NCBI GenBank assembly: GCA_035610835.1
Contig: CM069457.1
Coordinates: 17,764,149-17,828,148, forward strand
Source: Ophiura sarsii
Taxonomy: Eukaryota > Echinodermata > Ophiuroidea > Amphilepidida > Ophiuridae
Length of the DNA: 64,000 nt
Reading direction: 5' to 3'
Below the pieces are notes generated by a model. That model had not been told where the DNA came from and ran no database searches. It saw only the letters and a program-made list of their open reading frames with translations. Of the stretch, positions 1 through 64,000 are shown piece by piece. Position numbers and translations under genes: made by a program. Each line of letters begins with the position of its first letter. The stretch's first letter is position 1.

Positions 1-1494
1 CACAATGTGAAGAAATTGGAAGAAAACTGAAATTTAAATGATCGTAAGATTGGCCTTTGTTTATACATTTTTAGACATTGTTTTGCGCTCTTTTGTTTTT
101 CGCGTCTACGTCGCGGATATTAAGCGGCGCGTCTAGTATTACGCGCGGGAAGTTTCAGCGCGCGACGCAATGATCGAACAGCTGTCGCAGCATTTGAAAA
201 GCGCGGAACTCCGCTTAAATTCCCGCCAAATAACCATGCGCCTTTTCCTGGCTCAAACTTACCAAAACAACAATTTTAAATCACCCAAAAGAACGGGAAA
301 TAATCGCTTCCGATTAGTAACTTATGATGGTAATGATAGAATACATATAAAAGTATAAAATAATAGAGAAATATGAAATTCAATTTTTGAAACAAGTGCC
401 GGGTTGACACTGCCCTTAAGGGGGACTTAAGGAAGTTTTTGATTTGATTTTTTGAATTTTGTGGGTGCTGTAATTATTGAACTATTAATCAAATGTATAT
501 AAAAGTATACATTTTTGGAAAGGAAATGGATCAGAGAAGCCAAATTTGGCGTCAATTTTGACCAAAAAAGTAGATTTTTTGAGAAAATCACAAAATTCAC
601 ATGTCACAAATTTTTTTTTAACAAAGCTAACAAAAAATAATTTTGAGTAAAAAATGGCCAAATCACTTTATAATGATGTTAAGACACCAATGAAGGGACT
701 ATTTTTAAAAAAAAAAACCTAATCTAATATTTTTGGAAATTTTGACCAAAATGTGCCAAAAAACGTGAAAAAATGGATTTTTAATTTTTTTTAACACTTT
801 TTTGTTAAAATTTCAAAAAAGTATTGGATTAGATTTAAATTAATTTTAACATCATCATCAAGTGATTTGGGCATTTTTAACTCAACATTATGTTAGTTAG
901 CTTTGTTCAAAAAAATTGGGTCAAAATTGATGCCAAATTTGGGTCAAAATTGATGCCAAATTTGGATTCTCTGATCCATTTCCTTTCCAAAAATGTATAC
1001 TTTTATATACATTTGAGTCATGGTTCAATAATTACAGCACTAACAAAATTCAACAAAAAACTTCCTTAAGTCCCCCCTTAAGGGCAGTGTCAACCCGGCA
1101 CTTTTTTCAAAAATAGAATTTCATATTTTCCTATTATTTTATACTTTTATATGTATTCTATTATTACCATCATAAGTTACTAATCGGAAGCGATTATTTC
1201 CCGTTCTTTTGGGCGATTTAAATTTGTTGTTTTGGTAAGTTTGAGTCAGGAAAAGGCGCATGGTTATTTGGCGGGAAATAAAGCGGAGTTCCGCGCTTTT
1301 CAAATGTTGCGACAGCTGTGCGATCATTGCCTCGCGCGCTGAATCTTCCCGTGCGTAATACTATACGCGCCGCTTAATATCCGCGAACAAGACGCGAAAA
1401 ACAAAAGACGCAAAACAATGCCTAAAATGTAAACAAAGGCCAATCTTACGATCATTTTGAAATTTCAGTTTTCTTCCAATTTCTTCACATTGTG
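1..1494. mobile_element. Foldback (nearly full-length palindromic) DNA element
   Basis: The first bases (CACAATGTGAAGAAATTGG) return as their reverse complement at the right end (CCAATTTCTTCACATTGTG, ending 1494). The complementarity continues inward through most of both arms to a centre near 750, so each arm is roughly 0.7 kb. Each arm carries the same 62-codon open frame (170-358 plus, 1139-1327 minus), differing at about half a dozen residues; I do not recognise it and see no transposase. The left flank lies outside the window, so no target-site duplication can be checked. Pieces of the arm sequence recur at 1975-2115, 20581-20940, 33400-33840 and 53092-53440. Confidence 0.8.
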
Positions 1495-1667
1495 ACAATA
1501 TAAATTGAATCTGAGTTTAAATTGATTGTTCATAATAGTATACTCGCCTTTTAGGTCACATGCCCGTGTATTCCGAGAACAGTAGCTTTAAATGGTGGAA
1601 AATGTCAATATTTTTGCTAAATCGATGTTTTGTAGAAGTTCAAATTTGAAGGAACTTTACGAATTTT

Positions 1668-1914
1668 CAGACAACCTAACAAAATCAGTTTTTGATTAAA
1701 AATTTCAAAAGTTCACCAAAATCATCTAAAGTCAATTATCTAGGAAGCACTTTTTTTTTTTGGCTTAAACATTTTAGCTTTGAAAATATTGACCAAAAAG
1801 TGCCAACATTTTTTTAAGCCAAAAAAAAAAAGGGCTTCCTAGATAATTGACTTTAGATGATTTTGGTGAAATTTTGAAATTTTGAATCAAAAACTGATTT
1901 TGTTAGGTTGTCTG
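1668..1914. repeat. Inverted repeat (hairpin)
   Basis: CAGACAACCTAACAAAATCAG at the left is matched by CTGATTTTGTTAGGTTGTCTG at the right. The arms also share the segment around TCTAGGAAG and a T-rich/A-rich pair. It lies next to a fragment (1975-2115) of the family that forms the 1-1494 foldback and is probably a decayed relative. Confidence 0.7.
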
Positions 1915-2614
1915 AAAAATGTTGGCGGCAAAAAAGTGATTTTTGGGCAAAAATGTAGAAATCACTATTTTGGGGAAAATTTAATACCAAAAATGGATTC
2001 TCCGACTCATTTCATTTGAAAAATTGTATACTTTTATGTACATTACATTATTAGTTTAAAAGTTACAGTGCTTGATAAATTTCATATATTTTGGGTTGAC
2101 ACTTCCCTTAAGTCACTTTTCTAATTAACTTTATAATGTTATTCTGTAGCTTTTTATGACATCACAATCATCATTCACTCATAACGTTTTTATGGTGATC
2201 GTGATCATAGAAAAATGATCTAAAAAGTTCTGTAATCAGCACAGTTTCAGCTTTCTTATGATATAAATATCTCCAATATGAAAAATCCCACCATGTGGCG
2301 GGTTTTCACAGATCGCTTCACATAGTGAATCATTACAATGCTGTAGTTTCACCCAAGGATACTATCACTAAGGTGCAACAATTTTATTACATTGTAAAAT
2401 ATTCTTTTTAACACAGCAACTCCCCCATTTGGCAAATGCATTTCTGATCAAACTAGACGCACTTATTATGAAGCCAGAGTCTAGACATGCCAAGAATTGG
2501 ATTAGAGTCGGATTCAGTCATTCTAAATGTCAAGTGATACAAATAGCTCTTGAGGAATAATTTTTGTTTCAAGCCAAGTAGAAGTGCATTCAAGTCCACT
2601 TTACTAGCCACCAA

Positions 2615-2826
2615 CATACTGTACCACTAAATTTCGTAAATTTCGCGAGGGATGTGGATGCGCAAAATTAAATACCCCTGAAACTGTATATACCTGTGAA
2701 ACTTTCAATTTTGCATTGAAAGTAACAGTAAATTTCCAGATTCACGAAATTAAATGCCCGCTAAAATAGTAGTAATTTTCAATTCGCAAAATAAAGTATC
2801 CGTGAAATTAAAATATTTTACAGTAC
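2615..2826. repeat. Short interspersed repeat, TTTCGCGAGGGAT family
   Basis: This block contains TTTCGCGAGGGAT, AAATTAAATACCC and GAAATTAAA followed by TTTTACAGTA. A second copy lies at 32846-33056. It resembles a miniature inverted-repeat element whose ends read TACTGTAAAA. Confidence 0.55.
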
Positions 2827-2862
2827 CAAGTCCTCCACATATATTCCCTATAGAAGTACATA

Positions 2863-3761
2863 CAGGGTGAGTCAAAATAGTCAGGTCCCGTTTTCAAAAA
2901 CATCTGGAAAAATACTTTTTGTACAAAATTGGCAAATCAATTCGTTGTTTATGAGAGTAGACATACTTCTTCTTACCTGGTGATGTTTTCATGACAATAT
3001 CATGTTCCACGCCAAATTTACAACATATTTACGAAAAGAAGCGAAATCCAAAGTGTTCCAAGTTTGGTGGTGAATGTTAACACTACTGTTATATTAATTA
3101 TTCATACAACATAACACACTGTATAACTGTTGCAATATATACCAAATTAACATGTTTTTTTGTTGAATCTCTGATAAATAATACGATATTGCATGCAAAC
3201 TATTTAAATATATTATAAAATAACTCAGTATTGCACAAACATATTCATATAAATGGACTATGCACTTGGCCTGGTAAGTTTGTTTTTAACAAACTGTTTA
3301 AAGATATAAGATCTGTTTTCTCTCAGACTTAAAATAACAAGTTTAAAAATACTTCGGTCAACATTTTGTTAACACTCAATAATGTTTGTTATAGGCTATC
3401 TCTGATTGCACGAAAACTATTAAGATAATCAAAAGATAAGACCGCAAAGATAATAGAATCTCTTTTCCTATTGTAAGTGCTGTGAATACCAACACTCCTT
3501 TGATTGACTTATTCAAAAGGCGCGCGTTAAACATTTACATCCATAGGGATCCCTTAGATAAGTTGGAACAGATTTTATTTCACAGAATTTTGAAAAATGC
3601 ACATACTTCCCGTTTCGAATAACCAATTTGACTGAAATATCATTTGGGTTATAGCTAGTAATAACACCTTGCTAGGTGAGTCAATAAATATATTCATTTT
3701 TGCATTTTAACTGGTTTAAAAAATCGGTGAAATCGGGACCTGACTATTATGACTCACCCTG
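2863..3761. mobile_element. TA-flanked inverted-repeat element (CAGGGTGAGTCA ends)
   Basis: The left end CAGGGTGAGTCAAAATAGTC and the right end GACTATTATGACTCACCCTG are inverted repeats, each flanked by TA, as expected for the Tc1/mariner superfamily. The inner ends (CAGGTCCCG and CGGGACCTG) also pair. No transposase frame is visible in about 900 bp, so it is non-autonomous. A relative with the same outer ends lies at 20052-21371. Confidence 0.8.
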
Positions 3762-3774
3762 TATACCTGAGTGT

Positions 3775-4330
3775 CTATAGTTTGATCAACTCCAAATTGG
3801 CAAACCTTCTTACAATAGCAAACTAATACAGAAGGTGTAGGTCACACATGAACGCAATAAACGCATTGTGCATCTAAGGCCAAATTAAAAAAATCATTTG
3901 TATCAAAGCTCCCGCGCGCGTTAGTTTATTGATGGGCATTAGAAAAACAAAAATCTGAAAAACCCTTTTTTTCTTCTTTTTTTCTTTAAAAAAAAAGAAG
4001 AAAAAAATCCCAGAATTTCACTGATTTTTCAGATTTTCATTGATCACAATCATCTTAAATATAAAAGTTCACTTTTACAAGGATTTCAATATTTTATATT
4101 TAAAAAAAAAAAAAAACCTTGAAAAAAACTGCATTCCGCATTAGTTTTACAACAGGAGAGGAGCTTTGAGACAAACAATTAATTTAATTTGGCCTAATTG
4201 TGTTACGCATGCATTTCAAGAAAAACTGTGTGCTTATGGCCAAAAACGCCCGTATTTGCTTGGATTACTATTGCGTGCGGAAAGATAAAACACACATATT
4301 TTTCGCCGATTTGGAATTGATTGAAATATC
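3775..4330. mobile_element. Inverted-repeat element (CTATAGTTTGATCA ends) with nested insertion
   Basis: The left end resembles CTATAGTTTGATCAACTCCA and the right end is its diverged complement near GATTTGGAATTGATTGAAATA. The inside shares segments such as TGGATTACT and ATGGCCA with copies at 11988-12184 and 26030 onward. A second element (3877-4195) is inserted in it. Confidence 0.6.
3877..4195. mobile_element. Nested miniature inverted-repeat element (AGGCCAAA ends)
   Basis: AGGCCAAATTAAA at the left and TTTAATTTGGCCT at the right are terminal inverted repeats. The subterminal CAAAGCTC and GAGCTTTG also pair. The core has a T-rich/A-rich palindrome. The element interrupts the 3775-4330 element. 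A relative lies at 25320-25608. Confidence 0.7.
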
Positions 4331-4494
4331 TTGTGCTCATGTCTCAAGATTTTAAGTTTAGCCTTTCATGCACTGTACAGTTGGTGAGGTCACAATTGTA
4401 ATGGTATATTGTAAATACTTGTTCATCAGCAGGGCACTCGCATTTAGCTTATTCTTTACACTCCGCAATAAATTCTTACATTCTTACACATCTA

Positions 4495-5935
4495 CGAGGG
4501 TCATTCAATAAGTTCTACCTCCTACCTCATAACTTTATTATTATATGAGCCAGTCTTATCAAATATCACACGATTGTAGCTTGGAACCTCAGCTACAAAT
4601 CCAATGTAAATTTATCTGACTACTGGTCGTACTTTTCCGGACATGCAGTGAGAACCAAACCTCAATTTAGTGTGACGGAAACGGAGGAAAAACAGCAAAA
4701 TATCGCCGAAGTGCTTTTCAATTGGCCTATTGTAAGAGGCAAAACATACCTATTGGTCAATTATAACTAAGGTCACAAATTTTCTGCTTTGTAACTGTCG
4801 AATTCAGCGTTTTTCCGCTTTGTTAAATTATGCATTTTTCTGTGATGTAAATTTTCCCCCCAGAAAGCTTAAAATTTAGGATCTATAAAACCAAAATAAA
4901 CACACTTTACAGAAAAACACATCATTTTAGATTTTTAGGCTTACCTTATTACTGTTTGTTTTGTTTTATTACGTATCGTTTTTTAATATTTATATTGTTT
5001 TATTCAAGACTATTTATACATTTTGTGTTTTGGACTGTTTTTGTGCATTTTCCCCCCTTCTTTTCATCAAAATGTCGTTTTCCGCGTTTAACCTCAATTC
5101 CGCGGAAATTCCGCAACGCGGTAAACTCGTCACCTTAATAATAACCGTTCTAAATGTCAGATATCTCTTTAACAGACTGTAAATAATAAAGTTGACTAAT
5201 TGCTTTGGAAAAAATATGCCCTCTGATTAGCCAGATCCAGGTCAGGACAACCATTCAGTTTACCCCTCCCCTAGAGAACCCTGTAAAAGTCATATTTGAT
5301 TTTCATGATAACTAAGCGACCTTCAATATATCGAACTAAATGGAGGGATGATTTAAAGTCTGTCAAAGCGATAATTTTCTATCATTGACTACCTGATTGA
5401 CTATTCTGAAGGTTGCACATAAGTAAACCTCATAAAGTGACTATTATGGTAAAGATTTAAACATTCGAGGCATAATTGTGGCTTAAGTTGTAGCAACGAA
5501 AATTTGACTGAAGGCAGTATTCTGGTATGCCAAAGGCATATCAATACATTTGAGTTGATAGTTCACTATTTGCAAGCCTACAAGAGTTATTATTGTTTAC
5601 AATCTTATCTATACATGATAATACTGTAATATATTCAAATATCATTTATTCATTTCCATTTTCAGTATTTAAATCATGCTCTTATATCTAACCATACAAT
5701 ACGAAAAAACACCCGAAAACATGTGTATATTTTTAAGGTAATTTTCTGTGTCCGTTGTCCAAAATCTCTCTCTGGCTTTGACCGCGTCATAACAAAAGGA
5801 AAACAGATATCAATTATAATTTACTACACATTTGTAGCTATGATACGGAGCTATAATCATGACAAATGTCATGAGGTTGACATTAATATTAGCGATGTTA
5901 TGAGGGAGGAGGTAGAACTTATTGAATGACCCTCG
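4495..5935. mobile_element. Mariner-type non-autonomous element (CGAGGGTCATTCAATAAGTT ends)
   Basis: The left end CGAGGGTCATTCAATAAGTT and the right end AACTTATTGAATGACCCTCG are inverted repeats flanked by TA on both sides. CCTCCTACCTCATAA pairs with TTATGAGGGAGGAGG just inside. GAGGGTCATTCAA-type ends are common in mariner-like elements. The 1.44 kb interior has only short frames with no DDE/D transposase that I recognise. Its right end is 45 bp upstream of a glycogen phosphorylase exon, so it contributes the sequence around that acceptor. Confidence 0.8.
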
Positions 5936-5980
5936 TAAAATCACCTGTCCATTGACATCATATTTGGTGTATATTTTCAG

Positions 5981-10818
<4,838 letters not shown>

Positions 10819-11469
10819 AACATGTATCACCTTGAAATAGTTTAGCTGGCTGGTTGCCATGGAAACAGTTGTCGTGGTGCTGAATAATCTGTACTGTTTT
10901 AGCGCACGTGTAGAGAGTTATATATCACTTTCAGCATGATGTTGATTGTAGCTTCTGCAGTAATTGCCATAACCCCCACAGCTGTTTGACGGTCTGATTT
11001 ATGATTGAAATTATGAGGTGGAAAAAATGATACTGGTTTGATTTGATATGACCTTTGACCTGACCTTAGGGAGCGTTTTGTAAACAGTATCAAGTATAAT
11101 TTCAAGAACAGCGAACTAGCCCTTTTCAAAAGTATCAACATTGACACAGTTTTAAGAGTAATTCAATGGGAAAATGTGGTCAAAGTGGTTACTATAACAG
11201 TATGAGAAATGCGGTCAAACAGGACTCTAAATTTCTCTGTACCTGCTATGACACTTGTTCTGAAATTGAGAAAGAAGATGGCCAGTACATTAAACATACT
11301 TGAATCAGTTAGTTGAAAGAGAAAGTGGTTGGCAGTTTACAATGTTAGCATGGTAAATTGGATACAGTTAGCTGGTCAGACAGCTGTGCCCGCATACCTT
11401 ACACCATATATAGGTTTTGAACCCATGTACTCATAAACTTTCTTAAATTGCCAACACATCAACAACTTG

Positions 11470-11750
11470 ATGGGACTTAGATTTTTGTTGCCAACAATTA
11501 TTTGAATGAAGACCATGTTGTAATAGTGGGTTTTATTTGAATTTGGATCAACGACCTAGCAATGTTGTTTGTTTTATGTAAGAGTATGTAAATTGCTAAC
11601 ACAGTCAACAACTTTATGGGACTTAGATTTTTGTTGCCAAAAATGTATTTGAATGAAGACCATGTTGTAATAGTGGGTTTTATTTGAATTTGGATCAACG
11701 ACCAAGTAATGTTGTTGTTTTATGTAAGAGTATGTATTTTGTTGCCAACA
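11470..11750. repeat. Tandem duplication of about 145 bp downstream of phosphorylase
   Basis: Two head-to-tail copies share TGGGACTTAGATTTTTGTTG, TTTGAATGAAGACCATGTTG and TGGATCAACGACC, with only a few differences between them. They may lie in the 3' untranslated region of the phosphorylase gene. Confidence 0.85.
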
Positions 11751-11987
11751 TTTGACAAAATATGAACTAAAAATTATCCGATTGTAAAAAATTGATCATG
11801 TTAGTAGTTTTGATTTTAAATTGATTGAACCTCCGAACTTTGTGTGGATGTACAAAGTATTTTATTTCAGGTTTCTTCCAATTTTTTATTTATTTGCTAT
11901 AAAATTTAGTTGTTTGTAGTAAAGGGTGTCCCACTTTGACTATAGAAACATTCACTCTTACAGGAATATAACTGGGATTAGTCGGGC

Positions 11988-12184
11988 CTATAGTTTAATC
12001 AGTTCAAAATTGCCAAGATATATTTATTTATTATCTCTCCACACGCAAAAGTAATCCAAGCGTACATACATGCGCAATTATGGCCACACACACGGTTTTG
12101 GCCGTACGCATTTGTCATGCATATGATGCACAGTGCATGCGCTTGTAAGGAGGCTTCGCCAATTTGAAACTGATCAAACTATAG
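11988..12184. mobile_element. Miniature inverted-repeat element (CTATAGTTTGATCA family)
   Basis: CTATAGTTTAATCAGTTC at the left pairs with GAAACTGATCAAACTATAG at the right. The next 10 bases (AAAATTGCC and CGCCAATTT) also pair. The interior matches, in reverse, the copies at 3775 and 26030. Confidence 0.8.
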
Positions 12185-13335
12185 TAGATTTCAGAAAAAG
12201 GGTAACCTTCTTGGGAAAAAGGGACTCAATTTGAAATGGTGACACATTTCTTGTGGGGAAATACCATGATTAAAAAAAAAGGAGACCCTCCTGCTAGCTA
12301 CATGTCTGATTGTAAAGCTGAATGTGTATGTTTTTGGGACACCCTGAAACAGTTAATGTGGTTTTTATTGTATAATTTGGATGTTGAATTAGGATTTTGA
12401 TGATTATAACAAACAAGTTTTATTTAATTTATAGCTATTATCATATAGTTATGAGAGTATATTATATATATTATTGTGTCTCATAATATATTGCACATAA
12501 ACTTCATAAACAGCAAATGTTGTCTCCAAAATTCAACTCTGTCACTTCCTTTTTATGGAAACAGCTTTTATCTATGATTTGCTCAGAGGGCAATCAATAA
12601 CCCTTAAGGTAAACATGTATTTACATCTGCCACTAGACAAAGAGCTTGATGTATCAGCTGTGGGCAATGGAAAAAGAATGCTTTTGGCCATTGAACATAT
12701 GTATAGCAGAAGTACCAATGAATTACATAACAGGTTTTACATTAATGTGTTCAGAGGCCTAAAACAACGTTTCTTGTTCAATAATGATATAATATTGTTG
12801 GTATATTCTACCACAAATCAGTACTGATTATAATATTATTACAACTCAAAAATGAGTTGATGAGAGAGTTAAATCACTCATGAAGAAATAGACAAATGTA
12901 TAAATATAACAAATGTTCAAAAGTTGAAATAGAGACGGACCTTTCTATAACATACTCTGTTATCTGTTTTAAGACATGTGTACCTTTATCGGTGTGTTGG
13001 ATGTCAAACCCCATGATTTTATTAAAATTCCAATATTTCGGGTTCGGCCATAGGCCTTTATCAAGGTAGAAATAAATGATGTGACTTGGCGAAGCTAAAT
13101 AACCAAAAGAATGTAGGGGAAATTTAGGGCAAGAACGCGTGCATATGTGCGGGAAACGAAAACGCAGCAATAGCGGATGAGAACATGGTCGTGTATAAGG
13201 AAAGTGAAAATGCAGCAAATGCGGACCGGGTAAAGCATGTGCCAATGTCAAATCACATCAGAATGGGGTGGGGGAGGAAAATGCAGCAAATGCAGACCGG
13301 GTAAAACACGTGCCAATGTCAAGTCACATCAGAAT

Positions 13336-13366
<31 letters not shown>

Positions 13367-14640
13367 GGTAATCATTTAAGAAATCTCTTTATTTTACAAA
13401 ACCTGTATAGTATGTAGTTTGAGTATCGTTAAAGTGATTACATGCATGGTTTGTGGTTTGCTGTTGTTATTTATTATTTTGTTTTTGTCTGAAAGTGAAA
13501 GCAATAGAAATTAAGAGCAATTGATGAATTCGCAAAGTAATGTGCGTAATAGACAAATCATCACTGCCAGATGTGTTATTGTTGCGGTTTTATTTTATTT
13601 TGAAATAAATATTTTTAAAATGAATATAAAAACAAAATACCTTGCAAACATCAACAATTGATACCTAAGTCCAAATGTTCCCTATTGGAAATGTTGGAAA
13701 TGTTCTTGTGACGGAACTGGCAATTCAAATCATCTCATCCTTATCAAAATTCTATAAACTGATGGTATTAACTGTTAGCAAAAAGACCATTTCAAATCAA
13801 AATGTGTGAAAAGTTCATCAGGGTCATGAATCTGAACCCACATTATTTTGGTTCCAGTTTAACCATGGATGCATAAAAATGTTTGGAACCAGCAAGTTTG
13901 ATGCCCCTGTTGTTCATATGCTCGTGGATATGATGGCTATGATAAGGTGTATGCCTGGTTTAAGTAAAGCATTGCTTTTTTAACAAAGGTAATGTGTGTG
14001 ATGTGATCTCCCCACCACACCCTATTACCATCCCCATTGTGAGAATGTAGTTATTGTATAAATAGAGACTATTAATAAATATTGTAATATTTCAAAATAT
14101 TTGAGTCAATGTGATAATGTATGTACCTATATTGGTAGTTTATAAATCTTCCGATTGATAAAAAAAGTAGAAATATAAGGAAAAGTAAAAGTAGTAATAG
14201 TATTATGCTGATAACAAAAACAAACCGATAAAGATGTTTAACATCAGTCAAAAGGTTTATAAGGATTTGAAATATATAAGATTTCATTTGATAAAATCTT
14301 GTATTACTGAGATGTTTCTGTTCTTACGAGAACAATCTCTTAAATAGGCATGTCAGCCACATGTTTCAATGGCAAAGTCCTCCAATGATATCATTGGAAT
14401 CATCTGATTGTTAGAGAGGACCGGGTTGATTGAGAACTTGTGTCTTTATTCGCTATTTAAGCATCGTTGAGTTTATCCAATGAAATCTTATCCTTGTTTA
14501 TTGTACATATATCAAAGTGAAATAGTACTCAAGAAAATCTAGTAAAGATATCAGATATATTTTAAAGTATCAAGAATAGCATATAAGTATGTAATGTGAT
14601 CTACCAAGTAGGGATTGATGATGAGTTTAGCCTGCTAGGG
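12185..14640. other. Intergenic, no gene recognised
   Basis: Short frames here look like chance. A fragment at 13035-13110 contains GGCCATAGGCCTTTATCAAGG, a sequence type seen at the ends of dispersed retroelements (tentative). Two copies of a 72-bp unit (ATGCAGCAAATGCGGACCGG) lie near 13208 and 13280 and are followed by a G run of about 28 at 13336. AATAAA motifs near 13604 and 14073 are possible polyadenylation signals. Confidence 0.4.
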
Positions 14641-15420
14641 CTAAATACTTTCCACGCGGCTATTGGTTTTACCATATGTGACTATCCACCACAAACCAGG
14701 GCCTTTTCAGAGATATGGCTTTATTAAAGGTAGATGTTCCGATTTTCAACTTGAAGTTTTCTATTCTACATGAAAGGTCATCCTCAAAAAAGTCGTCTTC
14801 CAAAGTTTGAGTTGCATAACTCTAATGGTTCTTATTTTAGATGCACAAGATACTGTGAACTGTACCCATTGAGTAGTACACAAACTATATCGGTGGTTAC
14901 CACCATTCGCGGTAATTCGACGTTATTTCATCGATTTCTCCGTAATTATACCGATTTAGGCCGCCAAATTTCAGTATGATGATGAGAAAAATACGAGCTT
15001 TCATATGATATGAAAATCTCCGTATGTTTGAAATAATTCTGTGTTACGAAAATGTGATCGGGTCATCTACCTTTAACTCAAGGAAATTCAATAAAAAACA
15101 AAGGATGTTCAAGAGTATTTTTGAGTATTTCAGTGTTTATTTACAAACAATAACTATATATCATATATCATTTTCAAGCTTATTTGAAGTAGATTTTAAC
15201 TAAATCAAAATTTCCATTTTGAAAAATGGTGACTTTACTGGATTTGTTGTGGACGGTCACATTATATACAAATACAAGGCATGCTTGTACTTGTATGTCA
15301 ATGCATTTCTTATGGTGATTCCAAATATGGTGATGAAATTCAATAATTTTGACATTTTTGAAACATTTTGTGAACTTTTGGAATGTCGTCTGCAGACGCC
15401 TGCTGCATGGAAAGTGTTAA
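14641..15420. mobile_element. TTAA-type element with a nested miniature element
   Basis: The left end CTTTCCACGCGGCTATTGG (14646) and the right end GTCGTCTGCAGACG...GGAAAGTGTTAA (15420) are the two ends of the family seen intact at 28139-28375. The gap is filled by the 14724-15076 element plus extra sequence. Confidence 0.65.
14724..15076. mobile_element. Miniature inverted-repeat element (TTAAAGGTAGATG family)
   Basis: The ends are TTAAAGGTAGATGTTCCGAT and ATCGGGTCATCTACCTTTAA. The copy at 53546-53899 is very similar along its length. It is nested in the 14641-15420 element. Confidence 0.8.
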
Positions 15421-15774
15421 AAGACCCAAATCATTCAATGAATCCAGTATTCCTAAGGTTAAGTGTTAGTAGCCCAAATGCTGCACCTTTCATGTAATTA
15501 ACCATAAAATCCCAGGGAAGATCAAAATTGGGCTACTTCTTTTTCCGCGTAAATCTTCTATAGTTTTGGCCCATTTAGCACCAAAATAGGCAAACATTGT
15601 AAGGTTAGTGTTTATCCTTGCACAAAAGGTACCTATTGTGCGTGTTCATTGATAACAATGTGCGTGATGCATACACAAGCATTTGATGCGTTCTTGCATT
15701 AGAATACATTTATGCGATTTTAAATGTATTTTTCATGTTGTAACGCTTGCCTATTTAGTACTAAACAATACAAA

Positions 15775-15978
15775 ATACTGTAAAAGTAGAATTTTCGCGC
15801 TACACTTATTTTCGCACTAAAATCAGCAAGTGCGAAAATAAAACTGCAAACATATTCAGTTTTGCATGTAGCTTTATGCGAGAAAGCACAAAATCGCAAA
15901 AGTAAAAACAAGCAAAATTGTTCAAAATGTGCAAAGTTCGAAATGTCACATGAGCAAAAGTTGTACTTTTACAGTAGT
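15775..15978. mobile_element. Miniature element with TACTGTAAAAGT ends
   Basis: TACTGTAAAAGTAGAATTTTCGC at the left pairs with AAAAGTTGTACTTTTACAGTA at the right. Other copies lie at 21913-22093, 42528-42735 and 42856-43158, and a partial copy ends near 10603. Confidence 0.7.
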
Positions 15979-16260
15979 TGTGTGCCATTGTTGTGTAAAA
16001 TGCTAACAGAAAGTGTGAGTACCATAGAATGAACCAAATAATGTAATACAAACACCAGAGGAATGTTTCAAATAAATAAAAAGTAAAAACACTCAATTTG
16101 TATTCCTGTTTCTTTGTAAATGATTCTGTGTTTGAAAAAGATTCTGTTAGAAAGCTCAGGCCCCTTACATACACTTTGATATTTTAACAACAGGCTAGTG
16201 TTTTGAATAAGCAGTTTCAAATATACCTTTTTTAATCTTTTTGTAAATGACTGACTATCA

Positions 16261-17085
16261 AAAAGTCCTTGACCAGGTACTATGATGGATGTTGAACCCT
16301 GTAGGACTTTAAAAAATAAAAAAAATTAAGGGGTCCCCCAAGAAATTGAGGGATCCTGAAGTTTGGGTATTTGAAAATTTTACTTTTTTACGGACAGTTT
16401 TAATGAATTTATATTGTGAGCAAAGGATGGATATGTAATTTACAGAATTTCTTAAGGTTTCCATTTCCATACATATCAAATTTAAGTGGACCCTTCAATT
16501 TTGATCGGGACCTGCAAGTCTTTCCAATTTGAAACCTGACACCTCAAACAAGAAAGTGAGAGGTCCAGGACGTCAGAATGTGACCCCTGGATGTTGGCTG
16601 ATCCAAAATCAATAATCGGCACAAAAAATCTGAGAAACATTTAATGAGCAAATTTCTTCTCCGTAGTTTGATACTCCATTCATAAAATTCGAGTGGATAG
16701 TTTTGAAGTTATGATTGTTTCAAACTACAACAAAAAAAATGGCGCTACAATTGGGTTTGTATGGGATATCATTGCTTAGTGTGTGATTACACAGAGAAAA
16801 TGTGTGTGGACAGACTCCATGTTGATGCATGTTACCCATTCATCCCCATACCTGACTGGTTCAGACAGCACACAGTGGACAATATAAATCAATGATATCC
16901 CGTAAGGAAACCAATTCTAGTGCAACTTTGTTGTCGTTTGTCATGGTTATTGAAATCATCATAAATTTAAAAGTATCCATTCGATTTTGATGACTGAGGC
17001 CTCAAAGTAACTATATCTCAGATTTTTGGTACCGATTATTGATTTTGGATTAGCCATCATCCAAGAACCTGGTCAGGGACTTTTT
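16261..17085. mobile_element. Inverted-repeat element (AAAAAGTCCTTGACCAGGT ends)
   Basis: AAAAAGTCCTTGACCAGGT is matched at the right by ACCTGGTCAGGGACTTTTT. An inner pair (GATCCAAAATCAATAATCGG and CCGATTATTGATTTTGGAT) shows a long palindromic body. The segment at about 16300-16600 is shared with 52650-53060. Confidence 0.7.
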
Positions 17086-17993
17086 GTATTAGGTGTATAT
17101 TTGCATGTGCAATTTTTCTGACATAAAGTCGGGACAGGTTGCACCAGGTCGCTAGGCCTAAATCGCTGCAGTTGACTTCAATCCAGCTTGTGCATGACTG
17201 GTCGTTCTATCTGTGAGGGATTCGTGTTTCACAGTCCACCCGGGTGACTTAAATCATCTGCGACTGACAGTATATTATGTCTATAAGCGGTGTGAATTGA
17301 GAAGATATTGGTTTCAAGCATTTAAGCAAATTACGTCCAAGGGACTGTGATAGAAATAGCATCTTATCTGATTGAAGGTGAATGGAATTTACATTTTGAA
17401 GATTCTGACCCTCTTAGCCTCCCAGAGCAGCTACAGTAATAACTTGACAATTTTGACACCATGGAATTGGGATTTGCAAAAAAGAATAAATCAAACAAAC
17501 CTGGGAAGTGAAGGGCGAGGGAGTAGACTAGATCCTCCTGTCTTCCCTATTTTACACACGGCCCCTGTGAGGGTGCTCCAATGTGTAGACTGGAAAAAAT
17601 ACAGTTCCAAAAGTGTGCGCTGATAAACTCATGAATAAACATGAGCATATTCACTACCCCAGTGCGCCGATAGTTTCATGCGGCGCAAAATTTGCCTCCC
17701 CCATGGCGCAGCATGATGATTGTTCGATGCAGTGCCTTTGAATTGAACCAATCGGGTGGTATTTCTGTTATTGCTGTGTACAAATGTGCATGCTCGGTAT
17801 CGGTATGCATATTCATATAATGCTAAATACTCGTGGAATTCCATGAGTAAATGCACACTTTTTGGACAAACTATTTTCCCAGTCCCTATATTTGGTCCGC
17901 AATTTTTAAAAATGGCGGCCATATAGAGGGACGCGGGGACCCAGTCTAGGTGGGGGAGGCTCAAAAAACAAGGTCAAACAATATCCTACTAGA

Positions 17994-18220
17994 TAAGGCG
18001 ACGAAAAAAAGAAATCCTGTTGTACGGGCCCAATTTTTAGAAATTGGTGGAAATAATTTTAACATGCAAATGAATACCGACCCAAAACATTTTTTTTGCT
18101 AGTCAAAAAAAGGCAAAATGTTTACAGATTTTTGGGGTCATTTTCAAAAAAATCCAAGACAACCTGACCTGAGAGGTTCTGTTTGCCTGTATAACAGGGT
18201 GTGTTTTTTTCGTCGCCTTA
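17994..18220. mobile_element. Miniature element with TAAGGCGACGAAAAAAA ends
   Basis: TAAGGCGACGAAAAAAA and TTTTTTTCGTCGCCTTA are terminal inverted repeats. A related copy lies at 50041-50291, and single ends are recognisable near 7300, 9860 and 46700. Confidence 0.75.
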
Positions 18221-18789
18221 GTTCTTGTGATTTACAGAATAAAGCGCAATATATATCAGCTATCGATCGTCATGGCGACTGTTATTGCATATATGAAAGG
18301 ATTGATCATCTGGTCAGTGTGAAAAAGCTTGTCCAACAATATTGAATTCCCGGGGGGAGGGGGGGGCGTGGAGACTCGGGACTCTGTGGATCTTAGGTTA
18401 CGGGGATGTCCCGCCAAATAGGGTCGCCTTTTCACCTGGCTGATAAATGGATGACTCCTTATTTGTCTTATTTTCTTGTACATTGATGGGTTCATTATTC
18501 GTCAATGGGGCATTAAAATGTTGTTAGTAGTAAATATGTGACCCGTCATGTCAAGATGGGCATGTTGGAGGCCCAGGTAAAATCTGAGTTATTGGTATGA
18601 CTTGAAAAACCACAATATAAGCTTTGAAATGATACCATGTTGAAGGTAATCGGACATTGGAATCACAAGATATGATTTGGAGAAGCATGGTTTTTCCTAT
18701 TATTTTCTTTATATTTCACCAAATATTGGCCTCTATCTCAAAACTGTGTTTGCCGACATCATGTCCTTTTTGATGTGACTGGTCACATA

Positions 18790-19353
18790 CAGTCATCAAA
18801 AAAAGAAACTATACAGGTAATAAATGGGCTTTTAACTCTTAAAATATATATCCTACCTAAAAATATTAAATCATAAAGTTGTTGAGAAATTTGTCTTCTT
18901 TAATATGAGATATTGCACGCTAGGATCAAGTGATTATTGAGGAAGTGGCACTCAAAAATGTAAGGAGAAGTCCGATTTTCATTTTCACATTTTTATTTTC
19001 TACACGCGGACCAATCTACGGGTACCTTATCGATTGCCGGAAGTGCAATTGGGGGATGCATGCGCAGGTTGGACAGTCGGCCGTATTGTTCGGATGGATC
19101 AATACGCCACACACACACTACCTGTCATTCTCTCCCCGTGTTGAAATGTAAAATGTGAATTTGAAATTGTGACTTTACCTTACATTTGGGATTGTCGCTT
19201 CTTAAATATTCAACCGATCCTAGCGTGCAATATCTCATATTAAAGATGATAAATTTCTCAACAACTTTATAGTTTAAAATTTCTTGGTAGAATATATATT
19301 TTTAGAGTTAAGAGCACATTTATTACCTGTATAGTTACTTTTTTTGATGACTG
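18790..19353. mobile_element. TA-flanked element with long terminal inverted repeats
   Basis: CAGTCATCAAAAAAAG and its complement CTTTTTTTGATGACTG (with one difference) are flanked by TA. The repeats extend about 140 bp to GCACGCTAGGATC and GATCCTAGCGTGC. A spacer of roughly 280 bp without a transposase separates them. It looks like a Tc1/mariner-type non-autonomous element. Confidence 0.85.
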
Positions 19354-20051
19354 TATCTGGGTGGCATAACGGTAATTAAGTGTTTGAAGTTTCAGTCATG
19401 GTTCAAAATCCTTGGCGGCACACTTATACCAAAAATAATAATGAGTAACCCCCCCACCCCCGGGTTGAAACTTCATCAGTTAGAAGTGATTTCCAGAAAT
19501 ACGATTCAAATTTCTTATACATTTTGGTGAATTTTTTAATTTCAAATGAAAATGGCTAAAAATTACCAAACATTTTAATATCTTTTTTAATAATTGTTCC
19601 CGACAAATGTCAACAATTTTCCAACAAAAATTTGTAGAGAATGAATGGGTCGGTTGGGCCCGTAGGGAACATGAATTTCTTTTATCCCCTTACCAGGGGT
19701 AGCGCTGACATGCTGATTTGAGGGGTCAAAACTGTCAATCTAAGGGGTCCTAGACCCCTGGACTCCTTAAAACGCCATCCCTGCCCCTTACTGCTTTATT
19801 TACTCTATGCTTCTTCATGATAAAGATTAGAGCTGATAACGATTGGAATAACACAGTCAGACAAATCTCATTATAATTCTACAGATATACTTTGACATCG
19901 CTTTATTAAACAAATAAACAAGCACACAAGCAAACAGTTTTTTTGTTAACATAGAATAGCGTGAGTTGTGTTACAATTTATTTAGTTGATTTCAAGTTCT
20001 GCATATTTTTATATTTGAAATTGTGTGATTATGCATGCATATCGAGCTATA

Positions 20052-21371
20052 CAGGGTGAGTCAACAACTACTCACAAGTAACATTAATATTTAAAATATT
20101 TATTTACCAGAATATGAAGGCAACCAATGCCTGAAAAAATAGCTGCATTTATTTACTATTATCAGCAGAAAAGAATCGCTTACTATTTCATGGTACCATT
20201 AAAGGTATATTATGTGATCTTTCCAGGGAACGCCCTGAACATCAAAAAAAAATTGAAAGAAGATTTTCTTACAGATTTACATTTCTGATCATAAATCGTA
20301 CATACATTCCAAGTTACAGGGCGATACGATTCTTAATTACTTCAAAATCATGATTTTAGAGTGAAAATAAACTGTCGGATATCCGACAACTTATTTTACT
20401 CTAGTCTAAATTCACTCTAAAACCATGATTTTGAGGTAATTAGGAATCGTATCGCTCTGTAACTTGGAATGTATGTATGATTTATGATCAGAAATGTAAA
20501 TTTGCAAGAAAATCTACTTTCTAAAAAAAAAATGAATAGAGGGCGCTCTCTGGAAAAGATCACATAATATGCCTTTAACCAAATATTTTAACCTCCAAAA
20601 TCACATTATTGGCACTTTTTGGTCAAAATTTTAAAAACTAAACATTTTTATGTCAAAATAAAAAGATCCTTCCTAGGGAGTGTCTTAGATAATTTAGGTG
20701 CAATTTCAGCATTTTTTTAATAAAAATTGAATTTGCAGCAAATTTTGAGCCCCAAAATTTAATTCAATTCTGGTCAAAATTTTAAAAAGTCAGAATTGTT
20801 CGTGAAATTTGAAACCAAAAATGGATTCTCCAACTCTTTTCCTTTCCAAAATGTATACTTTTATATACATCATATTAATAATTCAAAAGTTACAGCGCTT
20901 GATAAATTTCATGTTTTTAGGGTTGACAGCTCCCTTAACCAAATATATCTGATGTATGGGGCACAATAGCTCATTTGAAATATGACAAATCAAAATTTGT
21001 TCAGATATTATTTTCATAGATTAAATGCGAAATAACAAAACAATGTCATAATAACATGAAATTTAGCAAAGCAAAGAGAAAATCAGGCTTTTCTGATGAT
21101 CGGGGAACTGTTGTTCAATGGACTGTTGTACAATAGTGAAATTAAGCTTATTAGAAAAACATCGCAAATCTTGTTCGTTTTAAACATGTACACTTTTATC
21201 GAAATGAGCATAAACATGTTTTTCTACAACCGATTTTAAACAACTACATTTATTTTGAAAGCTAATGAGATAGCCCAGCCCCTCTGCCAAAATAAATAAT
21301 CTGAGAATTGTTTGCACAGATTTTTACACACAAAAATCCAAAGTTGAGCAAAGGTATTTTTACTCACCCTG
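20052..21371. mobile_element. TA-flanked composite element (CAGGGTGAGT ends)
   Basis: CAGGGTGAGTCA and TACTCACCCTG ends are flanked by TA, as in the 2863-3761 element. The body contains a nested 380-bp element (20199-20578) and a piece of the 1-1494 foldback family (20581-20940). Confidence 0.7.
20199..20578. mobile_element. Nested miniature element (TTAAAGGTATATTATGTGATC ends)
   Basis: TTAAAGGTATATTATGTGATC and GATCACATAATATGCCTTTAA are near-perfect terminal repeats. The inside is also palindromic around TGTCGGATATCCGACA. Confidence 0.85.
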
Positions 21372-21912
21372 TACATTTAAAGCAACTTATCTGTGCATAT
21401 GGAGTGCAAAAATAAACAGCTAAATGTCTCCACTTTGTAAGTACAATACAGTAGTCAATTCATCCAAAGTGTTTAATGATAAGAAATTCAGGGCACACAA
21501 CACAATTTTGGTCTTCATAGACTTGCGCGCATCACCATCTTGCTCAGTCTCACGTCATATGTAATTTAGACACGAGTTTAAAGAAAAAACCTATTGAAGT
21601 TTTGTATTAGGCCAACAAATTTGTTGGCGTATTGGCATAACATTAGGGTAGGGTGGGTGGGATTTTTTAATTTGTTTTAAAAAGTATATACTATAAATTA
21701 CTAAATTTGAACTCATAGAGTCAATAAATCACAGTGTACTGTATTTCTTTTTGATGAGGATCGCCAAAGATCTTATTTTCTTCTGCAAAAAAAAGAAGAA
21801 AAGTCAGGGTCGGGCGGGTTACACCAATACAACATTGTTTTGTTTTGCTTTATGGTGAAACCAACAGCATCAAACCCAATATCGCTTATGTACTGGATTC
21901 AAAATCTTGAAG

Positions 21913-22093
21913 CTACTGTAAAAGTAGACATTTTGGCGCTTTCATTTTTTTTCGCGTATTTTGCGCTCGAATCAGCTACCGCGAAAATAACGCGTCTTTG
22001 TGATGAAGCTACAAATCGCAAATTTCAAAACATGCAAAACAGTTAAAGCGCGACAAATTAATCCTGCAAAAATGACCACCTTTACGGTACTTT
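21913..22093. mobile_element. Miniature element with TACTGTAAAAGT ends
   Basis: TACTGTAAAAGTAGACATTTT at the left pairs with AAAATGACCACCTTTACGGTA at the right. It belongs to the same family as 15775-15978. Confidence 0.7.
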
Positions 22094-22163
22094 GAATGAA
22101 TCTACTGTGGAAAGAAATACACTTAAGACTTATTTTCAAGTCTTTGCGCAAAACAAATATATA

Positions 22164-22395
22164 CACTAAGCCAAAAAAGAAACTTATGAAAAAAAAGAAA
22201 CTTATACAACTTTAACAGATCACCAAATAAAATTCTGTGCATGAAAATGTACCAAATTTGGATACAATATTACTGCAATGTATTGCTTCAAATGGCAGTC
22301 AATAACCAATTGTTTGCTTCAATGACACATGAGAAATGTGCACTGACCCTATGGTGATCTGTTAAAATTTTGTAAGTTTCTTTTTTGGCTCAGTG
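22164..22395. mobile_element. TA-flanked miniature element (CACTAAGCCAAAAAAGAAAC ends)
   Basis: CACTAAGCCAAAAAAGAAAC and GTTTCTTTTTTGGCTCAGTG are inverted repeats flanked by TA. ACAGATCACC and GGTGATCTGT pair inside. It is 232 bp and mariner-type. Confidence 0.8.
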
Positions 22396-22874
22396 TATCT
22401 ATGAACAAAACAGTTTGAATTTATAAAATAAAATCTATTATGGATCGGTCCTGTTTGGACAATTAAGCATTTTTTGAGCCAAAGCTATTTCTTAGATAAA
22501 ACTATAGGATAAAATAAATTCAAGAGCAGTACCACGCAATCAAAACAAGTAACAAGAATATCACAACAAACGTTTTCTCTCCCTCTTCTTTCTAAAATCA
22601 ACTTATTACAAATTATATAATAATATATCGTTACAAGTTAAGCAAAATCGCATATTTCGAGTCCCCGCGTGATCATATAAAAAAACCTTGATAACTGGAT
22701 CAAGCCCCTTTAGGAATTATAGCACATCCCATAGACTTTATGTTGCGATTGTTCTGATTGGGGTTCAGAACTTGTAAGGGTGATCCAGTTGACACACTGA
22801 TAATTGGATAGGTGATAATCCGATTACACATAACACTTAGCCGGAAAATTGTTTAGTATAGTCAGTCTCATAAT

Positions 22875-23156
22875 CAGGGATGCAAGTGGGCGATTGATCC
22901 ATTTTCTGAACTTTTTACGCGAGCTTGGCCAAACGGCCCAATCGTTTCGCGGTATCCAACATTTATGGGGGCTCGTCTGGAGAATAGGCTACAGGGTATC
23001 ACCCCCCAAAAAACCAAGTTTGCTCCTTGTTATGCTTAAATATCATCATCCAATTCCAGAAAAGCAAAAAACAAAAACGAATTATTATTATTATTTTTTC
23101 AGTTCCGGATTTATTTATAGCCTCATTTCCGGAATTTCTGGAAGTCTTGCATCCCT
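22875..23156. mobile_element. hAT-like miniature element (CAGGGATGCAAG ends)
   Basis: CAGGGATGCAAG and CTTGCATCCCTG are terminal inverted repeats. The flanks share CATAAT directly, six bases of a possible target-site duplication. Confidence 0.7.
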
Positions 23157-23374
23157 GCATAATGCTATGGACATTGTTTCCAACAATGAGGGCGTACATG
23201 CGTACGTGAGTAACCCGGAAATTTGTTCTGGACGCTATCCAAAAATGAACCTGCGTTCAATCGTGAAATCGTCACGCGCATGCATTCATAGTTGTTCGCC
23301 CATTTGATGTGCATCTGGACGCAGCTTCGCGAACGACAACGAAACACGCTCGCGCGAATAGCTTGAATTCTGTC

Positions 23375-23788
23375 CATAGCATTTATGACAGTGACTATGA
23401 CATGCAGTGTTGCATTATAATTATAGAAACACCTCATTACCAGCATAGCATTTATGACAGTGACTATAACATGCAGTGTTGCATTATAATTATAGAAACA
23501 CCTCATTACCAGCATAGCATTTATGACAGTGACTATAACATGCAGTGTTGCATTATAATTATAGAAACACCTCATTACCAGCATAGCATTTATGACAGTG
23601 ACTATAACATGCAGTGTTGCATTATAATTATAGAAACACCTCATTACCAGCATAGCATTTATGACAGTGACTATGACATGCAGTGTTGCATTATAATTAT
23701 AGAAACACCTCATTACCAGCATAGCATTTATGACAGTGACTATAACATGCAGTGTTGCATTACAATTATAGAAACACCACATTACCTG
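23375..23788. repeat. 69-bp minisatellite, six copies, open on both strands
   Basis: Six head-to-tail copies of a 69-bp unit starting CATAGCATTTATGACAGTGA are nearly identical. Because 69 is a multiple of three, one frame stays open on each strand (23-residue period, plus-strand motif HSIYDSDYNMQCC). I see no homology, splice context or composition that supports translation. Confidence 0.9.
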
Positions 23789-25319
23789 CAGATGCTGAAC
23801 TGACCATGTGTGAAAGTGCCAGGTTTGATTTTATTATGATACATTAAATTTATACACAGTGCATTGTTTGCCCGAGTTTAGAGTGCGCATAAGGGCATTT
23901 TCACTTTTATAATGTTCACTTTTCAAAATTTATATACTGCATATATTATGTTAATGTTTATTCATTGATTGATGAATCTGTTCCTGATCAGGTGCTTTAA
24001 TGTTAGCTAATTATTTATAATCAGTAATCAGTATTTTGTATATTTTAACATTGTAAGTGGTTCCAAAAATGTCTACTTATTGTGGCGAGAGATTGGTATT
24101 TACTAATTCACCAAATAAGTGCATATACTTGCCATATTGAGGCATTTTACAATAATTACAATCCTTGCATATCCAAATGTCAAATAGACAAGTATCCGGG
24201 GGGGGGGGGGGGGGTTATGAAGTAAGCTTTCACAAATTAATCTAGTACAAAGACTTCTATTGTATGAGTTATACAGGTTCGTTTCGTAATACATAGACTA
24301 TGGGCTACCATACCTATTGTGTACAATTAAAATCGCTACCTCAACACCAACAGCTGGTCTAGTGGTATGACATTCGCTTTGGGACCAAAAGGTCCTGGGT
24401 TCAAATCCAAGTATCGTCAGATCTTTATGTAAAACCTTTTAATAAATTTTGCTCAAAATTGGGACAAAAGTGTCTAAGTTGGAATACTTACGACTAGGCT
24501 AATAAGTGATAGCTTATTCATAGGTAACACCTTCGGCAGAATGGGTATTTGTGACTCTTGAAGATGCCAATTTTAAAGTTCTAACATTTTCAAATGAATT
24601 CAATTAACAAAGACCTTTAAAATACATTATCTCGAACCCGGTCCCTCTCATTCGCGGCGATCAGATTCCCCACTAGACGACAGGTACTGTTTACACAGGA
24701 ACCATATGAACGAGCGCTGATGTATAAAAAGTCTTTGATGAGAGTCTCAATCAGCCGAAATACATGCAGCAACATTTCTCATAAATTGAGACAATTTGTA
24801 TTTTGAAGCCATTTGAAACAGGCCTATCACTATACACCCTCAGTTTGTAAGTGTCATTTTTCATATTTCACCCCCTCCCACCCCCACCCCACCATCTTTA
24901 AACGTGAGTGTCCCCTTTCCCCGGGATACAGGAATAGCCAGAGGGATGGGCAAGGTGGGTGATTTGCCATCAACCTAGTAAACTCTGGAGAATAAGCTTT
25001 GAAATATGGGTAGGGGGTTAATTATGAAATATTGACATTATTTCATTATTAAATTATGAAATATTGACATTATTTCATTATTTACTACTGACCTAGCCAC
25101 TTCTCCATTGCGACCCATTGTTCAAAAATATTAGAGGGACATTCCGTAGCCTTGCCCACTTGGCTAAACCATCATTGCGTAATATTTGACAAAGTGCAGC
25201 ATATACAAAGAGCAGCGGTGATTACAGAACAACATCCTCTACTTACAACGATTAAAACAATACTTTTATAATAATCTTTCATCAAAAGTTATACTATACA
25301 CATCAATTTATCTGTTGTT
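23789..25319. other. Intergenic, no gene recognised
   Basis: The stretch is AT-rich with a G run near 24199, a tRNA-like sequence at 24349 and a direct repeat of about 37 bp (TATGAAATATTGACATTATT) at 25022-25085. Confidence 0.4.
24349..24420 (+). tRNA. tRNA-Pro(TGG)-like sequence, probably a pseudogene or SINE head
   Basis: TGGTCTAGTGGTATGA matches the A box and D arm of eukaryotic tRNA-Pro. The segment CGCTTTGGGA would carry a TGG anticodon, and GGTTCAAATCC is the B box. The acceptor stem does not pair well and the T stem is weakened, so a functional tRNA is unlikely. Confidence 0.55.
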
Positions 25320-25608
25320 AGGCCAAACAAAGAAGATAGTCTGTCTCAGAAACATTGTGCAAAAAAAGGTAAGTGCTATGCGATTTTGTTAAAAAAATTT
25401 TTAGAAAATAGGCTATGAGGTATGCGATTTTTTTGTTTGTTGTTGTTGCTTATCCAAGGAGAACTTTTTTAAACTTTTTTTCTTTTTTTAAAAAAAAGAA
25501 GAAAAAAAAGAAGAAAAATTCCCCAGCGCATAGACCTACGCGCCGTAGCTCATTTCACATACCAATGCGGGCGGGCTTCTGAGACAGACCTTCTTCTTTG
25601 TTTGGCCT
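25320..25608. mobile_element. Miniature inverted-repeat element (AGGCCAAACAAAGAAG ends)
   Basis: AGGCCAAACAAAGAAG and CTTCTTTGTTTGGCCT are terminal inverted repeats, followed inside by GTCTGTCTCAGAA and TTCTGAGACAGAC. The core is a T-rich/A-rich palindrome. It is related to 3877-4195. Confidence 0.8.
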
Positions 25609-26029
25609 TAGACAATCTTTATCCATCCATCCAAACACTACGATAGTAGAAAAATACATTTTGTGTTACATCATTGCCATACACTGCAAGCAAATACATC
25701 ACTGAAATTCCGCCTCTTCAAAAGGGTCAGTTTACCGAAAATATGCATTAACCCTAACCTTCCTGGATCCTACAAAACCAGACAGTGCTACAATCTTGTA
25801 CAGGGCGTACGCCTAGTCCCAGATGTCGCTAGGATTAACTTAACCCAACTTGTGAGCGATTCGTTTGTATTTATGCAGTAAGCTGTTTGGTGGCCATTTC
25901 TATTTCATACTCCATTCAAGGACACTAAGAATTATCGTGACCAGCTTCTGAAAGTATGTCATGTGCATTAGACTTTTGACAAATACTCTTAAGTAGGGAG
26001 TGCCGGGATGCATCACCCTGTCTCAGCAA

Positions 26030-27330
26030 CTATAGTTTGATCAGTTCTAAATTGGTGAAGCCTCCTTACAGCAGCGAATGGACACAGAAGGACGCAGACG
26101 TGTATGAAGGCAACAAGCATACTGTGCATCATATGGGTGATGCGTGCGTCGCCACCAAAACTGCACGTGTGTGGCCATAATCTCGCGCCAGGGTCAGAAA
26201 TTCGCGACCAAGTGCGAGAATCCATTGGATTCTCGCCGGGGGAATTTTGCGAGAATCTGGATTCTCGCAAATGGATTCTCGCAAAATGCATCTTCATTCA
26301 ATACGTGCGTGTCACGGGTACCCGTATCCCGTAAGTCTCACTCTCCGTGAATTCCCTCAAACACACCGGGAGTAGAGTTCAAGCCCAGCAATACCTGCAG
26401 AGTGCATTAACCAAATGTAGCATCGCGAAATGCGAAACACTTTAGAAGACTTTGCGATGCTAATGCACATTAATTTAGCAAAAGTGCGACGCAAAAAGAT
26501 TCCCTACTTGATCTCTGATTACGTAGCATCAAAGCCAAACCTACAAAGATTGAGTTTCATCTTCAAATAACTAGAAAAAGTATCATAAATCCTAAAGTAT
26601 TGGCAGTTAATATTTCGTTTTCGTCAGAGTTAAAAAACCCATTGGATTACATGTACCTGCGCAGCATTTTTTCTGTCGGTTTAAAATCGGTACAAAATGT
26701 CGGTTTCTGCGCATTTATAATCATGACGTCACTGTTTTGATGCTACATTAGTCTTGTTCTCAAGTCGCCGAGTGTTACGATTAGACTGTAACTCTCAGTC
26801 GCCCTCTTTCGTCGCTAGCTTGCAGGCTCCGACATTTAGTACAGCTTTTGCGGCCGTACGGTAATATTGAAGAATGGGGGATGTAGTATGTTACGATTTG
26901 GGAACGGCCGCATCCATCTGGACATTTTAATATTTCGGTGCACCATGGGCACAAAAGGAATCGAATCGAAACAACATGGCGCTTTGGTATTTCAATCGTG
27001 ACTCGAGCGATCAAATTTTAGCGATTTTTCAGAGCAAAATGAAGGTTGGTAAAGAAGACCTGTAACACAACGAATTAGCCACAACTTTGCATGATTTTTA
27101 CGCGAATCCAATGGATTCCCGTCAGTGATAATGTACGCGAATCTTTGCGCGAATGGATTCGCGGATTCGCGTCGAATTTCTGACCCTGCGCGCGTACACT
27201 TGGATTACTTTTGCGCACAGAGAGATAACAAACGATGACCGGTGCAGATATACACGCAGCTTTGGTAGCCAACTGCTTTCTTGGTGCCTTTCCAGCGGTA
27301 CTTTTACTTGCGGTTTGCTTAGTTCAAGCC
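26030..27330. mobile_element. CTATAGTTTGATCA-family element split by a later insertion
   Basis: The left part (ACTATAGTTTGATCAGTTC, TGTGTGGCCATAATC) and right part (TACACTTGGATTACTTTTGC, AGAGATAA) match the two halves of the 11988-12184 element in reverse. The 26189-27188 element interrupts it. The right terminus is not clear. Confidence 0.5.
26189..27188. mobile_element. Inverted-repeat element, 1.0 kb (CAGGGTCAGAAATTCGCG ends)
   Basis: The left CAGGGTCAGAAATTCGCG pairs with the right CGCGTCGAATTTCTGACCCTG apart from an insertion. Near both ends are ATTGGATTCTCGC-type and GAATGGATTCGCG segments. CGCGC occurs directly on both sides. The CAGGG ends suggest hAT, but the direct repeat seen is 5 bp and GC-simple. 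No transposase is visible. Confidence 0.65.
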
Positions 27331-27429
27331 ATTTCAGTTTGTTCATAGAGCAACGGTACGTACGTGTGACTATATACTAATGCTTCGGCCAAGGTCTAAC
27401 ACAGAGGATCCTGCCAGAATTCCCGCGCA

Positions 27430-27506
27430 CCAATCACATCATTGGACGCCCTCTCCGTCAGCTAGTATTTTTCACCGACGTCTGCATGGCATTCACTAAT
27501 ATATAA
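27430..27506 (+). promoter_or_regulatory. CCAAT/ATTGG and TATA elements upstream of the H4 start
   Basis: CCAAT (27430-27434) and ATTGG (27441-27445) lie about 70 bp and 55 bp upstream of TATATAA (27500-27506). The TATA box is 91 bp before the ATG. This spacing is plausible for a replication-dependent histone promoter. Confidence 0.55.
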
Positions 27507-27596
27507 GCCGCAGTCATCGCTGTATTCATTCATTCGCTAGCAGAGTTATATATTAACTACACAAGTGTAAGCACAATATATTCAAGTCTGTTCATC

Positions 27597-27749
27597 ATGT
27601 CTGGTCGAGGTAAAGGAGGCAAAGGACTAGGAAAAGGAGGTGCCAAACGACATCGTAAGGTGCTTCGTGGTAACATCCAATTTGGAACTGACCATCTTAT
27701 AAACCATCCACTTTGTTGTCAGTGTGATTTGCTCAGTGTATGGCAGTGA
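27597..27749 (+). pseudogene. Histone H4 5' fragment fused to unrelated codons (50-residue frame)
   Basis: The ATG opens [20 protein letters not shown] then KVLRGNIQ, identical to the histone H4 amino-terminal tail except Gly where H4 has Asp before NIQ. After codon 28 (27680) homology stops abruptly. The frame continues 22 codons ([13 protein letters not shown] and on) to TGA. The histone-fold residues are absent, so it cannot form a nucleosome core. The modifiable tail lysines 5, 8, 12, 16 and 20 are all present. CTTCGTG/GTAACA could be read as a splice donor, but the match to H4 continues past it and I found no second H4 exon before 31 kb. It is most likely a truncated copy of an H4 gene that kept its promoter. 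Confidence 0.8.
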
Positions 27750-28138
27750 AACAGTTTGAGCTTATTTGTGACAACAACCGAATACTGTAAAACCAGAAAT
27801 CTTCGCGAGTTAAAAATTTCACAAATCAGCGATATTGGCCTAATTCACGGCGTGAACATTTCGTGAATGTAAACTTTGGAGTTACACTGTGTTACGTTGC
27901 AATGCACTGCTACAAGGTAGATTGGAAAAATTCTCGGCATGACATTTTCGTGAGTAAGTGCTCCTCGCAAAATTGGCGAAATTTAGATGCATGCGAACAT
28001 TTCTGGTTTTACATTACCTTATATGGTACATTTGTGACCTATCGCATTGAAAGTATCATGTTGGTGGCAAACATCAATCTTGATTAGTTATGTATGCACT
28101 TAACCCTGTGAGCACTACCTGCCTATATTTATGATTGG

Positions 28139-28375
28139 TTAACATTTTCCACGCGGCAGGCGGCTGCAGACGACATTCGAAAATTTCACAAAATGTTTCA
28201 AAAATGTCGACATTATTGAATTTCATCACCATATTTAGAATCACCATGAGAAATACAATAAAGTAAGTACAACATGCCTAGTATTGGTTCAGTAATTCTT
28301 GTGATAGCATTTGAAAGTTGGGAAAGGTTTCTAAAAATCTGTTTTGTGTATGGTAAAACATGTGGAAAGTGTTAA
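28139..28375. mobile_element. TTAA-flanked miniature element (CACTTTCC/GGAAAGTG ends)
   Basis: TTAACATTTTCCACGCGG and TGTGGAAAGTGTTAA mark the ends, and GGCTGCAGACGACATTCG lies subterminally. TTAA on both sides suggests a piggyBac-type target preference (inference). Family members lie at 8434, 14641, 30207, 41610 and 46846. Confidence 0.8.
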
Positions 28376-28931
28376 TTAAAAATATTTTGAATAACCAATT
28401 AGATACTGCTTCTAAAATATTTCACTCCTATATTTATCAGGGCTACAATTATTCAAACAATGTCTCTGATTGGTGCAACAAATGATGTATCCATCTTTTT
28501 AACCAATCGGCAGGTAGATATCAGGGGGTTAAAGTATACTGTACCTGTAAAATGACACATCCTCTGATGTCCTAGGAAGCTAAGAGTTTTATCTTCAAAA
28601 AGCATATTTCGTATAATATTCATTTGATAATTTTAGTATTTTACTGGCCTTTTAACTCAAAACTGTGTTTGCCAACGACATGTCCCTTTTGCTGCGACTG
28701 GCCAGTGTTAAATTTATATACATGTGACCTTCCCCACAAAAAGGGAAAGTTGATTCGGTGAAAATGTGGCATAAATTATAAAGTTCCATCTTGAGTAAAA
28801 ATATAAACATGTTTTGTTGATGAAATTGGATGACCTGGATATAAACAATATTTTATTGGCATTTAACTCAGAGTTACAACTTTTATTCCAGAAGGTCTAT
28901 ACTTTGAATTTGTATACGCTCTGTTTTGGCA

Positions 28932-29258
28932 TTAAAGATAGGTATTCCGATTGTTCGCCCGATTTTCAACTTAATGTTTTCTATTCTACATGAAGGATCA
29001 TCCTAAAAGTAGTTGTATTCCAAAGTTTGAGTTGCATAACTCCAATGGTTGTTATTTTAGAAGCACCAGGTGACATGAAATTTGCCCACAAACTGGGTGG
29101 GTGGTTAACCACCTTTGGCAGTAATTCACTGCATTTTGGCCTATAATTTCTAAATGGAACATACATGTATCTTGCGCCAAAACATTTATTACAGAAATAA
29201 GAGATGTCAAAATATTTTGATGGAAAAAAAAGCTAAAGTGATCGGAATAATACCTTTA
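28932..29258. mobile_element. Miniature element, TTAAAGGTAGATG family (diverged)
   Basis: The ends TTAAAGATAGGTATTCCGAT and ATCGGAATAATACCTTTAG pair. The interior carries TTTTCTATTCTACATGA as in 14724 and 53546. Confidence 0.65.
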
Positions 29259-29648
29259 GGCACTCTATTCAAAAGATAGTCTAACTATGACTTATTGTCG
29301 ATATTCATGAATTATTGTTGATAAGCAATAAACTGATACAAGGTGGTACTAGATCATAGTTGGCAAAAGTGTTGGCCTTCAGAACAGAATTTTGGCTTAA
29401 CTATATCCAAAGATGAGCTTTGAAACTTCAAAGTTAAAACAAATATAATTGGGAGCCAATGTGTACATCATTAAGTTAAAAAAACATCAAATCAACTCTT
29501 ATTTTCACTTCAACTACTGGTCACATAACTACTATTCACCGTTTCTCAAGTCCTCATGGTTACGCCATTAATATGATCCGTTACCACAAAAAAGTCTCGC
29601 TATGTACATCCAATTGCGTCCGCTAACCATGGTGTGTTATACTTATAT

Positions 29649-30090
29649 GTGACCCGACACAAGTAAATGAGGCACAATGAGGGAAGTATGAATATTGAGT
29701 TATTGATGTCCCGATCATGATAATACGTATATGTTAAGGGACATTTTGTACCAAAGTCAATGTCATATTATATTCCAAAACAAAGTTACAGATGATTGAA
29801 AATCACTTTGTCTCAAAACATCAAATACAAATTGTCAAGTTATGGGCAATTTAAGTTTTGATTTTGTTAACAAATCAATGAAGTAAATGAAAACAAAATA
29901 CCTCAAAATGTAGTTTAAATCTTTATTTTCTTGAATTTGAGTCTTTGGTTAGATACAAAGATGTATCAATTCAAAGATCAGAAATAAAACTTGTTCTGAA
30001 TTTGACTTATTTTGACCTTGTCCCACATTTGTGCTCTTAAATCAAATTAGCTACTGCCGTATTCCGCCTCATTTACTCATGTTAGGTCAC
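29649..30090. repeat. Inverted-repeat element with GTGACC ends
   Basis: GTGACCCGACAC and GTTAGGTCAC ends enclose AAATGAGGC and GCCTCATTT. The interior (TAAGGGACATTTTGTACCAA) matches about 200 bp at 10330-10540. Confidence 0.55.
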
Positions 30091-30206
30091 AATATCATAC
30101 TATGATATGATAGGATTTACGCTATATACAATGATGATATATAATGCTGTGTGACAGACAGGTTTTGGCGCTAAGCTAGTGTGCCGGTCAAATGTTAAAA
30201 AGCCTC

Positions 30207-30523
30207 TTAACACTTTCCTTGCGGCAGTCGTCTGCAGACGACAGTTCCAAAATTTCACAAAGTGTTTCAAAGATGTCAACATTATTGAATTTCATCACCA
30301 TATTTGGAATCACCACAAGAAATGCATTAAAATAAGTACAAACATGCCTAGTATTGGTTCACTTTTGGTTCACTTTGAAAGTTGGGAAGGTTTCTGAAAA
30401 AAAATCTATTTTGTATAATATTAATAATAATAATAATAATGTGGATTTATAATGCGCACAAATCCACCAAAATGGCGTTCAAGGCGCGTTACAAAAAACT
30501 AATAGCCGTGTGGAAAGTGTTAA
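30207..30523. mobile_element. TTAA-flanked miniature element with internal insertion
   Basis: TTAACACTTTCCTTGCGGC and CCGTGTGGAAAGTGTTAA are the ends. The insertion at about 30418-30497 starts with a TAA repeat and reads GTGGATTTATAATGCGC, a sequence type also seen at 34921. It resembles a short interspersed repeat. Confidence 0.75.
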
Positions 30524-30616
30524 ATGAGATTGCTTTCTTCTCTTTTCTCAATCAAATGTTCCAAGGAATTCTTCAACTACAACAAGCCTTGTTACACTAG
30601 CATTGACATTAAGAGG

Positions 30617-30622
30617 TTTATT
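30617..30622 (-). terminator. Candidate polyadenylation signal for the HIF gene
   Basis: AATAAA on the minus strand lies about 450 bp past the HIF stop codon. It is the nearest canonical signal I see. Confidence 0.4.
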
Positions 30623-31068
30623 TGATGCTCAGCCAATGGACCTACGACACATATTATCCACAGTCCGACATATGCGGATGCACTCCAATCAGCTCACTCC
30701 GCACGCTTGGAAACTCACAAATTCTGCTAACCGATCAGAGTCGTGAGGTCCACCAGCTTACGTGTTGTGCACCACGTATGTCTGTTTCCCCATTTTGCGG
30801 GTGAGGTTGACCTCGCATACTTTTACACAAGGTCAACAACCTCATGTGAAATATGTCCATGCTCAAAATATTTGATGCTAAAGGTAGTGTGCCTGGATTG
30901 GCACCTTGTTGAAATGCGGAGTCATTCTCTTGTTATTCTTGCAGTGTCTGAAAATCTAACCGCAACAGAACCTTGTAACAAAACACTGCGCCATTCTGAT
31001 GCTTTGCTGTAGTTTTTGAGAAGTTACCTACGATGGTATCTTGTAAGAGACACAATATTAAATTTGTG

Positions 31069-31335
31069 TCATATTTGCTGCATTTTTTGCAAGTCTAACT
31101 GCGAAGGAACCTTGTTCATGGATTGATCCAATGCGCGCAGTAACTCCTCCCCTTGAAGTAAACCTCTGTTGTACAACGGCGCATTGACCTCCGCATCTAT
31201 CGTGTCAATCAGCGGCAAGGAATCACGACGCTCTATCTGGGGCGATGCGGCTTTAACGTCACATACTTGTTGGTACAGACCACCGCTAGCATCTAATTTC
31301 CCACCACCGTCTCCTTCTGAACTTTGACCCGAAAC
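31069..31335 (-). CDS. HIF-alpha terminal exon: C-terminal transactivation domain
   Basis: Acceptor ATACCACAG precedes 88 codons and TGA. The segment DTIDAEVNAPLYNRGLLQGE then ELLRALDQ aligns with the human CTAD, which reads CEVNAP...LLQGEELLRALDQVN. The Asn of EVNAP is the residue hydroxylated by the asparaginyl hydroxylase FIH in vertebrates. That hydroxylation blocks p300/CBP binding. The tail SMNKVPSQLDLQKMQQI extends beyond the vertebrate end. Confidence 0.95.
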   Translation of the reverse strand, partial: VSGQSSEGDGGGKLDASGGLYQQVCDVKAASPQIERRDSLPLIDTIDAEVNAPLYNRGLLQGEELLRALDQSMNKVPSQLDLQKMQQI

Positions 31336-33365
31336 CTGTGGTATAATCAGAGGGGCATTTGATATAAATAACAACAATAACAAAATCAACAATAACATTC
31401 ATATTTTTTATATATCGTTGCTATTCTTTTAAAACCTTGTATCTCCATCCAGCCCTTCAGCATGTATAAAGTAATACTTCCTATGTATGACCTTTAGGTG
31501 GTCTGCTCTAGACATTTTCAAGTGACAAAATCACATCTATCAAAACCTTGTAAGTTCTCTTGTCCCGGAACATGTATAAAGCAACTCTTCCTATGCATGA
31601 CCGTTGGCAGTTTTTCTTTATACATGCTGAAGGGCCGGAAAAACATACAAGGTCCCGATGACGATGCTAGGAAATTGAAGGACAACCATCGAACCTAATA
31701 CCTATAGAATAACATCTTACACTCCTCTATCATATGCCTCTGTATAACAATTGGTAAGAGTGTTGTGCTAGTTATACGGAGGTTGCCGGTTCGAATCTAG
31801 CCAGAAGCACTTGGTGTTTTTTTCTCAGTCTATGTGCACTAGCTTACTCTGGGAAAAGATAAATAATCATCACAGTCCAACCAGAGAACTAAGTAAATAT
31901 TTCTCAACATTTATCTTGGTGAAAAAGGGGGAGCTTGGTTGTTCACACAAATTAGGGGTGGTCTAGGAGCCACTTTGTTCCCCTACCCCTAGCTGTTTCA
32001 ATTTCAATAGCATTTCCCCTGCTTCATATTCCCCTTCTTACATTTCCCCCCTCCCATCCTTTCTTGTTTCTTTTAGTACCACATAATTAGTCAGCAAATT
32101 AATGAGAGGATCGTGCCTGTTCAACCTATGTTATAGTGTTTTGTTGTTATAGTGTGATGGAATTGTGCCTCTAGGAGCGCTCCCCCCCCAACCCCCACCC
32201 CATCTCCAAGCGTTCATCGTGATCCCATAGCACACTTCTATCCACTTGTATTATTTATATTATGTGAAGCGATCAGGCAAAATGAGTCGGAACTTGCCAA
32301 TATTAATTTGAAGATATAGCTTAACAAAGGAGATGATGTCTTTTGTTTCCTATTGTACACTCGTCAAAAGAAGTTCATTGACACTCATTGAAGTTCAAAT
32401 ATTTCACATAAATATTTTAATATAAATTAAACAATGTCAAAATAAGCAGACAAGAATTCTCTATCATGTCTGTATGAAATTAAGATGTACTCATTCATGC
32501 ATGGCTGAGCACATTCATTAAGCAATGGTAAGGTGCGTAAAAGGAAATTGCAAGAAATTAGCATTTACAGTCATTTGAATGGAGGGATTATCCAATGTTG
32601 TGCAATCTTCTTGCCATTGTCAAGTGAATGGGATCTGCCCTGCATGAGTGATCATGTCTAAATTCCATGTTCAGCTGTTAGAGGATTACTTTCTGCTTAT
32701 TTTGATATACAATTATATATATATAATTATATATATAATTATATATATTCTATTAAATATTAATTTAATTTAGGTGTCCAGGAACTTCTTTTGACGAGTG
32801 TATTTGCAATTGCTCATATCTTGCTTGTTCACACCACTTGCACTACTATAAAACCACTTAATTTCGCGAGGGATTTAATTTCACAAATTTCGCGAGGGAT
32901 ACAGATTCGCGAAATTAAATACCCACAAAACCGACATTTTGCATTGAAAGTAACAGAAACATTTCCAGATTCGCGAAATTAAATGCCCGCTAAACTAGGA
33001 GTTATTTTAAATTTGCGAAAATAAGGTATCCGCGAAATTATATTGTTTTTACAGTAATTGTATGAAATTGTGTGTTGAATAAACTAATCCACCTATAAAC
33101 TAATCCACCTTTTTAACTCATCAACTTACATTGCGGGCAAATTGTTGTAAGACCTCTGCAAATCTACCATTATCCACACCGCCAGTATTGACTCCTGCAC
33201 TGATCTGATGTTGTGGTTGAATTAACAGTCTACTCAATCCCATAGTAGTGTATGGTCCAGATGGATTTTGTGCTGCAGGAATAAATAAGAAAGTAGTAAT
33301 AAAAAATTGTGAGATAGGCTTTTACGACAGATATTCATAATAATTCAATAATTCATCATATAGGT

Positions 33366-33403
<38 letters not shown>

Positions 33404-36400
33404 AAGGAAGTCACTTTTTGAATTTTGTGAGTGCTGTAATTATTGAACTATGACTCAAATGAATATAAAAGTATACATTTTGGGGAAAGAAATAGGTCAA
33501 AGAATCCAAAATTTGGGTCAATTTTGACCACAAATGTTGATTATTTAAGAAAATCACACAAAAAAGACCCCAAAAAGTTCACAAAGCTAACAAAATATAA
33601 TTTTGAGTAAAACATTCCTAAATTGCTAGATTATGATGTAAAGACACTAACTTGGGGCAATTTTTTTTTTAAACCTAAGCTAATATTTTTGAAATATTGA
33701 CAAAAAAAGGTTTTGAAAAAGATTAGGTTTAAAAAAAAAAAATTGTCCCTAATTAGTGTCTTAATCATAATCTAACAATTTGGGAATTTTTTGTTGTTTA
33801 AATAAAATAATTTGTTTTAAATAATTAACAAAATACTTTTTGACTATATGTCAGTTTTACCTGTGAATTGTGCTTTAGGAGGCCAAAGATCCATAAGTGT
33901 TGGAACTTTCATTCCAGACGGGTCTCGGCTGATTTTACGCGCTGGCATTTCATCCATCATTGAACTCGACTTCCTCTTCAGCATGCTTTTCATACCGGAG
34001 GTCACAGTTGACGAAGCTCCCCCTCCGCCTCCAGGAATCGCCCCAGTCATTCTTTGTACTTGAGCAGTTCCGCCGGAAAACGCCAACAGGTTTCGTATTG
34101 GCGTCGTCAGGATCCTTTTATCCGGTGGGAGTGCGCTACTATGTTGTGGGGGTGTTGGGTACATCATCATGGGAGGGGAGTGCAATTCTGGCACACTACC
34201 ATTGAAGCTGCCATCGGTTGTGTTGTTTTCAATCGTGGGCGAAGCTGGTAACGGAGACACTACCGGGGTAATAAGATATGGGGTGGAGCATGCTGATAGG
34301 CTAGTGTTCCTAGAGGGTAAACAAAAAGATAAAATGACATCTAAATTAGGGATTGTGTAAACACGGCTGTTTGACTGTCCGATTTATAATTAAAATTATG
34401 GAATAAAAAAAGATAACACAGTGGCCCAGTTATGGTTTGAATACAAGTATACGGTGAAAATGTCATGAAAATTGTTCGAGCCATTTTTAAATTATCGGCA
34501 TTTTCTACTTTACACACATTTTACATGTAACTCTATGGGAAATGTGGCCGATGAGGGCGCTATTATAGTAAATAATAATATGCAAAGCTCTATTTCTCAG
34601 AAATGGCACCAACAAATGTTCTGAAATTTCTACAAAAGATGACCAGTATATTCAGGTACTTGAATAAGTTAAAACCAGAACCGGGCCAGCAAGTTACGGT
34701 GTTCTCAGAATAAAACGGACAAATTATGTGGGATCAAACAGCCGTGTAAATACTTCTCAAAATTTCAATGTATTAATTAAATTATCACATACATTCACAG
34801 TATCCGATTGATTTTAGCTATATGTGTGATAATTGTACATTACTTCTCCACCCAGTGTTTTTATAGAACTAAACTCGAACCCAAGCGCACAATGGATAAT
34901 GTGTGCATATTGTTCAGATCGATAATAATAATAATAATAATAGCGTTGCTTATATAGCGCTGTTCCAAAAATGATCACAGCGCTTAACAAAAGATAAAAC
35001 ATAAACAATACAATTTACCCCAGGCAACATACAAAAGTGAATGGAAAGAATGAGAAAGCCTAAAATGTACAGAAAATCAGTTACTAAACAAATGAGTCTT
35101 AAGATTATGTTTGAAGGTTATGATACTGTTGCTGGATCTTAATGTAGATGGGATGCTATTCCATAGTGTTGGGCCAGCCACAGCAAATGAGTTAGCTCCA
35201 ATGCGTTTATGGCTGGCTGGCAAAACAGCGATACTATAGATGCAATCGTTCAGGGAACGATAGTGAATATTTATTGATGACTTGTTGTTGTTAAGTTATT
35301 TTATCGACAGTTTTATCATGTATCTCGGCGACAGTTTTATCATTATACTCCAATCCTGGCCAGGTCAATGGTTCAACTCACACTAACCACTAACCTCTGT
35401 GAAATATATAGGGTGTATACGAAATACTGTGATTGACGCAGCCTAGATCTATTCTTAATTAGATACAAAATGTTCCTATTTGGGACCTTTAACTCAAATA
35501 TTCAAGTGAGTTTGTTTATGTAAACAATCATGTACAATATAACTATGACTCGATGTTATAAAAACAGATCCTGAATCTTGATTTCAAGGAAACTGAACGT
35601 GCATGTTTTGTTATGACACAATTTTCTTTACGATACTCTTCCTTTAATTCTGCTTGCATTCAAACTTAACCCCCTCTGAGCGAGGATTGTGTTTTTAACA
35701 CTCTACTTGTTAAGATTGACATTTTACCCAATAAGTCAAAATATTACTATTTCCTGCTTAAAATGAATAAGTTTGCTTGAATAGATTGCTTTTAAACTAT
35801 TATCACACAGGAAACATTAGTCAAATTGACATTTTCCAAATTTGTTTTGTCATGAACCACGGTCAGCCAACAAGAAGTTGAAATCACTCTAAGAGTCGCA
35901 CATATATGTTATAAACACTTAATTTAATATTCAATGCCATTTAAACTGTTAAAAAAAAACCTGATATTTTTTTTTAAAAATCTGACAAAAATCTGAAGAC
36001 AAAAATCAAAGCGGCCCTAAATCTGACGATCGGGCGGTCGAGGACAACATAACAATTTTTTGTTTGCCTTATCATGCAAGTGCGGTATTGTCCACTTACT
36101 TTCCGAATGGATTGACTGGAACCCATGACGTGTTTTCACTCATGAATGGTGTCGCTAATCCCTCGCAGCCAAGTTCAAAATCGTCTTCTAGCGGGATGAA
36201 CGGCGCCCTCATCTCCAGGTCATCAGGTACGGCCTTAACAGGTTCCTTTAGTTAAGAAGGGGAAAATATAATGGGAAAATGTATGGTTAAAGGAAGGGTC
36301 CCGCAAGCACAACATTGAACATTATTTGTTAGACAAATAATTATCGAGCCGAAATTACGTAATTATATATAACAAAACACCATACTAGTCACAAAAAATA

Positions 36401-39400
36401 AATAAAAACTGCCATCACTCAACATGCAATTTTTAAAATTCGCGGTGATCGAAAGTCCCGGTGTCGATAACGTCATGGATATCGGTGCTAAAATTTGCGC
36501 ATGTGCATTGTATAACTATGACATCATCGACACTGGGACTTTCGATCGCCGCGAATTTTAAAAAGTGCATGTTGAGAGATTGCGGTTTTTATTTGTTTTT
36601 GTCATAAGTGTGGTGTTTTGTTCTATATCATTACAAAAGTTGGGCTCGATAATTATTTTTGTAACATATTATGGACACTTTTATGTTTGCGGGACACCTC
36701 CTTTAAGACTGAATCATAAAACTGACTGCTGATTTGCCAGGATCAATTCCGTTATTCGCAATATAATAGGGAAATGTATGGTCAAGACTGAGTCATAAAA
36801 CTGACTGTTGATTTGCCAGGATCAATTCCCTTATTCGCAATATAATGGGGAAATGTATGGTCAAGACTTAATCATAAAACTGACTGTTGATTTGCCAGGA
36901 TCAATTCCCTTATTCGCAATATAATAGGGAAATGTATGGTCAAGACTTAATCATAAAACTGACTGTTGATTTGCCAGGATCAATTCCCTTATTCGCAATA
37001 TAATAGGGAAATGTATGGTCAAGACTGAGTCATAAAACTGACTGTTGATTTGCCAGGATCAATTCCCTTATTCGCAATATAATGGGGAAATGTATGGTTA
37101 AGACTTAATCATAAAACTGACTGTTGATTTGCCAGGATCAATTCCCTTATTCGCAATATAATAGGGAAATGTATGGTCAAGACTGAGTCATAAAACTGAC
37201 TGTTGATTTGCCAGGATCAATTCCCTTATTCGCAATATAATGGGGAAATGTATGGTCAAGACTTAATCATAAAACTGACTGTTGATTTGCCAGGATCAAT
37301 TCCCTTATTCGCAATATAATGGGGAAATGTATGGTCAAGACTGAATCATAAAACTGACTGTTGATTTGCCAGGATCAATTCCCTTATTCGCAATATAATA
37401 GGGAAATGTATGGTTAAGACTTAATCATAAAACTGACTGTTGATTTGCCAGGATCAATTCCCTTATTCGCAATATAATAGGGAAATGTATGGTCAAGACT
37501 GAGTCATAAAACTGACTGTTGATTTGCCAGGATCAATTCCCTTATTCGCAATATAATGGGGAAATGTATGGTCAAGACTTAATCATAAAACTGACTGTTG
37601 ATTTGCCAGGATCAATTCCCTTATTCGCAATATAATGGGGAAATGTATGGTCAAGACTGAATCATAAAACTGACTGTTGATTTGCCAGGATCAATTCCCT
37701 TATTCGCAATATAATGGGGAAATGTATGGTCAAGACTTAATCATAAAACTGACTGTTGATTTGCCAGGATCAATTCCCTTATTCGCAATATAATGGGGAA
37801 ATGTATGGTCAAGACTGAATCATAAAACTGACTGTTGATTTGCCAGGATCAATTCCCTTATTCGCAATATAATGGGAAATGTATGGTCAAGACTTAATCA
37901 TAAAACTGACTGTTGATTTGCCAGGATCAATTCCCTTATTCGCAATATAATAGGGAAATGTATGGTCAAGACTTAATCATAAAACTGACTGTTGATTTGC
38001 CAGGATCAATTCCCTTATTCGCAATATAATAGGGAAATGTATGGTCAAGACTGAGTCATAAAACTGACTGTTGATTTGCCAGGATCAATTCCCTTATTCG
38101 CAATATAATGGGGAAATGTATGGTTAAGACTTAATCATAAAACTGACTGTTGATTTGCCAGGATCAATTCCCTTATTCGCAATATAATAGGGAAATGTAT
38201 GGTCAAGACTGAGTCATAAAACTGACTGTTGATTTGCCAGGATCAATTCCCTTATTCGCAATATAATGGGGAAATGTATGGTCAAGACTTAATCATAAAA
38301 CTGACTGTTGATTTGCCAGGATCAATTCCCTTATTCGCAATATAATGGGGAAATGTATGGTCAAGACTGAATCATAAAACTGACTGTTGATTTGCCAGGA
38401 TCAATTCCCTTATTCGCAATATAATAGGGAAATGTATGGTTAAGACTTAATCATAAAACTGACTGTTGATTTGCCAGGATCAATTCCCTTATTCGCAATA
38501 TAATAGGGAAATGTATGGTCAAGACTGAGTCATAAAACTGACTGTTGATTTGCCAGGATCAATTCCCTTATTCGCAATATAATGGGGAAATGTATGGTCA
38601 AGACTTAATCATAAAACTGACTGTTGATTTGCCAGGATCAATTCCCTTATTCGCAATATAATGGGGAAATGTATGGTCAAGACTGAATCATAAAACTGAC
38701 TGTTGATTTGCCAGGATCAATTCCCTTATTCGCAATATAATGGGGAAATGTATGGTCAAGACTTAATCATAAAACTGACTGTTGATTTGCCAGGATCAAT
38801 TCCCTTATTCGCAATATAATGGGGAAATGTATGGTCAAGACTGAATCATAAAACTGACTGTTGATTTGCCAGGATCAATTCCCTTATTCGCAATATAATG
38901 GGAAATGTATGGTCAAGACTTAATCATAAAACTGACTGTTGATTTGCCAGGATCAATTCCCTTATTCGCAATATAATAGGGAAATGTATGGTCAAGACTG
39001 AGTCATAAAACTGACTGTTGATTTGCCAGGATCAATTCCCTTATTCGCAATATAATGGGGAAATGTATGGTCAAGACTTAATCATAAAACTGACTGTTGA
39101 TTTGCCAGGATCAATTCCCTTATTCGCAATATAATGGGGAAATGTATGGTCAAGACTGAATCATAAAACTGACTGTTGATTTGCCAGGATCAATTCCCTT
39201 ATTCGCAATATAATGGGGAAATGTATGGTCAAGACTTAATCATAAAACTGACTGTTGATTTGCCAGGATCAATTCCCTTATTCGCAATATAATGGGGAAA
39301 TGTATGGTCAAGACTGAATCATAAAACTGACTGTTGATTTGCCAGGATCAATTCCCTTATTCGCAATATAATAGGGAAATGTATGGTCAAGACTGAATCA

Positions 39401-42400
39401 TAAAACTGACTGTTGATTTGCCAGGATCAATTCCCTTATTCGCAATATAATAGGGAAATGTATGGTCAAGACTGAATCATAAAACTGACTGTTGATTTGC
39501 CAGGATCAATTCCCTTATTCGCAATATAATAGGGAAATGTATGGTCAAGACTTAATCATAAAACTGACTGTTGATTTGCCAGGATCAATTCCCTTATTCG
39601 CAATATAATGGGGAAATGTATGGTCAAGACTTAATCATAAAACTGACTGTTGATATGCCAGGATCAATTCCCTTAATCGCAATATAATAGGGAAATGTAT
39701 GGTCAAGACTGAATCATAAAACTGACTGTTGATTTGCCAGGATCAATTCCCTTATTCGCAATATAATAGGGGAATGTATGGTCAAGACTGAGTCATAAAA
39801 CTGACTGTTGATTTGCCAGGATCAATTCCCTTATTCGCAATATAATAGGGAAATGTATGGTCAAGACTGAATCATAAAACTGACTGTTGATTTGCCAGGA
39901 TCAATTCCCTTATTCGCAATATAATAGGGAAATGTATGGTCAAGACTTAATCATAAAACTGACTGTTGATTTGCCAGGATCAATTCCCTTATTCGCAATA
40001 TAATGGGGAAATGTATGGTCAAGACTTAATCATAAAACTGACTGTTGATTTGCCAGGATCAATTCCCTTATTCGCAATATAATAGGGAAATGTATGGTCA
40101 AGACTGAATCATAAAACTGACTGTTGATTTGCCAGGATCAATTCCCTTATTCGCAATATAATGGGGAAATGTATGGTCAAGACTTAATCATAAAACTGAC
40201 TGTTGATTTGCCAGGATCAATTCCCTTATTCGCAATATAATAGGGAAATGTATGGTCAAGACTGAATCATAAAACTGACTGTTGATTTGCCAGGATCAAT
40301 TCCCTTATTCGCAATATAATAGGGAAATGTATGGTCAAGACTGAATCATAAAACTGACTGTTGATTTGCCAGGATCAATTCCCTTATTCGCAATATAATG
40401 GGGAAATGTATGGTCAAGACTGAATCATAAAACTGACTGTTGATTTGCCAGGATCAATTCCCTTATTCGCAATATAATGGGGAAATGTATGGTCAAGACT
40501 TAATCATAAAACTGACTGTTGATTTGCCAGGATCAATTCCCTTATTCGCAATATAATGGGGAAATGTATGGTCAAGACTGAGTCATAAAACTGACTGTTG
40601 ATTTGCCAGGATCAATTCCCTTATTCGCAATATAATAGGGAAATGTATGGTCAAGACTTAATCATAAAACTGACTGTTGATTTGCCAGGATCAATTCCCT
40701 TATTCGCAATATAATGGGGAAATGTATGGTCAAGACCGAGTCATAAAACTGACTGTTGATTTGCCAGGATCAATTCCCTTATTCGCAATATAATGGGGAA
40801 ATGTATGGTCAAGACTGAGTCATAAAACTGACTGTTGATTTGCCAGGATCAATTCCCTTATTCGCAATATAATAGGGAAATGTATGGTCAAGACTGAATC
40901 ATAAAACTGACAGTTGATTTGCCAGGATCAATTCCCTTATTCGCAATATAATAGGGAAATGTATGGTCAAGACTGAATCATAAAACTGACTGTTGATTTG
41001 CCAGGATCAATTCCCTTATTCGCAATATAATAGGGAAATGTATGGTCAAGACTGAATCATAAAACTGACTGTTGATTTGCCAGGATCAATTCCCTTATTC
41101 GCAATATAATAGGGAAATGTATGGTCAAGACTGAATCATAAAACTGACTGTTGATTTGCCAGGATCAATTCCCTTATTCGCAATATAATGGGGAAATGTA
41201 TGGTCAAGACTGAATCATAAAACTGACTGTTGATTTGCCAGGATCAATTCCCTTATTCGCAATATAATAGGGAAATGTATGGTCAAGACTTAATCATAAA
41301 ACTGACTGTTGATTTGCCAGGATCAATTCCCTTATTCGCAATATAATAGGGAAATGTATGGTCAAGACTTAATCATAAAACTGACTGTTGATTTGCCAGG
41401 ATCAATTCCCTTATTCGCAATATAATGGGGAAATGTATGGTCAAGACTGAGTCATAAAACTGACTGTTGATTTGCCAGGATCAATTCCCTTATTCGCAAT
41501 ATAATAGGGAAATGTATGGTCAAGACTGAATCATAAAACTGACTGTTGATTTGCCAGGATCAATTCCCTTATTTTTTTGTTTTAGAGGAAGCTTTCACAG
41601 AAAACTGCCTTAATACTTTCCACGCGGCAGGCAGCTGCAGACGACATTCCAAAAATTCACAAAATGTTTAAAAAAAATTCAACATTATTGAATTTCATTA
41701 CCATATTTGGAAACACCATGAGAAATGCATTGAAATAAGTACAAACGTGCCTAGTATTGGGTCAGGAATCATTGAAAATTGTGAAAGGTTTCTGAAAAAT
41801 CTGTTTTGTGTATGGTAGAAATAATAGCCACGTGGAAAGTGTTAAACACCTGTTTACTTGACATCAGACAGAATAGAACTAACATGAAGACATTTCAATC
41901 TTGGGGAATAAGGTCTATCGCAAATAGATAAAAATAAATTTATTATCCTGTTCTGATGCATTGTGGGATAGAAAAGTGGGCAAATTTGCCCACTTTTTGA
42001 AGGATAATCAATTGATTTTTACCTATTTGCAATAAAGTCTATTCCCTAATGAACTGGCTGTTCAGAGTGATGCTGCCCCTTTAAACCAAAACCAAAATGT
42101 ACAGGTAAACTACCTTGCCAGGTAGGTCCCTTTAGTTTAGAGAACAAATACAGGAAAAAATTCAGGTCAGACTGGATACCAAAACTGATTTTCCAGCATC
42201 TATTTCCCTATTTTTGTTATGACCATATCCGCTTAGCTATGAAATCCAAAAAATCTGATTTAAATCAAATAAATCCGACTTCGTTTAAGAAAATGAATTA
42301 AACAAATTGCCAATCCTGCGCAATGATGAATACTATTCCAAAATCAATAATCTTAATCAATTCAATTCATGGAAGAGCATACAATATCCACCGTATTTAT

Positions 42401-45400
42401 AAAGTATATATTGGTTTACAAGTACTTGAGATTTTCAAATAACAATTCTAAATGCGTCATGACATTTTAAAACTATTGATGCTGTCGAATCAGTTTCAGT
42501 GTAAGTACCCTTTTTGAACCTTTTACAACTGTAAACGTGGCCATATTGCGCTACATTCATTTTCGTGCTTTTCGCGTTCCAAGCACCTACCGCGAAAATA
42601 AAAACATGCAAACATATTTATTTTGTGTATAAGTCTATGACTTGAACTTTCAAATCGCAAATTTTAAAACAAGCAAAATGGATGAAAGTCGGCACAGCGC
42701 AAAAATGTAACCGCGCAAAAATTACCACTTTAAAAGTGCTGTAAATTAACCAAAATTTGGATCAAACCAGGTTGTATTGGTATACTTTCAAGCAACATAC
42801 TACAGTAATCCTAATGCTTTGTTGGCAGGGGAGGGGTTTCTTTTTAATACGAGTATACTGTAAAAGTGGCAATTTTCATGCATTTTATTTTTTGCGCTTT
42901 GCTGATTATTAACCGTTTTACATGTTTTTAAATTAGCAATTTGTAGCTTCATCACATAGACCTGTACTCAAAATATATTATATCCTTGTGTTATTTTATT
43001 TTACACACCAACAGCGGTTGTATGCGTCGTTCTTAAAAATCATGCACTATGAATACCCCTGTGAAGGGTATAACAGAATTACTCCTATTTTGTGGTAGCT
43101 GCTAGAGCGCAAAAAGTGCGAAAATAAATGTAACACAAATATTTTGACTTTTACAGTACATTCATACATTTAATATTAACCTACCCATTTCTTATCCTGG
43201 GTCTGAAGGAGAGTTGGTCTTGAGTTTGGCAGGAGGGGGTCCTTGCTGCTTGTTAATATTGAGCTGCTGATTGGCAGGTCTACAGCGGGTGGGGGTGGTG
43301 TGTAGTAGCCCTCCTGTATCAATACACAAAATTAAGAATAGGATCAGATTAGGATATAGAAATACTTTAACACAAATAAAAACATAGAAACCCTTGAACT
43401 ATGAAGAACAAGGAAAGAGTTGTTGAGATCAGGGTTCGAATTCGACTGTATCGCATCGCAAAATGTGATGCAAAATTGAGTAATTGCGCCTCAATTCTAT
43501 ACCTTGCATCGCAAAATATGCGATGCATAATTGTTCTACATAAATCCATGATCATGCAGACTTGCTTATCTACGTAAACAGTAAAGAATATTCCCTTTCC
43601 GATCCAGGTTTTTTTTCTCGGTTTACTTTCTAGAAACGTTGTCGTATTTTATTTCTCCTTCGAGGGGATCAATAATTGCTACCCCTGAATCGCTATTTGC
43701 GCCTGTGGGGGAATTACTTTCTAGAAACGTCGTCATAATTTCCTTCAAGCGGATCAATAATTGCTACCCCTGAATGGCTACTGCGCATGCGGACATCACT
43801 TATATTTTATTTACATCGCATATGTTTTATAGGGAATGGCTAGGGAAAATCCCTAAAAAAAACCAGCTGCTATTTACATCGGCAATTTGATGATGATGAT
43901 GGATAAACAATACGAGTACATGTTATAAGCCCGTATAGAATGACTCGTGTCATGTAAGAGAAATAACACAGGATAACTCATGCCTAAAATTAATTGGAAT
44001 AGAATCAAAATTATGAAACTTCTCTGCCAGGAATAACTTGCACAATTAATATGTTGTCATGTAGGAAAGAGAATCGGACTAGTAAAAGTAAGCTTATTTG
44101 CTTTTTAAAATCACGTTTTTCCCGGCGCCCGGTGAAAAAGGAAAGAACTGCTATACAAAGCATATTTTGTTTAGGAAAAAACTGTGGTTGGACTTGCTAT
44201 GCAAAACAAACTTTGTGTAGCAGTTTCTGCTATGCAAAAGAAATCCCCGAATTCGAACCCTAGTCTACAGCAGGTGTCGGTGGTGTGTAAGTAGCCATTG
44301 ACACAATTTGATACAAAGATTGATATGGGTTAGATGGAGTAGATAAGCATGGATGTGATTGAGGTTTTAAAACAAATGCTGAACTCACGGCCAGGTCCAG
44401 GGGTTATTTCATGCTTAAAAATGCAATCTTTTACATATTTGGTAAGGAAAACAAAGAAACCTCACCCCAAAAACAAAAAACAAAAAACAAAAACAAAAAA
44501 CATATCATTATGTTACTTTTTTTGGTCATGATCTCTTTTTTTAGGCCAAATATCTGGAAATCGGGAAAAATTCAGAGAAATCACACCACTGGATAAGGAT
44601 AGAAATACTTCAGATCAGGGTATAGAATTTGGAAACACTAATGCATACACAATTTTAAAAAGGTTGCCATACTGCCAACTACATTTGGTTATCGACCTTG
44701 CACATTTCTAATCTAGGTTCTTCAAATTGATAACATAATACAAAAACATTCCTATCAAATCAGATCAATATTGTATCATCATTTACTCAAGATTATTTGT
44801 ATTTGCATTATATTTGCAAATCTTCACCTGTATTGTATAGAAGTGAAGATTAAACAATACAGTTACACAGTTTATCAGACGCTGTACAATTTTTATTTTT
44901 ATTATTTAAATTTAAGAAATTTACCAATTTTGGTGGTTCCCTGCCCAAATCAGCATCATCAATGGTAGTAAGCTTATTGTCATCCCCAAACGGAGCAAAC
45001 GGATCAAATGGCACAAACATGAATCCATTCGATACGTCATCATCATCGTCTGAGGTTGACAACTCCGGGATATTGAGGGCGCTTTCACTCTCAGTTTTAC
45101 AGTCTTGGTTCTGTGGCTGTATATCACCTGTAGGGAGAACAGTAAAACATACATCAACATTCTTGTTATCTCTGACACATCATCACAGGTTTTTATTGAT
45201 TTATGCCTTCTTTATTGAGGGTAATATGCTACAGTGACTTGCACTGCTTTCAAAGCAGGTCCTCATTTCGATACATAAATACATACATACAAATAACAAA
45301 TGTTACAGTGTTGAAATATAATACAAATTATAATACAAATCATGATATTATTCAATTATGATACAGTGGGGATAGAGGATTTGAATTGACTGAGTGACAT

Positions 45401-48400
45401 ATTTTCTAAATCAATACGAATAGATGGTGATAAATTGTTCCACAAATGGCTAGATCTGAAAACAAAAGTGTGCATACCAGAATTTGAGTTGATTTTAGGA
45501 ATGATTAGGAATGATTAGTATTACTTGAATGATTCCTGGTAGTATATTTTGGAGATAAACCTGTCAAGAGGAGTAAACTGGCTAAATACTGGGGGAGGGG
45601 AACCGGATCTATGGATGTCGGGTATTAAACCCCAGTGGCCACCATGGGGGTGTGAATCAATGAGGCAAAACTTTTTTGTTGGGTTGCCCTCAGCGACCGA
45701 CCTAAAATCTCAAAAGTCAGGGTCGCAATTTTCTTTAAGATTTAAATTTTACCCAATTTGTCAAAATATTAATATTTTCTGCTTCAAATGAGGTAAGTTT
45801 GCTTGAATAGATTGCTTTACCGTTTTTGTCAGTAATATTTGTCAACAAAGAAAAAGAAGGAAAAAAAAGGAAAACCAACCGACCAATCCGACTAAGATTT
45901 TTGGCACTTGAGGGTAACACAACAACAAGTAAACAGGCCTGACTGCTTTATCACATGAAATGCATTACAAACACAAAGATGGTGGATATGGTATATACAG
46001 GGTGTATCATAAAAAATGCAACAATTTTTGCTTTGAATTATACTCTTAGGTAAAATCACCTATCAGCCTAAAAAGCAAAAATTATGTAAGCCCTTAGCCT
46101 TTGGTATGGTTGTAAAATTTGAGCAATATCGGCCAGTAATTGATTGAGATTAATGATCAATTGTGATAGGCCTAATGCCTTTCTTGATCGGTTATCTCCC
46201 CGAACCCCACCCTTCCCCTTCCAACTAAAAGCCCTTGATTCTATAGCCAACTCACATTGTAGTTTTCCCAGTAAGTTCATGAGTTGATCTTCATCATCCG
46301 AGCCTGCCACTGGTGCCAGACTTACAAGCCTTTCTTGATCAGCCATCTCTTCTCTTTCATCTTCATCATCATCATCATCATCATCTGTAATTATAGAAAA
46401 TAGACACAGACACGTTACAAACTAAACAGATACTTATAACCATATACAGTGTTTGAATGGTCACCTGTGCTTTGCCCTGAGCATATCACTCAGGTAGGGT
46501 TGGTGGGGCTGGCCTTTTCCCCCAACATTTGGAAAATGTTAATTAATTTTCATGGAATTTTAAAATTAAAAAAATGTTAAAATAAATTGCACAACAAAAA
46601 AGAAAAATATTTCCATATTTTTCTTTTCTAAAAAACCCAGAACATTTGAAGAAAAAAACAAAAACATGGGTGGGTTGAGCCCGTAGAACAGGGTTTTTAT
46701 GTAGCCTAAGTAATAAACAGCTAAAGGCCATTGCCCTTCTCCTTCCTAAACATGGTAGTCTTAAACATGGTAGAGAACAAAAATAGAGGCTTTTATATAA
46801 GTGAGGCATACTGGTATTGCTAAGGAAATCTTGTCGGGGTACACATTAACACTTTCCACGCGTCTGCAGACGACAGTTCCAAAATTCCACAAAAAGATTC
46901 AAAAATGTCAAAAGTATTTAATCTCATCACTATATTTGGAATCACCATGAGAAATGCATTAAAATAAGTACAAACATGCCCTAGTATTGGTTCCGTAATT
47001 CTTGAGACAGACTTTGAAAATTGGGAAAGGTTTTAATGGTAAAACTAATAGCCGTGTGGAAAGTGTTAAGATAGCTGCGAAATTGAATACATATTTCAGT
47101 TGGCTCAACCACTCCCGAATTGCGAATTAGATCAGCTTAGTGAATACTATTTGTATGCTGGAGAAATAGACTGACTATAATATAGACAGGCAAACACACA
47201 GACAGACAGACAGTGTGCAAAGTTCAGCAGATGCGGTTTCAATGTCATTTACAGACCTAGATTTGTGGGGTGATTTCACAGAACAGAACATTGATATTAT
47301 CTTTTTAATCATTGAGTGGAAAATAGTCTGCATACAATATTCAAAAAATTCAATATTATATACTTTTCTTGGAAGCCATAACAACAAGCCCACATCATTT
47401 TCTGTAGTATCTTTCTTAGAAGTAAGCATTGCCCCTGTACATGAGCTGTATTCCTTTGTATCATCTTGGGAGTCCTCACAGCCTCTGTACTCAGCTGCAT
47501 CCCTATATTAACATCTGATTAGTATCTCACTCCCCTTCCACCAATCCCCCTCCCAGCCGCTAAGCGTCCCTCCCCTGGGGTGGCATACAACTTCTCTTAC
47601 CTTCAGCCAAGGCAAACTACAACGACAAGTCCACCTCATCTTCTGTAGTATCTGTTTTTGGAGACAGTACAGCCTCAGTTGTATTCCTGTGTTAAGCTTA
47701 CGGGTACCCCTCCCTTTTTTCCCTCCCCCACCTAGATAAACCATATCGTTACCTTCAGCCGAGGCAAGCCACAACGACAAGTCCACCTCATCTTCTGTAG
47801 TATCTGTTTTTGGAGTCAGCACAGCCTCAGTTGTATTCCTGTGTTAAGCTTACGGGTCCCCTCCCTCCCCCTTCCTTTCTCCCCTCTACCATCTAGATAA
47901 ACCATATCATTACCTTCAGCCGAGGCAAGCCACAACGACAAGTCCACCTCATCTTCCATAGTATCTGTCTTTGGAGTCAGCACAGCCTCTGTACTAAGCT
48001 GTATTCCTGTGTTAAGCTTACGGGTACCCCTCCCTCCTCCCCCCCCCCCCCCCCCCCCCCACCACCTAGATAAACCATATCATTACCTTCAGCCGAGGCA
48101 AGCCACAACGACAAGTCCACCTCATCTTCCATAGTATCTGTCTTTGGAGTCAGCACAGCCTCTGTACTCAGTTGTATTCCTGTGTTAAGCTTACGGGTAC
48201 CCCTCCCTCCTCCCCCCCCCCCCCCCCCCCCCCACCACCTAGATAAACCATATCATTACCTTCAGCCGAGGCAAGCCACAACGACAAGTCCACCTCATCA
48301 TCCGTAGTATCTGTCTATAGAGTCAGCACAGCCTCTGTACTCAGCTGTATTCCTGTGTTAAGCTTACGTGTACCACTCCCTCCTCCCCCCCACCACCTAG

Positions 48401-49723
48401 ATAAACCATATCATTACCTTCAGCCGAGGCAAGCCACAACGACAAATCCACCTCATCATCCTTCGTATCTGTCTTTAGAGTCAGCACAGCCTTTGTACTC
48501 AGCTGCATCCCTATATTTATCATCTGATGAGTATCTCCCTCCCCTACCACCACCCCCCTCCGAGCCGCTAAGCATCCCCTCCCCTGGTGTGGCATACAAC
48601 TTCTCCTACCTTCAACCAAGGAAAGCCACAATGACAAATCTTTGGAGTCAGCACAGCCTCTGTACTCATCTGTATTCCTATGTTAAGCTTACATGTACCT
48701 CTCCCTTTCTCCCCACCACCTAGATAAACCATATCGTTACCTTCAGCCGAGGCAAGCCACAATGACAAGTCCACCTCATCATCCATAGTATCTGTCTTTG
48801 GAGTCAGCACAGCCTCAGTGTGTTAAGCTTACGGGTACCCCTCCCTCCCCCTCCCTTACTCCCCTCTACCACCTAGATAAACCATATCGGTACCTTCAGC
48901 CGAGGCAAACCACAAAGACAAGTCCACCTCATCTTCCGTCATATCTGTCTTTGGAGTCAGCACAGCCTCTGTACTCAGTTGCATTCCTGTGTTAAGCTTA
49001 CAGGTACCCCTCTCTCCCCTCCCACCGCCTAGATAAACCATATCGTTACCTTCAGCTGAGGCAAGCCACAACAACAAGTCCACCTCATCATCCGTAGTAT
49101 CTGTCTTTGGAGTCAGCACAGCCTCTGTACTCAGCTGCATCCCTATATTATCATCTGATGAGTATCTCCCTCCCCTACCACCACCCCCTAAGCGTCCCCT
49201 CCCCTGGTGTGGCATACAACTTCTCCTACCTTCAGCTGAGGAAAGCCACAATGACAAATCTTTGGAGTCAGCACAGCCTCGGTATTCAGTTGTATTCATG
49301 TGTTAAGCTTACAGGTACCCCTCCCCCTTCCCCACCTAGATAAACCATATCATTACCTTCAGCAGAGGCAAGCCACAATGACAAGTCCACCTCATCATCC
49401 ATAGTATCTGTCTTTGGAGTGAGCACAGCCTCTGTACTCAGTTGTATTCCTGTGTTAAGCTTATAGGTACCCCTCCCCCTTCCCCACCTAGATAAACCAT
49501 ATAATTACCTTCAGCCGTGGCAAGCCACAAAGACAAGTCCACCTCATCATCCGTCGTATCTGTCTTTGGAGTCAGCACAGCCTCTGTACTGAGTTGTATT
49601 CCTGTGTTAGCAGTATCATCATATTCCTCCTTGGTACTACCATTGATCTGTTGTTGTGTATTAGCTGATGCTTCAGATATCTTCTGATCAATGGAAAGTA
49701 TCGCGCCATCATCCTCAATAGCA
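31069..49723 (-). CDS. Hypoxia-inducible factor alpha (HIF-alpha), C-terminal portion
   Basis: Minus-strand exons with matching phases encode the oxygen-sensing and transactivation half of HIF-alpha, the bHLH-PAS transcription factor that is hydroxylated and destroyed in normoxia. In protein order: a 215-nt exon and its duplicated cassettes (49723-47601); an N-terminal degradation motif ERLVSLAPVAGSDDED (46256-46384); an acidic linker (44925-45127); a Pro-rich linker (43185-43313); a C-terminal degradation motif DDLEMRAPFIPLEDDFEL (36100-36245); a Ser/Pro-rich linker with basic patches LKRK and PARK (33861-34309); MGLSRLLIQPQ (33130-33272); and the transactivation domain DAEVNAPLYNRGLLQGEELL then RALDQ (31069-31335). 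All borders are GT/AG and all phases agree. The bHLH and PAS exons must lie beyond the repeats upstream; I found none to 64 kb. Vertebrate HIF-1alpha ends at ALDQVN, whereas this protein continues about a dozen residues. Confidence 0.93.
31433..31653. mobile_element. Miniature inverted-repeat element in the last HIF intron
   Basis: AACCTTGTATCTCC and CCAGCCCTTCAGCATGTATA at the left pair with TATACATGCTGAAGGGCCGG and TACAAGGT at the right. Confidence 0.7.
31745..31822 (+). tRNA. tRNA-like sequence (SINE head or pseudogene)
   Basis: GCCTCTG at about 31746 can pair with CAGAAGC at the 3' side in six of seven positions. AACAATTGGTAAGAG resembles a D arm and GGTTCGAATC is a B box. The anticodon arm is poor. 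A dispersed tRNA-derived repeat is more likely than a working tRNA. Confidence 0.45.
32356..32802. mobile_element. TA-flanked miniature element (CACTCGTCAAAAGAAGTTC ends)
   Basis: CACTCGTCAAAAGAAGTTC and GAACTTCTTTTGACGAGTG are perfect inverted repeats flanked by TA. At about 445 bp it is mariner-type and non-autonomous. An AT palindrome (ATATATAATTATATAT) lies near the right end. Confidence 0.85.
32846..33056. repeat. TTTCGCGAGGGAT-family repeat
   Basis: This is a second copy of the 2615-2826 repeat, with TTTCGCGAGGGATACAG and AAATGCCCGCTAAA, ending TTTTACAGTAA. It is 74 bp from a HIF exon. Confidence 0.6.
33130..33272 (-). CDS. HIF-alpha exon (MGLSRLLIQPQHQ)
   Basis: Acceptor ATTCCTGCAG and donor GTAAGTTG border 143 nt encoding AQNPSGPYTTMGLSRLLIQP, then QHQISAGVNTGG and FAEVLQQFARN. 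The segment MGLSRLLIQP resembles the VGIGTLLQQP segment that precedes the CTAD in human HIF-1alpha. Confidence 0.88.
33367..33840. repeat. G run followed by a foldback-family fragment
   Basis: A G run of about 33 bases is followed by sequence related to the inner arm of the 1-1494 foldback (AGGAAGTCACTTTTTGAATT, TATAAAAGTATACATTTT). An internal palindrome pairs AAAGACACTAA with TTAGTGTCTT. Confidence 0.7.
33861..34309 (-). CDS. HIF-alpha exon: Ser/Pro-rich linker with basic patches
   Basis: Acceptor ACCCTCTAG and donor GTAAAACT border 449 nt, phase 2 to phase 1. It encodes a low-complexity linker (VVSPLPASPTIENNTTDGS, HSPPMMMYPTPPQHS, a GGGGGA stretch) and the basic segment GMKSMLKRKSSSMMDEMPAR then KISRD. 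That segment could be the C-terminal nuclear localisation signal, which is bipartite and basic in vertebrate HIF-alpha (inference). Confidence 0.9.
34362..34746. mobile_element. CACGGCTGTTTGA miniature element with TAAA target duplication
   Basis: CACGGCTGTTTGA and TCAAACAGCCGTG are perfect terminal repeats, flanked by TAAA on both sides. A near-identical copy lies at 61127-61534, flanked by ATCA. A third, decayed half copy starts near 10979. Ends starting CAC with 4-bp duplications suggest the Chapaev (CMC) group (inference). Confidence 0.85.
34921..35275. repeat. Short interspersed repeat starting (AATA)n/GCGTTGCTTATATAGCGC
   Basis: A TAA/AATA run is followed by GCGTTGCTTATATAGCGCTG, CACAGCGCTTAACAAAAG and TGGGATGCTATTCCATAGTG. 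This layout recurs as fragments at 30418 and 45390, so it is a dispersed repeat in a HIF intron. Confidence 0.55.
36100..36245 (-). CDS. HIF-alpha exon: C-terminal oxygen-dependent degradation motif
   Basis: Acceptor TTAACTAAAG and donor GTAAGTGG border 146 nt, phase 0 to phase 2. The product EPVKAVPDDLEMRAPFIPLE continues DDFELGCEGLATPFM. It aligns with human DLDLEMLAPYIPMDDDFQL, whose Pro in LAP is hydroxylated by PHD2 and then bound by VHL. Here the motif reads LEMRAP, so the Leu two residues before the acceptor Pro is Arg (codon AGG). The acceptor Pro and the downstream IP and acidic residues are kept. Confidence 0.95.
36258..41572. repeat. 79-bp satellite array in a HIF intron, about 62 units
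   Basis: A 79-bp unit (CATAAAACTGACTGTTGATT, TGCCAGGATCAATTCCCTTA, TTCGCAATATAATAGGGAAA, TGTATGGTC) repeats head to tail from 36703 to 41572. Units differ mainly at two spots: GAGTC/TAATC/GAATC, and AATAGGG/AATGGGG/AATGGG. Each unit holds a small dyad (TTCCCTTATT facing AATAGGGAA). A partial unit (36258-36290) begins only 13 bp from the exon carrying the degradation motif. It is separated from the main array by an inserted element. A 13-unit block is duplicated perfectly (36863-37888 and 37889-38914, 1026 bp each). Confidence 0.97.
36291..36702. mobile_element. TTAA-targeted element inserted in a satellite unit
   Basis: AGGAAGGGTCCCGCAA and TTGCGGGACACCTCCT form imperfect ends. Long inner repeats pair TCGCGGTGATCGAAAGTCCC with GGGACTTTCGATCGCCGCGA. 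TTAA lies on both sides (36287-36290, 36703-36706). The flanks join to TATGG-TTAA-GACTGAATC, which matches the satellite variant TATGGTTAAGACTT seen in uninterrupted units. Confidence 0.85.
41610..41845. mobile_element. TTAA-flanked miniature element (ACTTTCCACGCGG ends)
   Basis: TTAATACTTTCCACGCGGC and CCACGTGGAAAGTGTTAA are the ends. Same family as 28139-28375. It lies 37 bp beyond the right end of the 79-bp array. Confidence 0.8.
41904..42048. mobile_element. Short palindromic element (GGAATAAGGTCTATCGCAAATAG)
   Basis: The left GGGAATAAGGTCTATCGC pairs with the right GCAATAAAGTCTATTCCC. TTATCCT...TGCATTGTGGGA lies inside. A related palindrome lies at 63728-63909. Confidence 0.7.
42528..43158. 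repeat. Two miniature elements of the TACTGTAAAAGT family
   Basis: One diverged copy spans about 42528-42735 (CGCGCAAAAATTACCACTTT at the right). A second spans 42856-43158, with TACTGTAAAAGTGGCAATTTT and ACTTTTACAGTA ends and an internal insertion. Both are in the HIF intron. Confidence 0.65.
43185..43313 (-). CDS. HIF-alpha exon: Pro-rich linker
   Basis: Acceptor GTATTGATACAG and donor GTAGGTTA border 129 nt in phase 0-0. It encodes EGYYTPPPPAVDLPISSSIL, then TSSKDPLLPNSRPTLLQTQ. A partial duplicate of its 5' part lies at 44264-44300. Confidence 0.8.
43431..44261. mobile_element. Inverted-repeat element (AGGGTTCGAATTCG ends)
   Basis: AGGGTTCGAATTCG and CGAATTCGAACCCT are perfect 14-bp terminal repeats. 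Internal segments are repeated (TTACTTTCTAGAAACG, GGATCAATAATTGCTACCCC). No transposase frame is recognised. Its right end abuts a partial copy of the neighbouring HIF exon. Confidence 0.75.
44264..44300 (-). pseudogene. Partial duplicate of the HIF Pro-rich exon
   Basis: GCTACTTACACACCACCGAC then ACCTGCTGTAGAC on the minus strand matches the 5' part of the 43185-43313 exon (GGCTACTACACACCACCCCC then ACCCGCTGTAGAC) with one inserted base. No AG acceptor precedes it. The copy stops where the 43431-44261 element begins. Confidence 0.6.
44925..45127 (-). CDS. HIF-alpha exon: acidic linker
   Basis: Acceptor CCCTACAG and donor GTAAATTT border 203 nt, phase 1 to phase 0. It encodes IQPQNQDCKTESESALNIPE, then LSTSDDDDDVSNGFMFVPFD and PFAPFGDDNKLTTIDDADLG. 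The acidic and aromatic composition is typical of the intrinsically disordered region between the two degradation motifs. Phases match both neighbours. Confidence 0.88.
45200..46000. other. HIF intron with dispersed-repeat fragments
   Basis: The segment at about 45300-45540 (TGTTCCACAAATGGCTAGATC) resembles the end of the 34921 repeat. CAGGGTGTATCATAAAAAATGC at about 45998 looks like one end of a TA-type element with no partner seen. No exon is recognised. Confidence 0.4.
46256..46384 (-). CDS. HIF-alpha exon: N-terminal oxygen-dependent degradation motif
   Basis: Acceptor TATAATTACAG and donor GTGAGTTG border 129 nt, phase 1 to phase 1. It opens with a (GAT)n run coding six Asp, then EDEREEMADQERLVSLAPVA and GSDDEDQLMNLLGKLQ. 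LVSLAP is a full LxxLAP prolyl-hydroxylation motif, equivalent to LTLLAP of human HIF-1alpha. The phase-1 start accepts any number of upstream 93-nt cassettes. Confidence 0.93.
46846..47069. mobile_element. TTAA-flanked miniature element (CACTTTCCACGCG ends)
   Basis: TTAACACTTTCCACGCG and CGTGTGGAAAGTGTTAA are the ends, with GTCTGCAGACGACAGTTCC inside. It lies in the HIF intron between the cassette array and the degradation-motif exon. Confidence 0.85.
47367..47502 (-). pseudogene. Decayed composite cassette copy
   Basis: After AATATAG, GGATGCAGCTGAGTACAGAG begins a partial cassette that runs into a second full but diverged copy (GAATACAGCTCATGTACAGG). The second copy has one extra base and no matching GTAATG donor, so the cassette frame is lost. 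This is the most diverged member. Confidence 0.7.
47601..47686 (-). pseudogene. Broken cassette (7-nt deletion and stop)
   Basis: It is 86 nt long because 7 nt are missing after GAATACAACTGAG, and the Trp codon TGG has become TAG. It has the best donor in the array (AAG/GTAAGAG). Confidence 0.8.
47753..47838 (-). pseudogene. Broken cassette (7-nt deletion)
   Basis: It shares the 7-nt deletion of the 47601-47686 copy but keeps TGG. At 86 nt it would shift the frame if spliced in. Confidence 0.8.
47914..48006 (-). CDS. Intact HIF cassette exon
   Basis: This is a 93-nt phase 1-1 exon with acceptor CTTAACACAG and donor GTAATGAT. It encodes GIQLSTEAVLTPKTDTMEDE then VDLSLWLASAEG. Confidence 0.7.
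48087..48179 (-). CDS. Intact HIF cassette exon
   Basis: This 93-nt exon encodes the same peptide as the 47914-48006 copy. The intron separating the two is 80 nt and contains a homopolymer of about 20 C (plus strand). Confidence 0.7.
48260..48352 (-). pseudogene. Cassette with in-frame stop
   Basis: It is 93 nt with good splice sites, but CCA-AAG has become CTA-TAG, so the cassette frame reads VLTL then stop. Confidence 0.8.
48418..48510 (-). CDS. Intact HIF cassette exon (second acceptor type)
   Basis: Acceptor GATAAATATAG precedes GGATGCAGCTG. It encodes GMQLSTKAVLTLKTDTKDDE then VDLSLWLASAEG in 93 nt. It pairs with the 68-nt copy at 48610-48677, as 49050-49142 pairs with 49230-49297. Confidence 0.65.
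48610..48677 (-). pseudogene. Cassette with 25-nt deletion
   Basis: It lacks the codons for TDTTDDEV and is 68 nt long, so splicing it in shifts the frame. Its acceptor is AACATAG. Confidence 0.75.
48741..48818 (-). pseudogene. Cassette that lost its acceptor
   Basis: A deletion joins CTTAACAC directly to CTGAGGCTG, removing the AG and the first codons. The rest of the cassette and its donor GTAACGAT remain. Confidence 0.8.
48894..48986 (-). CDS. Intact HIF cassette exon
   Basis: This 93-nt exon encodes GMQLSTEAVLTPKTDMTEDE then VDLSLWFASAEG. Acceptor CTTAACACAG is normal. The donor reads GTACCGAT, a weaker variant. Confidence 0.65.
49050..49142 (-). CDS. Intact HIF cassette exon (second acceptor type)
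   Basis: Acceptor GATAATATAG precedes GGATGCAGCTG. It encodes GMQLSTEAVLTPKTDTTDDE then VDLLLWLASAEG. The 63-nt intron to the next cassette has no stop in frame. Confidence 0.65.
49230..49297 (-). pseudogene. Cassette with 25-nt deletion and mutated acceptor
   Basis: The acceptor AACACAG has become AACACAT and the same 25 nt are missing as in 48610-48677. An uninterrupted frame nonetheless runs from here through the next two cassettes and their introns (to 48856). Confidence 0.75.
49357..49449 (-). CDS. Intact HIF cassette exon
   Basis: The first duplicate after the parent exon encodes GIQLSTEAVLTPKTDTMDDE then VDLSLWLASAEG. Only 59 nt separate it from the parent exon, which is short for an animal intron. 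Confidence 0.7.
49509..49723 (-). CDS. HIF-alpha parent exon of the cassette array
   Basis: Acceptor CTCCCCATAG and donor GTAATTAT border 215 nt, starting with the last base of a split codon and ending in phase 1. It encodes AIEDDGAILSIDQKISEASA, then NTQQQINGSTKEEYDDTANT, then the cassette peptide ending DEVDLSLWLATAEG. The coding bases GCTAACACAG before the cassette part closely match the acceptor GCTTAACACAG of the duplicates. This is the most upstream HIF exon I can find. Confidence 0.85.
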
Positions 49724-49842
49724 CTATGGGGAGAATAAGAAGACAACATTTGTTTGGTTAATAACCCTAACTCTAGATCACCAAACGGCAACAGATTTCT
49801 TTCCCGTCCCCCAAAATTCACCAGAAAGGTCACCCTGACCCC

Positions 49843-49911
49843 CCCCCCCCTGGATTTGAACCACCGAACTCCAGCACCAGGGCCCAGATCCTAGCCACTA
49901 CACCACGGCTG
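49843..49911 (-). tRNA. tRNA-like sequence (SINE head or pseudogene)
   Basis: On the minus strand GCCGTGGTGTAGTGGCTAGG resembles an A box and D arm, and GGTGGTTCAAATCC a B box. A G run follows in place of a paired 3' acceptor stem. It is 120 bp upstream of the HIF parent exon. Confidence 0.5.
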
Positions 49912-50040
49912 TCAGTCGACACTCGGCGAGTATATTCGCCTCGTTATATAGCCTGGGTCCGTTTTTAGCCCAAAAACCTGCACGGGGGTTATAAAAACAT
50001 TTTTTCCGCACAGTTGTCGTGTGGTGTAGTAGAAATAGGG

Positions 50041-50291
50041 TTATGGTGACAAAAAGAAAGAAAAAAACCACCCTGTTGCATGACCAAATTTGATAAAAAT
50101 TGGTGAAAACAATTTTCACTTGCAAATGAATACTGACCCCAAATCCTTTTTTGCTTGTCAATAAAAGGCCAAATGTTTACAGATTAAATAAAAAGAGGTC
50201 ATTTTCGAGGAAAATAAGAAGGAAAAAGAATGAAAAAAAAGCCAGACCGACGGACCCAACCTGAGAGGTCCATTTGTTTTTTTGTCGTCTA
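50041..50291. mobile_element. Miniature element of the TAAGGCGACGAAAA family (diverged)
   Basis: TTATGGTGACAAAAAGAAAG and TTTGTCGTCTAA mark the ends. The interior shares TGCAAATGAATACTGACCCC and AAAATGTTTACAGAT-type segments with 17994-18220. Confidence 0.6.
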
Positions 50292-51545
50292 ATGGTGTAG
50301 TAAAGGGATTAACACCATGGCTATTCAGAGCTGCTCAGTCAATAGTTAGGTCACCCAAGCCCTATATGAAAGCTATGAAGATTGTTAAACGGGGTCAGTC
50401 GTCACAAACATGCACAAACACAATAGTCAAACAACCTTGCTATTGTCTACACTCCCTACACAGAGGACTGCAGTGCAAATCTCTACGATTTTCGCTATGG
50501 CGGATTTCATTCCGTTATATGAAGCTATGATGTTTGCGTGGTCTTCGCTATCTCCAAGCAGATAGAGCAATACGTACATGGACTTTTTTTGTAGACGAGG
50601 GTTCATTTCATGATTTGGTGAGGTTTAGAATGAGTTAGGATCCTGTAATATCGAAGACCACAGATTTTCAAAACGTAAATTTTCCAACATTTTACGACAT
50701 AAATTTGGTCACAAAACGTGTTTAATACTATACATTTTACCATTCTGCAGATGCTAATGACCCTCCTCTAAAATTCTACATGATTTTTAACACGTTTCTC
50801 AGTTTTTGAGATGCCCAAATAGACCATTTTCCGAAGCTATTTCTAGCAAATATTGCAGTCACTGATACTCCATTGTTTTCTTGCGTATAACAAAATCTGA
50901 CACGCAGTGTGACCTCCCTGCTGGCTATGCTTTCTGGCATGTTCTGCCAAAACACTGTTATTCGATGAGCACAGAAAATAACAAACGATACAATAATTTT
51001 AGTAGGATTTTATGTATTTTCAAAGTTCATTTTATTTATTTGTACAATGTGAAAATTATCTGCACTCAGGAGTTTCTGGCCCTCTTTCATTCTCCTGGAC
51101 CAGATTTATGGTATAAAGCGCAATTTTGATTTAGCTTTATTCCATTTCACGTTTAAGCTAGTAGTATGCTATCCAATATGGGTTAAGCCTCATATTTCTA
51201 GCCTCCCTGTCCACTAACTCACAGATTTCTTTAATTTAACAATATTCGTGTATATCCATTCCTTGGTGTCAAAATTCTTACTGTTAATCTGATCCAGGAT
51301 CATGAAAGAGGACCACAATCTCTTGCGTGTAGATTATTCATCATATTAATTGCGATCTTGCACATTTGATGTTATCAATGCATTTCAATCAATAATAATA
51401 ATGGATTTTGGCTTCTTACTTTTGATGAAGCATATAATCACCCGTTTCCAGTTGGAGTGAATAAGTCAAATCAAATATTATTATTCTGATTTAGGCATGT
51501 CAAAAAAGTAAGTTTTTGTTCTTAACAAAATCTTTGAGACCCACA
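50292..51545. other. No gene recognised
   Basis: Only short chance frames are present. A palindrome around ATAGCTTCATATAA / TTATATGAAGCTATGA lies near 50365-50530. I see no splice-supported exon with HIF PAS similarity. Confidence 0.35.
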
Positions 51546-51547
51546 TG

Positions 51548-51925
51548 TCAACATTTTTGGGACAAACTGTAGCTATCCCACTGATATCACACAAATTACC
51601 CATGTGGGCACAGACTGTTCCAATGGAATACCAAACAGAAAAACAGCACATCTCCGCCTATAACAAACTTGTTGCGCTTAACATTTTTGGGACACACTGT
51701 AGCTACCTCACTGATTAGATATCACACAAATTACCCATGAGGGCACAGACTGTTCCATATGGAATACCAAACAGAAAAACAGCACATTTCCGTATGTAGC
51801 AAACAAATCATTTTTGGGACATACTGTAGCTGTCCTATTGACATCCATGAACCATTAACCATGACGTCATACTGCAATGTACTTAAATATAAACAATCAA
51901 TTTTTTTGGGATACATTAAATATTA
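51548..51925. repeat. Tandem repeat of about 130 bp, three copies
   Basis: Three diverged copies share ATTTTTGGGACAAACTGTAG, CAAATTACCCATG, GGCACAGACTGTTCC and GAATACCAAACAGAAAAACA, with copy starts near 51548, 51679 and 51809. Confidence 0.75.
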
Positions 51926-52021
51926 CACTCACAAAAGCAAATCCACTCTATACATGTACGTGACACAGAATTGTGTAAACGGTTTCCAATGTTATGGATA
52001 ATAGATGCTGTGCCGTTAGGG

Positions 52022-52430
52022 ACCCGGGGGGCACTGACATTGGAAAAGGGTATAGGTATGTGCCGCGCTGAAGACCCCCTTTTTCACCCTCTGCTGCTAG
52101 CTCTTATGACCCCCCTTTGAGCCTGCATCAGTTCTTAAGACCCCAATTTTGTTGAAAATTCAAAAATCACAAAATTTTGCGTTCCAAAGCCCCAATTCTT
52201 CGCAAATTTTGCATTCTAAAACCAAAAGAAATTGAAAACTTGCGTTCTTGCTAATCAAATTGAACAATAGGCCAGTTCTCAAGACCTACTTTTTTGACAA
52301 AATCACTTCCCAAGACCCTATTTTTCGTCAAAAAATCCACTCAGTTCAGTTCTGTAGCCCCCACCCCTTTTTGAGACCCTGTGCGGCACACCCCTACCCC
52401 AAAAAAAGTTGAGTGCCCCCCCCCCCCGGG
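52022..52430. mobile_element. CCCGGGGGG-ended element with TTAGGGA duplication
   Basis: CCCGGGGGGCACT and AGTGCCCCCC...CCCGGG are inverted ends, and TTAGGGA lies directly on both sides. Its interior repeats short motifs of the AAGACCCC/TTTTT type. Relatives lie at 56721, 58420, 59503 and 61971. Confidence 0.7.
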
Positions 52431-52639
52431 TTAGGGATACATAAATTGCTACCCACACACTAACAACAAAATCGACACTACAAAAAGGACACAGGACTTA
52501 TGTTTCTGACATTAATGTACATCTTCGAGTCATAGGCAGAAATTGTTTCAAAATCTGGTTTTCTGTATTAAATAAATTGTTAACTTCCCGGACAGATCCC
52601 AGATGGGGCAAGGCCAGGGAGGCGCCAGGGATAGCACTG

Positions 52640-53065
52640 GATCAAAAATGTGAGAGGTCCCATGAAATTTTTCGGGACCCCGTAGGACTTCAAAAAACAA
52701 ATTTAAGGGGTCCCTCAAGAAAATGAGAGGTCCCGAAGTATGGGTATTTGAAAATGGACGAAACTGATTTAGGAAAATTAGAGGCCACACTATGAGTCGA
52801 TGACTTATGGTTTGGTTAGTTAGGGGTCGACGGGTATGATCGATGATGAGGACAGTTTTATTGAATTTATTTATTGTGAGCAAAGGATGGATATGTAATT
52901 TACAGAATTTCTTAAGGTTTCCATTTCCATACATGTCAAATGTGAGGGGTCCCTTCAATTTTAATCGGGACCCGCAAGGCTTTCCAATTTGAAATCTGAC
53001 GCGTCACTATTCGAAAGTGAGAGGTCTAGGACGCGCAGACGCGTCATAATGCGACCCTTGGGAGG
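52640..53065. repeat. Dispersed repeat shared with 16300-16600
   Basis: Shared segments include GAGGTCCCATGAAATTTTTC-like starts, GTAGGACTTCAAAAAACAAA, GAGCAAAGGATGGATATGTA and ATTTACAGAATTTCTTAAGG. Confidence 0.6.
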
Positions 53066-53545
53066 CGCTCATCTTTCTTTGAGGGGTTGGGTAACATTTG
53101 GAATATATGTAGGTCTACCCTAAAAACATGACATTTATCAAGCACTGCAACTTTTGAACTATTAATGTGATGTACATATAAGTATACATTTTTGGAAAGG
53201 AAATAAGTCATACAATCAATTTTGGGTGTCAAATTTTCACTAAAAATGCTGATTTTTGAAATTTTGACCAAAAAAACCCAGATTTGTTGTTTGCTCAAAA
53301 TTTGCTGCAAATGTAGCAAATTCAGTTTTTGGTAAAAGATGCTGAAATTGCACCAAAATCATCTAGAGGCACTTCTTGCCTATGAAAGAATTTTTTTTTT
53401 TGACATAAAATGTTGACCAAAAAGTGCCAAAAAGTGATTAAATGGTACCATACTGATGAACTAGTAGTTTAATTTGTTCAAATTAAAATGTTGCCAACTG
53501 ATTCACCATGGAAACAAAGTCTCATGAGCTAATAATTCCTTGTAC

Positions 53546-53899
53546 TTAAAGGTAGATGTTCCGATTTTCAACTTGAAGTTTTCTATTCTACATGAAAGGT
53601 CATCCTTAAAAGAGTTGTAATCCAAAGTTTGAGTTGCATAGCTCTAATGGTTCTTATTTTAGACACACAAGATGCCGTGAAATGTGCCCATTGAGTTGTA
53701 CACAGACTATATTGGTGGTTAACCACCTTTCGCGGTAATTCGGTGTTATTTCACCGATTTCTCCGTAATCATACTGATTTGGACCATCAAATTTTAGTAT
53801 GTTAATCAGAAAAATATGATCTTTCATATGATATGAAAATCTCCATATGTTTGAGAAAAATCTGAGTTACGAAAATGTGATCGGGTCATCTACCTTTAA
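53546..53899. mobile_element. Miniature element, TTAAAGGTAGATG family
   Basis: TTAAAGGTAGATGTTCCGAT and GATCGGGTCATCTACCTTTAA are the ends. It is highly similar to 14724-15076. Confidence 0.8.
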
Positions 53900-54084
53900 T
53901 AATAATATAATATAAAGACAAAAGATGTCACCCAAAATTAGGATAAAAGAGAGTTGCAATAGATTTTCTACCTTCAAATTGGGAACTTTCCCTATTTGTT
54001 CATAGTTTTTACAAATTTATACCCTCGCCTAAATTTTTGTTTGTTCCATAAAATCTGAAAACATTTACTGTATTGGAAAATACA

Positions 54085-54790
54085 AATGTGACGCCATCAA
54101 GCGGAATGAGTCGGATGTCGGGAATATTGACTTTTGAGTTATAAGTTAAAAAGAAATGACAAATTCTTATGTTTTACTTTGTTATCTCTATTGATAAATT
54201 GTTTGTAACTTTATAGAAGTTTGATTTTAGCAAGGTCTGTCGATATCCCTGATTTTAGTGTCGCATTTTTCACCTGCTTTTAAATAATGGACAGTTATCA
54301 AAATTCAAAACTGCCAACATGTGACTCATTTTGCTGGATAACGTCACATATTGACAACTATTTTCCGAAGTAATTAACATTTATCTAATGGATCTCTTCG
54401 ATTATGTGTCAAACCAAAATTGAATGCAGATTTTGAGCCAAAATGGTGTCCATCGTTGACTTTCATTTAACGCACGTGTGACGCGATCAAGCGGAATGAG
54501 TCGGATGTTGGGGATATAGATTTTGAGTTAAAGGTTAAAAGAAGTTACAAATTCTTTTGTTTTACTCTGTTATCTCATTTGATAAATTGTTTGTAACTTA
54601 AAAACTAGAAGTTTGATTTTAGTGGGGTTTGGACCACACTACACATTTTTCACCTGCTTTAAAATGATGACAAGAAGTGACAGATTCTTGTTTAACTTTA
54701 TTTCTCAGTTGATAAAATTGTTTGTTAAAAACTAGAAGTTTGATTTTAGTGGGGTTTGAACCATACTGTATCATTTTTCACCTGCTGCTA
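54085..54790. repeat. Two to three related inverted-repeat units (GTGACGCCATCAAGCGGAAT)
   Basis: TGTGACGCCATCAAGCGGAA near 54088 faces TTTTGCTGGATAACGTCACA near 54349. A second head (GTGACGCGATCAAGCGGAAT) starts near 54478. AACTAGAAGTTTGATTTTAG repeats at 54603 and 54728. A related tail lies at 55540-55620. Confidence 0.55.
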
Positions 54791-54928
54791 TATCCCTTAC
54801 CCTACTAGACCATACACACTAATACAGCCAGAAATTATCTCCACGCACATGCTGCTGCATTGACTCGATGATGTCACCTACTGCAGGCATATATGAGCAG
54901 AAAGTTGATGCCCGCATATGCACTGGGA

Positions 54929-55003
54929 GTTTAGCTCAGTCGATAGGGGCACAGACTTTGGTGCGGATGGTCCTGGGATTGAATCCCGGTGAGTGCTCGG
55001 TGA
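54929..55003 (+). tRNA. tRNA-like sequence (SINE head or pseudogene)
   Basis: GGGAGTTTAGCTCAGTCGAT resembles the 5' end, A box and D arm, and GGGATTGAATCCCGG a T arm with B box. GGGAGTT does not pair with the 3' side, so it is probably a tRNA-derived repeat. Confidence 0.5.
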
Positions 55004-55949
55004 TTTGTCGGGTAAAAAAAATCACACTTTTCTCGTAAGAAAATGTGTGATTATTATGAAAATTTGTGAAAGACAATTCAAGAATTGTTTACTAATTTGA
55101 AGGATGGCGCGAAGAAGCGCATTTATAGCATTTATAATTTGCTCGATCCCATACTTGTGGAAACTTCCAGGTGTTGTAATCCGGTACGGTGGTAAGGAGG
55201 AAAATTTCAATCATGCTGATCTCATCTCTTCTGATTTGACAAATTCACAATTAATTTCAGATAAGTGTCTTCCCAGAGTGGAATTCCTCATATAATTTAT
55301 GTATCTGAATTATAATTTCACACTTTGGGCCATAGACCCTTCCAAGGCGGCAATTGGGCGTTGGATACTTTTCCGGCGCATGTATGGCTAAATATATAAT
55401 ATGCCAACTGATCTATTATTAATGCAAATTTAAATAAATGCAACCTTTTGATGAGTCGCACAGAGACTCCGCTACATCTTGGTTCTTGTCTATCCTCTCT
55501 TATGGTGTCGGGAGGTAAACATAGCCGCGGGAGTTAAGGTTAAAATGATGGACAGATATCAAAATTCAAAACTGCCGATATTTGGTTCATTTTGCTGACA
55601 GATTGACAACGTCACAGATTGACAACAGTTTTCAGAAGTGATTAACCTTTTATTTTATGAAGGAAAATATAGTGGCAACAAGGCGTAATGATGCTAAGCC
55701 TATAAATATATGGCTTTCTTGAACTTCCGAAAGGCATTTGACAAAACTACACCGCCATAAGTTATTGTGGGTCAAACCAATATTAAATGCAGATTTTGGT
55801 CCAAAATGGTGGCCATCGTCAACTATCATTTAACACACTTGTGAGTAAAGATCCCCTCCCTCAGGTTTTAACCTACTATGTTGTTTGCATTAGATTCAAA
55901 ATTTGACATTAATTGACGACATGAGTGAAGATTTGCGTTCAAAACAGGT

Positions 55950-56404
55950 CGATATATGTGATGCGATCTGTGAAAACCCGCCACATGTCGGGATTTTTCG
56001 TATTGGAGATATTTATATCATAAGAAAGCTGAATATGTGCAGATTACAGAACTGTTTCGATCATTTTTCCACGATCACTACAAAAGTTATGAGTGAATGA
56101 TGATTGTAATGTCATAAAAAGCTACAATACAAGAAATCATGAAAACAGGCCATAAAAGATACATAGTTCAATAGAATAACATTATAAGGCTAATTAGACA
56201 AATGACTTAAGTAAGTTTTTGAAGGTGAAATTTCATAAAAGGTGATGACACAAAGTAATAAAATTAATTTTCTAAACAAAATCTATAAAAAAAGAAGAAA
56301 AAAGTTTTTTTATTTTTTTATTTTTTTATTTTTAATTTTACCCATAATCCCTATTTCACATTTTGCGACATCCGACAGGTTTTCACAGATTGCATCACAT
56401 ATGT
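55950..56404. mobile_element. Inverted-repeat element (TATGTGATGCGATCTGTGAAAA)
   Basis: ATATGTGATGCGATCTGTGA at the left is matched by TCACAGATTGCATCACATAT at the right, and CCACATGTCGGGA pairs with TCCGACAGG inside. A partial copy occurs near 2250-2335. Confidence 0.7.
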
Positions 56405-56720
56405 CAAAACTAGAAGCCTGATAAAACCGTCCAATTAGATAAAGTAATGGATGACATATCAGAGTTAGTCTGACAATTTATCATTATTGGTTTTGAAATT
56501 AGAAAAGGCCACAGGTTGTCATGGAAACAGGGCCTGTCAGTTATAATCAAGGTGGTAAAAAGATAATTATATGGGCAGATTATGAAAGACTATGGATGGG
56601 GTGGGTGGGTAAGGTGCTAATCATATTTATGAAAAGTATATGTTTACTGCGCGGCAAAAAGGTCCAGTTGTCGGTAAAATGCATTTTGATATATTGATAA
56701 TAGAATTAGGCATGGAAAAA

Positions 56721-57123
56721 CCCGGGGGGGGGGGGGGGGGCAGTCAAACATAATGGTGTACATATGCATGACCAATTTTTTTCCAGACACCCCCTAAACA
56801 AGTTTTACCCTGCAAGCAAAATTACCCCCTAAACAAGTTTTTAGCGCGCTTTCCTTGCAAATTTTGACCCCTAAACAAGTTCTTGCCAGAATATGACCCC
56901 TAAACAAGTTTTGTCTATTTAACGGGGAACAAAATAAGTTACCCTAAACACGTTCGACCTGTATTTTAAGCCGGGATTTTAAGCCACCCTTTTTCTTGAA
57001 AATCAGCATTTTTGATACCCTTATTAACGCGTGACGCGTCAAACACTAAAAAAACAACCCTTTTGACGTGTTTTTTTGGTCACGCATGTGTACAACATTA
57101 TGTTTGACTGGCCCCCCCCCGGG
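56721..57123. mobile_element. CCCGGGGG-ended element with GGAAAAA duplication
   Basis: CCCGGGGG...CAGTCAAACATAATG and CATTATGTTTGACTGG...CCCGGG are inverted ends, and GGAAAAA lies on both sides. The interior repeats CCCCTAAACAAGTTTT several times. Confidence 0.75.
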
Positions 57124-58415
57124 GGAAAAACAAAGAAGAAGACAAACGATTAATGTAATTTTCTTCATAAAATCAGAAAGAAGTATCCAATCTTAAAGAT
57201 ATAATATTGAAGCTTTCAAAAAGCTCCTTTTGTTGGTATTAAGATTTTCTTTGAGAGACAACTGCACTCATTTGCTATGTCTATACAGGATGCATTGTCT
57301 TAATTTACTGGGTGGGTTTTGGGTATGAAGAACTGGGACTCCTTTTGGCGACAAATCATGAGGCTAGTCACAATTGAATTTTAGTTTCCTGTTGCCGCCC
57401 GCGTCCGAAATTGAGAATTTAAAATTAAAAAAATTTTAAAAAAAAATATTTAGGATTTTCGCCTTTTAATGACTTTATAAACTTTATTTGCTACTTTCTG
57501 ACTTTAATCATATCAGCTATCAGTATGATGATGTACAAACATATATAGAACATGATTGCATGATTGCTTGGGTATCAAATTAATCATACTTGGGAAATAG
57601 TTAAATGCAGTCCTCGATATAAGGGGTTGAAATTGGTTGCAACCACAAAAATAATTAGTTTCAAAATAAAGAAAATAAAAGATAATTAATAATTAAAAGT
57701 CACCTCGTCCCTTTTTTTAAACCTGCAACATGAAACTCAAAATTTATTGTGAAGGGCCTAAGATGAGATTGCAAAAATAACAATACATGACCACTTTCTT
57801 CTTGTTTTTATTTTTTTACGTTGTTGTTGCAGTTGTTCTTGTTGAAAAATAGTCCCATCTGGTTTTATTTTGCAAACGTTGTGGGTAAATTTTTATCATT
57901 TTCGGTTTGGATTTACAGATAATGTGCATTATTATCCTGGCCAAAATACTACTGAACACTGCAACTTTGGACAATTTGCTTACTAATACAAAATAATAAT
58001 AAAAATATTTATATAATAATAATCATGAAATCCAAACAACCTTGACCCTGCATTTTATGGCAAATTGTCAAATTTCATGCGTTCTTAATCTACTTTAAAA
58101 GTAGAAATGTTCACGTTTTACATTGATTGCTGCGCTTAATGCTTAAAATGAAAGTTGAACGGAAACTGAAATTTGCAAATATCTTTCTAAAGAACATACA
58201 TCTTTGTAGGAAAATCAAATTAAAATTCATTAACGCACAAAATGTTTGTATTTGGCAGAACATGAACATTCATGTACATGAATATAACCACTTAATAGAT
58301 ACACCTGTAAATGCTGTATTTTTGCGCAATCTATTTTTTGCGTTTAGCCAGCGGATTTTAAACCATAAGCTTGCAATTTGAATTTGCGATTTGAAAGTTC
58401 ATTATCTAGGGCTAC
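57124..58415. other. No gene recognised
   Basis: The stretch is AT-rich and holds only short chance frames. I see no clear element boundary. Confidence 0.35.
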
Positions 58416-58418
58416 ACC

Positions 58419-58419
<1 letters not shown>

Positions 58420-58457
<38 letters not shown>

Positions 58458-58760
58458 ACTTGCCTAATACGGGGATGTGCCACTCTAATTGGTCACTTTT
58501 TTGCAAAAAATCCCTAAACATGGGGTATGATTTCGTGCTGGAAAATCCCTAATAATGGGGTCACTTTTTACAAATGGGTCTTTTTCGCAATAATTTGGTT
58601 TATTTCCCCGATAATTTGCAAAATTTGGGTCTATAATGAAGCAAAATCCTTAGAAATGCGTACCGTGTTCCCAATATCACCCTTAGAAATGGGTAGGGGT
58701 TTTGAATCTCAAGCCGCACACCCCCGACCAAACAAAACCAGAGTACACTATTATAAATAA
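58420..58760. mobile_element. G-run element, CCCGGG family (decayed)
   Basis: A long G run at about 58425 is followed by TACTTGCCTAATACGGGGAT, AATCCCTAAACATGGGGTAT and AATGGGTAGGGGTTTTGAAT, as in the copies at 59503 and 61971. Confidence 0.6.
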
Positions 58761-59502
58761 AAGAAATACATTTACATTTGTTTATTTATGCAGTACTAAC
58801 AAGTGCTGGTAAAAAGTATGAAAATTAATGTAGCGCAAAAAAAAAAATCCATATTTACAGTATACAGGTTCAATATAAGGTGAAACAGCAAAGACGGCGG
58901 GTATTACAGGGTATTAGGCTAATGAAATATGATTCCCAGTTTCCCGTTTCATATTTTTAAAAGAGTGGGTAGGTGTCTATTTCATTATTCATTATTCATT
59001 ATTTAACTCAATTTCATTATTGCATCTGAAAGGGGTGTTAACTACTAACTACCTATTGATTTGTATATATTACACCTTAATTAACACTTTAACACTTTGA
59101 AAAACAATTAAGGAAGCATTTGTAGAAGTGTTATTGAAAATGTCAACAAATCTGTCTGAAATATTGCAACGTCAATTACATCTGAAATCTGAGTAGGTAA
59201 TGCAAACAATTTCATTATCAACCATATACCATGACACAACTGCCATAAAAATCCCTTAAAATCAACAGGAAGATATGCCTGGTATTTTGAGCCACTAAAA
59301 GTTTTGATTTTTATTCAAGTTTGTCAGAAAATGTAATTTTGCACAAAATAATGAAAGTTTTGGTAAAACTGAAAAGTTGGGTCGGTAGGGAAACGGGAAA
59401 CTGGGAATCATATTTCATTAGCCTTATACAATGGATATGACATGACTAATGGCTGTCAAATTGTTAGACATAACATCTGTCAAAAATGTGTTCTTCTGTT
59501 TA

Positions 59503-59935
59503 CAGCCCGGTGGGGTACTCACCCAAGACTGTATACGGGGGTGTGCCGCTCTAATGGGTAGCTTTTTGGGCACAAATCCCTACACATGGGGTATGATTTT
59601 GTGCTGGAAATCCCTAATAATGGGGTCCCCTTTTTACAAATGGGTAGCTTTTTGGGCACAAATCCCTACACATGGGGTATGATTTTGTGCTGGAAATCCC
59701 AAATAATGGGGTCCCCTTTTTACAAATGGGTCATTTTCGCGAAATTTGTGTCTATTTTCGTGAAAATTGCAAAAATTAGGTCTATTTTCCTGATAATTTG
59801 GTCTAAAATGAAGCAAAACCCCTACAAATGGGTACCGATTTTTCCAAAATCACCCCTAAAAATGGGTATAGGTTTTGAATCTCCAGCGGCACACCCCGAC
59901 CAAACCAAATCCGAGTACCCCCCCCCCACACCTTT
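59503..59935. mobile_element. CCCGGTGGGGTACTC element with internal duplication
   Basis: CCCGGTGGGGTACTCACCCA opens and GAGTACCCCCCCC closes it. An internal segment of about 108 bp (AATGGGTAGCTTTTTGGGCA) is present twice, at 59558 and 59638. Same family as 61971-62361. Confidence 0.7.
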
Positions 59936-60081
59936 ATTCAATATTTTTTGTGTTTGTTTATTAGTTTGTAATAGCATATCATATAGCATTTCAATTTTAG
60001 GGGTTAGGAACTCTAATAACAGTGGTACACAATGCACAGGTTCAACTGAAGGTGAATGACAAATTAAAGGATATGATGGAT

Positions 60082-60500
60082 CAGGGCCGTCAGACACTTT
60101 TGCCCAAGGGGTGCGTTTTTATTTTTACCGGAAGCAGTGGCGTAGCTAGGGTTTTTTTCAGGGGGGGGGGGGGCAAAATTTCTAAAATTTTAGTAAAAGG
60201 TTGCCCCAAAAAGAATTTTCCAAGTCAGTCACCTCGTGAATTTCACGTAAGTGGGGGGGGGGGGGGGGGGGGGGGGGGTGAAGTCAAAAAATGTTGCACG
60301 TCAAAAATTTTCACACGGACACAACATTTCGCAGTCCAAAAAGCACTGTAGTCAATGTTTTATGAGTTGTTTTACTATCATTGAAATTTTAACTAAGAAA
60401 AACGCAATTTTTACCCTAAAAAAAAAAAAAAAAAGGAGGGGGGGGGGGGGGGGGGGGTGCGTCCGCACCCAACGCCGCACCCCCCCATCTGACGGCCCTG
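60082..60500. mobile_element. hAT-like element (CAGGGCCGTCAGA ends) with internal insertion
   Basis: CAGGGCCGTCAGA and TCTGACGGCCCTG are perfect terminal repeats. Inside, CAGTGGCGTAGCTAGGG near 60135 looks like the end of a second hAT-type element. Two long G runs are present. Confidence 0.75.
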
Positions 60501-61126
60501 TTGATTCAAATTGATAGACATGCCTATACTGTCAAAACTTTACTTTTTTTATTAGTTCACAGCCATCACATTTAATTTTTCTTGTTTGTTTATTGTTTGT
60601 GTTTTTTTGTTACAGATTTTAATGTAAAATATTATGTGCAAAAATCACTTAGAGAATAAAAATATAGTTCGTACTGAGCTGTTTTGCTATATGTTGGTCT
60701 CATAATGTATAGGCTGCACCATATTTGGAGTTGTGTATGGAAGCCGCATTGGTTATTTTGATCTGTTATCATAAAATAAACACTTTTGTGTTTGTTTTTG
60801 ATGTGAGGCACAGGTATCGTGGACTATCTTAAAATACAGGGTAGAATGTTCAATGTAGCGTTTAACACTCTGGAATAGACCCCTGACACAAGTACCGTAG
60901 AATATATCATTAAATGCCAATGTTTGCTCTCAAGAGATGTAAGAATTATTCATAATACAGAGTACAAGTTCAGCATCTTTAACTATTAGTTATCTTGTGA
61001 CCGCGCACTCGCTAGAACTTGAATTCCCCCGTTCAAGAAGGAAACCCGTATGCGTAGCCCTCCCTCTGACCACGCCGGTTCGCCCGGGCCATATGTCACA
61101 TGTCTACCTTATGCAACACGCCATCA

Positions 61127-61534
61127 CACGGCTGTTTGACTGTCCGATTTATAATTAAAATTATGGAATAAAAAAAGATAACACAGTGGCCCAGTTATGG
61201 TTTGACCTGATTTATGTAGCGCTAATGAATACGAGTATACGGTGAAAATTTCACGAAAATTGTTCGAGCCATTTTTAAATTATTGGCATTTTCTACTTTA
61301 CACACATTTTACATGTAACTCTATGGGAAATGTGGCCGATGAGGGCGCTATTATAGTAAATAATAATATGCAAAGCACTATTTCTCAGAAATGGACCAAC
61401 AAAATGTTCTGGAAATGTCTACAAAAGATGACCAGTTATTCAGGTACTTGAATAAGTTAAAACCAGAACCGGGCCAGCAAGTTACGGTGTTCTCAGAATA
61501 AAACGGTCACATTATGTGGGATCAAACAGCCGTG
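61127..61534. mobile_element. CACGGCTGTTTGA miniature element with ATCA duplication
   Basis: This is a near-identical copy of 34362-34746, with perfect CACGGCTGTTTGA/TCAAACAGCCGTG ends and ATCA on both sides. It has an extra segment near 61204-61230 that the other copy lacks. Confidence 0.85.
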
Positions 61535-61970
61535 ATCAGTGATGTGATTGGATAATATAGACATGTGATATAGTTGGCGGTATGGTCTTGATGAAGTTTG
61601 TTACAAAACACAGATGGGTTGCAAGTGCATGCCATCACATTGTTAGATTAAATTTAATAAAGCAACAACAAAATTTCCCCTTTATAAAATCGGCAAATCC
61701 AGCGATTTCGATCATTAATTTTGAAAACAGGAGAAAACCCGGAAAAATGCTGACTGAACATGAATCAGGGGACGTCCCATTTGCACATGAAGCCCAAACG
61801 GTTACTGAACCCGGAATCTTGGCAGTGTAAGGCCAGGTGACTGTAACCGCAAAACTGCCAGCATTTGGCTTCCTAATTATTGTTGTGAGGTTTTTCCATA
61901 GAAATCTAAACCACAACAAATGTAACATTCTGAACAATCTAGAACACTGCCCTATTGAACTCGCTGTCTG

Positions 61971-62361
61971 CCCGGGGTGGGGTACTCGCCTAAGACGGTA
62001 TACGGGGGTGTGCCGCTCTAATGGGTAGCTTTTTGGGCACGAAATCCCTAAACATGGGGTATGATTTTGTGCTGGAAATCCCTAATAATGGGGTCACTTT
62101 TTACAAATGGGTCTATTTTTGCGAAATGTTGGTCTATTTTCGCGAAAATTTGCCAAAATTAGGTCTATTTTTGCGAAAATTTGCAAAAAATAGGTCTATT
62201 TTCCCGATTATTTGCGAAAATTTGGTCTAAAATGAAGCAAAACCCCTAAAAATGGGTACCGATTTTTCCAAAATCACCCCTAAAAATGGGTATGGGTTTT
62301 GAATCTCCAGCGGCACACCCCCGACCAAACCAAATCCGAGTACCCCCCCCAGCCCCCCGGG
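61971..62361. mobile_element. CCCGGGG-ended element with 26-bp flanking direct repeats
   Basis: CCCGGGGTGGGGTACTCG and CGAGTACCCCCC...CCCGGG are the ends. The flanks 61945-61970 and 62362-62387 (CACTGCCCTATTGAACT, CGCTGTCTG) are direct repeats with one mismatch. Confidence 0.75.
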
Positions 62362-62387
62362 CACTGCCCTATTGAACTAGCTGTCTG

Positions 62388-63727
62388 AATGTTACATTTT
62401 ATATGTTTACATGTGATAACATTATTGAATGCACGAGTGGTTTTTTCCACAAGACAAATATTTTCACAATAGTTTTTTTGAATGCTCTGATAAATTTCAA
62501 CAGTTTTGTATGCACTTTAAGTTTGTATTCAGGTAAGTATTTCTATTCACTTCAAAAATGGGAATTTACTTATGAAACATATTCCCAAATAAATACTTTT
62601 GCGCAGCTGTTTTTACAGCGAAAAAGCGCGAAGTCATTGCAGCGTGAAAACATTCATGCACATTGTATATCAAGATAACCCCCAGGGAGTCACCTTTCTA
62701 CCTCTGTTGTTTAAGCATAAATATCATAAATAGATAAATTCATTGCAAAAAGATACATTCTTGTATCATCTATATCAAGTGTCAGGGTGTTTAGCAAAGT
62801 CATTCTACAGATTGTAACAAAAAAGACCCCATCTCATTTGTAATCAGTTTACCATATATATATATATTCACCACTTTCATCAATCGCTCCCAGACATAGG
62901 AAAAACAAACCTTCACCAACTTTATTATGTATAAAAATCATCCTTATCCTCACTCCAATTTTGTTACGTTTAAAAATTACTCTTCCCCATGCCCTAATTT
63001 TGATATATAAATATGTTTACATTTGACATGGTATGACTCCACGTTCCATATCATGTTTCCGCATCATATTTCGGAGTATAGACTCGTCCGGTGATGAACT
63101 TCTAATTTAAACAATGTTGGTTTCATGGATAAACAAGACAATATTTCTTTCATTAAACATTCAATCCCTGGGTAAATCAGCGAGATATGTTTACTCTATG
63201 CAAGACATTGTTTTCAATTCAGATTAGGAGGGGGGCGGGGGCACATGTATACAAAGATGGTGGGGGATGTATAAATCTTTCTCATTCATGACCAACATAA
63301 TATAATCAAGTATTCCAATATACGGCATTTTTAATCTTTTCCCCCAACATTTTGAGTTTTATGTGCAAAAAGCAGCTTTTTTGTCTTGAATGTTTGCTGT
63401 TTTAGTCACCTTAAGCAATGTTTGTGCACAGGTACTGTGTTGTTCTGTAAAAAAACAACACTTTTACTTTTTGTGTGTTAATGCTTGAAAAGGATATCCA
63501 CCTTTGTACACAAGTTTCAGTTTAGGTTCTAAGAGTACTGATGGAATCCTGGGGACTTTTTAGAAACGTGACTACAATCACCAAGTAAAGTAGGTCAATG
63601 ACATGCCCATAATGTTACCCATGTTTACTGCACGTCTCTGTTTAGCCTATATAACCATTAGACGATGAAGAAAACAATTCTACGGGTTAACAGACCTCTC
63701 AGGTAGGGTCGGTCGGTCGGTCTATAG
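62388..63727. other. No gene recognised
   Basis: AT-rich sequence with short frames only. A (TA)n stretch near 62857 and a G-rich patch near 63229 are the only notable features. Confidence 0.35.
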
Positions 63728-63909
63728 ATCTTATCATAGATAGCTAGGTAAAAATCAATTGATTATCCTTTTCTGATGCATTGTGGGATTGAAAATGGAA
63801 AAATTGATGCATTGTGGGATAGAAAAGTGACACATTTGTCCTCTTTTCTATAATGCATCAGAACAGGATAATCAATTGATTTTTACCTATCTACAATAAG
63901 GTCTCATAG
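63728..63909. mobile_element. Palindromic element (TTATCATAGATAG ends)
   Basis: AGGTAAAAATCAATTGATTA and TAATCAATTGATTTTTACCT are perfect complements. CTGATGCATTGTGGGA and TAATGCATCAGAA lie inside. Related to 41904-42048. Confidence 0.75.
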
Positions 63910-64000
63910 GTTGATTTGGTTTGTTTTTAAGGATGTTTTCAAGTTTCAAATTACACATTTTCAAGAATTTGCAAACAATTTCAGACATTTCCTAGAAATT

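Follow-up and report, generated by a model that had tools for sequence, protein, structure and literature searches.

Background

Dscam is the type case of an alternatively spliced tandem exon duplication. The array of partial exons described below resembles tandem exon duplications that are spliced alternatively or in a mutually exclusive way (PMC9013439), in that copies of a coding exon lie within one gene, have donors of their own and share a compatible phase. It differs from these systems because only the 3' part of an exon has been copied, so that the true acceptor is lacking, and because half of the units are broken, units could be joined in series and the array is seen in genomic DNA. 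A second group of related structures are intronic minisatellites and tandem partial-exon duplications, with which the array shares its step size, its turnover, a G-run of variable length, deletions common to several units and a relic at its end; unlike them, it holds six units that lie in codon frame and have an excess of third-position changes. The introns between the units can be compared to human G-rich ultrashort introns with very poor splice sites, exemplified by those of NDOR1 (49 nt) and ESRP2 (43 nt; PMC8363638). Both are very short and G-rich with a poor acceptor and branch site, but the brittle-star introns measure 59-99 nt, are seen in DNA only and belong to a distant lineage. As human G-rich introns of 43-49 nt with very poor sites have been reported (PMC8363638), the splicing of such cassette introns is not impossible.

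The gene that carries the array encodes the alpha subunit of HIF. Ambulacrarian HIF-alpha proteins (Amphiura filiformis, Asterias, Diadema, hemichordates) have in common with it the bHLH-PAS part, the NODD region, a CODD of the RAP type and the C-TAD, but they hold one copy of the stretch that is arrayed here. To our knowledge, the architecture of HIF-alpha is very stable across animals. A natural series of copies of a single conserved stretch, placed directly ahead of the first hydroxylation site, would offer a dose series for the element concerned. If used, the array would show a minisatellite acting as a source of exons although no acceptor was copied; left unused, it would be a clean example of exon ends caught in minisatellites, which are easily mistaken for cassette exons.

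Methods

The window is the complete 64,000-nt stretch of Ophiura sarsii DNA that was analysed (C17:17764149-17828148), taken from an assembly of 1.57 Gb in 748 contigs. All coordinates are given in the window frame, values above 64000 lying beyond the window. HIF exons were located by tblastn, using a human HIF1A sequence as query. The alignment and tree comprise 14 ambulacrarian sequences, all HIF, being the draft protein of the present gene and 13 relatives. Splice sites were scored with a matrix of human frequencies, and percentiles are taken over the 10,741 minus-strand AGs of 214 kb.

Results and discussion

The HIF-alpha gene and its relatives

The 3' half of the gene lies on the minus strand of the window, while the PAC, PAS-B, PAS-A and bHLH exons lie outside it, up to position 148014. 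Its naming as HIF-alpha in the initial annotation proved right: the C-TAD profile PF08778 scores above its cut-off and the bHLH, PAS-A, PAS-B and CODD exons are all on the same strand. The bHLH and the two PAS domains follow each other in order, in exons that tblastn found between 148013 and 64758; the PAS-B part also exceeds the cut-off of the PAS_11 profile, bHLH and PAS-A being placed by tblastn. Both proline motifs are present, LVSLAPVAG in the NODD and LEMRAPFIP in the CODD (exons 9 and 11 in Table 1). Exon 8, the parent of the array, joins the PAC exon in frame and aligns with the stretch behind PAC in ambulacrarian HIFs. The draft of the gene is incomplete, since the first exon is absent, exon 3 contains a one-base frame break and the junction of exons 12 and 13 is out of phase; a small exon or a different boundary may be missing there.

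Table 1. Exons of the 3' half of the HIF-alpha gene and units of the tandem array, in order of transcription (window coordinates)
Feature	Position	Strand	Description
Exon 8 (parent)	49509..49723	-	phase 2 in, phase 1 out; acceptor TTCTCCCCATAG, donor AAG/GTAATT; its final 93 nt (49601-49509) form the unit of the array
u1	49357..49449	-	intact 93 nt, open, AG/GT, phase 1-1
u2	49230..49297	-	broken: 25-nt deletion, AG lost
u3	49050..49142	-	intact 93 nt, phase 1-1; other acceptor type (ATATAG)
u4	48894..48986	-	intact 93 nt, phase 1-1; weakest donor (4.3)
u5	48741..48816	-	broken: start and acceptor deleted
u6	48610..48677	-	broken: 25-nt deletion of u2, frameshift; AG and GT kept
u7	48418..48510	-	intact 93 nt, phase 1-1; ATATAG acceptor
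u8	48260..48352	-	broken: in-frame TAG; AG and GT kept
u9	48087..48179	-	intact 93 nt, AG/GT, phase 1-1
u10	47914..48006	-	intact 93 nt, phase 1-1; protein identical to u9
u11	47753..47838	-	broken: 7-nt deletion, frameshift, stop; AG and GT kept
u12	47601..47686	-	broken: 7-nt deletion of u11 and TAG in original frame; AG and GT kept; strongest donor of the array (11.1)
Relic	about 47360..47508	-	decayed; one or two older units
Exon 9	46256..46384	-	N-terminal degradation motif LVSLAPVAG; phase 1 in, phase 1 out
Exon 10	44925..45127	-	FVPFDPFAPFGDDNKL, resembles FVPFDPFAPLIDDNKL of Amphiura HIF
Exon 11	36100..36245	-	C-terminal degradation motif DLEMRAPFIPLEDDFEL; tblastn with human HIF1A
Exon 12	33861..34309	-	open frame and splice sites
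Last coding exon	31069..31335	-	HIF C-terminal transactivation domain; PF08778, 3.9e-10

The frame break of exon 3 (146177-145982) lies within an otherwise conserved stretch and is either a sequencing error or real.

In the tree, the draft protein pairs with the sequence of the ophiuroid Amphiura at a FastTree support of 1.0, and Amphiura HIF is also its closest match among 8000 scored candidates from the protein database (47 percent identity across 96 percent of the draft's length). A second HIF-alpha did not turn up in the genome: of the 14 matches to Amphiura filiformis HIF (P0001), 10 fall in the present gene and four elsewhere, the latter (35-43 percent identity) looking like other PAS genes, and identity is at most 84 percent in any piece among the matches listed. 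The RAP form of the CODD is common to the echinoid, asteroid, hemichordate and Amphiura proteins that were aligned, and YAP is found in Leptosynapta, Stichopus and P0013. In P0001, a predicted protein, the NODD motif lacks its LxxLAP form, which the window gene has kept.

The stretch that is repeated here occurs as a single copy in each of the 13 aligned relatives. It is kept in them, with STE in 11 of 13 and, three residues further, an F in all 13, where this gene has L. None of the best 120 HIF proteins among 1774 hits repeats a segment internally within residues 330-620 (at 14 of 24 identical). Proteins of 118-376 aa that contain a cassette were looked for among 321 candidates, with no match at E 0.001; neither the 8000 nor the 321 candidates yielded a protein of this species. 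In the open-licence literature, nothing on echinoderm or brittle-star HIF appeared among the titles listed, and no repeated HIF exon among the listed titles and starts of abstracts. That literature likewise yielded nothing joining HIF, tandem repeat and cassette exon, nothing on exonization together with minisatellites, and nothing joining HIF, echinoderm and oxygen-dependent degradation.

A tandem array in the intron ahead of the NODD exon

A segment made up of the final 93 nt of exon 8, the adjoining donor and the first part of the intron recurs in tandem within the intron from 49508 to 46385 (minus strand), as 12 copies and a relic. In a repeat search a 68-nt core appeared in 12 register copies (47373-49589, parent and relic counted in), TRF called two overlapping arrays over 47597-49609, and whole-genome blastn with the unit returned 13 matches, all at the HIF-alpha locus (parent and 12 copies). 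These counts agree with the initial annotation, which had described about 13 copies of the 3' part of an exon with its short intron, and at least six duplicates that, like the parent, keep a 93-nt open frame with AG acceptor and GT donor in phase 1-1. There are exactly six such duplicates among the 12 (u1, u3, u4, u7, u9 and u10). It had also correctly recognised the parent exon, which lies at 49723-49509, and the position of the array just ahead of the NODD motif, and the next exon does begin in phase 1. Its conclusion that cassettes can be added in frame without limit was too free, however, as four units with both AG and GT (u6, u8, u11 and u12) break the frame and the acceptors are weak.

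The unit peptide of u9 and u10, GIQLSTEAVLTPKTDTMEDEVDLSLWLASAE, has seven acidic residues and one basic residue. The introns that separate the units are G-rich. Read-through of the short intron of the parent itself leads to a stop in the next unit, whereas that from u3 to u4 and some others stay open. The intron between u3 and u4 (within 49142-48894) is 63 nt long, and its retention would join both units in frame. An RNA fold of one 426-nt stretch of the array was no better than that of shuffled sequences (z 0.55).

Unit steps are mostly 152-173 nt, and the variable G-run, the deletions common to several units and the terminal relic make up a pattern of head-to-tail units with homogenisation and length variation, as in an intronic minisatellite. 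The repeat is far beyond chance; phase 1-1 taken by itself would be roughly a one-in-three event. The eight full-length units differ from each other by 7.8 percent on average. Since the intron borders (divergence 0.054 and 0.070) are overall as conserved as the exon part (0.078), recent copying accounts for much of the likeness of the units. Moreover, six of the 12 units are broken and certain of these forms were duplicated in turn (u2/u6, u11/u12), which indicates that breakage was not filtered.

Strength of the splice sites

Under the human-frequency matrix, the acceptors of the ten units with an AG score -2.3 to 1.6 bits, at the 38th-71st percentile of AGs. The gene's own 13 acceptors, among which are two probably allelic pairs and from which the unplaced acceptor of exon 3 is left out, reach 5.5-12.2 bits by the same matrix (93rd to 99.9th percentile), and none of the ten cassette acceptors attains the lowest of these 13. 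The weakness of the cassette acceptors is explained by the copied unit being derived from the interior of an exon, the real acceptor never having been included. Donors are good: 12 of the 13 in the array, parent included, score 7.4 to 11.1 (u4 being the exception), compared to 5.4 to 11.6 for twelve other donors of the gene.

Changes by codon position

When substitutions are placed on a tree that includes all 13 units, trees of recombining repeats being unsafe, third codon positions take 17 of 26 changes (nominal P 0.0008) in intact lineages, i.e. those with at least one intact unit, and 8 of 19 (P 0.28) in broken-only lineages. With root changes removed these counts become 14 of 22 and 8 of 19, and under the strictest filter, which removes CpG columns as well as root changes, 10 of 13 (P 0.001) and 4 of 12 (P 0.55). 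Across the four filter variants the excess in intact lineages has a nominal P of 0.0008 to 0.0035. As it survives removal of the changes on the parent split, the parent alone is not its source. In 60 bootstrap trees without root changes, third positions hold a share of 0.67 (0.59-0.72) in intact lineages, against 0.45 (0.37-0.55) in broken ones.

Independently of any tree, the six intact cassettes have 16 variable columns, of which 10 are third positions (nominal P 0.016; 10 of 17 with the parent, P 0.027), and the six broken units have 20, of which 9 are third positions (P 0.19). Only 2 of 2000 neutral simulations, which do not match the number of variable columns, reach the share of 10/16. 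Over all pairs of the eight full-length units, parent and u8 included, pS is 0.157 and pN 0.051. The direct contrast between intact and broken units is weak (Fisher 0.142, 0.057, 0.217 and 0.047 in the four variants). The decayed relic leans towards third positions as well (9 of 16 differences), and the lean may therefore reflect past rather than present coding. Taken together, the intact units appear to carry a modest sign of translation, be it present or past.

Is the array used?

We put a probability of roughly 0.45 on the reading that the intact cassettes are translated, now or recently, in a minority of transcripts, with a main transcript that skips the array. What the sequence shows is tandem copying, with turnover, of the end of exon 8 (93 nt), the donor and the intron start inside the 3.1-kb intron, and six of the units can still serve as in-frame cassettes of 31 codons. 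The main transcript would join exon 8, or an early unit, directly to the NODD exon, which we infer from the weak cassette acceptors. In the minority transcripts the short G-rich introns would be spliced and intact units included, adding one or a few acidic/hydrophobic 31-residue units before the first degradation motif. Inclusion of a broken unit shifts or stops the frame, so that the choice of units would have to be selective. Any effect of the cassettes on HIF stability or activation is a guess only. Of the length forms that the initial annotation had proposed, the six in-frame units and the modest lean in third codon positions speak in favour, but the free inclusion of cassettes does not hold in view of the weak acceptors and the frame-breaking units. 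That the units form a selectable array, from which cells make HIF forms with varying numbers of units before the NODD by way of the 59-99-nt G-rich introns and so tune degradation or activation, would go further and seems doubtful.

Use in a minor isoform is slightly likelier than no use at all, the latter being a tenable account in which a duplication in an ordinary intronic minisatellite happened to take in the end of an exon, the 3.1-kb intron is invariably spliced out with the whole array in it and the open frames are leftovers of copying. The weak acceptors fit such disuse, and so does the frequency of tandem arrays at this locus, where 23 of period at least 60 were counted in 214 kb, 10 of them inside the HIF-alpha gene. 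One of these consists of four extra copies of the exon 6 tail, together with the donor and the beginning of the intron (period 131, 71274-71819), in which, judged by eye, a CACAG inside the copied tail would break the frame; no such copies adjoin the exon 6 at 108983. The tail of exon 3 has a single decayed copy with stops at 145925-145822 (85 percent identical). Two of the 10 arrays in the gene touch an exon (random mean 1.14, P 0.32), and since chance would account for this much contact, an ordinary origin suffices for the array. Disuse is harder to reconcile with the third-position excess in intact lineages, which is weaker or absent in broken ones, and with the fact that 6 of the 12 units are still phase-symmetric; working units may have been kept after an ordinary origin. 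At seven PAS loci no tandem copy of the exon that overlaps the match was found, except at L009, where an exon and the adjoining stretch match at 73 percent, the position of the match being assumed from 1.5-kb flanks.

An improbable alternative is a regulatory decoy in the style of a poison exon, by which good donors combined with weak acceptors divert the splicing of exon 8 to unproductive messages and so set the level of HIF-alpha. The row of strong donors would suit this role, as would the four units that have AG and GT yet break the frame, and the stop met on read-through of the parent's short intron. A decoy predicts no codon constraint on intact units, however, the broken units look random, and some short introns, such as that from u3 to u4, are open on read-through. 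Very improbable is an artefact of the assembly, by expansion of the array or misjoining. A false duplication is likely nearby, in collinear blocks across a 100-N gap, and exon 3 has its one-base frame break; on the other hand, the full-length units diverge from one another, the window contains no N, the array is found at one place in the genome only and, with 2.3 kb, it is short for long reads, if long reads were used.

Assembly context and other observations

The regions 60527-98350 and 99190-142593 are largely collinear, in pieces of 72-95 percent identity, and flank the 100-N gap at 98734-98833. Each holds one PAS-B exon pair (71864/64897 and 108983/102491), the pairs having 9 differences in complete codons, 8 of them synonymous. 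The blocks are most likely two haplotypes of one region placed side by side in the assembly. An interpretation of the PAS-B exon pairs as duplicated alternative exons was rejected, though not disproved, the blocks lying collinear on both sides of a scaffold gap.

A COX1-family search had no match at E 0.001. Within an intron of the HIF-alpha gene, 36705-41573 is occupied by a satellite of 79 nt, present in 62 copies that are 97 percent alike. At 27078-27746 there are open frames that, by eye, resemble fragments of histones H3 and H4.
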